A DNA stretch of 55,833 nucleotides. Source: Shimia sp. (GTDB taxonomy: Bacteria; Pseudomonadota; Alphaproteobacteria; Rhodobacterales; Rhodobacteraceae). The notes under the pieces were generated by a model. It had not been told where the DNA came from and did no database searches. It was given only the letters and a program-made list of their open reading frames with translations. The stretch covers positions 1 to 55,833 of the forward strand of contig JAAENN010000082.1 of NCBI GenBank assembly GCA_024224295.1, read 5' to 3'. The position numbers and the translations under genes are program-made. Below, one piece after another: positions 1-55,833 of this stretch (position 1 is its first letter; every line of letters begins with the position of its first letter).

Positions 1-279
1 ATTTTTTGTGTGGAAAGCCCGCAGCCTGGCTGGGCCAAGTTGCGCTTGTTTCTGGTGCTGCCACAGGCGCGAGGATTCGGGTTGGGGCAACATCTTCTGG
101 ACACCTGTTTGGGTTTTGTCCGGGGCGTTGGATACGATGGGGTGACGCTTTGGACGCACCAAAGTCACACGGCAGCCTGTGCATTATATGAAAAAAACGG
201 CTTTACGCTTGAGGCAGAGAAACCGGTGACAAATTTTGGTTGTGATCTCATCGAACAAACCTACAAAATTGCATTTTAG
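1..279 (+). CDS. GNAT-family N-acetyltransferase, C-terminal part (5' end outside window)
   Basis: The frame is open from the first base and ends in TAG at 277-279, giving about 92 residues. The visible part is the acetyl-CoA-binding half of a GNAT fold. LPQARGFGLGQHLL fits the pyrophosphate-binding R/Q-x-x-G-x-G/A loop, and THQSHTAACALYEKNGF is the usual late helix followed by the 'A..LYe..GF' strand. The C-terminal FGCDLIEQTYKI resembles the end of MarR-GNAT fusion proteins, but the N-terminal half is missing, so a fusion cannot be checked. The substrate is unknown. A short GGCGGT/ACCGCC inverted repeat (302-315) lies between this gene and the tRNA and may help end transcription. Confidence 0.75.
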   Translation: MFCVESPQPGWAKLRLFLVLPQARGFGLGQHLLDTCLGFVRGVGYDGVTLWTHQSHTAACALYEKNGFTLEAEKPVTNFGCDLIEQTYKIAF

Positions 280-321
280 GTGCTTGCATCCCCCGAGCAC
301 TGGCGGTAAACCGCCCTTGTT

Positions 322-398
322 GCCGCCTTAGCTCAGTTGGTTAGAGCACTGGTTTGTGGAACCAGGGGTCCTCCGTTCAAGCCGGAGAGGCGGTACCA
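322..398 (+). tRNA. tRNA-His (anticodon GTG)
   Basis: A full cloverleaf can be drawn: acceptor 322-328 with 388-394, anticodon stem 349-353 with 361-365, anticodon GTG at 356-358, T-stem 371-375 with 383-387 around TTCAAGC, and an encoded CCA at 396-398. The base before position 1 is T, the 1:72 pair is G:U, and the discriminator is A. Ordinary bacterial tRNA-His has an extra G-1 opposite C73. The form seen here matches the special tRNA-His known from most alphaproteobacteria, which is read by a divergent histidyl-tRNA synthetase. Confidence 0.95.
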
Positions 399-767
399 CC
401 CCCCCCCAATTTTGACATTTCGGTCTGAAGAGCGGATGCGTGTATCTGCTTTTTGGGGCGAGAATTTATCAAATGTGGGGCGACTGCAGACGGACAGGAA
501 CCGCAGTCGCCCCAGACGTTGACGCACCACTGGGGATGTAAGGGCGTCAACGAAAGTCGACGGGCGAGTGGCCCATCAACGGGGATTGCTTTCGGTCTGC
601 CACCTTTTAGGGGCAGTCCAGTGGCTGAGCGTCGGGCTCAGAGTTAGACTTCACTTCGAAATGCGTGGCACCGCTGGACCCTGGTCGTTTGCAGATGTCG
701 TGTCCGGTTTTGTCGCCGCAGTATTGATCCTTTTGCACATGTGAGTCTGGCCCTCCGGGGTCACAGC
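399..767. other. Gene-free convergent region rich in inverted repeats; possible structured RNA
   Basis: No credible ORF is present. Four inverted repeats follow one another: a perfect 12-bp stem 476-487/503-514, a perfect 9-bp stem 517-525/544-552, a 6-bp hairpin 625-630/636-641, and a 9-bp stem with one G:U pair, 616-624/671-679, that encloses the previous hairpin. A TTGACA hexamer sits at 412-417, but no good -10 is visible at the right spacing. There is no T-tract after the stems, so they do not look like simple terminators. The region lies downstream of both the tRNA (+) and the protease gene (-). A noncoding RNA is an inference; the inverted repeats are seen directly. Confidence 0.4.
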
Positions 768-2156
768 CTATGCAGTCACGTGATAGCCACGTGTCCGATA
801 AGCCTCTGCGATGCGGAAGCAGACGCCTCGAAAAGTAACTTCCTTTGCGAGAGTCTCCTGATCTGGCACTGCGCCATCACGCAGAAAGTCGGTGGACGCG
901 AGAATGATTGCGTGCAGCGCCTCACCTGAAGTGCCATATCCAAAGTAGTCAGCGACGGCGTCCTCAATGTCGAAGGGGATTTGCGCAAACTCGGGGTGCT
1001 GCGCTAGCATGGTGGTGACAAATTCCGCCCATATGTTGCCCTGAACGCTGAAAATACGCCCGGCATCGCCCACGGATTGCGGCGCAAAAGTGCCAGCAGG
1101 GCGGGCCATACCTGTTACCATTTGTAGAACAGAGCGAGGCTTAGTAACTTCGGACGGGTCGTCTGTGACGCTGACCAGATCACAATGTGTGGCAAGTCGC
1201 AAATCAAGCCGTTCCAACACTTGATCCATATGACAGGCCAGAGCGCAGTCACCACCGGGCCAATCATTTCCTTCGCCAGCCATATGTAGCCCAACCGCGT
1301 TCCCGGTGTCTGGATCCACCCAACAGGCACCACTGTCGCCCGGCAGGGAGAGCGCTGCCATCGGAGCTGAAGCGTCCTGAGGGACAAGTCGGAAGCCATC
1401 AATTTCGACAGTTTTGTCTATTCCATGCGCATGAGTGTGTACGACTTTATACGTGCCAATACCATCCACTCGCGCGTGCGTCAGGCCAGTGGTACGACCA
1501 TATTTACATAGGTTTCGACCTAGCGCAGCCCGGGCGACGCCGGTCAAAGGCAGGTCTAGTTGTTTCAATGAAGGGTGCCACGGCGTGGCGCCTGTCAGCG
1601 TAGCAAAAGCGGCGTCCCCTTGGCGCGACAGCATGGATTTGATCAGTCGCCCGATTGGCAGGTCGGACGTGTTATATCCATAAACCAGATCGCTGTCCGC
1701 TCCTGCAGGAGACGATAGGACATGCCAATTGGACAGTATGCCGGGTTTGCCTGTGGCGCGGTCAATGGCAATCGCGCCGATGGTGCCTGCGTTGGCGCCT
1801 CGGCGCTGGCAGGGGCTGCCGGACAAAAGTGTGGTGGCGAAGGTGTTTTGGCTATCGCCTTGATCGCGGTGCACCTTGTAGGTGCTGGACACGACATCCA
1901 CTGGGAAACCGTTGATGCGACTTACGATGCGTTGGCCTGGGTCCAATTCGTCCTCAGGCAACTTTGCATCTACATGCACCCGCAGACAAACCTTGTTGGT
2001 GGCCAAGCCTCCAACACGCTTGAAGCCAATGTCGTAACCGGTCACATCCGCGCGATCTCGGTACATTTCACGCAAAGCCTCGAGCGCCTCTTGGCGCGCG
2101 CCATTTGAAGCCGTTTGAATGGCGGGTGTTCGTTCGGTTGGACGGGGGCGGGACAT
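768..2156 (-). CDS. Trypsin-fold (S1-like) serine peptidase domain protein
   Basis: 462 residues, preceded by a strong ribosome-binding site (AAAGGAGG, 6 nt before the ATG). The central part is a chymotrypsin-like double barrel with all three catalytic residues in canonical context: His145 in LSNWHVL, Asp181 in GDAAFA and Ser275 in LPGDSGACW. There is no signal peptide or membrane segment, so it is probably cytoplasmic or released another way. The first 110 residues and the last 120 are not recognised; the C-terminal part (DIEDAVADYFGYG) could be a binding domain. It is divergent from the YcaO gene with 84-144 bp between starts, depending on the YcaO start used. It could act as a regulatory or maturation protease for a neighbour, but the substrate is unknown. 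Family assignment is good; role is inference. Confidence 0.75.
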   Translation of the reverse strand: MSRPRPTERTPAIQTASNGARQEALEALREMYRDRADVTGYDIGFKRVGGLATNKVCLRVHVDAKLPEDELDPGQRIVSRINGFPVDVVSSTYKVHRDQGDSQNTFATTLLSGSPCQRRGANAGTIGAIAIDRATGKPGILSNWHVLSSPAGADSDLVYGYNTSDLPIGRLIKSMLSRQGDAAFATLTGATPWHPSLKQLDLPLTGVARAALGRNLCKYGRTTGLTHARVDGIGTYKVVHTHAHGIDKTVEIDGFRLVPQDASAPMAALSLPGDSGACWVDPDTGNAVGLHMAGEGNDWPGGDCALACHMDQVLERLDLRLATHCDLVSVTDDPSEVTKPRSVLQMVTGMARPAGTFAPQSVGDAGRIFSVQGNIWAEFVTTMLAQHPEFAQIPFDIEDAVADYFGYGTSGEALHAIILASTDFLRDGAVPDQETLAKEVTFRGVCFRIAEAYRTRGYHVTA

Positions 2157-2300
2157 AGGAACCTCCTTTTGGTCGTCTTTGAGGTTACTGTGTCAAAGCC
2201 AGCGTTATTCTTGCGTGATTTACTTTGATCGCCTTGTATTGTGGGCGATGTGGCGGTGGTTTTTACCAAAAAACATAACTCTTGGGGGAATCAGGGCAGA

Positions 2301-3353
2301 ATGTTCACGGAATTGCGGGAGTTCGAGCGCCCCTTGGGGGGCGAGATTGTAGTGCCAGATGAGGCCCCGGCGTTTTGTACGGATGTGTTGGCACAATTGG
2401 ACTACTTGTTTCTTGGACACCCCAGCGCGGTGCCGGCTTTGACGATCGCGGGCGGTTTGTTGGCTGATGGTACGTCGGTTTCCGGCGCCGGCGAGAGCCG
2501 GTGTGCGGCATTGGTTCGGTTGGCCGGTGAGGCCGCTGAGCAATTGGGATTGCGCGCAGTCGTGGCGGGTTTGTCACCTAGTGGAAATGTGCCGCTGTTG
2601 GACTGGAATGGTGTTTATGCCGGACATGGAGCGCGGACGGTTCTTCCACTAACGTCCACCGATACCGCGGGATTCTCCGAAGGGTTGGCTGCACACACCG
2701 AGATTGCATCCGCACGGCTGCATGGGGTGCTTGAACTGTTTGAGCGGGACGCTGCGGCGCATTGGTGGGCTGGGGCCACGCCGGCGGTTTTGCTGACGGA
2801 TGCTGAGGAAGCCGTGGTGGAGGCGCTTGGAGCACGGCCAAATCGCCAGACGCGGATTGTGGATGTGACCTGTGACACTGGCGTGCCGGTGGTCGTCGCG
2901 GCGTCTTTTGACGATTGCGGTGCCGATTTTTGCTTTGGCGCGGCGGCGGGGGCATCTTTGGTGGCAGCAATTGGGGGCGCATTGCGAGAACTCGGAGCCG
3001 CGGAGTTTGGCCAGATATTGGAGCAATCCCGAGGGGGGAAGGACACTGTCGAAAAACATGGTCAAAGCGCTGACACACTAACACTTTCTGTTTTGGAAAC
3101 GCAGATGGTTGCGCAGAAAATCTCGCTTAAAACGAAAGTCAATATGTGCAATACAATCGCCAAAGGAGAGTGGCGTGGCATTCTCCGCAGGAATGGGATT
3201 GGTATTGTTGATCTTGGTTGTGTTGGGGGGCATTTTCGGGTCATCAAAGCGGTGAGCGCTGAGTTGCAGCCTGGTCGGGAAACCTATGATTGTCCACGGT
3301 TTCAGGAAGCGCTTTTGGGGAAAACACGACGGACGCAGGAACCTCTGTACTAA
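2301..3353 (+). CDS. YcaO-domain protein (TOMM cyclodehydratase-like)
   Basis: 350 residues from ATG 2301; a GTG at 2241 would add 20 residues but has no ribosome-binding site. YcaO hallmarks occur in order: an early GEAAEQL helix in place of the usual 'E-A-x-E-R', then LHGVLELFERDAAAHWW (the second ATP/Mg glutamate motif), then AIGGALRELGAAEF where 'AL-x-E-xx-Q' is expected, and a C-terminal GIVDLG...FRVIKA strand pair. YcaO enzymes use ATP to activate peptide amides, giving azolines, thioamides or amidines. No Pro-rich C-terminal tail (as in azoline-forming YcaOs), no TfuA and no E1-like partner is seen here. Several ATP-site positions deviate (R to Q in the first motif; the Gln of the third not obvious). 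The stop overlaps the next start (TAATG), so the gene is translationally coupled to the BTAD regulator. Confidence 0.75.
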   Translation: MFTELREFERPLGGEIVVPDEAPAFCTDVLAQLDYLFLGHPSAVPALTIAGGLLADGTSVSGAGESRCAALVRLAGEAAEQLGLRAVVAGLSPSGNVPLLDWNGVYAGHGARTVLPLTSTDTAGFSEGLAAHTEIASARLHGVLELFERDAAAHWWAGATPAVLLTDAEEAVVEALGARPNRQTRIVDVTCDTGVPVVVAASFDDCGADFCFGAAAGASLVAAIGGALRELGAAEFGQILEQSRGGKDTVEKHGQSADTLTLSVLETQMVAQKISLKTKVNMCNTIAKGEWRGILRRNGIGIVDLGCVGGHFRVIKAVSAELQPGRETYDCPRFQEALLGKTRRTQEPLY

Positions 3354-5380
3354 TGGAGCGGAACCAGACCAACTCTGCGGCGCCGGACAGGGCGCGGCAG
3401 CGACTTCAGATTGATGTGATCGGCGGGTTTCAGGCCCGCTGTAACGGCGTACGTGTCGAGATCAAGAAAAAGAAGGCCGCGGCTCTGCTGGTTTTGTTGG
3501 CCTTGTCCCCTGAGGTGCGCATGACGCGGGAAAAGCTGCGTGGGGCGCTCTGGCCGGACAGTTCAGAAACCGCGGCTCAGACCAGTTTGCGCAATGCGGT
3601 TTGGGCGCTGAAATCCGCGCTCAAGGAAGCTGGTTTTGACGGATTTTTCACCAATCGCAGCGACATCTGGCTGGCGCAGGAACGGGTGTCTGTAGATCTG
3701 GATATGCTGCTAGACGCAGCGGATCAGGGCGATATGGCCAAGGTGTTGCGGGTTGATCCGCAAAAGTTGGCTTTGTTTGACCGTGATCAGGTTGAAATCA
3801 ACGATATTTTTTCCTCTCGAGTGATTGAGACAGCGCAACACGTCAGCGGCATGATGCGTCATCGTCTGAACGCGGCGGCCGATCGGGCGGGCTCCAAGAA
3901 AGAACAGCTGGAGATTCTGCAGTTTGTCGCGGGAATGGATCCGGCCGATGAAGGCGCTGCACGGCGATTGATCGAGGCTTATTGGAAAAGCGGACAGATT
4001 GCGAATGCACTGACGGTGTATCAGTCGCTTTGGAGCCTGTTGGATCAAGAGTATGGCGAAGAGCCCTCGGAAGAGACGCAGCAACTTGTCGTTGATATCA
4101 AGTCACCCGCCAGTGCCTTGACTCCTACGACCCTGCGCCCGGTGATTGTCGTTGCGCAGCCTAATTACGCACATCTTGAGGCGGTTCGCGCTGGCGAGGC
4201 AGAAGTGCTACGCCAAGCTTTGTGCGCCAATCTTTCGCGGTTTCGTGAGTGGCAGATTTTCGACGCGGCCCTAATGACGGAACAGGCCCAGGTGGGCGAA
4301 CCGGGGGCCGCGAGCTATTCTCTGGTATTGCAGCCGCAGGATCGGGGCAACGAGTTGGCCTGTCGCGCTGTGCTGTCAGACCGAGGCACGGGCGAGTTGT
4401 TGTGGTCTGAGGCGCTGACCGATGCGGGGCAGATCACATTGGCAGAAGGGCCGGGCGCGGCGGAGCGCCTGGCGGTGGCATTGAACCTGCATCTTTCGGC
4501 GTTCAAGGGTCCGCTGATCGCAACCAACAAAACCGCACCAAGTGCCTATGAGCGCTGGGTTGAAGCGCAAGGGCATATTTTGCAGTTTACGTTGGAAGGT
4601 TGGAAGACTGCAGAGGGTTTGTTGGATGATTTGATCCGGGATTATCCCGAGTTCAGTCGGGCCTATTCCAGCCGCGCGTCGATTGAGAATATGCGGCAGA
4701 TCTCCTTTCCGGGCCTGTACAGCTCGCCTGAGATGCATGTCGAAGGCTTGCGACTGGCGCAGCGCGCGATTGAGCTGGACCCGATGGACAGCCGGGGGCA
4801 GTTGGCTATGGGCTGGTCGGCTGCCATGTCGCGGCAGTTTGAGCAGGCGGAATTGGCCTTTGATTTGGCGTTTCAATACAATGAAAATGACCCTTGGACG
4901 ATGACATCCTCGGCGGTGGGGCTGGCATTTTGCAATCAGCAGGAGGCGTCCAGCCGTCTTCTCGATCTGCTGTTCAAGCTGAAGTTCCGTTTGCAGCCCT
5001 CACATTGGAGCTACGTTGCGGCGACGCGGTTCATGGCTGGAGACTACGAGGGATGTATCGCGGCGTCAGAGAAGTCTGAGGAGATTTCCCACGACGTGCC
5101 GGCCTGGCATGCCTCCGCACTAGGGTTGGTGGGACGGCTGCCTGAAGCGGCCTCGGTGGCGCGGCGGTTTGAGAGCATTGCGCGGGCCAACTGGGTGGCC
5201 GAAGGGCCGCCGGAGCGTGCGGAGATCACCCGGTGGTTGGTCTCAGGCTTCCCGATCCGCGACCGGAATGTCTGGCTTGCGCTGCGAGATGGTTTGCGTT
5301 TGGCGGATATGCCAGTCCCTGATTTGATCCAAAGCGACAAAGTTGCGCTTGGATATCAATTGGATCCCGGCACATCCTAA
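3353..5380 (+). CDS. BTAD/SARP-type transcriptional regulator with TPR C-terminus
   Basis: 675 residues from ATG 3353, whose A is the last base of the YcaO stop; AGGA lies upstream. Residues about 17-110 form an OmpR-type winged helix (LRGALWPDSSETAAQTSLRN, with basic KKKKAAALL), followed by a bacterial transcriptional activation domain to about 250 (IEAYWKSGQIANALTVYQSL). The rest has a non-recognised alpha/beta middle part and TPR-like helices (AYSSRASIENM, RAIELDPMDSRGQLAMG). There is no membrane segment. SARP-like regulators usually bind direct repeats near promoters of secondary metabolite or stress genes. The context makes it the likely controller of the YcaO gene or of the facing peroxidase pair; this is inference. 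Confidence 0.8.
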   Translation: MERNQTNSAAPDRARQRLQIDVIGGFQARCNGVRVEIKKKKAAALLVLLALSPEVRMTREKLRGALWPDSSETAAQTSLRNAVWALKSALKEAGFDGFFTNRSDIWLAQERVSVDLDMLLDAADQGDMAKVLRVDPQKLALFDRDQVEINDIFSSRVIETAQHVSGMMRHRLNAAADRAGSKKEQLEILQFVAGMDPADEGAARRLIEAYWKSGQIANALTVYQSLWSLLDQEYGEEPSEETQQLVVDIKSPASALTPTTLRPVIVVAQPNYAHLEAVRAGEAEVLRQALCANLSRFREWQIFDAALMTEQAQVGEPGAASYSLVLQPQDRGNELACRAVLSDRGTGELLWSEALTDAGQITLAEGPGAAERLAVALNLHLSAFKGPLIATNKTAPSAYERWVEAQGHILQFTLEGWKTAEGLLDDLIRDYPEFSRAYSSRASIENMRQISFPGLYSSPEMHVEGLRLAQRAIELDPMDSRGQLAMGWSAAMSRQFEQAELAFDLAFQYNENDPWTMTSSAVGLAFCNQQEASSRLLDLLFKLKFRLQPSHWSYVAATRFMAGDYEGCIAASEKSEEISHDVPAWHASALGLVGRLPEAASVARRFESIARANWVAEGPPERAEITRWLVSGFPIRDRNVWLALRDGLRLADMPVPDLIQSDKVALGYQLDPGTS

Positions 5381-5395
5381 TGTTTTACCGCGAGG

Positions 5396-5767
5396 CTATA
5401 CGCATTTGCGTAGGGCGTAATCTGCGATGCGTTTGGAGCGGAAGTTGTGCTCTTCCTCTGCTGGTGTAACCAGCGTTGCATCATAGGCTTCGTCGTAGAA
5501 ATCCGGCAGCGTATAGGGGCTGGGCGGTGGCAGGTCGAGGTCGTCGGGGTGTGGTAGCATGATGCTCACGACCTTCTGATCCGGCGCGTTAAAAATTTGC
5601 AGCGGGTCCGCGTCTTTGAAGTCTTCCGAAAGTTCGGCCACGTTGCTTGGGACCTGGGCCCGAAAGTCGCCCACAGTGGCTGGCACCGTGTCGGCATTGC
5701 GTGCCCAGCCTTGCAGGATTTCTCCCATCTTTAGGTAGTTTTTGATTTTGATCTCATATGGATCCAT
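5396..5767 (-). CDS. Small acidic protein of unknown function, paired with heme peroxidase
   Basis: 123 residues with a good ribosome-binding site (AAGGAGG, 6 nt from the ATG). No family recognised. It is acidic overall, with a predicted N-terminal amphipathic helix (DPYEIKIKNYLKMGEILQGWAR), a Pro-rich centre (LPPPSPYTLPDFY) and a single Cys one residue before the end. There is no signal peptide. It begins 30 nt after the peroxidase stop and on the same strand, so the two are almost certainly one operon. Options are a peroxidase partner or a substrate of the nearby YcaO/protease enzymes. Nothing in the sequence shows a clear leader/core division, so a RiPP precursor role is only a possibility. 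Confidence 0.6.
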   Translation of the reverse strand: MDPYEIKIKNYLKMGEILQGWARNADTVPATVGDFRAQVPSNVAELSEDFKDADPLQIFNAPDQKVVSIMLPHPDDLDLPPPSPYTLPDFYDEAYDATLVTPAEEEHNFRSKRIADYALRKCV

Positions 5768-5797
5768 TGGTTGTCCTCCTTGTTGAGACAGTGGTTT

Positions 5798-7375
5798 TCA
5801 AGTAATTTCGGTTGCTGTGATCAAAGTTGGCATGTCTCGGATGGGTGCAGGACCATAGGTGGCTTGTTCAAGAGCCACGGCGATGTGGTCGTCGGTGGTC
5901 ATGGGGGTGTCGTCAGCAAAGACAGGGCCGAAGGCTGCGCCAAGGATTAGGCCGCCTAGGGGGCCATAGGTGGCCCCGTTGGAGCCGTCGATCTGCGCCT
6001 CGAGCGCGAGGAAGGTCACAAGCGGCAGGTTGGCGGTGATGGTGGTTTTGTCGGTATCCGACATAGGTGGTTTGTGCCCCGAACGCACGGCCGCGTCGAG
6101 CGCGGCCATGCCAGTGGCGGCTACGCGGTCATAGTGGGTGGCGGCCTCAAAGGGCACGGCAATGCCTTGCGCAGTAAGCGCGGCGGCGGAGGCGGCAATC
6201 AGGTCCTGAACGCGGCCCAGACCAACCCATTTCTCGCGCACGAGATCGCGCATGGCGGTGCCTGCAGGGTAGCTTTCCTTTGTTGGTTTGCCAGCGGTTG
6301 CCAAAGTCATGCCGTCGGCCGTGTGGGGGCCAAAGCGGATGGCCCAGTTGAAGTTGTCTGCTAGAGGTGCATCGGGCGCGGTGAAGAACAGATCCCAGTC
6401 AATCTTCCAATCAATCGGTGTGGGCACCATACCGGGTTCGTGCAGGGATGAGTGGTTGATGATCTTGCGCAGATCAACTTCGCCGAGATCATGTCCCGCA
6501 ACGCCGTTGTTCAGCATATATTCGGGACGCACCATGCTATGAGCCATGCGCGCAATGCCGTAGGCAAAGAGGTCGTTGGTTTCTGCGGCGTCGCGACCCA
6601 GCGGCTCCAAATTTGGTGTATCGTCAAACAAGGACAGCACATTTGCAGGCATAATGCGCGGTAGCAGGTCATGGCGCAGAATGCGGCGGTAGATACGCGT
6701 GGTTGCGTGGCGGGCCACGCGAGAACGGTGATGTGGCGGGATTTGGGCTTGTGTGCCGGGCATTGGCACAGTCGCAGTTTGCGTCACGAGCTTATTGTAA
6801 ACCGCGTGGAAGAATGCGGTCAGCTGCGCCAAAATGTTGTTGTCGTCATTGCGGGAGTCTGGGATCAGCACATCGGTGAAAGGGCCATCTGCCTCAGGCG
6901 CATCGGCACTGTAGCGGCCGCGGGGCAGGTCGGCTGCAGGCGCAAGGCGATCATCCGCCATGCGGCCTGCCGGGCGGAACTTGCCAAGACGAAGCCGGTG
7001 GGTACCGTCGCGGTGGTTCATGTCAAAGGCATGCGGGCACACAATTGGGCCGCCACCAAATAGGGTTTCCAACCCAAGCTTTTCCTGACGCAGGTTTTGC
7101 GAGCGTCCGCCGATGTCATCAAAGGCTCGGGGAACCAGCGAGCTGAACACTAGGTCGTGTCCCGCGAGTTGAAAGAGGTAAGAATAACCTGCTGGCACTC
7201 CGGGGTGGTTGCCGCTTGGTTTATTAAGAAAGCCTTTGGCGGCATTTGTGGAGCTGTTGTTATTGTTAAGCAAGGTCGCAAGGTAGATGGTCATTTCCTC
7301 AGTGAGGGAGGAGCGATGAGACTCGCCGCCGGAGGGGGCGAAGACGTCATCAACTTCAAGATCACGGTGCGACAT
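5798..7375 (-). CDS. Animal-type heme peroxidase family protein, divergent active site
   Basis: 525 residues from ATG 7375 (AAAAGGA upstream; a GTG at 7405 is less likely). The alpha-helical peroxidase-cyclooxygenase fold is recognisable: FQLAGHDLVF (distal His73), ILAQLTAFFHAVYNKL (181-196), the IYRRILRHDLLPRI helix, AYGIARMAHSMVRPEYMLN (proximal His279), and a GPLGGLILGA tail. The LREHN-type motif that normally supplies the distal Arg and the heme-linked Glu reads HAVYN here, so both are replaced by Ala and Val. There is no signal peptide, unlike many secreted bacterial homologues. It could be a peroxidase with changed chemistry, or a heme protein without classical peroxidase activity. It forms an operon with the 123-residue protein downstream. 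Confidence 0.75.
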   Translation of the reverse strand: MSHRDLEVDDVFAPSGGESHRSSLTEEMTIYLATLLNNNNSSTNAAKGFLNKPSGNHPGVPAGYSYLFQLAGHDLVFSSLVPRAFDDIGGRSQNLRQEKLGLETLFGGGPIVCPHAFDMNHRDGTHRLRLGKFRPAGRMADDRLAPAADLPRGRYSADAPEADGPFTDVLIPDSRNDDNNILAQLTAFFHAVYNKLVTQTATVPMPGTQAQIPPHHRSRVARHATTRIYRRILRHDLLPRIMPANVLSLFDDTPNLEPLGRDAAETNDLFAYGIARMAHSMVRPEYMLNNGVAGHDLGEVDLRKIINHSSLHEPGMVPTPIDWKIDWDLFFTAPDAPLADNFNWAIRFGPHTADGMTLATAGKPTKESYPAGTAMRDLVREKWVGLGRVQDLIAASAAALTAQGIAVPFEAATHYDRVAATGMAALDAAVRSGHKPPMSDTDKTTITANLPLVTFLALEAQIDGSNGATYGPLGGLILGAAFGPVFADDTPMTTDDHIAVALEQATYGPAPIRDMPTLITATEIT

Positions 7376-7817
7376 TGGCTCAGTCCTTTTGATTGCTGAG
7401 ACCACTCTAACGGGAAATTCGAATTTTAGTTAAAATGTATCTAGAGCGCGCATTTTCGCGCTTTTGCGAAGAAAGTAAGGGGAAAACTGGGAAAGCTTTG
7501 TCACATGTGACGAAACCGCGTTAACGGAATCACGATTTGTTAACGGCGGATTCTTGCTGATGCGTTGAAGTGAGGCTGCGGTTTTTAACAGGTCGGTTCA
7601 CCATTTTGTGCTCGAAAACCCGGTTGGAGAAATGCGCCAAATCGCGTAGTCTGTTTCCTTATTGCAAGGAATGCCGCGTTTTTGACATTACTGTTTCCAT
7701 CTGGGAGCTGATTGGTGTGTTTGACGGTAAAATTGTTGCGTGGCGCTCCTAGCTGTTGGACGATTAAACGAACTATTAACCATAATTTCTTTTCAGGACC
7801 CTTTTGGGAGTGCAGGC
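7376..7817. promoter_or_regulatory. Divergent intergenic region with palindrome and direct repeats
   Basis: This 442-bp gap separates the peroxidase operon (-) from the LysM/FecR operon (+). No ORF is credible. A perfect 12-bp palindrome, GTCACATGTGAC, lies at 7500-7511. It is followed by two copies of GTTAACGG at 7520-7527 and 7539-7546 (19 bp start to start, same orientation). Short GCGCG/CGCGC arms flank CATTTT at about 7447-7462. Tandem same-orientation repeats are the type of site that SARP-like regulators use, but no such link is shown here. Promoters for both operons must lie in this stretch. Confidence 0.4.
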
Positions 7818-10178
7818 ATGTGTGTTCCTGCGGACGACCAAAACCCACTAAAGACAATTGTGCGTTGGTTGAGCCTGCTGGCCGCCTGCGTAGTAGGATT
7901 TCTCGCGCCGGTAATATCGGCTGAAGTAGACCCGCTGGAGATGCCTTACACAGACGTGGCCTATACCGGCGACGAGACCCTGCGGGACTTTGTAGCGCGA
8001 TACCTCAAAGACCCCGATCTCTGGCCGACAGTTTTGCAGATCAACAAAGTGACCTCACCCGCCGATCTTGTGCCGGGCGCGGTATTGCAGATGCCGGTGG
8101 CGCAAGTGGCCGCAGCTGATGCGGCGCTGGCTGAAGCCTTGGTGGCGATCCAGAAAGCTACTTCAAAAGGCGCGCTGCTGTTTGCGCCACAGGAGATTGG
8201 CGCCGCAATTTCAGATCGGGAAATGGCAATAGGGGCGCGGAGCGAAGGAGCGTGGCGCAAAGTTGTGAGTTTTGCCGGGTCAGCGACAGGACATGCAACG
8301 GAGGCGTTTGAAATTGCACTGGCACAGCGGGATCGCGCGGCGGAGGCGTTGATCACCGACATTCATGGGCGTGTGGAGGGGCGGGAGCCTGCCGAAGCAG
8401 CCTGGTCGGGTCGGGGCCTGAATGATGTTTTGATTGAATTTGAAAAAGTCCGCACGCTCACCAACTCTACCACGCAAGTGACTTTCCGCGATCTAAGCCG
8501 ATTGCGGCTGAATCCCAATTCCAACGCCACCATTCAACGCATGCGGTCTGATCCTTTGACGGGCAAGGAGGTCACAAAAGTGTCGCTGGCAAACGGCGAT
8601 TTTTATGCGCTGCTTAATCAGTTGTCTGATCGCGACAGTTTCGAAATCGACGTGCCGGGCATTCAGACAACCACCGATAGTGATGATTTCTGGATCAAGA
8701 AAGAGGCTGATAAAGCCCTGTTTGTGAATTATGACACGGCGTCCCTAGATATCGAAGCCGATGCCACCAAGGTGTCGCTCGGTCAGGACGAGGGGGTCGT
8801 GATCACCAAGGACGGCATTGCGACACGGGCGCAGGTGCTGGAATGGCCGTTGCTCAGCGCGCCAATGGATCGTGCGGAAGTGTATGGCGCAGGCGTTTGG
8901 TTGGCGTGGCAGCAATATCCGGAGGCCAGCGGCTATTGGTTTGAGGTGGCGGGGGATCCGGCATTTAACCAGATGATTGCCACAGAATGGGGTGTGAAGG
9001 AACTTGGCTTTGACGTCGCAGGCCTAGCCCCGGGCGCGCATTTCTGGCGGGTGGCAGCACTCGATGGGCTTGGGTTGCCTGGTAAATGGAGTGAAGTGCG
9101 CCGCTTTGAAATGCGCCAAGACAGCACACCGCCTTTCCTGACTTTGTTGGCACCGGCAGAAGGCGTGTTGGTCGAGGTACCAGAAGTGGCGATTCTAGGC
9201 GCGTCTGAAGCGGGGGTGGCGCTCACTTTAAATGGCGCAAAGGTGGAGGTCGCGGCGGACGGTGGCTTTGTCGCTTCTGTGACGCTCACGCCGGGCGCCA
9301 ATCAGATCGTTTTGGTGGCCACAGATCCAGCCGGAAATGTGTCCGAGAAGCGCGAGCAGCTGCGGTACGTGCCGCGTGTTGCAACGACCATGACTCTGAA
9401 CCCGGACTTGGCGCGGAACAGTGCAGGGCATTTGGTCAGCCGAAATGCGGAGATGACGGTTGTGGCCGCAACCTCTGCAAAACCTGGGCAAGAGGTGATC
9501 CTGCGCAATTCAGTCGGTTCCGAGGCTGGACGCACGCGCATTTCGGTGGGCGGGGTTTTGGCGATCACGGTGCCGGTGGCGGATGAGTTGCGGGCGTTCA
9601 GCGTGGAAGTATTGTCGGAAGGTGGGGTGTCCACCGGGACTTTGGCGTTTGCCGTGGTGCGGGATAGCGCGGCGCCAGAGCTGGTTCTGGATGTGCCGCC
9701 GCCGCGAGCCACATCGGAGAAGGCTATCGATCTTACGGGGACCCTTGGTGACGCTGTGATGCTGGAGTTAAACGGCGCGAACCAGGATATCTTTGACGGC
9801 AGCTTTGCGATTCAGGCCGCGCTGGTTGAAGGGCAAAATCTGCTGGAGCTCCGGGCGGTGGATGCGGCGGGCAATGTTGGTGTTCTTTTGGTTGAGACGG
9901 TTTTGGACCTTTCGCCGCCGGAGATATTGAACGCGGGAATGACAAGGCCGCAAGGCGAAGATGGTCCGGTTGAGATTGTTGTCGCAGCTCAGGATGTGAG
10001 CGGGCTGCGTCAGGCGGCGCCGTTTCTGGTTGAGGTCGGGGACGAGGAGTTTGAGGGCTACCTGCGCTGTGACAGTGCCCGGGGCATTTGTCGCGCAAGC
10101 CTGCCGCCGACACCGGGAAAGATGCGCCTGATTGAGGTGGTTGTACAAGACTATGCTGGAAATGAGGTGATCCGATGA
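7818..10178 (+). CDS. Secreted LysM / FecR / Ig-like repeat protein
   Basis: 786 residues from ATG 7818, chosen because GGGAG lies 7 nt upstream and a signal peptide follows directly (cleavage probably after PVISA, residue 35). Residues about 45-95 are a LysM peptidoglycan-binding domain (YTGDETLRDFVARYL...VPGAVLQMPV). About 215-345 is a FecR domain (VTFRDLSRLRLNPNS; VSLANGDFYALL; DEGVVITKDG). A fibronectin-like module with GAHFWRVAAL comes next, then several bacterial Ig-like repeats (TPGANQIVLVATDPAGNVS, VEGQNLLELRAVDAAGNVG). It is predicted to sit in the periplasm on the cell wall. The stop overlaps the start of the PKD gene (ATGA), so this is the first gene of a coupled three-gene operon ending in an adenylate cyclase. 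It likely works as a wall-linked sensor or scaffold; this is inferred from domain content. Confidence 0.8.
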   Translation: MCVPADDQNPLKTIVRWLSLLAACVVGFLAPVISAEVDPLEMPYTDVAYTGDETLRDFVARYLKDPDLWPTVLQINKVTSPADLVPGAVLQMPVAQVAAADAALAEALVAIQKATSKGALLFAPQEIGAAISDREMAIGARSEGAWRKVVSFAGSATGHATEAFEIALAQRDRAAEALITDIHGRVEGREPAEAAWSGRGLNDVLIEFEKVRTLTNSTTQVTFRDLSRLRLNPNSNATIQRMRSDPLTGKEVTKVSLANGDFYALLNQLSDRDSFEIDVPGIQTTTDSDDFWIKKEADKALFVNYDTASLDIEADATKVSLGQDEGVVITKDGIATRAQVLEWPLLSAPMDRAEVYGAGVWLAWQQYPEASGYWFEVAGDPAFNQMIATEWGVKELGFDVAGLAPGAHFWRVAALDGLGLPGKWSEVRRFEMRQDSTPPFLTLLAPAEGVLVEVPEVAILGASEAGVALTLNGAKVEVAADGGFVASVTLTPGANQIVLVATDPAGNVSEKREQLRYVPRVATTMTLNPDLARNSAGHLVSRNAEMTVVAATSAKPGQEVILRNSVGSEAGRTRISVGGVLAITVPVADELRAFSVEVLSEGGVSTGTLAFAVVRDSAAPELVLDVPPPRATSEKAIDLTGTLGDAVMLELNGANQDIFDGSFAIQAALVEGQNLLELRAVDAAGNVGVLLVETVLDLSPPEILNAGMTRPQGEDGPVEIVVAAQDVSGLRQAAPFLVEVGDEEFEGYLRCDSARGICRASLPPTPGKMRLIEVVVQDYAGNEVIR

Positions 10179-12151
10179 CGAGGAGCGCACGCATGACTTG
10201 GCTGAAACTGATGGTGGCGGCCTTGTCGGCCTGGGGGCTTTGGCAGGCACAGGTCAAAGCACAGGACATGGTGCCTCCAGCAGCGCACGGGCAGTTGGTC
10301 GTGTACGGCTCTGCCGCGCCGACGCGGGAAGGAGATGTTGATCATCGAGAGGTGATATTTTTTAGCGTTTCGAGTGATTTACGTGACAGAGTTTATGTGC
10401 GCATTTTTGACCCGGAGATGCGTGGGGAGCACGATTTCCGCTATGGCGGGGGTGGCAACTCTCGCACGGTGTATCGGGTCTATGGCGGCGACGGCGCGCG
10501 CAGCAGCGTGGCCATGCCTGTGCCGGTTGCGGATGGGGAGACGCCAACCAAGGTGACACGTGACGCGGTTTTGGCTGTACGTGCCGGGGAGGTCTTGCGG
10601 GAGGCGGCATTTGGCTCTGAAGCCGAGACAGATCAGCAATGGATCGCGCTTGGAAGCGTGCGGGCGCGGCAAGGTGAGGTCATTGGCGACCGCGCGTGGT
10701 TCCGGTTGGAGGTGCTCGGTGCCGATGGGGACGACGGCAACGGGTTCAATGTGGATGTGAGCCTTTTAAGGGATGCGCACCGGCGGCCTGAGGGGCTGGA
10801 GATGATCGCCTATCAACCCACCATACGCTGGCCAGGGTCCGGCCCGGGCACGCGGGTGGAGTTTCTGTCTACGGCTGGGGATCTGACGGTGCAGAACTTT
10901 GACGGGGCGCGGGCCGATTTGCGGCTCAACCGGATGTATTCAGATTATGCGCTGCGCGCGTCTGGGCAGAATGTTTGGGCCAGTGAGGTTGTCAGTGCCG
11001 AAGAGCTGGCAGGCGAGGATATTCTGTCGCTGACGCTGCAAGGCGGGTTTGAGAGCCCCAATGATGTGACGTTGAGCCTGTTTGATGCAGATGGGCAAGC
11101 GGTGCCGATGTTGATGCCACCGCGACTGGCACCAGTGCCGGAGCGCCCGGAGGCGATGCCGCGGGCGCGGGAGCTGGCGGATTGTTCGAGCGTGGCGTTT
11201 GACGGCAGCTTGCCGGACGGCGATCCGCTGTTGGCCTACCGCTGGGATTATGGTGATGGGGCCAGCTCGGAAGAGCCGGTGATTGTCTACAGCTACGGCG
11301 CGCCAGGGCGGCTTGACGCGCGGCTACGGGTGCTGTTGCCAGGCACGCGGGCGGCGCGGGGGGCGGAGGCCGAAGTCCCCGTGCACGTGCGTGTGGCTCC
11401 GCGGGCCGTGGCGGGCAGTGCGATCACGGTGGCCCCGGGCGATGTGGTGCCGTTTTCTGGCGCTGGGTCGTTGGCGTCGGACAGCCCGATCACGCGTTAC
11501 CTATGGAGTTTCGGAGATGGCGCGGCTGCGGACACGGTGGCGGCCAGTCACACTTACAAGGAACCGGGGGAGTATCGGGCGGTTTTAAGAGTGAGCGATG
11601 ATGCGGTGCATCCGTGTAACTTTGGGGTGGCGACGCGTTTGGTGATGGTGAATTTTCCACCAGTGGCTGAAGCAGGCACAGATGTGAACACCATTGTCGG
11701 GCAGCCCGTGACGTTAGACGGGGCCGCGAGTTACGATGTTGATGGGGCCATCACCGACTACGTTTGGGATTTGGGGGACAACACAGAGCGCGAGGGCAGC
11801 CGCGTGACTCATGTGTATCAGCAGCCCGGGGTCTATCAGGTGGCTTTGGCCGTGCGCGATGACAGCGGCGTATCCAATGCGAAAAGCACGGACCAATTGA
11901 CCATTCGGGTGAATGCCCCACCTGTTCCCGCGATTGACGGTCCTGAAGCACCGGTGGCTGTTGGCGAGGCGGTGATCCTGAATGGCAGCCGGTCCAGCGA
12001 CGCCGACGGGGTGATCCTGTCGTATCTTTGGGACTTGGGCGATGGGGCCATGGGCGAAGGGCCGGTTGCGGAATATGCCTGGGCCAGCCCGGGTGTCTAT
12101 GAGGTGACGCTCACGGTGATTGATGACAGCGGCACACAATCAGCGACCTAG
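10175..12151 (+). CDS. PKD-repeat surface/periplasmic protein, 5' part of gene split by an amber codon
   Basis: 658 residues. ATG 10175 overlaps the previous stop; a second ATG at 10193 (MTWLKLMVAALSAWG) would start closer to the signal peptide, which ends near QVKAQ. The N-terminal 310 residues are a non-recognised beta-rich domain that may belong to a pre-PKD jelly-roll. Four PKD modules follow, with the diagnostic YRWDYGDG, YLWSFGDG, YVWDLGDN and YLWDLGDG. The reading frame stops at TAG 12149-12151 inside the linker after the fourth PKD, exactly where sister repeats read through. The same frame continues for 967 more codons, so this is the front of a single gene of about 1631 codons. If the stop is real, the product would be a truncated exported protein. 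Confidence 0.8.
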   Translation: MTRSARMTWLKLMVAALSAWGLWQAQVKAQDMVPPAAHGQLVVYGSAAPTREGDVDHREVIFFSVSSDLRDRVYVRIFDPEMRGEHDFRYGGGGNSRTVYRVYGGDGARSSVAMPVPVADGETPTKVTRDAVLAVRAGEVLREAAFGSEAETDQQWIALGSVRARQGEVIGDRAWFRLEVLGADGDDGNGFNVDVSLLRDAHRRPEGLEMIAYQPTIRWPGSGPGTRVEFLSTAGDLTVQNFDGARADLRLNRMYSDYALRASGQNVWASEVVSAEELAGEDILSLTLQGGFESPNDVTLSLFDADGQAVPMLMPPRLAPVPERPEAMPRARELADCSSVAFDGSLPDGDPLLAYRWDYGDGASSEEPVIVYSYGAPGRLDARLRVLLPGTRAARGAEAEVPVHVRVAPRAVAGSAITVAPGDVVPFSGAGSLASDSPITRYLWSFGDGAAADTVAASHTYKEPGEYRAVLRVSDDAVHPCNFGVATRLVMVNFPPVAEAGTDVNTIVGQPVTLDGAASYDVDGAITDYVWDLGDNTEREGSRVTHVYQQPGVYQVALAVRDDSGVSNAKSTDQLTIRVNAPPVPAIDGPEAPVAVGEAVILNGSRSSDADGVILSYLWDLGDGAMGEGPVAEYAWASPGVYEVTLTVIDDSGTQSAT

Positions 12152-12166
12152 CGCACGCGGTTTGAA

Positions 12167-15070
12167 GTGGTTGTGAATACGCGGCCGGTTGCGGAGGCTG
12201 GACCGGATCAGTTTGTCACTGCGTCAGAGGTGCAGTTTGATGGCAGTGGGTCGCGCGATATAGATGGGCAGATTGCCAAGTATTTCTGGGAGTTTGGTGA
12301 TGGGCGCAGCGCGGAAGGCTCGAGTCCCCTGCATTTTTACGAATTTCCAGGGGTTTATGAGGCGGCCTTAACGGTCACAGATGACAGTGGCGCGCCGCAG
12401 AGCAGCCATAGAGACACGATGCGGGTTGTGGTCAACAGTCGTCCGATTGCCGACGCTGGCCCAGCTTTGACAGTCGCGCCTGATGAAGAATTTGTGCTCG
12501 ACGGTGGGGCATCGGTCGATCCGGACGGCGCGGTGGCGCAGTATCTCTGGCTGTTTGAGGATGGCAGCTCGCAAGACGGCGTGCGTGTGGCGCAACGCTT
12601 TGCCGCTCCGGGTCTGCATCGGGTGCGCTTGCAGGTCACCGATGATTTTGTTGGTGGCGGCGCGGTGGATGAGAGCGAGGTGCTTATCACGGTGAATGCA
12701 CCGCCCGTGGCGCAGGCCGGGCCTGACTTGCGGGTGGCACCAGATGACACGGTGCGGTTTGATGCGCGGTCAAGCTTTGACAAAGATGGGCTGCTCGCCG
12801 GATACCGGTGGGAGTTTGATGACCTGCAAGCCCCATTGGAGGCCGCTGTTGTGGAACGTGCTTGGCCGGTGGCAGGTGTGTATAACGCGCGGCTTGTGGT
12901 GCGGGATGGCAGCGGAGTGGCCAATTCAATCGCGCAGGATAGTGTCACCATCCATGTGAACCATCGCCCGGAAGCAGAGGCGGGGCCAACAATTGATACA
13001 GACCGGTTGTTGGTCACATTGAATGCCAGTGGCAGCAGTGACGCGGATGGCGATGCGCTGATGTATCTCTGGGAGTTCGGCGATGGGTCCCAGCCGGTAA
13101 TTGGCAAAACAGTGAGCCACGTCTTTCCCAAAGCGGGCAGCTATCCGGTCACGCTACGCGTGGACGACGGCACGGGCTTATCCAACGCACGGGACGTGGA
13201 CGCTACCACGGTGATCATCAACGCCGCGCCTGTGGCGGATGCGGGTGGCAACAAAGACGTGTGCTCCGGCCAGTCGATTATCTTTGACGCTTCCGCCAGC
13301 TCAGATGAGGATGGTGACCTGCTCAGGTACCTGTGGGATTTTGGCGATGACACATTGTCTGAAGTGATTAATCCAACAAAAACATACGAAATGCCAGGGA
13401 CTTATCCAGTAACTCTTCAAGTGGTAGATGAGAGCGGTAGCACCCGTGGCTCTGATCTGGACCGGATTGCAGTGATTGTGCGCGAAGGGCCTATAGCGAA
13501 TGCCGGTCCTGATATGACGGTGTGCGTCAATCAAGAGGTGCGCATGGATGGCAGCGGTTCGACCGATGCGGATGGGTCGGTGAATGGTTTTGAGTGGACG
13601 TTTGGCGATGGCAGCCGAGCCAGTGGCGCCACGCCAATTAAGAGCTTTGAGCGGGCGGGTGATTATGCGGTCGCGTTGACCATCACAGGCGATGCAGTGG
13701 GAGAATGCAGCCCGCTTGATAACGACACGGTGAATGTGAAGGTGTTGCCAGCGCGCAGTCAAAGTATTGAAGCGGTGGAACGCGCGCCGGTGAAAAGCGC
13801 CGTGTCTTTTGCCGCCGTGTTGGGCGATGAGGCGGGCACGGGTGAGCCGGTGCGGTTTGATTGGCGCTTTTCGGATGGGGGCACGGCTGAGGGGGCGGAG
13901 GTGTCTCATGAGTTTTCCGAGTCTGGCACCTATTTGGCGACGCTGACCACCACACTTGAAGGCGGCTCTCAAGATTGTGGGCAATTGGTTACGCGCCACA
14001 AAATCCTTATTAACGCGGCGCCAACGCCAGAGGTGGACGCGCCCGCACAGGTGGCAGCCGGTATTTTGGCGCGGTTTGATGCAACCGGCGCAGCGGATAG
14101 TGATGGGGTGATCACGCGTTACCTTTGGGATTTTGGCGACGGTCAGACCGCGGAGGGCGTGTCGGTGGAGCATCGGTATGAAACGCCGGGTGTGTATGCT
14201 TTGTCTTTGGAAGTCATCGACGATGCTGGCGTGGCCAACAGCAGCGCCACCTGGACCCGCGAGATGCAAGTGAACTCGGCGCCGTTAACCGGCGTGGATG
14301 TGGCGGGTGCCCTATGTGCTGGCGATGACAAAGCTTGGGAGTTGTCAGTTGGACCGGGGGTCGCAGTCGCCTGGGACTTTGGCGACGGGGGGACGGGCAA
14401 GGGCGCGGCGGTGACACATCGCTACGCAATGCCGGGGCTGTATCCGGTCACGGTGTCTACGGACGATGGCAAAGGATTGGAGAACTCCAGTCAGTTGGAG
14501 CAGGTCTATGCGCGGGTGAATGCGCCGCCAACGGCGGATGCGGGGCCGGATCGGGTGGTGTGTCCGGGCGAAGATGTGGCGTTTCGGGCCGGGGCCTATG
14601 ATTTGGATGGCAAAATCACCGACCTGTTTTGGCGTTTTTCAGACGGCGTGGAGTTGTCTGGCGCGGACGTCAGTCGACGGTTTGATCGCGCCGGACCGGT
14701 GACCGCAACGTTAATTGTGACCGACAACAGCGGTGCGAGCTGTGCCGTTGGGCAGGACACAGCGGAGATTGTGGTGAACGCTGCGCCGGTTATCAGTGCC
14801 GGGCAGGATCGTGAAACGCCGGTGGGGGCGGCGCATGATGTGCTGCGCTTTGACGTAAGTGATGTGAGTGATCCTGACGGGCATGGCGTGGAGGTAAGCT
14901 GGCAATTTGGTGACGGCGCGGGCGGCTATGGAGCCGTGACCCGCCATGCCTACGGCGCACCGGGTACTTATACGGCAACGGTGACCGCACGGGATAGCAC
15001 CGGCTTGGCCTGTGGCGTAACCACCGACAGCGTACAGGTGTTGGCGGTGGCGCGGGGTGAGGGCAATTGA
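12167..15070 (+). CDS. PKD-repeat protein, 3' part of the split gene (11 more PKD modules)
   Basis: 967 codons in the same frame as the preceding part. The nominal GTG start at 12167 has no ribosome-binding site and no signal peptide follows, so this is not an independent gene. Eleven PKD modules can be counted from their core strands: YFWEFGDG, YLWLFEDG, YRWEFDDL, YLWEFGDG, YLWDFGDD, FEWTFGDG, FDWRFSDG, YLWDFGDG, VAWDFGDG, LFWRFSDG and VSWQFGDG. With the four upstream, the intact protein had 15. PKD modules are Ig-like beta-sandwiches used as extracellular spacers or ligand binders. Paired Cys in the later repeats (ADAGGNKDVCSG, RVVCPGED) suggest disulfides outside the cytoplasm. The end overlaps the cyclase start (TGATG). 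Confidence 0.75.
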   Translation: MVVNTRPVAEAGPDQFVTASEVQFDGSGSRDIDGQIAKYFWEFGDGRSAEGSSPLHFYEFPGVYEAALTVTDDSGAPQSSHRDTMRVVVNSRPIADAGPALTVAPDEEFVLDGGASVDPDGAVAQYLWLFEDGSSQDGVRVAQRFAAPGLHRVRLQVTDDFVGGGAVDESEVLITVNAPPVAQAGPDLRVAPDDTVRFDARSSFDKDGLLAGYRWEFDDLQAPLEAAVVERAWPVAGVYNARLVVRDGSGVANSIAQDSVTIHVNHRPEAEAGPTIDTDRLLVTLNASGSSDADGDALMYLWEFGDGSQPVIGKTVSHVFPKAGSYPVTLRVDDGTGLSNARDVDATTVIINAAPVADAGGNKDVCSGQSIIFDASASSDEDGDLLRYLWDFGDDTLSEVINPTKTYEMPGTYPVTLQVVDESGSTRGSDLDRIAVIVREGPIANAGPDMTVCVNQEVRMDGSGSTDADGSVNGFEWTFGDGSRASGATPIKSFERAGDYAVALTITGDAVGECSPLDNDTVNVKVLPARSQSIEAVERAPVKSAVSFAAVLGDEAGTGEPVRFDWRFSDGGTAEGAEVSHEFSESGTYLATLTTTLEGGSQDCGQLVTRHKILINAAPTPEVDAPAQVAAGILARFDATGAADSDGVITRYLWDFGDGQTAEGVSVEHRYETPGVYALSLEVIDDAGVANSSATWTREMQVNSAPLTGVDVAGALCAGDDKAWELSVGPGVAVAWDFGDGGTGKGAAVTHRYAMPGLYPVTVSTDDGKGLENSSQLEQVYARVNAPPTADAGPDRVVCPGEDVAFRAGAYDLDGKITDLFWRFSDGVELSGADVSRRFDRAGPVTATLIVTDNSGASCAVGQDTAEIVVNAAPVISAGQDRETPVGAAHDVLRFDVSDVSDPDGHGVEVSWQFGDGAGGYGAVTRHAYGAPGTYTATVTARDSTGLACGVTTDSVQVLAVARGEGN

Positions 15071-16800
15071 TGCGGTTTCCGCTGCCGCTCAAGTTCTTTC
15101 TATTTGCGGCTTTGATTGCCGTGGTGCCTTTGGCACTGGTGGGCAACAACCTCGTGCAGATCGCGCGCGAGGAACTTAAAAGCGCGGTGAATGAGGATCT
15201 TACCGGTGTGGCCGGGCAATTGCGCAGCGAGTTTGACAGCCTGTATCAGGGGCGCTGGTTGGCGCCTTTGATGGTGATACGATCAGGCGTTGACAATCCG
15301 GAGCTGGATGTCGCTCTGAAGGTGGCTTTGCTGACAGAAGGTATGGCGCAGTTGCCTGATGTGGTGTCACTTCAGCTCAGCGTAGAGGGCTCCGACATTC
15401 CGGTGCTGGTGAGCAATGAAGGTTTTGCGGCGCAGCTGTCGGACGCTGGACTTGATCCCGTGGCGACCCTCTCGATCAGTAACGAGCTTTTGGCGAACAT
15501 CGAAGGCACTGGACAGTTTGGACGGCCGCTGATCAGCCAATTGTCAGACACAGGTGACTGGCTGGCGACGCTGGCTTTGCCGATGGACAGCACGATTGCT
15601 GGACGCAAGCTCACGCTTGGCGCGCGCATCAACCTTAGCGCTTTACAGCGCAGCGTCCTGCGCCACCCCTTTGCAGCGCGGGGCGAGATCACAATTGTGG
15701 ACCATGCGGGGCGGGCCGTGCTGGTGGCGGTACCGGAGCTGTTGGCAGATCGTGCCATTGTCGCGTCCGCCATGCCGCTGATCGTGGCGGGCGCGCGGGC
15801 GGATGCGCTGGAAGCCTATGTGCGGTCTGATGGCAAATCGATGTTGGGGGCCTATGCTTTCCCAGATTGGTTTCCCTTTGCTGTGATTGCCGAGCTGAGC
15901 GAAGAAACCGCTTACGCTGTGGTCACACAGATGATGCAGCGCATCTTGATTGTTGGCGGCTTGGGCTTTGCCGCGGCTTCAATAGGGGCACTGATCTTCT
16001 CGCGTCGCCTGACGCGCCCGATTCTTAAAATTGGCAGGTTGGCGGATGCAGTGGGCGAGGGGGATTTTTCGCAACGGGTTGAGGGCGTGCGTTCACGCGA
16101 TGAAATTGGCGATCTGGCGGCGCAGATCAATGTCATGGCCGGACAATTGGGCGAACGGTTGGAACTGATGAAGTTTGTCAGCCACGGGACGATGACGGCC
16201 ATTCAAAACCGTAACGGGGACAGGATGCGGCGCGGTGGGGAACGGCGCGAAGTGACTATCCTGTTCTCTGACATTCGCGGGTACACGGCATTTTCCGAAA
16301 CGGTCTCTCCTGAAGAGGTGATCGACGTGCTCAACCGCTACTTTGAGATTCAGTCAGAGATCGTCGAGCGACATGGTGGAGATATCGACAAATTTGTCGG
16401 AGATGAACTGATGGCGATGTTTGTCGGGGAGGACAAAGAGGACCGCGCGGTGCGGTGTGGCGTGGAAATCAAAGACGCGTTGGCCGCGTCTTTTGGCGCG
16501 GAAAGTGGACGAGAGCTGGCCGTGGGCGTGGGGATTGCCTCCGGTGATGTGGTGCTCGGTGCTATGGGCGCGCGCGACCGCATGGACTACACAGTGTTGG
16601 GCTCGACGGTGAACCTGGCGGCGCGACTCTGTGCGAAGGCGGGGCCGTGGCAGGTGCTGCTAGATCGGCACACCTGTGATCTGGTGGATGAAGGCGTAAC
16701 CCTGCAAGCGCTCGCCGCCGTGAGCCTCAAGGGCTACGCGGATCCAATCCCAGTTTTTGCTGCGCAAGCTGAGCGCGCACAGTTGGAACGTCTTCCCTGA
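15070..16800 (+). CDS. Membrane-bound class III adenylate cyclase with periplasmic sensor and HAMP
   Basis: 576 residues from ATG 15070, overlapping the PKD stop. The order is: membrane segment 7-25, extracytoplasmic sensor of about 250 residues (dCACHE-like in size and placement), second membrane segment about 290-311, HAMP 312-365, cyclase domain 393-570. All catalytic positions are present: metal-binding Asp401 (FSDIRGYT) and Asp445 (KFVGDE), adenine-selecting Lys441 and Asp506 (RMDYTVLG), and transition-state Asn515 and Arg519 (TVNLAARL). It should therefore make cAMP in the cytoplasm in response to a periplasmic signal. Coupling to a wall-binding LysM/FecR protein and a giant PKD protein suggests these feed the signal; this is inference. 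Confidence 0.9.
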   Translation: MRFPLPLKFFLFAALIAVVPLALVGNNLVQIAREELKSAVNEDLTGVAGQLRSEFDSLYQGRWLAPLMVIRSGVDNPELDVALKVALLTEGMAQLPDVVSLQLSVEGSDIPVLVSNEGFAAQLSDAGLDPVATLSISNELLANIEGTGQFGRPLISQLSDTGDWLATLALPMDSTIAGRKLTLGARINLSALQRSVLRHPFAARGEITIVDHAGRAVLVAVPELLADRAIVASAMPLIVAGARADALEAYVRSDGKSMLGAYAFPDWFPFAVIAELSEETAYAVVTQMMQRILIVGGLGFAAASIGALIFSRRLTRPILKIGRLADAVGEGDFSQRVEGVRSRDEIGDLAAQINVMAGQLGERLELMKFVSHGTMTAIQNRNGDRMRRGGERREVTILFSDIRGYTAFSETVSPEEVIDVLNRYFEIQSEIVERHGGDIDKFVGDELMAMFVGEDKEDRAVRCGVEIKDALAASFGAESGRELAVGVGIASGDVVLGAMGARDRMDYTVLGSTVNLAARLCAKAGPWQVLLDRHTCDLVDEGVTLQALAAVSLKGYADPIPVFAAQAERAQLERLP

Positions 16801-16830
16801 TTTCCACAGTCCCCAAACATCCTGGGGGGC

Positions 16831-16862
16831 GCGCAGTGTGCTGCGCCGGGGGCAACGCCCCT
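16831..16862. terminator. Hairpins between convergent genes
   Basis: A GCGCAG/CTGCGC hairpin with TGTG loop (16831-16846) is followed by a GGGGC/GCCCC hairpin with AAC loop (16849-16861) and then TTTA on the + strand. They lie in the 62-bp gap between the cyclase (+) and the DUF6476-like gene (-). This is a likely transcription end for the cyclase operon. Confidence 0.5.
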
Positions 16863-17186
16863 TTACTCGCTGACTGAAGCCCCAAACGCGCCCGGGGACA
16901 GCACCACCTCCTGACGCAACGCTCCAGTAATGCGATCATGGATCAGGATGCGGTTGTCAGTGGTGACGGTCGCCACCCAGCCGTCGCCCATGGTCACGGC
17001 CTGAGCGGTCACACCGTCCTGCAAAGACAGGTTCTCCGGCAAGATTGGGCCATCGTCACGGAAGCGCATGACAAGCAGGACAACCAAGGTTACAAGCCCG
17101 ACAACCATCACCACCATCATCCCGGTGACCAAATAGCGCAGGAAGCGCAGATTGGCGGGTTCAATTGGTTCCGGAGACTCATCCAT
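16863..17186 (-). CDS. Small single-pass membrane protein (DUF6476-like)
   Basis: 107 residues from the ATG at 17186. One strong membrane helix (RYLVTGMMVVMVVGLVTLVVLLVM) follows an acidic Pro-rich N-terminus. The C-terminal 60 residues read as beta strands (DGWVATVTTDNRILIHDRITGALRQEVVL), reminiscent of a short propeller blade. It resembles a family seen next to rluD in Rhodobacteraceae (I believe DUF6476). Function unknown. The start codon overlaps that of rluD on the other strand, inside CCATGG. An upstream in-frame extension into rluD is possible but has no support. Confidence 0.7.
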   Translation of the reverse strand: MDESPEPIEPANLRFLRYLVTGMMVVMVVGLVTLVVLLVMRFRDDGPILPENLSLQDGVTAQAVTMGDGWVATVTTDNRILIHDRITGALRQEVVLSPGAFGASVSE

Positions 17187-18213
17187 GGCAGAGGCCCTTG
17201 TAGAATTTGTGATCGCGGACAATCCGCCCAAGCGTCTTGATAAGGCGCTTTCGCGGGATGTGCCAGTGGAAGCGAGCTTGAGTCGCACCCGTTTGGCCAA
17301 ACTGATTGCAGCGGGCAGCGTCACGTTGGACGGCCTCGCGGTGACCGACCCAAAGCACAAAGTTGCCGGAGGCGAGTCGGTGGCAATTACGGTGCCGATG
17401 GCCGAGGAAAGCCATATCGGTCCGGAGGACATCCCCTTGGACGTGATCTGGGAAGATGACGATCTGATTGTGATCAACAAACCTGCGGGAATGGTTGTGC
17501 ATCCGGCACCAGGTACGCCGAACGGAACCTTGGTGAACGCTCTGTTGCATCACTGCGGCGACACGCTCTCTGGCGTGGGCGGCATGAAACGGCCTGGCAT
17601 TGTGCACCGGATCGACAAAGAAACCAGCGGGTTGCTAGTCGTGGCCAAAACTGACGCGGCCCACCAAGGGTTAGCGGCGCAATTTGAAGCCCACACGGTG
17701 GAGCGTTATTACCGCGCCGTTTGTTACGGTGTGCCGGATGCGAATGATCCGAGGTTGCGCGGTGTGCGCGGCGTGAATTTTGAGTCTGGCAACATCATGA
17801 AAGTCACCACCCATCTGGCGCGGCACAAGACTGATCGTCAGCGTCAGGCGGTGCTGTTTGAAGGCGGGCGTCATGCGGTGACCCGTGTGCGGATTGTCGA
17901 GCCCTTTGGGACTCCCGCGGTTGCGTGTCTGGTGGAGTGCTGGCTGGAAACCGGGCGTACACACCAAATTCGCGTGCATATGACACATGCGGGTCACGGG
18001 TTGATTGGCGATCCGGTCTATGGCGGGCGGCGTAAGCTGGCGGAGAAAGCCATTGGCCCTAAAGGCGTGGCGGCGGCAAAGTCCTTTGCGCGTCAGGCGC
18101 TGCACGCAGCCGTGTTGGGCTTTGAGCACCCTGTGACCGGCGAAGATCTGCGGTTTGAAGCGCCTTTGCCAGGTGACATGGCGCAGTTGATTGTAGATTT
18201 GGGCGGGCAGTGA
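17185..18213 (+). CDS. rluD: 23S rRNA pseudouridine synthase RluD family
   Basis: 342 residues from ATG 17185, with GGAG 8 nt upstream. An S4 RNA-binding domain lies at about 18-75 (RLDKALSRD...SRTRLAKLIAAGSVTLDG). The RluA-type synthase domain carries the catalytic motif HRIDKETSG with Asp144. VYGGRR and TGRTHQIRVHM are also typical of the family. The closest match by architecture is RluD, which modifies helix 69 of 23S rRNA, although RluC-like enzymes share the layout. It is divergent from the small membrane protein gene with overlapping start codons, so its promoter lies inside that gene. Confidence 0.88.
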   Translation: MAEALVEFVIADNPPKRLDKALSRDVPVEASLSRTRLAKLIAAGSVTLDGLAVTDPKHKVAGGESVAITVPMAEESHIGPEDIPLDVIWEDDDLIVINKPAGMVVHPAPGTPNGTLVNALLHHCGDTLSGVGGMKRPGIVHRIDKETSGLLVVAKTDAAHQGLAAQFEAHTVERYYRAVCYGVPDANDPRLRGVRGVNFESGNIMKVTTHLARHKTDRQRQAVLFEGGRHAVTRVRIVEPFGTPAVACLVECWLETGRTHQIRVHMTHAGHGLIGDPVYGGRRKLAEKAIGPKGVAAAKSFARQALHAAVLGFEHPVTGEDLRFEAPLPGDMAQLIVDLGGQ

Positions 18214-18324
18214 CGGGCGGAAACCTGCCTGTAACAATCTGCACGTGGCCGTGAAAAACCTCGTCAGACGTGGAAAACCTGCAGTAGAAACCTTACTGTG
18301 ATTGTCAGAAAATTGCACCGCATG

Positions 18325-18353
18325 CTTGAAACAATCTGTTAGCGCCCTACATT
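18325..18353 (+). promoter_or_regulatory. Sigma-32-type promoter of rpoH
   Basis: CTTG (18325-18328), a 17-nt spacer and CCTACATT (18346-18353) fit the alphaproteobacterial heat-shock promoter form CTTG-N17/18-CYTATnT well. It lies 66 nt before the rpoH start codon. This suggests RpoH drives its own gene, as known for other alphaproteobacteria. Confidence 0.6.
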
Positions 18354-18418
18354 GATGTTAACGATATAAACATACGCACAAGACAACCAGCGTGAGACAG
18401 ACAAGGGAGGCATCAGCC

Positions 18419-19315
18419 ATGAGCAACTACAAGAATCTGCCGGCACCCACACCAGAAGGTGGCCTCAACCGGTATCTTCAGGAAATTCGCAAGTTCCCGC
18501 TTCTGGAGCCAGAAGAAGAGTACATGCTGGCCAAACGCTGGGTGGAAGAGCAAGACGCTGATTCCGCACACAAAATGGTGACATCTCACCTACGTCTCGC
18601 GGCCAAGATTGCCATGGGTTATCGTGGTTACGGTCTGCCGCAGGCGGAAGTTATTTCTGAGGCCAACGTTGGCCTAATGCAAGCCGTGAAAAAGTTTGAT
18701 CCGGAAAAAGGTTTCCGTCTGGCGACCTATGCCATGTGGTGGATCCGCGCGAGCATTCAGGAATATGTGCTGCGCAGCTGGTCTATGGTGAAACTTGGCA
18801 CCACCTCGGCGCAGAAGAAGCTGTTTTTTAACCTGCGTAAGGCGAAGGCCCGTATTGGCGCGCTTGAAGATGGTGACCTGCGGCCTGAGAACGTCGAGCG
18901 TATCGCCACTGATCTTGGGGTGACTGAGGCGGAAGTTGTCTCTATGAACCGGCGCTTGTCCGGCGGTGATGCGTCACTGAACGCGCAGGTTGGCAGCGAT
19001 GGCGAAGGCACCATGGAGTGGCAAGATTGGTTGGAAGATGAAACCGCCAACCAAGCCGCAGACTATGAAGCCAAAGACGAGTTGGATGCCCGCCGGGAGC
19101 TTTTGGTTGAGGCCATGGATGTGCTGAACGATCGGGAGAAAGACATTCTGACCCAGCGCCGTTTGACAGAAAAGGCGGTCACTTTGGAAGAGCTGAGCGG
19201 TCAGTATGATGTGAGCCGTGAGCGTATTCGACAGATTGAGGTGCGCGCCTTTGAAAAACTGCAAAAGCGGATGCGCGAGCTGGCATCTACCAAAGGTATG
19301 CTTGCAGCACATTGA
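18419..19315 (+). CDS. rpoH: RNA polymerase heat-shock sigma factor RpoH
   Basis: 298 residues; ATG 18419 has AGGGAGG upstream. Sigma region 2 (EANVGLMQAVKKFDPEKGFRLATYAMWWIRASIQEYVLRSW) and region 4 (LEELSGQYDVSRERIRQIEVRAFEKL) are intact. The RpoH box QKKLFFNLRKAK between them identifies it as sigma-32 rather than a housekeeping or SigF-type factor. Region 1.1 is absent, as expected. It directs transcription of chaperone and protease genes on heat or singlet-oxygen stress. Many Rhodobacteraceae have two RpoH paralogues; which one this is cannot be told from the sequence alone. Confidence 0.95.
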   Translation: MSNYKNLPAPTPEGGLNRYLQEIRKFPLLEPEEEYMLAKRWVEEQDADSAHKMVTSHLRLAAKIAMGYRGYGLPQAEVISEANVGLMQAVKKFDPEKGFRLATYAMWWIRASIQEYVLRSWSMVKLGTTSAQKKLFFNLRKAKARIGALEDGDLRPENVERIATDLGVTEAEVVSMNRRLSGGDASLNAQVGSDGEGTMEWQDWLEDETANQAADYEAKDELDARRELLVEAMDVLNDREKDILTQRRLTEKAVTLEELSGQYDVSRERIRQIEVRAFEKLQKRMRELASTKGMLAAH

Positions 19316-19333
19316 CGCTGACCCTTAGACATG

Positions 19334-19368
19334 AAGCCTCCGTTGGATAGGGTCCGACGGAGGCTTTT
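19334..19368 (+). terminator. Intrinsic terminator of rpoH
   Basis: A 13-bp stem with one G:U pair (19334-19346/19354-19366), a 7-nt loop, and TTTT at 19365-19368. It begins 19 bp after the rpoH stop. Confidence 0.85.
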
Positions 19369-19423
19369 GCTTGTCTGATGGACTGAATTGGCTAGGCTAC
19401 GCGCATCAAATGGGAGCGCTATC

Positions 19424-20392
19424 ATGACCACCTCACCTGTCCGTTGGGGCATCCTCGGGGCCGCCAATTTCGCCAAGACCACCATGGGGCCAGCGATCCA
19501 CGCGGCCCATGGCGCAGAGCTTGCGGCGGTTGCGTCCTCCAGCGCAGAGAAAGTGGCTGGGTTTGCAGCTTTTGCGTCTGGGGTGAGGCATCATCATAGC
19601 TATGAGGAACTGCTAAGGGATCCGGAGATTGATGCGGTCTATATTCCGCTGCCCAATCATTTGCATGTTGCGTGGGGAATTAAGGCGCTTGAGGCGGGTA
19701 AACCTGTGCTGATCGAGAAGCCTGTGGGTATGGATTTTGCCGAGATCGACCGATTGATTGCCGCAAGAGATGCGGCTGGGCTATTGGCGGCGGAGGCCTA
19801 TATGATTGTGCATCACCCGCAATGGCAGCGGGCGAAGGCGTTGTTGGCAGACGGCACAATTGGCAAGCTTGTGCATGTGAATGGGGCCTTTTCGTTTTTT
19901 AATGACGACGCCGGCAATATTCGCAATCAGGCGGCGTCTGGCGGTGGTGGACTGCGGGACATTGGCGTTTATGTCATGGGAGGTGCGCGGTTTGTCACCG
20001 GGCAGGAGCCTTTGAAGCTGGATTACGCGCGGGTGCAGTGGGAGCATGGCGTGGATACGTTTGCCGATATGGGGTTCGCCTTTGAGGGGTTCACGTATCA
20101 AGCCTACACCTCGATCCGCTCTGCGCCGCGCCAAGAGATGCACTTTCATGGCGAGAAAGGTCTTATGACCCTGACTTGTCCGTTTAATGCCGGCAAGTTT
20201 GACCAGGCGGAATTGCATTTGTCGATGCCGGATCAAACCGTGCGCATCGAGCGGTTTCCGGTGGTGAACCAATATGTGCAGCAGGTAGAGGCCTTTGGCC
20301 GGGCGATCCGTGCGGGCGAAACTTATGCTTGGCCGCTGGAGCAGGCGCGCGGTACGCAGGTGATGATGGATCAAGTATTGGCGGCAGGGTAA
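19424..20392 (+). CDS. Gfo/Idh/MocA-family NAD(P)-dependent oxidoreductase
   Basis: 322 residues from ATG 19424 (GGGAG upstream). An N-terminal Rossmann fold (WGILGAANFAKTTMGPAI) binds NAD(P). The EKP motif in KPVLIEKPVGMDF carries the family's catalytic Lys. The C-terminal half has the open-face beta sheet (LRDIGVYVMGGARFVTG; FHGEKGLMTLTCPFNAG). Members oxidise sugars, inositol or related diols. Nothing in the window shows the substrate: the gene stands alone between two terminators. Confidence 0.85.
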   Translation: MTTSPVRWGILGAANFAKTTMGPAIHAAHGAELAAVASSSAEKVAGFAAFASGVRHHHSYEELLRDPEIDAVYIPLPNHLHVAWGIKALEAGKPVLIEKPVGMDFAEIDRLIAARDAAGLLAAEAYMIVHHPQWQRAKALLADGTIGKLVHVNGAFSFFNDDAGNIRNQAASGGGGLRDIGVYVMGGARFVTGQEPLKLDYARVQWEHGVDTFADMGFAFEGFTYQAYTSIRSAPRQEMHFHGEKGLMTLTCPFNAGKFDQAELHLSMPDQTVRIERFPVVNQYVQQVEAFGRAIRAGETYAWPLEQARGTQVMMDQVLAAG

Positions 20393-20414
20393 GCTCTGCT
20401 GCCACCCCAAAAAG

Positions 20415-20451
20415 AAAACCCCTCGCTGGTTGGATCAGCGAGGGGTTTTTT
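20415..20451. terminator. Bidirectional intrinsic terminator
   Basis: A perfect 14-bp stem (20415-20428/20436-20449) with loop GTTGGAT, A-rich on one side and T-rich on the other. It can end both the oxidoreductase transcript (+) and the DUF4167 transcript (-). Confidence 0.9.
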
Positions 20452-20472
20452 GTCTTACTTGCAGGCGCCCGG

Positions 20473-21138
20473 TTATTCGGCAGCTTTGCTGTCTTCAGCC
20501 GGAGCAGCAGCAGGCTCTTCAGGCGCCTCTGCTTTCTTTGGCGCGCGACGCGGCTTTTTCTCGGTCTTTTCCGCCGGTGCGTCAGTTTTGTCCTCAGGCT
20601 TTTTGCGCGGCGCGCGTTTGCGTGGGGGTTTTTTCTGCGCAGGGGCTTCGGCTTCTGGGGTTTCCACCAGGTTGCTTTCGGCAACGTCAACGATCAGATC
20701 GGGTTGATCTGCCTCGGATGGGTCCATTGGCGCAGCGTCCGCTTCCACAGGGGCAGGGGCTTTGTCGCGATTGCCGCCGCCATTGTTGCCTTCGCGCTCT
20801 TGACGTTCCATGCGCTCGCGACGTTCGCGGTCTCGCTCAGCCTGACGTTCACGGTTCTGGCGGTCTTGTTCCTCGCGGCGCGCTTCTTGTTCGCGCTGCG
20901 CTTCGTTCAACATGCGCTGATAATGCTCGGCGTGTTGTTGGAAGTTTTCCGTTGCAACGCGATCATTGCCCAATTGGCTGTCGCGCGCGAGTTGATTGTA
21001 TTTGTCGATCACCTGTTGAGGGGTGCCGCGCACCTTGCCCTCCGGGCCTGAGCTGTCAAACACACGGTTGACGATATTGCCCGACGTTGGGCGATTGCGG
21101 TTTGACTTATTCCGCGAGCGTGACTTCGAAGATCTCAT
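20473..21138 (-). CDS. DUF4167 domain protein
   Basis: 221 residues. The N-terminal 75 residues match DUF4167: a basic start (MRSSKSRSRNKSNRNRP), then GNIVNRVFDSSGPEGKVRGTPQQVIDKYNQLARDSQ. Next come a long charged helix (MLNEAQREQEARREEQDRQ..., likely coiled coil) and a disordered Lys/Ala/Pro-rich tail (KKPPRKRAPRKK). The composition suggests RNA or ribosome association, but the family has no established function. Its place downstream of prfA-prmC is conserved in alphaproteobacteria. Confidence 0.85.
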   Translation of the reverse strand: MRSSKSRSRNKSNRNRPTSGNIVNRVFDSSGPEGKVRGTPQQVIDKYNQLARDSQLGNDRVATENFQQHAEHYQRMLNEAQREQEARREEQDRQNRERQAERDRERRERMERQEREGNNGGGNRDKAPAPVEADAAPMDPSEADQPDLIVDVAESNLVETPEAEAPAQKKPPRKRAPRKKPEDKTDAPAEKTEKKPRRAPKKAEAPEEPAAAPAEDSKAAE

Positions 21139-21360
21139 TTTATCTGCAATCCAGCCTTGATCAATTGCGGTCGCTCATCCCGTTTCACGCCTCTTGCGCT
21201 CTGTCTTCCGGGGGCGACAATTTGTGGCTTGATGTCCAATCGGGACCGCCCGCAAAACGGGCATCCACCAATAGGACAAGAACTTGATATTGCGCCTTGG
21301 ACGTTCGCACAAGTGCTTTTATCGCGTGAAAGCTTGCAAATAGGAAAATTTGCGTGGGAT

Positions 21361-22194
21361 TTAGCCCTTTTGGCCAATTACAACGCGGTCGCGACCGTCC
21401 AAGTCAAGTTTGATGGCGACATTTTGGAATCCTGCCTGATTGAAAAGCGCGGCGACCTCTGGCCCCTGCATCCAGCCGATCTCCACCATAAGCCAGCCGT
21501 TGGGGGCAAGGTGACCTGGTGCGTCTTCTGTGATCTTGCGATAGGCGGTGAGGCCGTCAGCATCGTCGGTTAGGGCCATTCGTGGCTCATAGGAAAGTTC
21601 AGGGGCGAGGGACGGCATCTCGTCGAGCGCGATGTAGGGCGGGTTGGAAACGATCAGGTCGAAGGTGCTGCCGATGGCGGCGTACCAGTCACTTTCCTCA
21701 AAATGCAAACGTTGTAGCACGCTGTGGGTATCGGCGTTGCGGCTGGCCACTTTGAGCGCGTTTGGTGAGAGATCGGTGGCGATCCCAACGGCTGTGGGGC
21801 GCTCTGCCAAAAGAGTTACCGCAATGGCACCTGAGCCGGTGCCAAGGTCAAGCATTTCGGAAAAAGGTTTGGAGAGCGCCTCCGCGATCAATGTTTCGGT
21901 TTCCGGGCGCGGGTCGAGGACGTCGCTGTTAACCTCAAAACGGCGGCCGTAGAAGTCACGATACCCCAAAATGTGGCTCATGGGCGTGTGATTAGAGCGT
22001 TGCCCGGCTAGAATAATGGCACCTTCCATTTGATCGTCGTTCCACTCGTCACGTAGGTGCAGTGTGAGGCGACTTTTATCAATGCCGAGAACTTTTGCCA
22101 CGATCAGGCGCGCATCTAACGCTGCGCTATCGATACCATCTTGTAGAAGGTAGTCGGTGACGCCAAGAATGCCGTCCTGCACCGTGCCACTCAC
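21361..22194 (-). CDS. prmC: Release-factor glutamine N5-methyltransferase PrmC (HemK)
   Basis: 277 residues. An N-terminal helical bundle is followed by a SAM-binding Rossmann fold ([15 protein letters not shown]) and the substrate-glutamine motif NPPYIAL. PrmC methylates the GGQ glutamine of RF1 and RF2. The start overlaps the prfA stop (ATGA), so enzyme and substrate are translated from one message. 222 bp without a gene separate it from DUF4167, which probably has its own promoter there. Confidence 0.95.
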
Positions 22195-23240
22195 CCGTTC
22201 ATCTCCGCCAAGGCCGTGGCCTGAGCATCTGCTGTGAGTGCGTCGATGGTTTCATCGAGATCACCCTGCATGATCTGATCGAGCTTATAAAGCGTCAGGT
22301 TGATGCGGTGGTCGCTCATGCGGCCTTGCGGGAAATTGTACGTGCGGATGCGCTCAGACCGGTCACCGGAGCCAACTTGCCCCGCACGGTCGGCGGCGCG
22401 TTCATCATCGATGCGCTGGCGTTCCAGATCGAACAAGCGGGTTTTTAGCACCTGCATGGCGATTTCGCGGTTGCGGTGTTGGGACTTCTCCGAGCTGACT
22501 ACAATGATGCCGGTGGGTAAGTGGGTGATGCGAACGGCGGAATCGGTGGTGTTCACGTGCTGACCGCCGGAGCCAGATGCGCGCATTGTGTCGATACGAA
22601 TATCACCCGCGTCGATTTTTACGTCTACGTCTTCGGCTTCGGGCAGCACGGCCACAGTGGCCGCCGAGGTATGAATACGTCCGCCGCTTTCGGTGGTGGG
22701 CACACGTTGCACCCGGTGCACGCCGGATTCGTACTTCATACGGGCAAAGACGTTTTCGCCTTTGATATGCGCCACAACCTCTTTGATGCCGCCCAGTTCG
22801 GTGGCGTTTTCTTCGAGGATGTCGAGTTTCCAGCCCCGGTTTTCAGCGTAGCGCTGGTACATGCGCAGCAGGTCGCCCGCAAATAGGGCCGCCTCATCGC
22901 CGCCCGTGCCGGGCCGGATTTCCAGAATAGCCGGGCGGACGTCAGCTTCATCCTTGGGTAAAAGGGACAGCTGCAGAGCGTGTTCGGCCTCGGGTAGGGC
23001 GGCGCGCAATTCTGGCAGTTCTTCTTCGGCCAGATCTTTCATGTCTGGATCAGACAGCATTTCCTCAGCTTCTTCGATGTCACCTAGAAGCTTTTGGTAG
23101 GACTGAACCTGTTCTACCACAGGCTTGAGGTCGGAATACTCTTTGGCGAGCGCAGCAATATCGCCGCTGCCTTCGGCCATTTGGGCCTCAAGGAACTCAA
23201 AACGTTGGGTGATCTGATGCAGTCGTTCTATTGGTACCAT
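22191..23240 (-). CDS. prfA: Peptide chain release factor 1
   Basis: 349 residues. The peptidyl-hydrolase loop reads [22 protein letters not shown] (GGQ motif), and the codon-recognition tripeptide is in [14 protein letters not shown]. The PxT form indicates RF1, reading UAA and UAG, rather than RF2. No frameshift is present, as expected for RF1. RF1 reads UAG, which matters for the two in-frame amber codons elsewhere in the window: an intact RF1 gene makes genome-wide UAG reassignment very unlikely. Confidence 0.97.
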
Positions 23241-23301
23241 GCTGCTAAGTGAGACAATACGCGGGTTTGGTCAAGGGCGGGGTTTGCGCTATACTGGGCG
23301 T

Positions 23302-23613
23302 ATGAAACAGCTGACCCTGATATTTGCCTTTTTGGCGAGCACGGCCACAGCGGATGGCATGATCAACGGCGTGCCGGTGGATTGCTACTGTACCGACAAA
23401 CAAGGCCAGCGTATTGAGGTTGGCGAGACCATCTGTTTGCAGGTGGATGGGCGCATGTTCATGGCGCAGTGCCAGATGTCGCTGAATGTGCCGATGTGGC
23501 GAGAGATTTCGCCGGGATGCCTGAGCTCCAGCCTGAATGCGCCATTACAGAGCGTCGATCCAAGCATCGACGCGGTTGGCGTTCACGCCAAAATCCTTGC
23601 GTCCAAATCGTGA
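23302..23613 (+). CDS. Small secreted cysteine-containing protein, unknown
   Basis: 103 residues from ATG 23302. A clean signal peptide (MKQLTLIFAFLASTATADG) is followed by a mature part with five Cys (DCYCTDKQG, ETICLQ, AQCQMS, PGCLSS). This suggests a disulfide-bonded periplasmic protein. No family recognised. It is divergent from prfA by 61 bp. Its last 69 bp overlap the end of the DUF1499 gene on the other strand, and its C-terminal residues there (DPSIDAVGVHAKILASKS) look like antisense-derived sequence. Confidence 0.6.
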   Translation: MKQLTLIFAFLASTATADGMINGVPVDCYCTDKQGQRIEVGETICLQVDGRMFMAQCQMSLNVPMWREISPGCLSSSLNAPLQSVDPSIDAVGVHAKILASKS

Positions 23614-23940
23614 GCGACCGTAGACCTTGAGCATGTCACCGTCTTGGTAAGCGGTGGTGTAGTCGGGGTAGGCTAGGAGTTTAGAGCGGGTCACATAGGT
23701 GACCATGCCATCTTCGACAGAGCCCGCAAGCACGGTGGTGCGCGGTGTGCCTACGGCGACCTGATGAAACCGGGCCAGACCGTCGCGCCCGGACATCACC
23801 AACCGCCGGACGGAGTTCTCGTTGTCGCTGTCATGGGCGACCTGAGGCTCCTTATGCCATTTGGCAAGATCGCTTGGGGCCACGCGCACGTAACTGGCAA
23901 AGCCGACGGTCATCACAAGAATTACTGCCAGAAAGGTCAT
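23545..23940 (-). CDS. DUF1499-family protein
   Basis: 131 residues from ATG 23940 (GAGG upstream; a GTG three codons earlier is an alternative). A hydrophobic N-terminus (MTFLAVILVMTVGFASYVRV) acts as a signal or anchor. The DUF1499 core is visible as GLARFHQVAVGTPRTTVLAGS...GMVTYVTRSKLLAYPDYTTAY and the basic strand KVYGRSRFGRKDFGVNANRVDAWI. Function unknown; members are envelope proteins of proteobacteria. The 3' end overlaps the convergent small secreted protein gene. Confidence 0.75.
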   Translation of the reverse strand: MTFLAVILVMTVGFASYVRVAPSDLAKWHKEPQVAHDSDNENSVRRLVMSGRDGLARFHQVAVGTPRTTVLAGSVEDGMVTYVTRSKLLAYPDYTTAYQDGDMLKVYGRSRFGRKDFGVNANRVDAWIDAL

Positions 23941-24073
23941 TTTCCGCACCTCACACTCACAGGCCGAAGCGCTGTGCCCCCATTTTAGAGATCATACGCT
24001 TTGACGCGCCGAACAGATCACCCGGCGCCCATACCCTAAGCAGCGCTTGTGAGGGTTTCCAGAGGCAAGCAAT

Positions 24074-25033
24074 TTAACGCCGCGTCCAACCCCAAAGGCA
24101 GATCAATTCCAAGGCGATATGCGCCCCGGCCACGGCGGTGGCACCGGTGGTGTCAAATGGGGGCGAGACCTCCACCACGTCACCGCCGACCAAATTGATA
24201 CCGGCGATGTCGCGCAGGATGATGCTGGCTTGTCCGCTGGTGAGGCCACCCCAGACCGGCGTGCCGGTGCCGGGTGCAAAGGCCGGGTCCAACCCGTCTA
24301 TGTCAAAGGTTAGATAGGTGGGGTGGTCGCCCAGGATGTCCCGGATTTTCTGCGCCACGGCCACGGGGCCAGTCTCATGCACTTCGCGCGCATCAATGAT
24401 GTTGAAGCCCAAAGTGTCTGGGTTTTCGGTGCGGATACCAACCTGCACAGATCGTTTGGGGTCGATCAGCCCGTCTTTCACCGCCTTATAAAACATGGTG
24501 CCATGGTCGATGCGGTTGGGTTCATCGTCCGCCCAGGTGTCGGTGTGGGCGTCAAATTGCAATAGGCTCAGCGGGCCAAATTTCTCGGCATAGGCTTTGA
24601 GGATCGGGTAGGTGATGTAGTGATCGCCGCCCAAGGCAATGCTGGCCGCGCCGCCTTCAAGAATACCGCGAATGTGGTTGGTGAGCGCCTCGGGGAAGTC
24701 GGCCACGCGGGCGTAGTCAAAGGCCACATCGCCATAGTCTACGATGTTGAGGTCGCTCATCGGGTCGTATCCCCAGCCATAGGGGGGATCAAATGCCTGA
24801 ATTGCGCTGGCTTCGCGGATGGCGCGGGGGCCTAGGCGGGTGCCGGGGCGGTTGGTGACGGCTTGATCAAATGGGATGCCAGTGACGGCAATGTCGACGC
24901 CGGTCAGGTCTTTGGAATAGCGACGGCGCAGGAAAGACGTGGCCCCGCCAAAAGTGTTTTCAAAGCTCAAACCGCGCGGGTCGTCACGGGTAAAGGCCAT
25001 ATCAACTTGGGTTTTGGCATCTTCCAGCGCCAT
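24074..25033 (-). CDS. speB: Agmatinase (ureohydrolase family)
   Basis: 319 residues. All three Mn-binding segments of the arginase/agmatinase fold are present: ALGGDHYITYP, LLQFDAHTDTW and LTFDIDGLDPAFAPGTGTP. The family splits agmatine into putrescine and urea, though guanidinobutyrase and related enzymes look the same in these motifs. The next gene upstream on the same strand is an M20 amidohydrolase, 109 bp away; co-transcription is possible. Confidence 0.88.
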   Translation of the reverse strand: MALEDAKTQVDMAFTRDDPRGLSFENTFGGATSFLRRRYSKDLTGVDIAVTGIPFDQAVTNRPGTRLGPRAIREASAIQAFDPPYGWGYDPMSDLNIVDYGDVAFDYARVADFPEALTNHIRGILEGGAASIALGGDHYITYPILKAYAEKFGPLSLLQFDAHTDTWADDEPNRIDHGTMFYKAVKDGLIDPKRSVQVGIRTENPDTLGFNIIDAREVHETGPVAVAQKIRDILGDHPTYLTFDIDGLDPAFAPGTGTPVWGGLTSGQASIILRDIAGINLVGGDVVEVSPPFDTTGATAVAGAHIALELICLWGWTRR

Positions 25034-25142
25034 GGGCGTATTCCTTCCAGCAGAATTTGATCAAATTTCGCAAATTCACCGGAAAGGTCAAGTCTGAAGA
25101 CGCAATGCGGGCGATCTTGTGCCAAGACCGCCCGCAAATTGC

Positions 25143-26303
25143 TTACAGCGGCTGCGCTGTTTCCACCAGGCGGGCAAAGAAAGACGCGCCGATCGGGGAG
25201 ATGTCGTCATTAAAATCAAACGCCGGGTGGTGCAGACCTGCGCCTTCACCTGCACCCAGGAAAAGGTAGGCGCCCGGACGAGATTCGAGCATGTATGCAA
25301 AATCTTCTGCACCCATTTCCATGCCTTGGTCCGCGTTCACGGCGACATCGCCGGCAATATCACGCGCCACATCGGCGGCAAAAGCGGTTTGCGTCTCGTG
25401 GTTCACAGTGGCGGGGTAGCCCACGTCGATGTCGAGGTCTGCGGTAAGACCATAGGCGGCGGCCGTGCCTGTGGTGATCTCTTTCAAGCGTTGGTGGATC
25501 ATGGCCTGCACTTCTTTGTCAAAGGTGCGGATGGTGCCGTTGATGAAACCACCATCGGGAATCACGTTGTCAGCGGAGCCGGCGTGGATTTGGGTGACGG
25601 AGACAACACATTCGTTGCGAGTGTCATGGTTGCGGCTGACGATGGTCTGGATGGCGTTGACCATGGCCACCGCGGCCACCACAGGGTCGATGGTGTCTTG
25701 CGGATAGGCGCCGTGCCCGCCCTTGCCTTGTAGCTTGATGGTAAAGCTGTCCACAGCGGCCATAATCGGTCCAGGAGTCGTATAGAATTCGCCGAATGGC
25801 ACACCGGGCACGTTGTGGATGGCGTAGATATCATTGACGTCGAAGCGTTCCATCGCGCCTTCCTCAACCATCACACCTGCGCCACCACCGTCTTCTTCGG
25901 CGGGTTGGAAGAACAGTGCCACACGACCGGAGAACTTACGCGTCTCTGCGAGGTATTTGGCCGCGCCAAGCAGCATGGTGGTGTGGCCGTCATGACCACA
26001 GGCGTGCATCTTGCCGTCCACGGTGCTCGCGTAGTCCAGGCCGGTGATTTCATCCATTGGCAGCGCGTCCATGTCTGCGCGCAGGCCCATGGTCGGGCCA
26101 TCGCCCTGACCGTTGATGATAGCAACCACGCCGGATGTGGCGATGCCCTCGTGAATTTCATCCACGCCGAACTCTTTCAGGCGTGCGACCACAAAGGCGG
26201 CGGTCTCATGGCAATCAAAGGCTAGCTCCGGATGTGCGTGCAGGTGGCGACGCCAGCCCTTCATTTCGTGGGAAAAATCGGCAATACGGTTTACAACAGG
26301 CAT
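25143..26303 (-). CDS. M20-family amidohydrolase (hippurate/N-acyl amino acid hydrolase type)
   Basis: 386 residues. Metal and catalytic segments of the M20D group are seen: RRHLHAHPELAF, MHACGHDGHTTMLLG (metal ligands), FFQPAEEDGGGAGVMVEEG (general-base Glu pair), a lid domain with GKGGHGAYPQ, and GAEDFAYML near the end. Such enzymes remove acyl groups from amino acids; the exact substrate is not readable. It precedes agmatinase, which hints at amino-acid or polyamine salvage. Confidence 0.88.
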   Translation of the reverse strand: MPVVNRIADFSHEMKGWRRHLHAHPELAFDCHETAAFVVARLKEFGVDEIHEGIATSGVVAIINGQGDGPTMGLRADMDALPMDEITGLDYASTVDGKMHACGHDGHTTMLLGAAKYLAETRKFSGRVALFFQPAEEDGGGAGVMVEEGAMERFDVNDIYAIHNVPGVPFGEFYTTPGPIMAAVDSFTIKLQGKGGHGAYPQDTIDPVVAAVAMVNAIQTIVSRNHDTRNECVVSVTQIHAGSADNVIPDGGFINGTIRTFDKEVQAMIHQRLKEITTGTAAAYGLTADLDIDVGYPATVNHETQTAFAADVARDIAGDVAVNADQGMEMGAEDFAYMLESRPGAYLFLGAGEGAGLHHPAFDFNDDISPIGASFFARLVETAQPL

Positions 26304-26368
26304 GGGTGGACACCTTCTCTGAATGGTCGTTCAGTTAACATCAAAAGCAAATTCCGGAGCGCGACGCA

Positions 26369-27199
26369 ATGGCCGAAGATCCCCTTATCCTTAATCCTAA
26401 TGGCGGGTTGCCGCGACTTTTGGAAATTATGCGGCGTTTGCGCGATCCGGAGACCGGTTGCCCTTGGGATATTGAGCAGGATTTCGCCACCATCGCACCT
26501 TACACAATTGAGGAAGCGTATGAAGTGGCTGATGCGATTGAGCGAGAGGCTTGGGACGAGTTGAAAGGCGAGTTGGGCGATTTGCTGTTCCAGTCTGTGT
26601 TTCATGCGCAGATGGCGACAGAGCGAGGTCTGTTCACCTTTGATGAGGTCGTGGACACGATGTCGGACAAGATGCTGGCGCGCCATCCACATGTGTTTGG
26701 CGATGAGAACCGAGACAAATCCGCAGAGCAGCAGACCCGGGACTGGGAAGCCGTAAAGGCGGCAGAACGGGCAGGGAAGGCGCAGCAAGGCACTTTGGAC
26801 GGTGTGGCGCTTGGTCTGCCAGCCTTGCTGCGCGCAGTGAAGTTGCAAAACCGCGCCGCGCGAGTTGGATTTGACTGGCCGGATGTTTCTCAAGTGGTCG
26901 ACAAAATTGTTGAGGAAGCTGGGGAGCTGGCGGAAGCCCGCGACAAGCTATCGCAGGTGGAGATCGAAGAAGAGTTTGGCGATATGCTGTTCGTGATCGC
27001 CAATCTTGCGCGGCACCTAAAGATCGAGCCGGAGGCGGCGCTGCGGGCCACAAATGCCAAGTTTGTCAGGCGGTTTGAGGGCGTGGAAGCCAAACTCAAA
27101 GCACGCGGAAAGACGCCTCAGGAGAGCGATCTTGCGGAGATGGACGCGCTTTGGGATGAGGTAAAAGCGGAAGAAAAGGCCGCTCGCGCAGGATCGTGA
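26369..27199 (+). CDS. mazG: Nucleoside triphosphate pyrophosphohydrolase MazG
   Basis: 276 residues with two MazG repeats: PWDIEQDFATIAPYTIEEAYEVADAIE...ELKGELGDLLFQSVFHAQ, then VVDKIVEEAGELAEA...EEEFGDMLFVIANLARHL. The E-xx-E...E-xx-D Mg sites are intact in both. It hydrolyses NTPs to NMPs and pyrophosphate, limiting aberrant nucleotides. It is divergent from the amidohydrolase; the ATG has GGAG upstream. Confidence 0.93.
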   Translation: MAEDPLILNPNGGLPRLLEIMRRLRDPETGCPWDIEQDFATIAPYTIEEAYEVADAIEREAWDELKGELGDLLFQSVFHAQMATERGLFTFDEVVDTMSDKMLARHPHVFGDENRDKSAEQQTRDWEAVKAAERAGKAQQGTLDGVALGLPALLRAVKLQNRAARVGFDWPDVSQVVDKIVEEAGELAEARDKLSQVEIEEEFGDMLFVIANLARHLKIEPEAALRATNAKFVRRFEGVEAKLKARGKTPQESDLAEMDALWDEVKAEEKAARAGS

Positions 27200-27271
27200 A
27201 CTTGGTCGCATTGACCTGACTAAAAAACTCGGGCATGGCTGGGTCATCGAAATTCCTACGTGGGTGATGAC

Positions 27272-28285
27272 ATGACAAAAGTGTTTACAACGTCGATCTT
27301 TCTGGCGGCTGCGGCAGCCACCGCAGCGCCTGTTCTGGCAGATGAGGTCAACGTTTATTCCTACCGCCAGCCAGAGTTGATCAAGCCTTTGACTGATGCC
27401 TTTACCGAAGAAACCGGTATCAAGGTGAATGTGGCTTATCTGAAAAAAGGTATGGTTGAGCGTCTGCTGGCCGAAGGGGAACGCTCCCCTGCCGACCTCG
27501 TGCTGACCGTGGATATCTCCCGCTTGAACGCGGTGGTGGAGGCGGGCGTGACCCAGCCAGCCATCAGCGACGTGATCACAACAAACGTGCCGGAAGCCTA
27601 CCGTGACCCGGAGGGCCACTGGTTTGGTCTGACCACCCGTGCGCGCATCATCTACGCTTCAAAAGACCGCGTGGCCGAAGGCGAGGTGACCACCTACGAA
27701 GATCTGGCAGATCCGAAATGGGCAGGCCGCATCTGCACCCGGTCTGGCACCCATGCCTATAACGTTGCGCTGACCTCCGCGATTTTGGAGCACCATGGTG
27801 CAGAAGAGACCAAAGCCTGGCTGGAAGGTGTGAAGTCCAACCTGGCACGCAAGCCGCAGGGCAACGACCGCGCGCAGGTGAAAGCGATCTGGGCCGGCGA
27901 ATGTGATCTGGCCGTGGGCAACACCTACTACATGGGCAAGATGCTGAAAGACACCGAGCAGCAGGCCTGGGCGGACAGCGTGAACATTGTGTTCCCAACT
28001 TTTGAAGACGCCGGCACACATGTGAACATCTCTGGCATCGCGCTCACCAAAGCGGCGCCAAACAAAGACAACGCCGTCAAGATGATGGAATTTCTGACCA
28101 GTTCCAAGGCGCAGGAAGTCTATGCGACCGCCAACTTCGAATACCCAATTGCTCCGGGCACCGAGGCGGATGCGTTGGTTCAAAGCTGGGGCGAGTTTAC
28201 GCCGGATGATGTGAACCTGATGACACTAGCCGGCCACCGTGGCGAAGCGCTTAAGTTGATCGAACAGGTTGATTTCGACGGTTGA
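27272..28285 (+). CDS. Periplasmic Fe(3+)-binding protein of an ABC transporter (FutA/FbpA type)
   Basis: 337 residues from ATG 27272. Signal peptide MTKVFTTSIFLAAAAATAAPVLA. Class II iron-binding fold: EVNVYSYRQPELIKPLTDAFTEETGIKVN opens the first lobe, and NTYYMGKML supplies the tandem Tyr ligands typical of FutA/FbpA. No permease or ATPase gene is adjacent; a terminator follows, so the rest of the transporter must be elsewhere. An imperfect TGA-N9-TC element (27218-27232) upstream could be iron-responsive. Confidence 0.9.
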   Translation: MTKVFTTSIFLAAAAATAAPVLADEVNVYSYRQPELIKPLTDAFTEETGIKVNVAYLKKGMVERLLAEGERSPADLVLTVDISRLNAVVEAGVTQPAISDVITTNVPEAYRDPEGHWFGLTTRARIIYASKDRVAEGEVTTYEDLADPKWAGRICTRSGTHAYNVALTSAILEHHGAEETKAWLEGVKSNLARKPQGNDRAQVKAIWAGECDLAVGNTYYMGKMLKDTEQQAWADSVNIVFPTFEDAGTHVNISGIALTKAAPNKDNAVKMMEFLTSSKAQEVYATANFEYPIAPGTEADALVQSWGEFTPDDVNLMTLAGHRGEALKLIEQVDFDG

Positions 28286-28308
28286 TTCCTCGTCAGAAGT
28301 AAAATTTC

Positions 28309-28337
28309 AAAGCGGCTCCTGTGTGGGCCGCTTTTTT
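28309..28337 (+). terminator. Intrinsic terminator of the iron-binding protein gene
   Basis: An 8-bp stem AAAGCGGC/GCCGCTTT (28309-28316/28327-28334) runs into TTTTTT ending at 28337, 24 bp after the stop. Confidence 0.85.
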
Positions 28338-28415
28338 ATTGTGAATAAAGGTTTTGACGCTCGGCCGATGCAGGCCGTGTGTCACCGGTTCAAGGCCGGC
28401 ATATGCAAATGCCGC

Positions 28416-29624
28416 TCAGCCAGTCAGTGTTGCAACGGTTTTGGGCCATGGATCTTCAAACGCGGCGCCTTGCTTCCAGGCCTCAATCTCTTCATCAGTG
28501 CAGAAACACGTGTTCAGCGCGTCAACAAAGTCATCAAGTTCAGCGTTGTCGCCGATGACCGTCATCTGACAGCGGCGATCCCCAAAATCGGAGTGTTGGC
28601 CTTGCAGTTTGGCTTCCATCGCTTCGCGCTCCCAATCAGATAGGTTGAGGCTCTCGTCTTCTAACGTGCTGATTCTCCAGTAGTTCACGATTTCCAGCCC
28701 CACGTTGCCGCCAGTCTGGTTCCATAGCAAAACAAGCGAGTCACGCGTTGGCAGCCAGAAGAACCCTTTGCTGCGGTAAATGCCAATCCCAAGGAATTTG
28801 TTATACACATCCCAAAGCCGCTGCGGATGAAACGGGCGGGGGTCACGTAGCAAGCGTGTGCCAATCTCATAGCTTTCCGGTTGGGCCATTGGGGTATTTC
28901 CGTGCTCCGCCTCCCATTCGGTCAGCTCTGCACCAAGCGTGGCGACACGGTCAAAATCATACTTTGGAAGCGCCAGGATTTGCTCAAGGCTCACGTTGCC
29001 CCACTGCATAGCAAAAACGTCGGCTAATGGGTTCAACGGATGTACTGCCTGCGCCACCTGCTGCAGCACTTCTGGCGTGACCTTGTCGCTTTTGCTCAAC
29101 AAAATGCGACTGGCGAGCATGATTTGCTCCGCCAACAGGTTTTCCACGCCGCGTCGTCCGGCCTGAAGATGAGCGCTGGCGTTGGGATGGATCGAGCGGC
29201 CCAGATCGTGGTCCTGGGACAGAACAACGGTGTCTACAACGGACAGGAACCCATGCAATTCCAGGCTTTCCATGTTTTTTATGGCGGTCAATAGCGGCCA
29301 GGGATGAGTGCTGCCGGATGTTTCGATCAACAGATGCGTGACCGCGCCATCGGACAAGACGCGCTTCACCGCCTCTGCAAATTTTTCTAGGCCGTCCGGG
29401 CTGCTGATGCTGCCACCGGGGATGCTGGCAAAATAGGGGCTATTGCGAGAAATCACTTCGCTTGTGTCCAACACTGAGCCGTCCACATCTAGTGTGCTCA
29501 TTTCATTGACGACGACGCCAAGGGTCACGTTCTCCGCCGCACGGGCCTGCACCAGTAGGTTTTGCATCAACGTGGTTTTACCGGCCCCAAGGAAGCCATT
29601 CAAAACGGTAGTTGGTATTGGCAT
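28416..29624 (-). CDS. COG0523 (CobW/ZNG1-like) GTPase with Ser-substituted metal motif
   Basis: 402 residues from ATG 29624 (AAAGGA upstream). G-domain: Walker A NGFLGAGKTTL (residues 9-19), VVVNEMSTLDVD and LLIETSGSTHP. The usual CxCC zinc motif after the Walker A region reads GGSISSP, with Ser72, Ser74 and Ser75 in place of Cys. The C-terminal CobW_C domain is complete (HPQRLWDVYNKFLGIGIYRSKGFFWLPTR), with a CFC near the end. COG0523 proteins load metal into client enzymes or help under zinc starvation. A Zur-like palindrome 32 bp upstream supports a zinc-starvation role. The Cys loss means metal handling must differ from the standard model. Confidence 0.88.
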   Translation of the reverse strand: MPIPTTVLNGFLGAGKTTLMQNLLVQARAAENVTLGVVVNEMSTLDVDGSVLDTSEVISRNSPYFASIPGGSISSPDGLEKFAEAVKRVLSDGAVTHLLIETSGSTHPWPLLTAIKNMESLELHGFLSVVDTVVLSQDHDLGRSIHPNASAHLQAGRRGVENLLAEQIMLASRILLSKSDKVTPEVLQQVAQAVHPLNPLADVFAMQWGNVSLEQILALPKYDFDRVATLGAELTEWEAEHGNTPMAQPESYEIGTRLLRDPRPFHPQRLWDVYNKFLGIGIYRSKGFFWLPTRDSLVLLWNQTGGNVGLEIVNYWRISTLEDESLNLSDWEREAMEAKLQGQHSDFGDRRCQMTVIGDNAELDDFVDALNTCFCTDEEIEAWKQGAAFEDPWPKTVATLTG

Positions 29625-29655
29625 GAGAGTGTCCTTTGAGGGCAAAGATCACGCT

Positions 29656-29668
29656 GTTATAATGTAAC
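29656..29668 (-). promoter_or_regulatory. Putative Zur box upstream of COG0523 GTPase
   Basis: GTTATAATGTAAC is an imperfect palindrome (GTTA-N5-TAAC, matching at 10 of 12 paired positions). It looks like known Zur operators built on GTTATA/TATAAC. It lies 32 bp before the GTPase start codon, a good position for repression by zinc-loaded Zur. Confidence 0.6.
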
Positions 29669-29803
29669 CTTCTGTGGTGTCCAGTTCGCCCGAGTAAGTC
29701 TCTTCTTTCATTTGCAAGCGCGCCAACACAGCACTGACACGACGCCAATGCACCGACCTGCACCGGCACAACCGTGTGCGGAGGAGATGAGAGTTTTGAG
29801 ATT

Positions 29804-30991
29804 TCACTCCAACCTTGCTCGCAGTACGCGCAGCATGTTCTCGCCCATGACTTTTTGGATTTGTGCCTGGTTCAAACCCACATCCATCAGTGCTTGCGTC
29901 AGTGCCGCTAACTCGGACGTATCAAATGCTGTTCCTACGGAGCCATCAAAGTCTGAGCCCAGAGACACGTGGTTTTCGCCCAATAGGTCCACTGCCGCTT
30001 TCACGGTTTTGGCCACACCCGCCGGGCTGTCATCACAGGTTACATCGGCCCAATAACCAATGCCAACCACGCCACCGCCGTGTTCCATGCCGTTTTGCAC
30101 AATCGCTTGCATCAGCGCATCTTCGTAGTTTCGCTTCACCGGGCAATTTCCGTAAATGCCGGTGTGACTGACGATCATTGGCATGTCGGTCATCTCGATC
30201 ACATCTCGCGCCACTTGTGGGCTGGAGTGGGCCACATCGATCACCAGATTGCGCGCCTCCACCGCTTTCACCACCTCGCGGCCAAAGGTGGTTAGACCCT
30301 TGTTGCCAATACCATGCAGCGAGCCACCAAGTGCGTTGTCAAAAAAATGCTGTAAGCCAATTACGCGGTAGCCGACGTCTTGCAGCTTTTGCAGGTTGTC
30401 GATGTTACCTTCGAGCGGGTGGGCACCTTCGATGCCCAACATGCCAGCGACCACGGTCTGGCCCGCCGCGCGGTCGGCCAGCACCGCGTCGATTTCCGCT
30501 TTGGTGCGTACCACGCGCAGTTGGCCGTCAGAGCGGGATTCTGCGTCATGCAGGCGCTCTGCCTGATAAATCGCACGTTCAAAAATTGAGTCCCATGTGC
30601 GCGATGGCCACAACTGACCCACGGCCAGCAACGTTATGTTGTCACGCGCCTCTGCGGAATTGCTGTCATAGTTTTGACCAGCCGGGGATTTCGTCACCGC
30701 AGTGAAGACCTGCACCGCGACGTTGCCTGCGATCAGGCGGGGTAGGTCGACATGCCCGCGATTGGCATGTTCCAATGGGTCACGCTTCCACAGCAGCGTG
30801 TCGGCGTGCCAGTCGCCCACGGTGAGGCTGGCGTGCAGATTCTTGGCGGCCTCGCTGACCTCATAAGGGGCGTGATCTTTCACCGTGTTGCGCGATTTCT
30901 CCACGTGACCCGGCGCGACAATCAAAAATGCCGCTACAGCCACCGCCACAACCAACAACAGGCGTCCCAGCCATTTCCCCAGAAAGCGCAT
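29804..30991 (-). CDS. Membrane dipeptidase (peptidase M19)
   Basis: 395 residues. An N-terminal hydrophobic segment (LGRLLLVVAVAVAAFLIVAPG) anchors or exports it. The amidohydrolase-barrel zinc motifs are in order: GDWHADTLLW (H-x-D), MLGIEGAHPL (bridging Glu), VIDVAHSSPQ, MIVSHTGIYG and SLGSDFDGSVG. M19 enzymes cleave L,D- or D-containing dipeptides; in bacteria they are often peptidoglycan-peptide or cilastatin-type dipeptidases. The periplasmic side is likely. It stands alone, with 125 bp to the COG0523 box downstream. Confidence 0.9.
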   Translation of the reverse strand: MRFLGKWLGRLLLVVAVAVAAFLIVAPGHVEKSRNTVKDHAPYEVSEAAKNLHASLTVGDWHADTLLWKRDPLEHANRGHVDLPRLIAGNVAVQVFTAVTKSPAGQNYDSNSAEARDNITLLAVGQLWPSRTWDSIFERAIYQAERLHDAESRSDGQLRVVRTKAEIDAVLADRAAGQTVVAGMLGIEGAHPLEGNIDNLQKLQDVGYRVIGLQHFFDNALGGSLHGIGNKGLTTFGREVVKAVEARNLVIDVAHSSPQVARDVIEMTDMPMIVSHTGIYGNCPVKRNYEDALMQAIVQNGMEHGGGVVGIGYWADVTCDDSPAGVAKTVKAAVDLLGENHVSLGSDFDGSVGTAFDTSELAALTQALMDVGLNQAQIQKVMGENMLRVLRARLE

Positions 30992-31078
30992 CTTCTCTCC
31001 CCCAATGCGTGTGTTTGCCCGCAGCCTAGGAGGGCGGGCGCATTTGTCAAAGGTTGACGTTGGGGGAAATGCGCAGGG

Positions 31079-31519
31079 TTACATGCGAACGCAGTTGATT
31101 GGCGCGTTATCTGCGGAGAGGATCATGTAGTTCTCAGAAGTGAATGTCACCTTGGCGCTGACGCCGTTGTCCTCCAGCAGTCCTTGGCGCAGGGCGTCTG
31201 CATGCTCGCTGCGCGTTGCGTCCTCACCGTTGATAAGTAGCCTATTCACATAGGCGCTGACCGGCGTGTCGCTGAGCATGCCATTGTCCAGTTGATAGTC
31301 AGAGCGGTATCGGGCCTGCGCGGAGACCTCCTGATCAAGACCCAAGAACTCGATGTTCACCAATGCGTCTAGGCGTCCGTTGTCGTTGAATGTGACATTG
31401 GAGATAGCGTCATTGTCCGCCGTGGTGCGCGCGCAGGTCCAGGTGCCTAGGATCGATTGCGCAGAGCCTAAGGGCGCGGTGCAGAGAACAACGGCAGCGG
31501 CGGTCAGGACGGCTTTCAT
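31079..31519 (-). CDS. Small secreted protein, unknown
   Basis: 146 residues from ATG 31519 (GGGAG upstream). A signal peptide (MKAVLTAAAVVLCTAPLGSAQ) is followed by ILGTWTCARTTADNDAISNVTFNDNGRLDALVNIEF, a pattern of beta strands with GTW at the start that recalls lipocalin-like or calycin folds. Two Cys (TWTC and the terminal INCVRM) could form a disulfide. No function can be assigned. Confidence 0.6.
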   Translation of the reverse strand: MKAVLTAAAVVLCTAPLGSAQSILGTWTCARTTADNDAISNVTFNDNGRLDALVNIEFLGLDQEVSAQARYRSDYQLDNGMLSDTPVSAYVNRLLINGEDATRSEHADALRQGLLEDNGVSAKVTFTSENYMILSADNAPINCVRM

Positions 31520-31676
31520 ATCGGGTCTCCCTTGGGACAACTGGCGCACAAACAACGCAGAAACTGTTCCTGTAAAGCGTAGAGCAGGCCGCGGAACGCT
31601 TCAATCGTTGAGTGTGATTGTTTTGAACACAAGGGCGCGGCTATGGTGGGAGAGGTACAAAGGCTAAGGGGCAAAA

Positions 31677-32162
31677 ATGGCGCAAGTTTTGATTGTCTAT
31701 CACTCCCGAACAGGGGGCAGCCGACAGATGGCCGATGCGGCGTTTGCGGCGGCGCAGGTCGAGGGAGAAGCGCGGCTGTTGCGGGCGGAAGAGGCGCTGC
31801 CTAAGGATGTGCTGGCGGCGGATGGCTATCTGTTTTGTGCCCCGGAAAACCTCGCCGCTCTATCAGGTGCAATGAAGGAGTTTTTTGACCGCTGTTACTA
31901 TCCGGTGCTGGGGCAGGTCGAGGGGCGGCCCTACGCGCAGATGATCTGTGCCGGGTCTGACGGTGAAGGCGCGGCGCGGCAACTGGCGCGGATTGCCACC
32001 GGGTGGCGGCTCAAAGAGGTGCAGCCGCCTTTAATTGTTTGCACCTATGCGCAGACGGAAGAGGCTATTTTGGCGGAAAAGGTGATTGATCCAGCGGATT
32101 TGGCGCGCTGTATGGAATTGGGCGCAGCGCTTGGGGCTGGTCTGGCGATGGGAGTGTTTTGA
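31677..32162 (+). CDS. Flavodoxin-family / NADPH-dependent FMN reductase-like protein
   Basis: 161 residues; AAGGGG precedes the ATG. The FMN phosphate-binding loop is VYHSRTGGSRQMADA, and the second flavin loop is FCAPENLAALSGAMKEFFDRCYYP. The length fits flavodoxin-like quinone or FMN reductases. The redox partner is unknown. Convergent with the MAPEG gene, with only 3 bp between stops. Confidence 0.8.
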   Translation: MAQVLIVYHSRTGGSRQMADAAFAAAQVEGEARLLRAEEALPKDVLAADGYLFCAPENLAALSGAMKEFFDRCYYPVLGQVEGRPYAQMICAGSDGEGAARQLARIATGWRLKEVQPPLIVCTYAQTEEAILAEKVIDPADLARCMELGAALGAGLAMGVF

Positions 32163-32165
32163 GCC

Positions 32166-32738
32166 TTAGAGAAACAATGCAACAGCCAAATAGCAGGCCA
32201 TGCCGAACAAGGCTGTCAAGCTCACGGTCATGAAGAGCCCGCGTAAGCCGTCCTTGCCCGTGAGGTAGGAAAAAGCGTGGCCCAGGCGACCAACCGCAAA
32301 TGCTAAAAACCAGACCCAAATCACAAGACTGGATGCCGAGATTAGGATTGAGGGTAGGGCAAGAAGCGCAAAATAGACGGTATTTTCAGTGGCATTTGTG
32401 TGGGCATTGTGGCGGCGTTTGAGTTCGGACCTGCCTGTGTCGGACGCCTCGCGCTCGTTGGTGCCTGCGGCTTGCCACTCTTCCGGTGTGGCGTGCAGGT
32501 TATGGCGCAAGCGGGTGAGTTCCGTGCTGGTCATAAGCCAAATATGGTTTGCGAGTAGCAGAGAGATACTGACAGAAAGCGCTGCAAGGTGAGCGTGGGT
32601 TGGCAAGCTGGGCGCGGCAGGTTGCACGCCAAAAGCAAAGAGGTTCAGACCAAACGCCAGTGCAATTAAGGCAAAAGGATAGGCAACGATGATCCGCGAA
32701 AACTTACGTTGTTTAGCGGTTGTCTCGTCTGACGTCAT
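32166..32738 (-). CDS. MAPEG-family integral membrane protein
   Basis: 190 residues from ATG 32738. Four membrane helices are visible. The family signature appears as NATENTVYFALLALPSILI and VWFLAFAVGRLGHAFSYLTG (the E-N...R-x-x-H pattern). Human MAPEG members conjugate glutathione or make eicosanoids; bacterial ones have mostly unknown substrates. It lies downstream of pepF after a terminator. Confidence 0.8.
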   Translation of the reverse strand: MTSDETTAKQRKFSRIIVAYPFALIALAFGLNLFAFGVQPAAPSLPTHAHLAALSVSISLLLANHIWLMTSTELTRLRHNLHATPEEWQAAGTNEREASDTGRSELKRRHNAHTNATENTVYFALLALPSILISASSLVIWVWFLAFAVGRLGHAFSYLTGKDGLRGLFMTVSLTALFGMACYLAVALFL

Positions 32739-32776
32739 GCGGAGGCCCCAATCAACAAAGACACTGGTAACAAAGC

Positions 32777-32796
32777 GGGGCTGCCGAAGCAGCCCC
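32777..32796 (-). terminator. Intrinsic terminator downstream of pepF
   Basis: A perfect 8-bp stem GGGGCTGC/GCAGCCCC with a 4-nt loop lies 12 bp after the pepF stop. On the minus strand it is followed by GCTTTGTT. Confidence 0.6.
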
Positions 32797-32807
32797 ATAA
32801 ATTTAGT

Positions 32808-34625
32808 TTACTCCATCGCCTCAAGCTCGTCGATCATCGACGAAATCATGCTAAGGCCTTTGTCCCAGAACTTCGGATCAGAGGCGTCCAGGCCAAAGGG
32901 GGCCAGTAGTTCGGAGTGGTGCTTGGAACCGCCCGCTTTGAGCATCTCGAAGTATTTGTCCTCAAAGCCTTCGTCGCCCTCGGCGTAAACCGCATAGAGC
33001 GCGTTTACGAGGCCGTCGCCAAAGGCATAGGCGTAGACGTAGAAGGGCGAGTGCACGAAGTGCGGGATGTAGGCCCAGAAGGTCTCGTAGCCGTCCATAT
33101 ACTCAAAAGCGTCGCCAAGGCTTTCAGCCTGCACCGACATCCACAGCGCGTTGATGTCTTCTGGTGTCAGCTCGCTTTCACGACGGGCGGCGTGCAGTTT
33201 GCATTCAAAGTCGTAGAACGCGATCTGGCGCACCACGGTGTTGATCATGTCCTCAACCTTGCCCGCCAGTAGGATTTTGCGTTGCTCCTGGGTTTCGGCT
33301 TTGTCCAGCATCGCGCGGAAGGTGAGCATTTCGCCAAACACTGAGGCGGTTTCTGCCAGTGTCAGCGGGGTGGAGGACAACATCTCGCCCTGTTCTGCCG
33401 CCAGCACTTGGTGCACGCCGTGACCCAGTTCGTGCGCGAGGGTCATGACGTCACGGGGTTTGCCGAGGTAGTTGAGCATCACATAGGGGTGCACGCTCGT
33501 CACGGTGGGGTGAGCAAAAGCGCCGGGGGCTTTGCCGGGTTTCACCCCTGCGTCGATCCAGCCTTTGCTAAAGAATGGCTCGGCCAGTTCGCCCATGCGT
33601 GGGTCAAAGGCGTTGTAGGCGTCCATCACAGTATTTTGGGCGGTGTCCCAATCCACGGTGGTGGGGTCTTCCATCGGCAGCGGCGCGTTGCGGTCCCAGA
33701 CCTGCATCACATCTAGGCCCAGCCATTTACGCTTTAGCTCATAGTAGCGGTGGCTCAGTTTTGGATAGGCAGCGACAACCGCATCGCGCAGGGCCTCGAC
33801 CACCTCCGGTTCCACATCGTTGGACAGGTGGCGGCCAGTTTGCGCGGAGGGCATGTTGCGCCAACGGTCGATGACTTCTTTTTCTTTGGTCGCGGTGTTG
33901 TGCACCCGTGCGAAGATTTTGATGTTTTCGGCAAAGACTTCCGCCAGTTCCCGCGCCGCCGCTTCGCGCTTCTCGCGATCCGGGTCGGTCAGGAAATTCA
34001 GCGTGCCTTCGATGTTCAGCTCTTCGCCGTTCACGTTGAAGGTCAGCCCGGCGATGGTCTCGTCAAATAGACGTTCCCATGCGTCGCCCACCACGCCAAG
34101 ATCGTGCAGGAACTTCTCCAGCTCGTCGGACAGCTGGTGTGGCTTCATTGCGCGGATGCGGCGGAAGACCGGCTCATACCGGGCAAGTTCCGCGTTTTCT
34201 GCAAAGGCATCGGAGAGTGTGTCATCCTCGATACGGTTGAGTTCCAGGGTGAAAAACACCAGCGGCGTGGAGAAGTTTGTCAGCTTTTCCTGCATGTTGG
34301 CCATGAACTGCGCACGTTCGGCGTCGGTGGTCAGCTGGTAATAACGCAGACCGGCATAGGACATGATGCGGCCGGAGGTCTGGCTGATCTTTTCGTGGCG
34401 CTGCACACAGGTCAGCAGGTCGCTTGCTGAGAGAGCTGCCAGCTTGCCTTCGTAGTCGGCGGCAAAGGCGGCGCATTCGCCTTCGAGCCATTCGAGGTCT
34501 GCTGTCAGCTCTGGCGCGTCGTCGCCTTTGTACAGGTCGCTCAGGTCCCACTCGGGCAGGTCGCCAAACTCGTTGGCGCCGGAAGAGGCATTTGCATCGC
34601 GGACAGGGAAGGGAAGGTTCAGCAT
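32808..34625 (-). CDS. pepF: Oligoendopeptidase F (peptidase M3B)
   Basis: 605 residues. Zinc motif HELGHGVHQ at 398-406, with the third ligand expected in the TASVFGEML segment. The N-terminal lobe (DLPEWDLSDLYKGDDAPEL) and the C-terminal YVYAYAFGDGLVNALYAVY are typical of the family. It is a cytoplasmic metallopeptidase that degrades oligopeptides of about 7-17 residues. It is divergent from the FAH-family gene (127 bp). Confidence 0.95.
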   Translation of the reverse strand: MLNLPFPVRDANASSGANEFGDLPEWDLSDLYKGDDAPELTADLEWLEGECAAFAADYEGKLAALSASDLLTCVQRHEKISQTSGRIMSYAGLRYYQLTTDAERAQFMANMQEKLTNFSTPLVFFTLELNRIEDDTLSDAFAENAELARYEPVFRRIRAMKPHQLSDELEKFLHDLGVVGDAWERLFDETIAGLTFNVNGEELNIEGTLNFLTDPDREKREAAARELAEVFAENIKIFARVHNTATKEKEVIDRWRNMPSAQTGRHLSNDVEPEVVEALRDAVVAAYPKLSHRYYELKRKWLGLDVMQVWDRNAPLPMEDPTTVDWDTAQNTVMDAYNAFDPRMGELAEPFFSKGWIDAGVKPGKAPGAFAHPTVTSVHPYVMLNYLGKPRDVMTLAHELGHGVHQVLAAEQGEMLSSTPLTLAETASVFGEMLTFRAMLDKAETQEQRKILLAGKVEDMINTVVRQIAFYDFECKLHAARRESELTPEDINALWMSVQAESLGDAFEYMDGYETFWAYIPHFVHSPFYVYAYAFGDGLVNALYAVYAEGDEGFEDKYFEMLKAGGSKHHSELLAPFGLDASDPKFWDKGLSMISSMIDELEAME

Positions 34626-34752
34626 GGAAGCGGCCTTTGTTCAGAAATCTGTTGTGGATCAGATAGGCAGAGCGGGGCGGGAGGTTCAAGAGGGGGTTGC
34701 ACTCCTTTGCGCGGCGCGGGAGCATGGCGGCAGGTCTAAGACGGAGGATGAG

Positions 34753-35583
34753 ATGCGGTTTGTGCGGTATGGCGAACGTGGGGCGGAGAAGCCCGGCGTG
34801 TTGGATAATGCGGGTCAGGTGCGGGATTTGTCCGGCGTTGTGGCGGATTTGGCCGGTGACGTATTGGCAGACCTGCCGAAGGTGGATCCGGAAAACCTGC
34901 CCTTAGCGGAAGGCGATCTGCGTCTGGGCGCACCTGTTTCGCAGGTTGGCAAATACCTCTGCATTGGTTTGAATTATTCTGACCATGCCGAAGAGGCGGG
35001 GATGGATATTCCCAAGGAACCGATCCTGTTCATGAAGGCCACCAGCGCCATTGTCGGTCCAGATGATCCGGTGGTTTTGCCACGTGATTCTGAGAAGGGC
35101 GACTGGGAGGTAGAATTGGCCGTGGTGATTGGCAAGGCGGCGAAATATGTCTCTAAGGAAGACGCGCTGACCCATGTGGCAGGCTACACGATCGCTAACG
35201 ATGTGTCCGAGCGCAGCTTGCAGATTGAGCGCGGGGGGCAGTGGACCAAAGGCAAAAGCTGCGACAGCTTTGGGCCGCTGGGGCCTTGGCTGGTGACGCC
35301 GGATGAGGTGGGTGACGTGCAGGACCTTGCGCTGTCTTTGGAAGTGAATGGCGAGCGGGTGCAAACCGGCTCTACGGCGTCGATGGTTTTTGGGGTGGCG
35401 GAAATCATTTCTTACCTTAGCGAAATGATGACCCTGCATCCTGGAGATGTGATTGCCACCGGCACGCCGCCCGGCGTTGGCATGGGCTTTAAGCCGCCAC
35501 GCTATTTGCGGGCAGGCGATGTGATGGAGTTGAGCATCGAAGGCTTGGGCAAGCAGCGCCAACGGGTGATGCGCGACGGGTGA
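34753..35583 (+). CDS. Fumarylacetoacetate hydrolase family protein
   Basis: 276 residues; GGAGG lies 5 nt before ATG 34753. The frame is open further upstream into pepF but without a site. The FAH fold is clear: KYLCIGLNYSDHAEEAG, the metal site LPRDSEKGDWEVELAVVIGK (E-x-E), TIANDVSERSLQIERGGQWTKGKSCDSFGPLGPWLVT, and GDVIATGTPPGVGMGF. Members cleave or decarboxylate beta-diketo acids (ureidoglycolate-lyase-like or acylpyruvase-like). hppD lies 12 kb away, so a tyrosine-catabolism role cannot be inferred from position. Confidence 0.87.
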   Translation: MRFVRYGERGAEKPGVLDNAGQVRDLSGVVADLAGDVLADLPKVDPENLPLAEGDLRLGAPVSQVGKYLCIGLNYSDHAEEAGMDIPKEPILFMKATSAIVGPDDPVVLPRDSEKGDWEVELAVVIGKAAKYVSKEDALTHVAGYTIANDVSERSLQIERGGQWTKGKSCDSFGPLGPWLVTPDEVGDVQDLALSLEVNGERVQTGSTASMVFGVAEIISYLSEMMTLHPGDVIATGTPPGVGMGFKPPRYLRAGDVMELSIEGLGKQRQRVMRDG

Positions 35584-35602
35584 GATCTACTGCTACTAAG
35601 AG

Positions 35603-35622
35603 GTGAGGGGCCAGCCCCTCAC
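35603..35622. repeat. Small palindromic hairpin (REP-like)
   Basis: GTGAGGGG and CCCCTCAC flank a 4-nt loop in the 69-bp gap between convergent genes. It has no T-tract in either direction. Short GC-rich hairpins of this kind are scattered in Roseobacter genomes. Confidence 0.4.
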
Positions 35623-35652
35623 ACTCCCCGGGATATTTCCGGACTTCGAATG

Positions 35653-36606
35653 TTAAGGTGTGTGGCTGTCATAAAAGGCGGCACAGGCGTCAAAGAAATG
35701 GCTGCGGGTCTCGGGAACCTCCATCATGACTTCGTGCTCGCCGTCTTTGATGAGGTCCAGTGTGCCATTGGGCCAGCGTGCCATCCTGTCGTGAACATCA
35801 CCAGTGTGCACAATGCGTTCGTCCGTGCCAAGAAAAGTGAGGCAGGGGATATTGGGCGAAGGTAGGCCGCGCAGGTCTTTGCATTCCTTGAGCGCTTCAT
35901 ACACCCAGTTGATTGCAGGCCCAGCAAGGGAGAGATCAGGCTGCCCGGTCATTTGGCGCTGCATGTAAGCATACATGTCAGGGTCTTTTGTCAGCGTGTT
36001 GTCGTCAAACGGTTGATCCAGCACCAAGGTGACCGGAGAGGTCATTGGAGACAGTCGCCCTCCGAAGCCAATTGGCTTGCTCAATGCGCCAATTGTCCAG
36101 GCGGCGGCCCGCAGGTGGGGCGCCAGACCAATGCCCCACATCGGGGCAGAGAAGGAAGCGGTTTTGACCGGCAAGCCTTCATGTAGCGCGCGCAGGCCGA
36201 TACACCCGCCCATGGAGTGGCCAAGCAGGTGCCAAGGTTGCGGCAGGTCCAACTCACCAAGCGCAGACAGAACAGCCGCCACATCACGCTGAAAATCTGC
36301 AAAAGTCTCGACGAAGCCCACATAACGGGGATCCACCATGCGATCAGCCAATCCCTGACCGCGCCAGTCAATGGCAATCATCGCGTAGCCGCGCGCCGCA
36401 AAATCTGCGGCGGCGCGACCGTATTTTTCCACATATTCGGTGCGGCCAGGAAACAGCAGCACTGTCCCTTTCGCTGGGCCTTTGGCGTTTTCCAAAGACC
36501 AATGCGCAAAACGCAGGCGCACCCCGTCATCCGCCGTGACCCAGTATGCCTGTGCCTCAGGGCCTTCGGCAACGTCATGGTGAAAAGGCGCGCTCTGCAA
36601 AGTCAT
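35653..36606 (-). CDS. Alpha/beta hydrolase, lysophospholipase / monoacylglycerol lipase type
   Basis: 317 residues. The nucleophile elbow is LLGHSMGGCIGLRAL. A preceding segment carries the oxyanion hole (LLFPGRTEYVEKYGRAAADFAARGY), and the strand AIDWRGQGLADR is typical of the PldB/MGLL group. The late Asp (LGTDERIVHTGD) and His (IKDGEHEVMMEVPE) complete the triad. The start overlaps the SCP2 stop (TAATG), so the two are coupled, consistent with a role in lipid handling. Confidence 0.88.
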   Translation of the reverse strand: MTLQSAPFHHDVAEGPEAQAYWVTADDGVRLRFAHWSLENAKGPAKGTVLLFPGRTEYVEKYGRAAADFAARGYAMIAIDWRGQGLADRMVDPRYVGFVETFADFQRDVAAVLSALGELDLPQPWHLLGHSMGGCIGLRALHEGLPVKTASFSAPMWGIGLAPHLRAAAWTIGALSKPIGFGGRLSPMTSPVTLVLDQPFDDNTLTKDPDMYAYMQRQMTGQPDLSLAGPAINWVYEALKECKDLRGLPSPNIPCLTFLGTDERIVHTGDVHDRMARWPNGTLDLIKDGEHEVMMEVPETRSHFFDACAAFYDSHTP

Positions 36607-36896
36607 TAGGCCAGCACGCCGCCCAGCTTCATCGCCGCGCCCATGTCGCCGTCAATCGCCAGTTTGCCAGACATAAAGGCTGCGGTTGGATTCAGCTCAC
36701 CGTCGAGAATCGACTGAAAGGTGTCTGCGTCGGCGGTCATGGTCACGTCAGTTTCATCGTCGCCAGCGCGTACGCCGTCTGCGTCGATGATAATCGCGCC
36801 TTCGCCTTCGATGGCAAATTTGGCAGAGCCATCAAAGGCTTCGCCACCAAGTTTCTCGGTCAGGGCTGCCACTGCGGCGGAAATGATATCGCTCAT
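36606..36896 (-). CDS. SCP2 sterol-binding domain protein
   Basis: 96 residues, preceded by GAAGGA. The single SCP2 domain is complete: FDGSAKFAIEGEGAIIIDADGV, DVTMTADADTFQSILDGELNPTAAFMSGKLAIDGDMGAAMKL. These small cytoplasmic proteins bind lipids or acyl-CoA in a hydrophobic tunnel. It is in an operon with the downstream lipase-like hydrolase, which may act on the carried lipid. Confidence 0.92.
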   Translation of the reverse strand: MSDIISAAVAALTEKLGGEAFDGSAKFAIEGEGAIIIDADGVRAGDDETDVTMTADADTFQSILDGELNPTAAFMSGKLAIDGDMGAAMKLGGVLA

Positions 36897-36966
36897 CTGC
36901 TTGATCCTTCAAATTCTTGTGCACATGTTGGGAATCACACGCACACGGGCTACATAGATTTACGTT

Positions 36967-37560
36967 ATGGTCAACTTACGACATCTTCTCAAACCTACCG
37001 TTGCGGCATTTGTGCTTACTGTCACGGCATTTCAACCAACAGTTGCTGTTTCTCAGGAAAATGGCAAAACCGAGATGACGGGCGACGGCGAATTGTCGCG
37101 CATGATGGCAGAGCTCAAAGTGGCGGATGCCGCGCGGGCGGAACAGCTCGCCGGGCAAATTCGTCATATTTGGGATGCCTCTGGGTCGGCCTCTGCGGAT
37201 TTCCTTCTGCGCCGCGCACGCAAAGCCATTGAGATTTCTGAAATGGAAGTTGCGGTGGGGCACGCAACAGCCCTTGTCGATCATGCACCGGAATTTGCCC
37301 AGGGTTGGGCAGAGCGGGCGCGGGCCTACTATGCGTTGGACCTGTACGGGCCGGCTTTGAGTGATCTGGAGCAGGTGATTGCGCTCAATCCCTCGCATTT
37401 TGATGCGGTTATGGGATTGGCCATCATGCTGGATGAGATTGGCAAGCCCAAAGACGCCTATGAGGCCTATCAACAGGTGCAGGCTATACATCCCCATCAG
37501 GCGGGCCTAACAGAAGCTTTGGAGCGACTCGCGCCTCTGGTGCGTGGGCAGGATCTCTGA
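36967..37560 (+). CDS. Secreted TPR-repeat protein
   Basis: 197 residues. A signal peptide (HLLKPTVAAFVLTVTAFQPTVAVSQ) precedes about three TPR units (PEFAQGWAERARAYYALDLYGPALSDLEQVIALNPSHFDAVMGLAIMLDEIGKPKDAYEAYQQ). It probably works as a periplasmic scaffold. The partner is unknown. It ends 31 bp before the helicase gene and may be co-transcribed. Confidence 0.8.
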   Translation: MVNLRHLLKPTVAAFVLTVTAFQPTVAVSQENGKTEMTGDGELSRMMAELKVADAARAEQLAGQIRHIWDASGSASADFLLRRARKAIEISEMEVAVGHATALVDHAPEFAQGWAERARAYYALDLYGPALSDLEQVIALNPSHFDAVMGLAIMLDEIGKPKDAYEAYQQVQAIHPHQAGLTEALERLAPLVRGQDL

Positions 37561-37591
37561 GCCATAACTTTTAGCCAAACGGGGCAAACAG

Positions 37592-40432
37592 ATGGCCGAC
37601 TATCGGCAGATCACGGCAGTGTTGGGCCCCACCAACACAGGCAAAACCCATTATGCCATCGAACGGATGCTGGGCTATCGCACTGGGGTGATTGGCCTGC
37701 CTTTGCGGCTATTGGCGCGCGAGGTTTACGATCGCATTGTGGCGGCGCGCGGCCCCTCGGTGGTGGCTTTGGTCACTGGCGAAGAGCGTATTGTGCCGCC
37801 ACGTGCGCAATATTGGGTGGCCACTGTAGAAGCCATGCCGGAAGGGCTGGGCGCGGACTTTGTTGCGATTGATGAAATCCAGCTTTGTGCCGATCCGGAG
37901 CGTGGCCATGTGTTCACCGACAGGCTACTGCGGATGCGCGGCACTCATGAAACGCTTTTTTTGGGCAGCGATACAATGCGCGGTACAATTGCAGAACTGG
38001 TGCCTGAGGCGCAGTTCATGCGGCGGGAACGGATGTCAACGCTGAGTTACTCTGGCAGCCGCAAGATCAGCCGGATGCAGCCGCGCTCCGCGATCGTTGG
38101 GTTCTCGGTGGACAACGTCTATGCAATTGCGGAGCTTATCCGCCGTCAAAAAGGGGGCGCGGCGGTAGTGATGGGCGCGCTGAGCCCGCGCACGCGCAAT
38201 GCGCAGGTCGAACTCTACCAAAATGGGGATGTGGATTACCTTGTGGCCACAGATGCCATTGGCATGGGGCTTAACTTGGATATCGACCACGTTGCTTTTG
38301 CGTCCACCACAAAATTTGATGGTCGCCGTATGCGACCTTTGGCGCCCAATGAGCTAGCGCAAATTGCGGGCCGGGCAGGGCGGGGCATGAGCCACGGCAC
38401 CTTTGGCGTGACAGGAGAAGCACCGCCGTTGGATGAAGGTGTGGCGGAGGCCATTATGGAGCATCGCTTTACGCCAGTGCGCAAATTGAACTGGCGCAAC
38501 CCGGCACTGCAATTTGGCACGGTGGATGCGCTGATCAATTCGCTGGAGGTTGGTTCAGACGATGAATTGCTGGTCAAAGCACGGGAAGCGGACGATCTGC
38601 GCGCGCTTAAGACCGTGTCGCGCGAGGCGGAGGTTACAGCGCGGGCCAGCGACGGGAAATCGGTGCAATTATTGTGGGACGTGTGCCGCATTCCTGATTT
38701 CAGGGGCATCAGCCATGCGGAGCATGCGCAAATGATTGAACAGATTTTTGGCTTCCTGCATCAGAGCGGGCAAGTGCCGGATGATTGGCTGGCCCGGCAG
38801 GTGAAACGCCTGGATCGTGCGGATGGTGATATTGACACATTGTCGAAACGTCTGGCCTTTATCCGCACATGGACATATGTCGCACAACGTAAAAACTGGG
38901 TAAGTGACGAAAACCATTGGCGTGGAGAAACCCGCGCGGTAGAAGATCGCCTATCAGATGCTCTGCATGAGCGTCTAACTCAAAGATTTGTGGATCGGCG
39001 CACATCGGTTTTGATGCGCCGGCTCAAGCAGAAGGAGGCCCTTTTGGCCGAAGTGAATGATAAAGGTGAGGTGACCGTCGAAGGCGAATTCGTCGGTCGT
39101 CTTGAAGGATTCCGTTTTAGTGCGGACAAAGAAGCCAGCGGACAGGAAGCCAAGACGCTGAAATCAGCGAGCTTGCAGGCACTGGCGCCGCAGTTCCATT
39201 TGCGCGCGGATCGGTTTTACAACGCGCCGGATACCGAAATCGACTTTACCGAGCAGGGTGGCCTCATGTGGGGCGAGCACGCGGTGGGCAAACTTGTTGC
39301 CGGCGCGGAACCTCTGAAGCCAATGATCGACGTATTTGTCGACGAAGAAGCCGGCGCAGAAGTTGCGCAGAAGGTGGAACGCCGCCTGCAGCACTTCATT
39401 GATCGCAAGATCGCAGCGCTGTTTGAACCTCTGCTGAACCTGAGCAAAGACGAAGAGCTTAATGGTCTGGCGCGGGGTTTTGCCTTCCGTATGGTTGAAA
39501 ACCTCGGCATCATTCCACGTGGCGACGTGGCCACCGAAGTGAAAGAGCTAGATCAAGACGCCCGCGGCTCCCTGCGTAAGCATGGTATTCGCTTTGGTCA
39601 GTTCACTATCTTTATGCCACTCCTGCTAAAGCCCGCGCCAACGCGGTTGCGGCTGGTGCTGTGGTCTTTGGCGCAGGGTTTGCAGGATTTCCCAGAATCT
39701 CCTCCTCCTGGCTTGGTGACTGTGCCGACCATCAAAGAGGCCCCACGCGGCTATTACGCCATGTCCGGCTATCGGGCTGCAGGTGAGCGGGCGATCCGTA
39801 TTGATATGCTGGAGCGTCTGGCAGACATGCTACGGGCTGAAGACAGCCGTGGTGGCTTTGAAGCCAAAGCGGATATGCTGTCGATTACGGGTATGACACT
39901 GGAGCAGTTTGCTGACCTGATGCAGGGCCTTGGCTATGCAGCGGAAAAAGGCGAACGTGAAAAGGTCAAGGCAGCGCCCGAGGCTGCTGCGGCGGACTCC
40001 ACGTTGGCGGAAGCGCCGGCTGAGGCCGAGTCCGAGGCATCTGATGTGGTTGCGGCAGACGAAACTGCTCCTGAAGCTGAAGTCACCCCAGAAGCACCTG
40101 TGGACACGGAGGCTGAAGACACTGCTCCAGGCACAGAGACCCCGGCAGAACCCGAGTTGGAAGTGTTCTACACATTTACATGGGCCGGTCGTCAGGGTGG
40201 CAACCGCAACCAGCAACGTCGTGGTGGTGGCCAAGGTCAGGGCGGCCAGCGTCGCAATGAGCGTCAGGGTGACAAGCCCCGTGGTAAAGGTGGCAAGCCA
40301 AAAGGCAAAGGTGGCCCGCGTCGCGACAATGGTCCCAAACAGTTCCAGGCTCGTCCTCCTAAAAAGGAAAAGGCGATTGATCCGGACAACCCATTTGCCG
40401 CAGCGCTTATGGGGCTGAAAGGCAAGGACTAA
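37592..40432 (+). CDS. SUV3-like ATP-dependent RNA helicase with basic C-terminal tail
   Basis: 946 residues. Walker A GPTNTGKTH (12-20) and Walker B DEIQ (94-97) are in the form used by the mitochondrial RNA helicase Suv3. Motif VI is QIAGRAGRG. Suv3-type C-terminal regions follow. The last 160 residues are an acidic Ala/Glu/Pro stretch, then a Gly/Arg/Lys-rich tail (RQGGNRNQQRRGGGQGQGG, KPRGKGGKPKGKGG), which probably binds RNA. Mitochondrial Suv3 works with RNase or PNPase in RNA decay; an alphaproteobacterial homologue fits the origin of mitochondria. An RNA-binding S4 gene follows at once, with only 4 bp between. Confidence 0.88.
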   Translation: MADYRQITAVLGPTNTGKTHYAIERMLGYRTGVIGLPLRLLAREVYDRIVAARGPSVVALVTGEERIVPPRAQYWVATVEAMPEGLGADFVAIDEIQLCADPERGHVFTDRLLRMRGTHETLFLGSDTMRGTIAELVPEAQFMRRERMSTLSYSGSRKISRMQPRSAIVGFSVDNVYAIAELIRRQKGGAAVVMGALSPRTRNAQVELYQNGDVDYLVATDAIGMGLNLDIDHVAFASTTKFDGRRMRPLAPNELAQIAGRAGRGMSHGTFGVTGEAPPLDEGVAEAIMEHRFTPVRKLNWRNPALQFGTVDALINSLEVGSDDELLVKAREADDLRALKTVSREAEVTARASDGKSVQLLWDVCRIPDFRGISHAEHAQMIEQIFGFLHQSGQVPDDWLARQVKRLDRADGDIDTLSKRLAFIRTWTYVAQRKNWVSDENHWRGETRAVEDRLSDALHERLTQRFVDRRTSVLMRRLKQKEALLAEVNDKGEVTVEGEFVGRLEGFRFSADKEASGQEAKTLKSASLQALAPQFHLRADRFYNAPDTEIDFTEQGGLMWGEHAVGKLVAGAEPLKPMIDVFVDEEAGAEVAQKVERRLQHFIDRKIAALFEPLLNLSKDEELNGLARGFAFRMVENLGIIPRGDVATEVKELDQDARGSLRKHGIRFGQFTIFMPLLLKPAPTRLRLVLWSLAQGLQDFPESPPPGLVTVPTIKEAPRGYYAMSGYRAAGERAIRIDMLERLADMLRAEDSRGGFEAKADMLSITGMTLEQFADLMQGLGYAAEKGEREKVKAAPEAAAADSTLAEAPAEAESEASDVVAADETAPEAEVTPEAPVDTEAEDTAPGTETPAEPELEVFYTFTWAGRQGGNRNQQRRGGGQGQGGQRRNERQGDKPRGKGGKPKGKGGPRRDNGPKQFQARPPKKEKAIDPDNPFAAALMGLKGKD

Positions 40433-40436
40433 GCGC

Positions 40437-40829
40437 TTGAGCGCTCAGTCCCCCAACACTCCGTCCCCGAAACTGCGGGCAGACAAATGGCTTTGGCAGG
40501 CGCGGTTCTTTAAGACCCGTAGCCTGTCGGCCAAAGTCATCACCGGAGGTCATCTTCGCGTAAATGGACAGAAAATCGCCAAGGCCAGCTATGGTGTGAC
40601 GATTGGTGACGTTTTGACCTTCCCGCAGGCCAAACGTGTGCGGGTTATCAAGGTGGCCGCGCTTGGCGACCGGCGCGGCCCAGCACCCGAAGCGCAAACA
40701 TTGTATGAAGATTTGACGCCTGAGGAGAAACTTGTTCCCCGCAGCCCTGGCTCTGACGGAAAAGGGCGTCCCACCAAACGTGATCGCCGCAATCTCGATC
40801 TTATGAAGTCTTCCCCGCTTGAAGATTGA
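40437..40829 (+). CDS. RNA-binding S4 domain protein (HslR/Hsp15-like), TTG start
   Basis: 130 residues beginning at TTG 40437, with AAGGA 8 nt upstream. No in-frame ATG occurs before residue 122, so a non-ATG start is needed. The S4 domain (KLRADKWLWQARFFKTRSLSAKVITGGHLRVNGQKIAKASYGVTIGDVLTF) matches Hsp15, which rescues stalled 50S subunits with attached nascent chains. The tail is basic (KGRPTKRDRRNLDLMK). The gene is tightly linked to the helicase, so both probably work in RNA or ribosome quality control. Confidence 0.85.
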   Translation: MSAQSPNTPSPKLRADKWLWQARFFKTRSLSAKVITGGHLRVNGQKIAKASYGVTIGDVLTFPQAKRVRVIKVAALGDRRGPAPEAQTLYEDLTPEEKLVPRSPGSDGKGRPTKRDRRNLDLMKSSPLED

Positions 40830-40881
40830 GCGACTCTGATTTAGTCAGGCCAGTAACCCGACTACAAGTGAGCTAACCCAA

Positions 40882-41220
40882 ATGACTTATGTCGTTACCG
40901 ACAACTGCATCGCGTGCAAGTACACGGACTGCGTAGAGGTATGCCCGGTAGATTGTTTTTACGAAGGTGAAAACACGCTGGTTATCCATCCTGATGAATG
41001 TATTGACTGTGGTGTATGTGAGCCTGAATGCCCGGCAGATGCAATCCGTCCGGACACCGAGCCAGATATGGAAGTATGGGTGGAGTTCAACCGCAAATAT
41101 TCCGAGCTTTGGCCTGTGATCATCTCTAAGAAAGAACCGATGCCGGGCTATGAAGAGAAAGACGGGGAACCCAACAAGCTGGAGAAATATTTCTCTGAAG
41201 CGCCGGGCGAAGGCGGGTAA
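40882..41220 (+). CDS. fdxA: 7Fe ferredoxin FdxA
   Basis: 112 residues. The two cluster motifs are [18 protein letters not shown] and [12 protein letters not shown], the [3Fe-4S]/[4Fe-4S] arrangement of the Azotobacter FdI type with the long C-terminal extension ([16 protein letters not shown]) usual for FdxA. It is a soluble low-potential electron carrier. The ribosome-binding site is weak. A short hairpin (41231-41238/41242-41249) follows the stop but lacks a clear T-tract. Confidence 0.95.
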
Positions 41221-41516
41221 GCTATTCAACACAGGCCGATTCGGCTTGTAATTGGGACAAGACTGCTGTCCAAGCTGCATAAATCAGCCCTAAGGTGCTG
41301 ATACTAAATCACAAAATGCCTGTGAAAGTCTGTCGCGCTTTCAAGGGCATGATTTTTGTGTTATGTTGCTGTTACAGAGGACATAACTGCCTGAGAGCCA
41401 TCCCCGCATTTGCTGAGGGTGGCTTTTTCTACCAGAGGACATTCCGTGTCGGGAAACTCTCTTTCCCGAGCGCAATTTTTGTCTGGCAGGATGGGGGCTC
41501 ACAAAGGAAGTACTGC
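41221..41516 (+). promoter_or_regulatory. carD leader region with attenuator-like hairpin and repeated box
   Basis: No gene lies in these 296 bp. The region holds an inverted repeat GTTATGT/ACATAAC (41360-41366/41381-41387), then a terminator-like hairpin (AGCCATCC with GGGTGGCT, 41396-41403/41417-41424) followed by TTTTT, then a perfect 8-bp hairpin TCGGGAAA/TTTCCCGA (41449-41456/41462-41469). The decamer CAGAGGACAT occurs twice, at 41375-41384 and 41433-41442, once on each side of the terminator-like hairpin. The carD ribosome-binding site (AAAGGAAG) follows. It may be a regulated 5' leader. Confidence 0.45.
41396..41428 (+). terminator. Terminator-like hairpin within the carD leader (possible attenuator)
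   Basis: An 8-bp stem with one G:U pair and a 13-nt loop runs directly into TTTTT. It lies 89 bp before the carD start codon, so it could end a short RNA or act as an attenuator. Confidence 0.5.
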
Positions 41517-42026
41517 ATGAGCAAATCCAAGAAGAACGAGTTCAGCCCGAACGAATATGTTGTCTATCCGGCACATGGCGTAGGGCAAATCATCTCCATC
41601 GAAGAGCAAGAAGTTGCAGGTATGCAGCTGGAGCTTTTCGTGATCTCGTTTGAGAAAGACAAAATGACCCTGCGGGTGCCCACCAACAAAGCCACTGAGA
41701 TTGGCATGCGGTGTCTGAGCAGCCCAGACGTGATTGACCAGGCGATGAAGACCTTGAAGGGCAAAGCCAAGGTCAAGCGCGCCATGTGGTCCCGCCGCGC
41801 GCAGGAATATGAGCAGAAGATCAACTCCGGTGATCTGATCGCGATCGCCGAGGTTGTGCGCGACCTGTACCGCACCGACGATCAACGCGAGCAGAGCTAT
41901 TCCGAGCGTCAGCTTTATGAAGCCGCACTCGAGCGCCTGACCCGCGAAGTGGCCGCCGTTGCCGATGGTGATGAAGCCGCCGCCGCGAAGAAAGTGGACG
42001 ACGTGCTGGTGTCCCGCGCCGCGTAA
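41517..42026 (+). CDS. carD: CarD/CdnL-family RNA polymerase-binding regulator
   Basis: 169 residues from ATG 41517 (AAAGGAAG upstream). The N-terminal RNA-polymerase-interacting Tudor-like domain reads FSPNEYVVYPAHGVGQIISIEEQEV...LELFVISFEKDKMTLRVPTNKA. The helical DNA-binding C-terminus includes KRAMWSRRAQEYEQKINSGDLIAIAEVVRDLYR. CarD/CdnL proteins stabilise open complexes at many promoters, including rRNA ones, and are often essential in alphaproteobacteria. Confidence 0.93.
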   Translation: MSKSKKNEFSPNEYVVYPAHGVGQIISIEEQEVAGMQLELFVISFEKDKMTLRVPTNKATEIGMRCLSSPDVIDQAMKTLKGKAKVKRAMWSRRAQEYEQKINSGDLIAIAEVVRDLYRTDDQREQSYSERQLYEAALERLTREVAAVADGDEAAAAKKVDDVLVSRAA

Positions 42027-42044
42027 GCGTCGTTTGACAGCTTC

Positions 42045-42080
42045 AAAAGGGATCGCGCCTTTGGCTGCGGTCCCTTTTTT
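42045..42080 (+). terminator. Intrinsic terminator of carD
   Basis: The stem AAAAGGGATCGC/GCGGTCCCTTTT (one G:U) has a GCC/GGC inner part and ends in TTTTTT at 42075-42080. Confidence 0.85.
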
Positions 42081-42148
42081 GTGCGCAATCAAACCGTTGC
42101 GCGGCACTCTGTGTTGGCGTTTACTACCCGAGAGGGGAGAAGCGAAAC

Positions 42149-42912
42149 ATGGAAAACCTCAAGGCAACGGTTGAGCGGCTCTATACGGATCACACGCCGG
42201 GTGCGGTGCAGTTCCGCTATGCGCTGATTATTTTCGACTTTGTCACCATTCTGTTTTTCATCGCCACTGCCCATGTGCCCTACGGCCCGGGCCTGATCCT
42301 CGCCAGCCGTCTGACGGGGGTGATCATCTGTCTGGATCTGATTGCCCGTTGGTGGGTGGCAGAGGATCGTCGGTTTTTTCTCACGCGGATTTATACCCTT
42401 GCCGATGTGGTTGTGGTTGGCTCGCTGTTTATTGATCCGTGGTTGTCTGGCGATCTGGCCTTTTTACGCGTGCTACGCGGCTTATCCACTCCTACCATCT
42501 GCTTTATGATTTGCGCCGCGACAGCCGCTGGTTCCGCACGCATGAGGATGCAGTGATCGCGACCATCAACCTGTTTGTGTTTGTCATGGTGACCTCGGCA
42601 TCTTCGCTGGTGTTTTTCATCGACAAAGAGGCCACCGCCACGCCCTTTATTGATGCGATGTATTTCACTGTGGCGACACTTACGACCACTGGATACGGCG
42701 ACATCACGCTGGACAGTCCGGGAGGCAAGCTGTTCTCGATCTGTGTGATGGTCGGGGGTGTGGCGCTATTTGTGCAACTGGCGCAGGCGATCATCAAACC
42801 ACAAAAGGTGCGTCACAAGTGTGACAACTGCGGCCTTCTGCGCCACGATCCGGACGCCGTGCACTGCAAACACTGTGGCGCCACGATCTGTATCGAGACG
42901 GATGGTGCTTAG
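42149..42912 (+). pseudogene. Voltage-sensor-like K+ channel with zinc ribbon, broken by a 1-nt frameshift
   Basis: The gene starts at ATG 42149 with GAGGGGAG upstream. The first frame gives S1-S4-like helices (QFRYALIIFDFVTILFFIA to LAFLRVLRGL); after about 42480 the correct sequence continues in another frame (RLIHSYHLLYDLRRDSRWFRTHEDAV). The pore helix and selectivity filter ATLTTTGYGDIT lie in this second part, followed by the inner helix and a C-terminal zinc ribbon (CDNCGLLRHDP...CKHCGATIC). The total length of 764 nt is one short of 255 codons, so one missing base explains it. The intact protein would be a 254-residue K+ channel. The lesion is either a real pseudogene or a sequencing error. 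Confidence 0.8.
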
Positions 42913-43673
42913 AAATACTGTGCCAGAATCACGAGGGTGAAGAGCAGGGTGATTTCAGTGATTTGCTGGGTTGCGCCCAAAACATCGCCAGTCTGACCGC
43001 CAATTTTCACCCGCGCTGTGGCGGAGCACAGTGCGGCCATGACAAAAGCGACACCTGCAAGGATCACGCCGGGCACTCCGACGCAACCAAAGGCGGTGAC
43101 ACCGGCAAGCGCAAAGCCGGTGAGCGCGCCTGTGCGCGGTGCGCGACCTTGAGAGTGGCTCAACCCATCGGTGCGGGCATGAGGCAGGGCGGCCATCACC
43201 AGCGTCATATTGGCGCGAGACAGCATCGCCACGGCCAGAAGCCCAAACAGCCAAACGTCAGCCTCAAGCAGAATCGCAATGGCGCCCCAGCGCGCGGCAA
43301 TAGACAGGCACAGCGCAATCACACCGTAGGCCCCAATATGGCTGTCGCGCATGATTTCTAGCCGTCGGGCTTTCTCCCAGCCGCCCCAAAAACCATCTGC
43401 GGTGTCCGCCACCCCATCTTCGTGCATGGCCCCGCTCATCACAATCATCGCGGTGAGCCAGACCACTGCCGACAAGACCGGTGGCAATCCGATGAATAAC
43501 AAAGCGGCAGTTGGTAGAGCCGCCAGCAGCGCCAGAGCCGCCCCTGCAATGCTATAGGCCCAGGCGGCGCGGGCGCCACGGGAGAAATCCGCCTTCACTG
43601 GTAGGCGCGTCAAAAGCGCCAAGGCGGTGTTGATATCGCGGGGGCGAAACGGTGACGTGTCGGAACTGGCCAT
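42909..43673 (-). CDS. cobS: Adenosylcobinamide-GDP ribazoletransferase
   Basis: 254 residues with about seven membrane segments. The signature GAMHEDGVADTADGFWGGWEKARRLEIMRDSHIGAYG is complete. CobS joins adenosylcobinamide-GDP and alpha-ribazole to make coenzyme B12 at the membrane. It is divergent from cobT, which makes the ribazole phosphate precursor. Its last four bases overlap the K+ channel remnant. Confidence 0.95.
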   Translation of the reverse strand: MASSDTSPFRPRDINTALALLTRLPVKADFSRGARAAWAYSIAGAALALLAALPTAALLFIGLPPVLSAVVWLTAMIVMSGAMHEDGVADTADGFWGGWEKARRLEIMRDSHIGAYGVIALCLSIAARWGAIAILLEADVWLFGLLAVAMLSRANMTLVMAALPHARTDGLSHSQGRAPRTGALTGFALAGVTAFGCVGVPGVILAGVAFVMAALCSATARVKIGGQTGDVLGATQQITEITLLFTLVILAQYF

Positions 43674-43756
43674 ACCTGCGTCTTTTTCCTTGCTTGCCGG
43701 GGGCTTGATATGAGGTAAACAGCGCTAACGTTAAAAATTCAACAGGAGCCCGGCCA

Positions 43757-44767
43757 ATGTCCGCAGAATTCACCTCTTTGGCGGAGTTTCAACAGATTGT
43801 GACGGCCGCGCCGGCTGTCGATCAGCAGGCTCTAGGCGAAGCTGAGGCACGCAATGGTCAGCTGACAAAGCCACCCGGAGCTTTGGGTCGCTTGGAAGAC
43901 ATGGCGATTTGGTATGCAGGCTGGCGCAGTAACCCGCGCCCCAGCATCGACGCGCCGCAGGTGATTATCTTTGCTGGCAACCATGGTGTGACCGCGCAAG
44001 GGGTTTCGGCTTTCCCGGCGGAAGTCACGGCGCAGATGGTGCTGAACTTCCAACACGGTGGCGCAGCGATCAATCAGCTAAGCAAAGCGGCTGGGGCTGA
44101 TCTCGATGTAATCGCGCTGGATCTGGAGACGCCCACGGCGGACTTCACCCAAGGCCCGGCGATGAGCGAATCCGAGGTTGTGGCGGCGCTTCAGGCTGGC
44201 TGGAATGCGGTGAAGGATGATACGGACCTTTTGGTTGTAGGCGAAATGGGCATTGGCAACACTACCAGCGCGGCTGCGATTGCCCATGCGCTCTACGCTG
44301 GTGAGGCGGAAGAGTGGGTTGGACGCGGTACCGGCGTGGATGAGGCTGGTCTGGCGACCAAAGCGCGTGTGGTGCGCGAGGGCGTTGCCGCCAACAACGC
44401 ACCCAAAGGTCTGGAAGCGCTGCGGTGCCTTGGTGGGCGCGAGCTGGCCGGTATGGTTGGTGCCATGGCGCGCGCACGTGTGCTGCGCATTCCTGTGATC
44501 CTCGATGGCTTTATTGCAACTGCAGCCGCCGCCGCTTTGGGCGAAGAGGTGGATGATGCACTGGACCACGTGATCGCGGGTCACGTGAGTGCAGAAAGCG
44601 CGCATCCGGCGTTGCTGGCGCAGCTTGGCAAAGAGCCAATCTTGAGCCTCAACATGCGTCTGGGTGAAGGCTCCGGCGCGGCTGTGGCGATCATCATCCT
44701 GAAGGCGGCAGTGGCGTGCCATTCCGGCATGGCCACCTTTGCCGAAGCCGGTGTGTCCGACAGCTAA
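43757..44767 (+). CDS. cobT: Nicotinate-nucleotide-dimethylbenzimidazole phosphoribosyltransferase
   Basis: 336 residues (AGGAG upstream). Family signatures are [61 protein letters not shown] and [19 protein letters not shown]. CobT activates dimethylbenzimidazole to alpha-ribazole phosphate for the lower ligand of B12. The 83-bp gap to cobS is too short for a cobalamin riboswitch. Confidence 0.96.
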
Positions 44768-44788
44768 ACCAATTGGATCGGAGCGCGT

Positions 44789-46669
44789 CTAGGCGCGCTC
44801 CTCCGGATCACTGTCCAGTTGGGCCAGCAGCACATCCTGCAGTTCTTTCTCCAGTGACCGCGCGCGCTTTTTGTACGCTTCATTTTTGGACAGGGGCAGG
44901 TCTTCGCTCCACAGCTGCGCCAATTCCTGCATTGCGAAACGATCGTGCTTGTAAAACGCTTGCTCTGCCTGGGCTGCCTCATATTCGCTGAGGCCGATGT
45001 TTTCCAAAACATAGCGACCAGCACGCAGCGAACTGTCAAACATCTCCCGCACAATGTCATCCGCGCCCGCTTTATAGAGCCGGTAGACATTACCGCGATC
45101 TTTGGCGCGGGCGACGATGTGCAAGTCAGGACGCTCTCGCCGGGCAAAGGCCACCAGTTTGAGTGACGCTTCCATATTGTCCAGCGCCACCACCAGAACG
45201 CGCGCTTCACGCAAGCCAGCTGCGTGCAGAATTTCCGGGCGTGTGGGATCTCCGAAGAAGCCCTTGATGCCAAAGCTGCGCATGTTTTCGATGGCTTTCA
45301 TGTCGTTATCCAAAACCACGGTTTGGTAGCCGGATGAGCGCACCAGTCGGTTCACAATCTGACCAAAGCGGCCAATGCCCGCGATGATCACGGGGCCGGT
45401 TTCATCCACCTCGTCATGTTCGTGCTGGTCTTTTTTGTCTCCGCGATCCCCAATCCTTTTGGACAACACATCGTGCAGGATAAACAGAAGCGGCGTAACC
45501 AGCATGGTGAGCGCCACGATCAGCAAGTATTTCTCCGCCGCCCAGGCTGGGATCACGTTTTGTTGTTCCGAGAAGGTGATCAGAACGAAGCCAAATTCCC
45601 CCGCCTGCGCGAGGCCCAGAGTAAAGAGCCAAAGGTTACGGTCTCGCAAGCCAAAGGCACGGCCCAACAGGTATAGGATCAGTGCTTTGATGCCGATCAG
45701 GCCCAGGGTGAGGCCAATGATCTGCCCCGGAGCACGCGCAAAGACGTTGAAGTCGATCTGCGCCCCCACAGTGATGAAGAACAATCCGAGCAGCAGGCCT
45801 TTGAAGGGGGCAATGTCGCTCTCTAACTCATGGCGGAATTCGGAGTTCGCCAGCAGTACACCGGCTAGGAAGGTACCCAGAGCAGGGGAGAGGCCAACCG
45901 ACTCCATCAGCAGCGCGATACCCACCACAATCAGCAGGGCCAGCGCTGTGTACATCTCCGGTAGATGCGCCGCGTGAATGAAGCGGAAGACGGGCCGCAT
46001 CAGGTAGAGCCCACCGAGTACGATGGAGCCCACCGCACCGAGAGTGACCAGCGTTACGCCCCAACCGGGCAGCCCGTCCACCAGCGACATGGCGTGGTCA
46101 TCTGTGTGACCACCTTCGGCAATCGCCCCGCTGGTGGCAATTTCCATCGCCTCCGGCATCGCCAGCAGTGGCAGAAGCGCCAGCATTGGGATCACCGCAA
46201 TATCCTGCGCCAGCAACACCGAGAAGGTCGAACGCCCGCCGCGGGTCTGCATCAAGCCTTTTTCCGCAAGAGTTTGCAGCACAATCGCGGTCGAACTGAG
46301 GGCAAAGATCAGGCCGGTGGCCACGGCCACGTTTACGGAGAAGCCCAAGACGATACAGGCCGTGGCCACCGCGCCGGTGGTCAGGCCAATTTGTAACCCC
46401 CCAAGCCCCAACAGTTTGTCTCTCATAGCCCAGAGCGCACGTGGATCCAGTTCCAAACCAATGATAAACAGCATCATCACCACGCCAAATTCGGCATAGT
46501 GCAGCAGTTCGTCTGCCTCATGTGAGCCAACCAGCCCCAACACGGGGCCGATTAAAATACCGGCTGCCAAGTATCCCAACACCGAACCGAGCCCCAAGCG
46601 GGAGGAGATCGGTACGGCGATCACTGCGGTTATCAGGAAAATAGTGGCGGTATAAAGGGCGTCTTCCAT
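44789..46669 (-). CDS. CPA2-family monovalent cation:proton antiporter (KefB/KefC type)
   Basis: 626 residues. The N-terminal 385 residues have about 12-13 membrane helices, including LGLGSVLGYLAAGILIGPVLG and SPALGTFLAGVLLANSEFRHELESDIAPFKGLLLGLFFITVGAQIDF. After a charged linker, a TrkA-N (RCK) domain begins (VIIAGIGRFGQIVNRLVRSSGYQTVVLDND), which senses nucleotide or glutathione adducts in Kef systems. It probably exports K+ in exchange for H+. No KefF/KefG ancillary flavoprotein is adjacent. Confidence 0.9.
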   Translation of the reverse strand: MEDALYTATIFLITAVIAVPISSRLGLGSVLGYLAAGILIGPVLGLVGSHEADELLHYAEFGVVMMLFIIGLELDPRALWAMRDKLLGLGGLQIGLTTGAVATACIVLGFSVNVAVATGLIFALSSTAIVLQTLAEKGLMQTRGGRSTFSVLLAQDIAVIPMLALLPLLAMPEAMEIATSGAIAEGGHTDDHAMSLVDGLPGWGVTLVTLGAVGSIVLGGLYLMRPVFRFIHAAHLPEMYTALALLIVVGIALLMESVGLSPALGTFLAGVLLANSEFRHELESDIAPFKGLLLGLFFITVGAQIDFNVFARAPGQIIGLTLGLIGIKALILYLLGRAFGLRDRNLWLFTLGLAQAGEFGFVLITFSEQQNVIPAWAAEKYLLIVALTMLVTPLLFILHDVLSKRIGDRGDKKDQHEHDEVDETGPVIIAGIGRFGQIVNRLVRSSGYQTVVLDNDMKAIENMRSFGIKGFFGDPTRPEILHAAGLREARVLVVALDNMEASLKLVAFARRERPDLHIVARAKDRGNVYRLYKAGADDIVREMFDSSLRAGRYVLENIGLSEYEAAQAEQAFYKHDRFAMQELAQLWSEDLPLSKNEAYKKRARSLEKELQDVLLAQLDSDPEERA

Positions 46670-46698
46670 ACGTCCTGTGTCCTATTCTTTTGCGGCGC

Positions 46699-47154
46699 TT
46701 AGGTCGGCAGCGGGGCGTCTCGTTTAAGTTGGTCCATGACAATCTGACTTTGCACACGGCTTACGGCGGCATGTGGGAGCAAAACCTCATGAATCAAGCG
46801 GTTAAGCGCGTTAAGATCCTCACAATAGGCGCGCAGCAAATAGTCCGCATCGCCGGTCAAAGTCCATGCGCTGACAATTTCGGCACGGGTGCTGATCAAA
46901 GTGGCAAAACTCTGCGAGTTCTCCGGCCCGTGCGTGCCGAGCTGTACCTGAATAAAAGCTTGTACCGAAAGGCCCAACTTTTGCGGGCTCAAACGGGCAT
47001 TGTAGCCCTCGATATAGCCATCCGATTCTAACCTTTGGCGCCGCCGCCCAGCCTGACTGGGCGAGAGGTTGAGGATCTCGCCCAGCTCCTGCGCCGTGAG
47101 GTGAGCATTTTTCTGAAGCGCAGAGAGCAGGCGCATGTCAATAATGTCTAGCAT
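46699..47154 (-). CDS. Lrp/AsnC-family transcriptional regulator
   Basis: 151 residues. An N-terminal helix-turn-helix (LTAQELGEILNLSPSQAGRRRQRLESDGYIEGYNARL) is followed by the RAM/ligand-binding domain (VQAFIQVQLGTHG...IVSAWTLTGDADYLLRAYCEDLNALNRLIHEVLLPH). It is divergent from hppD, 154 bp away, so it most likely controls hppD in response to an aromatic amino acid such as Tyr or Phe. This is inferred from position and family. Confidence 0.92.
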   Translation of the reverse strand: MLDIIDMRLLSALQKNAHLTAQELGEILNLSPSQAGRRRQRLESDGYIEGYNARLSPQKLGLSVQAFIQVQLGTHGPENSQSFATLISTRAEIVSAWTLTGDADYLLRAYCEDLNALNRLIHEVLLPHAAVSRVQSQIVMDQLKRDAPLPT

Positions 47155-47308
47155 CTGCGTAACTTTCGCGTAAACGATGATCTTTGTGCGTATACTACGC
47201 GGAATTTATCGGAATTGCACGTCACTTCGCGGCGTTTCCGCATGATTGGCGGCGTATTCTTGCCTCAGCGAACATCAATATCCAAGAATCCCCAAAAGGA
47301 GACGCGAC
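47155..47308. promoter_or_regulatory. asnC-hppD divergent control region
   Basis: It contains a GCGTA-TAC-TACGC inverted repeat at 47188-47200 and two GCGTAA copies (47157-47162, 47168-47173) next to the asnC start. Short palindromes of this kind are usual Lrp-family operators. The hppD ribosome-binding site (AAAAGGAG) closes the region. Confidence 0.45.
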
Positions 47309-48406
47309 ATGGGTCCTTTCCCACATGATGCGCCACGCGCCGAGATTTCCGATTTCAACCCTGCTGGCACCGACGGCTTTGAGTTTGTCGAATTTGCCCA
47401 TCCTGAGCCGCAGGAGCTGCGCGATCTCTTCACCAAGATGGGTTATGCCCATGTCGCCAATCACAAAACAAAAGCCATCGAGCTGTGGCAGCAGGGCGAC
47501 GTCACTTACATCCTGAACAACGAACCCGGCAGCTTTGCCGCGCGCTTTGTCGAAGAGCACGGCCCCTGCGCCCCGTCCATGGGCTGGCGCGTTGTGGATG
47601 CGCAGAAGGCTTATGAGCACGCTGTGTCCAAAGGTGCCGAAGCCTATGACGCTGACGACAAAACTCTCGATTGGCCTGCGATCAAAGGCATCGGTGGTTC
47701 GTTGATCTATTTCACCGACCAGTATTTTGACACCTCGCCGTTCAACGAAGAGTTTGATTGGATCGTGACTTCCAAGCCGGAAGGCGACGGGTTCTTCTAC
47801 CTCGATCACCTGACCCACAACGTATTCAAAGGCAACATGGACAAGTGGTTCAAATTCTACGGCGACCTGTTCAACTTCCGTGAAATCCGTTTCTTCGACA
47901 TCGAAGGCAAGTTCACCGGTCTGCGGTCCCGTGCGTTGACCTCGCCCTGTGGCAAAATCCGCATTCCAATCAACGAAGACCGCGGCGAGACTGGTCAGAT
48001 TGTGGCCTATCTGAAGAAATACAACGGTGAAGGCATTCAGCACATCGCGGTTGGCTCTGATGACATCTACAGCTCCACAGACGCCATCGCTGACAAAGGC
48101 ATCAAATTTATGCCTGGTCCCCCTTATGCATACTATGACTTGTCCAAAGCGCGCGTTGTCGATCACGAAGAGCCACTGGATCGCATGAAAAAGCACGGCA
48201 TCCTGATTGACGGTGAAGGCGTGGACAATGGTGGTGAGACCAAAATCCTGCTGCAGATCTTCTCTAAAACAGTGATTGGCCCGATCTTCTTTGAGTTCAT
48301 CCAACGCAAGGGTGACGACGGATTTGGCGAAGGCAACTTCAAAGCACTTTTTGAATCCATCGAACAAGAGCAGATCAACAACGGTGAAATCGAAGCCGCA
48401 GAATAA
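47309..48406 (+). CDS. hppD: 4-hydroxyphenylpyruvate dioxygenase
   Basis: 365 residues from ATG 47309 (AAAAGGAG upstream). Two vicinal-oxygen-chelate domains are present. Iron ligands are in FYLDHLTHNVF (His), GIQHIAVGSDD (His) and GPIFFEFIQRKG (Glu). The enzyme converts 4-hydroxyphenylpyruvate to homogentisate in tyrosine breakdown. Its monocistronic unit ends in a terminator. The AsnC-type gene upstream is its likely regulator. Confidence 0.95.
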   Translation: MGPFPHDAPRAEISDFNPAGTDGFEFVEFAHPEPQELRDLFTKMGYAHVANHKTKAIELWQQGDVTYILNNEPGSFAARFVEEHGPCAPSMGWRVVDAQKAYEHAVSKGAEAYDADDKTLDWPAIKGIGGSLIYFTDQYFDTSPFNEEFDWIVTSKPEGDGFFYLDHLTHNVFKGNMDKWFKFYGDLFNFREIRFFDIEGKFTGLRSRALTSPCGKIRIPINEDRGETGQIVAYLKKYNGEGIQHIAVGSDDIYSSTDAIADKGIKFMPGPPYAYYDLSKARVVDHEEPLDRMKKHGILIDGEGVDNGGETKILLQIFSKTVIGPIFFEFIQRKGDDGFGEGNFKALFESIEQEQINNGEIEAAE

Positions 48407-48446
48407 GCCTCAAAGACATCCTTCCAACCGCGGTTGGAGCGAGGGA

Positions 48447-48482
48447 AGCGTCGTCCATTCATGCGGTGGGCGGCGCTTTTTT
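48447..48482 (+). terminator. Intrinsic terminator of hppD
   Basis: An 11-bp stem with two G:U pairs (48447-48457/48467-48477) leads into TTTTTT. Just before it lies a perfect 16-bp palindrome, TCCAACCG CGGTTGGA, at 48423-48438. Confidence 0.8.
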
Positions 48483-48557
48483 GTGCGCAAAAGCATGTTG
48501 TTTTGTGGGACTGCACTTCTAAGGTGAAATCTGAAGTCCTTGTGAAGGAGTGGGTGC

Positions 48558-50220
48558 ATGTCGAAATTTATCCTTGGCGCCATGGGCGCTCTGCTTATGT
48601 CAACCGCGGTTCAGGCCACTGATATGACAATTTTTACGGCCCAGAAAATCATCACGATGGAGACCAACATTCCCGAAGCGACGGCGGTGGCTTTGGCGGA
48701 AGGGCGAATTGTTTCTGTAGGCAGTTTGGACAGCTTGAGCGACTACATCGAAAATCACGGGGCAGTGGTGGATGATCGCTTTGCTGACGCAGTTCCCGTT
48801 TCTGGCGCCAGATGATTGGCATTTGCTAACCGGCGACTTTCCAGGCGCGAAGACCCATGACGATTACATTGCGCGTCTGAAAGAGTTGGTTGCGTTGCAT
48901 GAGGCGTCTGACCGAGACGAGTCTGTTCCGTTCGTCGCCTGGGGGTATCACCAGCTGTGGCACGGAGACGTGAATCGCCCGCTGCTGAATGAGCTGTTCC
49001 CGGACACGCCGGTCATGTTGTGGCACCGCAGCTTTCATGAGGTGATTGGCAATGATGCCGCTTTTGACTTGCTTGGTATCACCGAGGCGGACGCACAGGT
49101 CTATCCGGAAGAGGCGAGCTGGGAAGATGGTCACTTTTGGGAAAACGGTGCCAAGGTGCTGGTCGCCAAAATGCCGTTCCTGTTTGCATCAGACCGGTAC
49201 GGCAAAGGCATGGAGAATTTTTATGAGATGCTGCATCAGGCTGGTGTGACGTCCGCGTTGGACATGGGCACGGGGATTTTTAGCGATCCAGACGGGGAGA
49301 TTGCGCCCATCCGCGCGACGGCGGAACGTGTGCAACCGCCAACGCGTTTGGTTCTGACGCCGTTGATCACGGATTTTCTCGCACGGAAGAAGACGCCCGA
49401 AGAGGCGCTGGCAGAAATTGAAAGATGGCGCACCGGCAATACCGAGCTGGTCGCCATCGAGGACCACTTCAAAATCATGATGGACGGGGCGATCTTCTCC
49501 GGCCTCAGCCAATATGGTTTTCCCGGCTATAAAGACGGCCATGAAGGCATCTGGATGGCGCCGCTCAGCGAGACAGAAAAATGGGCGAGATTCTTCTGGA
49601 ACCAAGGCTTTCAGATCCACGCTCATACAAATGGGGACAAGTCAGCCGAAGCGCTGATTGGCATAGTGCAGCGTGCGCAAGCGGAAACCCCACGTTTTGA
49701 TCACCGCACCACACTGGAGCATTTTGCCTTTGCCCACGAAGAGTAGCTGCGCCAGATGGGGGCGCTTGGCATGGCAGTTTCGGCCAACCCGTACTACCAG
49801 TACATTCTTGCGGATATCTACGCGCAGAACTGGCTAGGCGAGGACATAGCCCGCTATATGGTACCACTTGGCGCCGCACGACGTCAGAACATCACGGTGG
49901 CGCTGCACTCAGACAACCCGATGGCGCCGCTCAGCCCGTTGGTGTTGGCAGATGCGGCGGTGAACCGAACCACCATCAACGGTAGGCAGAATGCGCAGGT
50001 CGAAGCCCTAACAGTGCATGAGGCCATGCGCGCCATCACCATTGATGCAGCCTGGGTGATGAAGCGGGAGCATGATTTGGGCTCAATCCGAGCCGGCAAA
50101 CGCGCGGACTTTGTGGTGCTGGAAGGCAATCCGTACGAAGTGCCAATCACAAAGATCAAAGACGTACAGATCTGGGGTACCGTGTATGAAGGCACCGTGT
50201 ATCCGGTGATCGCAAATTAA
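48558..50220 (+). pseudogene. Amidohydrolase (YtcJ-like) pseudogene with several lesions
   Basis: The gene begins with a good ribosome-binding site (AAGGAG), ATG 48558 and a signal peptide (MSKFILGAMGALLMSTAVQA). The first frame ends at 48815, while the rest continues in another frame from about 48775. At this junction the metal-binding 'PGxID-x-H-x-H' segment expected after VVDDRFAD is missing, so an internal deletion with frame change has occurred. The second frame (HDDYIARL..., IHAHTNGDKSAE, TTLEHF) stops at TAG 49744-49746, where EEQLRQMG would be expected, and then runs on in the same frame to TAA 50220 (VALHSDNPMAP, LGSIRAGKRADFVVLEGNP). At least two lesions make a working enzyme very unlikely. 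Confidence 0.85.
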
Positions 50221-50232
50221 GGTGCGGACCCG

Positions 50233-52950
50233 TCAGCTCTTTGGCATCTTCAGCACAACGTCGCGCTTGCCCTTTGTGTAGTGCAATTCGTCTTGGCTGA
50301 TGGCGGAGACACGGCCGCCGTCGATACGATCGCCAACCTGTACCTTCTTGTAGCGCCCGCTTGACAGGCGCACCAAAGCGCGCCGGTTAGAGGAGGTGCC
50401 ATAGACACCAATCAGGTTCACCTTGTTCAGGTTGATTGCGTTTTTGATGGTCGCCTGACGCGCCACAGAGGCGGTGGTCGGAATTTCGGGAACCACTGAT
50501 GCAGCCGCGGGCACAGCGGCCGCTGAGGTTGTTGTGCCTGTGCTCTCTGGCGCGGCACGCGCTGCCAGCTGCGCAATATTAGCAGGCTTCAGGCGAGGAC
50601 GCGGAGACGCCGCGACGGCAAGCTGAGTCGGCGTGGTGTCTTTTTCATCCGCCAGCTTGACGTTTTCTGGGCGCAGCTTGGGACGGACGGCGGCCAGTTC
50701 TTCACGGGTTAATCCGCCAAAGTTTGCGCGCTCGTTTTGCTCTTGCAGGTCTCCGGGGCGCAGTTTTGGGCGCAGGACCGCCAGTCGCGAGCTGTCGGTT
50801 TCGCTGATCTGTGGCTCGTCGCCCACCTTGATACGCTTTGGGTAAGCAGCGGGGAAAATTGGAGGGCGCCCAGCAAAGACCATCACGCCTTCGGGGTTTA
50901 AAGCCCCTTCAGCAGTAGCGACCACAAGGCCGCGTGCATCCATGTCAAAGGTGGTGTCTGCAGACGCCGGGTTCACCTGCGCGCGGGCAGGCTGATCGGT
51001 GTCCAGAACTTCTGGCGCAGGTAGCGCCACAGCGTCAAAACCGATGGTGTCGCGGTCCACAGAGGCAATGTAAATGTCATCACTGCTGTCAGACGTCAGT
51101 TCGAAAGGCTGTTCCGGCGCGCGTTGCCAAATGCCGGTTACTGCATAACGCGCTTCGGCTTGCACAGGGTCAACATTGCCGTCGCCCACTTCGTCAAGCA
51201 TTGCCTCGATTTCAGCGCTGTCGGTGATGCTTTCCGGTGTGAGCGGTTCCAAAAGCGCGGTGTCCACGTTTTCAGTTGGGTTGGGTGTCATGCCGTCGGG
51301 CACGGTCACCACCAAGGGTGCGTCCGTCGCAGGCAGCTCCGGCGCTGACCCTGCCTCCGCAGAAACCACGTCTTCTCGCGCCGTTTCGGGGCGCGGGGCG
51401 TTAGCGGAGTCTTTGGCAGCGGTGGTCTCACTCACGGCTTCAGGGGAAGCGGTCGTTGGTGCAACCGCAACCTCAACAGCCTCCGTCTCGCCTGCCCCAA
51501 ACAGTCCGGCTAACCCGTCTTCGGTGGCGTAGGTTGCCCATAGGGCCGCAATCGCCATCAACACTAACAGCAACGTGGTTAAGATTAGCCCCAGATGTCT
51601 TGGCTTACCACGCACCTCCTGTGGGCGCGCACCAAACAATGTCATCTTCTGCTTTTCTTGAGCAGACGCGTCTTTGGTTGCTTTCTTGACTTTGGAACGG
51701 GAGATCTTTTTGCCAACCTTTGGAGCGGGCCCGGCCACTTTGGTCTTGCCGCGTGCGCTGGCAAAGGTGGCGGTTTCCGCATCCGACACGCCCGCAGTGT
51801 CGGATGTAACCTGCTTAGATCCACCGTCCTCTTTTTCAGTTCTAAGTCCGGCCACGGCCTTTGCCGGATCAAACCGAAGGGGCGGGGCCTTGCTGTCACC
51901 TGTGCTGGTTGGAATGCTGGGTGCATTCGTACCGCTGACGTTGCGCGTCACCCCACTGAGGCCCGGCGCTGATTTGGTTTCTTCGAGCGCTTCTTTCTGC
52001 GCCCGGATCGACGCAAATGCGGCTGCTGGTTCCGCCGGCTTGGCGGTTTCTTTTGGCGCGCCTGGCACCGGTGGTTTGACTTCTTCAGACGCAGCCTTTG
52101 GTGTTGCCGCCGCTTCTGGCTTTGTCGCAGGCTTAGGTTCTGACTTCGGTTTGTCTGATTCCACAGCTGCTTTCGCTGTTTCCTGCGCCCGAGGTTCTTG
52201 TTTCTCCACTGGTGTCGGAGTTGGCAGCACAACGCCTTGCTTCTTGGTGGCAGGGGCTTCCGGCGCAACCGATGTCTCGTCAACCGGCTCTGGTTCTGGC
52301 TCAGGAGCTTCTTCGACAATCGGTTCCAGCGGTGCGGGGGGGATGTCTAGTTTGAACTCAGTCTGAGGTTTGGCGTCGAGAAGTGGCTCCGGCTCAGGTT
52401 CTGACCGTGGCCCTTCGCTCACCACTAAAATGGCGGTCTTGTCTGCTTGGACGTTAATACCGCCCGCCCGCGCTTGTGTCGTGTCGCCAAAATCCGGCGC
52501 GGAAGCAAAGCTGTCCTCCGGCGGAATTGCGCTGAACCTCACGGGATTAAAGGCGTGCTCGATGGCAAAGGCCTCGGCCTCATTTAACGTGTCACGCGCC
52601 ACGGCGGCCACTTGCGGAATGCCACTCTGTATGGCGATGTCAAACACCAGCTGATCAGCGCGATAGGGCGTTTCCGCCTCCAATGCGTCCTCAGCCTTCT
52701 GACGGCGCTTTTTTTCGCTCATTCGGCCCGCAGGCAGAGTTAGGTATTTGATTTGATCATTGGGCAGCACCAGCGTGGTGGAAAAATCCTCGCCGCCTAC
52801 AGCAACAGCCTGCGCCCTCAGTTGCGTCAGCTCGCCCGCTAGGTCCGGGCTGTCGAGCCCCACTTCTCCCAGCAAATGCCAGCCTCCCGGCACGCGGGTC
52901 AAAAGGCCAATGCCCTCAAAGGAAAGTGTAAGCGCGAGATCCGAAGTCAT
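50233..52950 (-). CDS. Large Rhodobacterales inner-membrane protein with GspL-like and PilP/GspC-like ends
   Basis: 905 residues. Residues 1-150 resemble the cytoplasmic GspL/PilM-type domain (TTLVLPNDQIKYLTLPAGRMSEKKRRQKAEDALEAETPYRADQLVFDIAIQ). About 180-450 is a disordered Pro/Glu/Ala/Lys-rich linker. One membrane helix lies at 453-473. The outer part is again disordered and holds three copies of a RPKLRP-type motif (727-732, 756-761, and RPRLKP 784-789). The last 65 residues (LNKVNLIGVYGTSSNRRALVRLSSGRYKKVQVGDRIDGGRVSAISQDELHYTKGKRDVVLKMP) read like the HR domain of PilP or GspC. It may be a one-protein version of a secretin-assembly inner-membrane link. Function not established. Confidence 0.65.
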   Translation of the reverse strand: MTSDLALTLSFEGIGLLTRVPGGWHLLGEVGLDSPDLAGELTQLRAQAVAVGGEDFSTTLVLPNDQIKYLTLPAGRMSEKKRRQKAEDALEAETPYRADQLVFDIAIQSGIPQVAAVARDTLNEAEAFAIEHAFNPVRFSAIPPEDSFASAPDFGDTTQARAGGINVQADKTAILVVSEGPRSEPEPEPLLDAKPQTEFKLDIPPAPLEPIVEEAPEPEPEPVDETSVAPEAPATKKQGVVLPTPTPVEKQEPRAQETAKAAVESDKPKSEPKPATKPEAAATPKAASEEVKPPVPGAPKETAKPAEPAAAFASIRAQKEALEETKSAPGLSGVTRNVSGTNAPSIPTSTGDSKAPPLRFDPAKAVAGLRTEKEDGGSKQVTSDTAGVSDAETATFASARGKTKVAGPAPKVGKKISRSKVKKATKDASAQEKQKMTLFGARPQEVRGKPRHLGLILTTLLLVLMAIAALWATYATEDGLAGLFGAGETEAVEVAVAPTTASPEAVSETTAAKDSANAPRPETAREDVVSAEAGSAPELPATDAPLVVTVPDGMTPNPTENVDTALLEPLTPESITDSAEIEAMLDEVGDGNVDPVQAEARYAVTGIWQRAPEQPFELTSDSSDDIYIASVDRDTIGFDAVALPAPEVLDTDQPARAQVNPASADTTFDMDARGLVVATAEGALNPEGVMVFAGRPPIFPAAYPKRIKVGDEPQISETDSSRLAVLRPKLRPGDLQEQNERANFGGLTREELAAVRPKLRPENVKLADEKDTTPTQLAVAASPRPRLKPANIAQLAARAAPESTGTTTSAAAVPAAASVVPEIPTTASVARQATIKNAINLNKVNLIGVYGTSSNRRALVRLSSGRYKKVQVGDRIDGGRVSAISQDELHYTKGKRDVVLKMPKS

Positions 52951-53105
52951 GCATCAAGCCCTAGCATGCAAGTGATTGGCAAGGCGCGACCTTGCTCAGA
53001 ATTGTAGGATTTATAGCAAGTTATCGCCGAAGGGGAAGAAAAAGCCGTCCCTAATTGCGGTGCCTTCGGCGGTTTGCAGCCACAAAGTGACCCCATGGTA
53101 AACAA

Positions 53106-53137
53106 AGACCGCCCCAAACCTGGGATTGGGGCGGTCT
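53106..53137 (-). terminator. Intrinsic terminator of metY
   Basis: A perfect 12-bp stem AGACCGCCCCAA/TTGGGGCGGTCT (53106-53117/53126-53137) with 8-nt loop. On the minus strand, TTTGTTT follows. Confidence 0.9.
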
Positions 53138-53165
53138 AAGAAAATGTGTTGTGAGGCTGTCAGGC

Positions 53166-54455
53166 TTAGCTATGTGCTTTCTTTAGCGCTTGATCCAGAT
53201 CAGCAGTCAGGTCTTCGCTGCTCTCGATGCCAATCGATATCCGCACCACATTTGGCCCTGCGCCCGCCGCTTCCTGCTGTTCCGGCGTCAGCTGCCGGTG
53301 GGTGGTGGAAGCGGAGTGGATCACTAGGCTGCGCGCATCGCCGAGGTTGGCGACATGGGAGAAAATCTCCAGGCTGTCGACAAACTTAACACAGGCGTCA
53401 TAGCCGCCTTTCAGCGCCACAGTGAACAGACCACCGGCACCTTTCGGGCAAATGCGTTCTACACGGTCATGGTACGGCGAGGACGGTAGCCCGGCATAGG
53501 TTACATAGTCCACATGCTCATGGCTTTCGAGCCAACCAGCAACGGTTTTAGCGTTTTCCACGTGGCGCTCCATGCGCAGGGACAGTGTTTCAATGCCCAT
53601 CAGGGTGTAATGTGCTGCCTGTGGGTTCATGGTCATGCCAAGGTCGCGCAGTCCAATTGCAATGCCGTGGAAGGTGAACGCCAGCGGGCCAAAGGTCTCA
53701 TGGAAGCGCAAGCCGTGGTAGGCTGGTTCCGGCTGGCTCAGGGAGGGGAACTTGTCAGAGGCGGACCAATCAAACTTGCCGCTGTCCACGATACAGCCGC
53801 CGGTCACGGTGCCGTTTCCGGTTAGGTATTTGGTGGTGGAGTGCACTACCAAGGTGGCGCCCAAAGCAATCGGGTTGCAGAGGTATGGCGTGGCTGAGGT
53901 GTTGTCCACGATCAGCGGCACACCGGCGTTGTCGGCCACTTTGGCCAGTGCTTCGATGTCGCTGATGTACCCGCCGGGGTTGGCTACGGATTCACAGAAC
54001 ACCGCGCGGGTGTTTTCATCGATTGCCGCTGCCACCGCGTCCAGATCATCGGTGTCTACAAAGGTCGCGGACCAGCCAAAGCGTTTGATGGTCTGGCTGA
54101 ATTGAGTGATGGTCCCACCATAAAGACGGGAGGAAGCCACCACATTGCAGCCTGGCTGCATGAGCGGGAACAACGCCATGATCTGCGCCGCGTGACCAGA
54201 GGAACAGCAAACGGCCCCAACGCCACCTTCGAGCGTGGCAATGCGTTCTTGCAGCACGGCGACGGTTGGGTTTGTCAGGCGGGAGTAGATGTAACCTACT
54301 TCTTGCAGATTGAAGAGCGCTGCGGCGTGCTCGGCATCCCGGAATACATAGGCGGTGGATTGATAAATCGGCGTCTGCCGCGCGCCTGTGGCCGGATCGG
54401 GCCGTGCGCCCGCGTGAATTTGCAATGTGTCAAAACCGTAGGTCGCTTCAGACAT
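53166..54455 (-). CDS. metY: O-acetylhomoserine sulfhydrylase (aminocarboxypropyltransferase)
   Basis: 429 residues. PLP-enzyme fold of the Cys/Met metabolism family. PLP Lys209 lies in VVHSTTKYLTGNGT, Asp184 in LIVDNTSATP, and the phosphate-binding YSRLTNPT is near residue 57-64. The long form (about 430) and GARPDPATGARQTPIYQSTAY mark O-acetylhomoserine sulfhydrylase, making homocysteine from O-acetylhomoserine and sulfide. The upstream 207 bp hold adjacent palindromes but no convincing SAM riboswitch. Confidence 0.93.
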   Translation of the reverse strand: MSEATYGFDTLQIHAGARPDPATGARQTPIYQSTAYVFRDAEHAAALFNLQEVGYIYSRLTNPTVAVLQERIATLEGGVGAVCCSSGHAAQIMALFPLMQPGCNVVASSRLYGGTITQFSQTIKRFGWSATFVDTDDLDAVAAAIDENTRAVFCESVANPGGYISDIEALAKVADNAGVPLIVDNTSATPYLCNPIALGATLVVHSTTKYLTGNGTVTGGCIVDSGKFDWSASDKFPSLSQPEPAYHGLRFHETFGPLAFTFHGIAIGLRDLGMTMNPQAAHYTLMGIETLSLRMERHVENAKTVAGWLESHEHVDYVTYAGLPSSPYHDRVERICPKGAGGLFTVALKGGYDACVKFVDSLEIFSHVANLGDARSLVIHSASTTHRQLTPEQQEAAGAGPNVVRISIGIESSEDLTADLDQALKKAHS

Positions 54456-54548
54456 CGTGTGTTCTCCCTAAAATTATCGCGCCAAGTGTTAGGCAGACCA
54501 AAGCCATCACGCAACCAAAGTTGGGACCTTGTGCTGCGGAAAGTCGCA

Positions 54549-54570
54549 TTTCCTAGGAAAACTGCGCAGT
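54549..54570 (-). promoter_or_regulatory. Back-to-back palindromes upstream of metY
   Basis: TTTCCTAGGAAA (54549-54560) and ACTGCGCAGT (54561-54570) are perfect palindromes that touch each other, about 95 bp before the metY start. They may be an operator for sulfur or methionine control; no known consensus is matched. Confidence 0.4.
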
Positions 54571-54662
54571 CAGAACGTTTGGGTTTTCAAAAGCATGGCT
54601 GCCTGAACACTGTCCAAGCGGTTTCTTCTCACCCAAATACCTATTGGCTGCGCCAACTTTCC

Positions 54663-55667
54663 TTATCGCAGCCAATAGCCATTCTTTTTCAGTGTGTTGC
54701 GAATGGCCTGCTCCTTGCGCGGTAGATGATTGCGATCAAACAGAGCCCGTGCTTTGTGCCCGCGGTTCTGATAGATCATACGCTTAAATGGATCGTATTG
54801 CTTGAGTACTTTTTTGATCTTGTTGGGGGCGCTGACCTCCTCGAGTACCTGCATCACCGCATCGCTTTCCCGCGCATAAAGCAGCGGCATCAGCCGGTAG
54901 TGACAGCTTGTAGACCCATCAAGGTAGCCCGTCGGTAGCGCATCACGTCCGCCGCCCAAGCCATGGATCACCAGCGGCAAGACAATCTGGTCCAGCCAAG
55001 GGTAAATTGCCTGACAAGCCAGCTCATCCGGCGGGTTGTCACTGACACTGCGGGCATATTCCAGGAACCGTTCGCCAAACACTTTGGGGCAGCGGTAGTA
55101 GAAGAAGCCGGCGTTGAAATAGAGATAACGCCGCCAGTATTCATCTGGTTGGCTCAGGTCCAGAGAGCTTTCAAAGTCCAAGTCAAAGCGGTCGTAAAGC
55201 GCCCTCCATATGCCGGTGTATTGCGGGCCGTAAAGCGGCGGAATCGGCCAGGTGCCTTCTACCCGCAACGACGCGGAGGGGCGGTCAAAGTCAAATGGCA
55301 CGGTGCTCAACTCGTCCATGATCAGCGTGTCGGTATCAAAAAATACAAAAGGTTCACCAACGGGCAAGGCAGACAGTAACTCTATCTTATTTCCGTAAGC
55401 GTAGGGTTCGCCAAACACTGGCGTTTCAAACGGCAAAATTTCTGCGCCGAGGCTTTCCAGCAGGGTGCGCACATCCGGATTGCCAATACGCGGGTCCTTC
55501 TCCCAACGTGGTCCCGGAGCCGGTTCCGCCACAAACAACTTGCCTGCAAACTGTGGGGACTTGGCACGTAGTGAGGCCGCAAACAGAGCCGCCTCATACA
55601 TCAGACGGCCATTCTGGGCCACCACCACTACGTTGAATACCTGCGATTTCAGCGCTTTACTTGTCAT
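54663..55667 (-). CDS. Putative GT-A-type glycosyltransferase, substrate unknown
   Basis: 334 residues from ATG 55667; an upstream ATG at 55778 would add 37 residues without support and overlap the divergent gene. The start FNVVVVAQNGRLMYEAALFAASLRAKSP and the acidic FVFFDTDTLIMDEL (DXD-like, for metal and nucleotide-sugar binding) resemble the GT-A fold. Later parts (YFNAGFFYYRCPKVFGERFLEYAR, AIYPWLDQIVLPLVIHGLGGGRDA) resemble GT8-like acceptor regions. No signal peptide. The donor and acceptor sugars are not readable. Confidence 0.6.
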   Translation of the reverse strand: MTSKALKSQVFNVVVVAQNGRLMYEAALFAASLRAKSPQFAGKLFVAEPAPGPRWEKDPRIGNPDVRTLLESLGAEILPFETPVFGEPYAYGNKIELLSALPVGEPFVFFDTDTLIMDELSTVPFDFDRPSASLRVEGTWPIPPLYGPQYTGIWRALYDRFDLDFESSLDLSQPDEYWRRYLYFNAGFFYYRCPKVFGERFLEYARSVSDNPPDELACQAIYPWLDQIVLPLVIHGLGGGRDALPTGYLDGSTSCHYRLMPLLYARESDAVMQVLEEVSAPNKIKKVLKQYDPFKRMIYQNRGHKARALFDRNHLPRKEQAIRNTLKKNGYWLR

Positions 55668-55772
55668 TCTTCTATTGCCCTGCACGATGCTCGAGCCGAC
55701 TATACGTGTCATAAGCCCGTGGCAAAAGCGGGCATTACACTTTTTGACGAAATCATAGAAAGGCGCTCGCTT

Positions 55773-55833
55773 ATGCAACTGTTCAAGCTGGCCACTCTCT
55801 GTCTTGGCGTACTTGGCACCGCCGTTTTGGCAG
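55773..55833 (+). CDS. Start of a secreted protein (cut by window end)
   Basis: ATG 55773 has AAAGG upstream. The 20 visible codons encode MQLFKLATLCLGVLGTAVLA, a typical signal peptide. The mature protein lies beyond the window. It is divergent from the glycosyltransferase-like gene; a GCCCG/CGGGC hairpin lies in the 105-bp gap between them. Confidence 0.65.
   Translation, partial: MQLFKLATLCLGVLGTAVLA

Follow-up and report, generated by a model that had tools for sequence, protein, structure and literature searches.

YcaO enzymes install unusual backbone chemistry. Most standalone members of the family are without known function, as stated for Actinobacteria in PMC8442711, and a locus of Shimia sp. 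raises the question of what such an enzyme would act on when its neighbors are a protease, a regulator, a small orphan protein, and a heme peroxidase. The window, i.e. the whole stretch of DNA that was analyzed, is contig JAAENN010000082.1 of assembly GCA_024224295.1 (55,833 nucleotides), and the features of interest are the following.

322 to 398, plus strand: tRNA-His, a landmark adjoining the module and outside it
768 to 2156, minus strand: trypsin-fold serine protease, 462 aa, an optional part of the module
2157 to 2300, no strand: upstream region common to the divergent protease and YcaO genes, read from the sequence
2301 to 3353, plus strand: standalone YcaO, 350 aa (PF02624)
3353 to 5380, plus strand: BTAD/TPR regulator, 675 aa (PF03704)
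5396 to 5767, minus strand: small partner protein, 123 aa, the proposed YcaO substrate (alignment, Cys-X tail)
5798 to 7375, minus strand: animal-type heme peroxidase, 525 aa (relatives pass PF03098; profile matches in the PDB)

All five genes that the first-pass annotation had grouped as a possible module were confirmed in the window, as was its account of their arrangement: the protease and YcaO genes diverge from the region between them (2157–2300), the YcaO gene is coupled to the regulator gene by a TAATG overlap (3351–3355) that places the regulator start on the YcaO stop, and facing the regulator, convergent with it, is a two-gene set in which the peroxidase gene is followed 30 bp downstream by the 123-aa gene. 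The latter has a strong ribosome-binding site in the window sequence, with AAGGAGGACAACCA ahead of its ATG. For YcaO, the ATG at 2301 is a better start than the GTG at 2241, because relatives of ∼350 aa begin there.

Scattered homologues lacking conserved linkage were the outcome that the annotation had named as speaking against a module; the gene set instead recurs together across loci. When named genomes were scanned with the YcaO alignment, seven loci emerged: all five genes occur in the same order and orientation in six other genomes (L044–L049), and L050, a Sulfitobacter contig, ends inside the protease. Among these loci, the right-hand FecR-type gene adjoins the module only in L045 and L046, and the module boundary was therefore set at the peroxidase. 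Besides Rhodobacterales, the core (YcaO, the BTAD/TPR regulator, the small protein, and the peroxidase) occurs in Mesorhizobium and two further families of the class, and the alphaproteobacteria carrying the cassette are many, both marine and soil. In a sample of 394 genomes of the family, PF02624 matches at 53 places in 48 genomes and the peroxidase profile matches 90 genomes; by comparison of the two lists of match places, 28 genomes have both YcaO and peroxidase, and in 19 of the 28 the two lie within 10 kb, a linkage well above chance. Surroundings were examined for 51 of the 53 YcaO places in this sample and 22 of the 27 in a class-wide sample of 230 genomes, and for 18 family-sample peroxidase places without YcaO.

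All four core parts are present in 31 of the 104 loci examined, and the small protein is present in 33, each time with both YcaO and regulator. The other loci have YcaO and regulator without the small protein (4; L051, L054, L087, L124), YcaO alone (39, mostly other YcaO types), peroxidase alone (19), YcaO and peroxidase in a locus cut at the contig end beside the peroxidase (L060), a second kind of gene set considered below (6), or none of the parts (L072). At L118, profiles detected YcaO, regulator, and peroxidase and missed the small protein at the set threshold; it was found by eye, ends in CGP, and scored E 0.0052 in a small search. The peroxidase gene precedes the small-protein gene in most loci. 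Ten loci lie outside the first profile, each of them with YcaO, peroxidase, and small protein and nine with the regulator adjoining; in the remaining one, found by YcaO in Paracoccus sp. SMMA_5_TC (L158), the regulator is on the same plasmid ∼44 kb from the other three genes. Nine of the ten tails are Cys-X and that of L118 is Cys-X-X, with two of these loci (L109, L110) found by the small-protein profile, which includes the tail. Of the others, plasmid searches with the peroxidase yielded L111 (Mesorhizobium huakuii) and L112 (Paroceanicella profunda), YcaO in the class-wide sample yielded L116 and L118, and plasmid searches with the regulator yielded L149 (Phaeobacter inhibens), L150 (Paracoccus denitrificans), and L152 (Paracoccus aminovorans). 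Plasmid matches were opened for 3 of 10 records of one search (two with the module), 2 of 34 of another (none with it), and 7 of 105 of a further one (three with the module and one with it split).

The orphan 123-aa protein is the key to the cassette. The only cysteine of the window protein is the penultimate residue, Cys122 (codon 5402–5404), which with Gly15 and Pro72 makes up the three invariant positions in an alignment of 23 relatives. Cys-X stands at the C-terminal end of 33/33 small proteins of the locus set, on bodies that are very divergent, and the tail cysteine is the sole cysteine of the protein in 14 of 27 relatives. Likewise, 52 of 53 proteins examined (52 from a protein search with the alignment and one further relative) end in Cys-X, the exception being a 74-aa fragment. 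Among 968 other proteins predicted at the same loci, 18 have a penultimate cysteine, a background that is made up of a simple gene caller's proteins and includes related loci. Fisher tests run with this background take no account of relatedness and carry no weight here. The small proteins range from 123 to 258 aa, which is long for precursors, and no recognized domain was found in them. AlphaFold models were poor (mean pLDDT 58.3 with 27 alignment rows and 56.9 with 41) and worst at the C-terminal end, and in Foldseek searches one model had no match up to E 10 and the other none up to E 0.001; nothing was concluded from the models.

It is of note that the small protein tracks YcaO and not the peroxidase. 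It was seen solely at YcaO loci, and all 20 of its profile matches among the 394 family genomes are at such loci, these matches being rows of the profile itself. Two loci (L061 and L063) have YcaO, regulator, and small protein with no peroxidase within the stretch examined, and a small protein is carried by none of 21 peroxidase control loci that are free of YcaO (L091–L108, L113, L156, L157), in a comparison that draws on a profile built from YcaO loci and on related, non-independent loci. The annotation had seen no obvious precursor, a claim that we would revise, since the 123-residue protein is itself probably the precursor: it is gene-encoded and strictly linked to YcaO, and its modification is what we infer. 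A second kind of locus (L062, L064, L068, L069, L070, L073) combines a PF02624 YcaO with a shorter regulator-like protein and a different small protein with a cysteine two or three residues from its end; partners with a C-terminal cysteine may therefore be more general among such YcaOs.

The main catalytic residues are conserved in both YcaO and the peroxidase. The window YcaO, the one PF02624 match in its genome, scores 74.4 bits (cut-off 25.7 in the Pfam search), and a residue count over the alignment finds Glu77, Glu80, Glu145, Glu148, and Arg149 conserved in 33 or 34 of 34 module YcaOs; we take the acidic residues to be those that bind ATP/Mg. The known chemistry of the family is ATP-dependent activation of a peptide bond. 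Known azoline-forming YcaOs have a proline-rich motif at the C-terminus; it is absent here, the window protein ending in EPLY and its relatives in PLY, and against the SagD-type model TIGR03604 the window YcaO scores 68.9 bits, under the cut-off of 219.25. The annotation had held that any pathway would not be a standard one, and this stands, as there is no TfuA or E1-like partner at the module: only two of the 25 module genomes carry TfuA, in each case next to a different YcaO and never at the module, and TIGR03882, the model for the E1-like partner, reaches its cut-off in none of the 25, giving weak sub-cut-off matches in 22, none of them near the module. The YcaO and peroxidase trees have many weak nodes and were excluded as evidence.

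The window peroxidase taken alone matches no Pfam family. Among five relatives scanned, three (L041, L052, L088) pass PF03098 (An_peroxidase) and two (L018, L057) fall under its cut-off, and the family profile matches lactoperoxidase, peroxinectin, and myeloperoxidase in the PDB. The altered active site that had been ascribed to this enzyme was rejected for the main catalytic residues, which are common to animal-type heme peroxidases and are intact (distal His73 in 32/32 peroxidases, Arg175 in 31/32, proximal His279 in 32/32). The window protein has Gly at the position beside the distal His that is Asp in myeloperoxidase. Apart from this missing Asp, the module peroxidase differs from the PF03098 type in having no evident signal sequence by eye and in being linked to YcaO and the small protein; the family also occurs apart from YcaO, and the 21 YcaO-free relatives examined sit elsewhere. 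Two fusions bear on the relation between the proteins. Peroxidase and small protein share a single open frame of 675 codons in L018, as do YcaO and peroxidase a single frame of 848 codons in L110, so three of the proteins are tied to one task.

The regulator matches BTAD (PF03704) at 44 bits (cut-off 22.1) in the window, where its winged-helix Trans_reg_C match reaches 16.8 bits, below the cut-off of 26.2. A C-terminal part is common to the nine relatives scanned, and the N-terminal part is exchangeable: in four of the nine (L027, L041, L088, L090) it holds an adenylate/guanylate cyclase domain, and in the rest the winged-helix matches there are weak or absent. For the protease, His145, Asp181, and Ser275, presumably the catalytic triad, are conserved in 8 or 9 of nine relatives; it gave no Pfam family over cut-off and no relative in the PDB by sequence. 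Its place as a core part of the module was rejected, since just 9 of the 33 small-protein loci have it.

What, then, would the standalone YcaO act on? We consider it somewhat better than an even bet that the locus is an accessory cassette for protein-tail modification, in which the target of YcaO is the C-terminal cysteine of the small protein and the peroxidase acts on the modified tail or together with it. The simplest YcaO chemistry on the Cys-X tail would be cyclization of the cysteine onto the preceding carbonyl, after which the peroxidase would oxidize the modified tail or use it; a possible role for the protease of the window subfamily is to trim the tail or set it free. Control of the cassette genes would fall to the BTAD/TPR protein, whose common C-terminal part may act as a sensor of the product. 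That a peptide is released is doubtful, because most loci lack the protease and no exporter dedicated to the cassette was noticed among its genes. The annotation had read YcaO, protease, and small protein as the tool set of a RiPP pathway; a conserved YcaO module of a non-standard kind is borne out, and the protease as part of its core is not. The cassette offers one YcaO family a specific single-residue target, and the Cys-X partner points to an undescribed chemical modification of a protein tail. If the tail is modified, an animal-type heme peroxidase would enter ribosomal peptide chemistry, and gene sets annotated as hypothetical, peroxidase family, and YcaO-like would be explained. Gene sets annotated in this way occur in Phaeobacter, Paracoccus, Paroceanicella, and Mesorhizobium. 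More tentatively, and with appreciably less than even confidence, the cassette could represent a new class of ribosomal maturation, built on a divergent family of carrier proteins that conserve a gene-encoded C-terminal Cys-X core as their reactive feature. A standalone YcaO would process this core together with an animal-type heme peroxidase, and a dedicated TPR receptor, linked to either DNA binding or a nucleotide cyclase, would read the product.

Other readings share much of this evidence. The modified tail might never be released and might serve the peroxidase as a protein-bound cofactor or redox group, which would make the system one of enzyme maturation and not of a peptide natural product. 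The L018 fusion fits this, as do the presence of the protease in only 9 of 33 loci, the lack of a noticed exporter, and the small protein being the most conserved part in the window clade (90–96% identity), but the peroxidase is missing from L061 and L063, and we regard this reading as a doubtful, if serious, possibility. The same two loci, which pair YcaO with the small protein and have no peroxidase in the stretch examined, count against the small protein being a YcaO helper, i.e. a recognition or sulfur-relay subunit, with the peroxidase or another protein as the true substrate. The YcaO that thioamidates methyl-CoM reductase is a parallel for a substrate of this kind; some partner may be needed where the module has no TfuA or E1-like protein, the tail cysteine could carry sulfur, and both fusions would fit as well. 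The small protein is, however, without a recognized domain, and on balance the helper role seems unlikely.

The order of peroxidase then small protein in most loci, together with the L018 fusion, would also suit a small protein that is merely a subunit of the peroxidase, with a structural terminal cysteine and a YcaO acting on something unrelated. This is hard to reconcile with the 21 YcaO-free peroxidase loci, which all lack the small protein, and with its presence at two YcaO loci without peroxidase, and we give it very little weight. Chance neighborhood could appeal to the patchy distribution of the small protein, whose profile matches 9 of 25 genus genomes and 20 of 394 family genomes, but is refuted by the conserved linkage, the same gene set recurring in several orders, in fusions, and in ten loci outside the first profile.

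This tail-modification reading can be set beside known systems. Pearlin-type pathways build on the C-terminus of a carrier peptide, around a cysteine. The chemistry proposed here is likewise placed at the extreme C-terminus of a carrier protein, but on a gene-encoded cysteine and with other enzymes. Animal-type heme peroxidases are not known to us from any described RiPP pathway. RiPP pathways with a standalone YcaO, such as that of streptamidine (PMC8442711, which also names bottromycin), resemble the cassette in having no E1-like or TfuA partner fused or adjacent, a gene-encoded candidate substrate, and an oxidizing enzyme. They have a short precursor, and streptamidine is described there with a dehydrogenase, a hydrolase, and iron transporters, whereas in the cassette the partner, of 123–258 aa, ends in a two-residue tail and is accompanied by an animal-type heme peroxidase and a BTAD/TPR regulator. 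The thioamidated RiPPs of YcaO-TfuA type (PMC8120280) have YcaO in common with the module, which has no TfuA. YcaO-TfuA loci of the same family also adjoin adenylate cyclase or BTAD-type proteins (L051, L055, L056, L153), and their YcaOs belong to lineages other than that of the module YcaO in a weak tree. On Polymorphobacter plasmids, the regulator family stands beside a YcaO-TfuA fusion, its TfuA part recognized by eye, with no small protein. In limited searches of the open-access literature, no description of the cassette was found, and searches for YcaO with heme peroxidase and RiPP, with SARP and Rhodobacter, or with Roseobacter found none. One paper, PMC9867215, on Brevibacillus and Lysinibacillus, mentions YcaO, peroxidase, and precursor peptide; a co-mention of YcaO and BTAD (PMC10452190) proved to be a journal code.

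From a genomic point of view, the cassette is accessory in Shimia, and a fixed housekeeping role in the genus was rejected on the presence of the small protein in 9 of 25 genomes. An anti-phage defense system was considered and gave no PADLOC model match for seven proteins. The cassette adjoins tRNA-His in the window and in L044–L048. In 11 genus genomes examined with the FecR-type gene and no module beside it, four (L140, L141, L142, L146) resemble an empty site, with tRNA-His upstream of that gene at a distance of no more than ∼0.3 kb, and seven have no tRNA within the 1.5 kb examined. Integrase-type insertion is not supported, in that the end of the tRNA is not repeated beyond the module. 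Three module subtypes occur in the one genus, namely the window type, that of L041, and that of L109 and L110, which suggests horizontal exchange of the cassette.

Within the Shimia clade, to which the window belongs, the YcaO gene (window 2301-3353) is the most rapidly diverging gene of the module, with identities of 57-67%, and the gene encoding the small protein (window 5396-5767), the proposed YcaO substrate, is the slowest-diverging of the set (identity of 90-96%). To the right of the module, window 7818-12151 encodes a FecR-type protein and, after it, a second protein in which PKD-like repeats were recognized by eye; the FecR-type gene is present in 14 of the 25 genomes sampled from the genus.

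Two loci from other genomes have an additional gene between those for the peroxidase and YcaO (L067:8159-8839 and L060:1766-2398), with a product of 210-226 amino acids; the two proteins were judged by eye to be alike, and the L067 protein gave a weak match to Amidase_2. The Paracoccus denitrificans plasmid locus carries a different, second YcaO frame close to the module (L150:3509-5071). On the Polymorphobacter plasmids (L153 and L154:7892-9793), YcaO is fused to TfuA, the TfuA part being assigned by eye, and the fusion is adjoined by two proteins of the regulator family. A further set of YcaO loci, distinct from the module (L062, L064, L068, L069, L070, and L073), encodes a shorter regulator-like protein and a protein of 103-134 amino acids, the C terminus of which is Cys-X-X in five loci and Cys-X in one.
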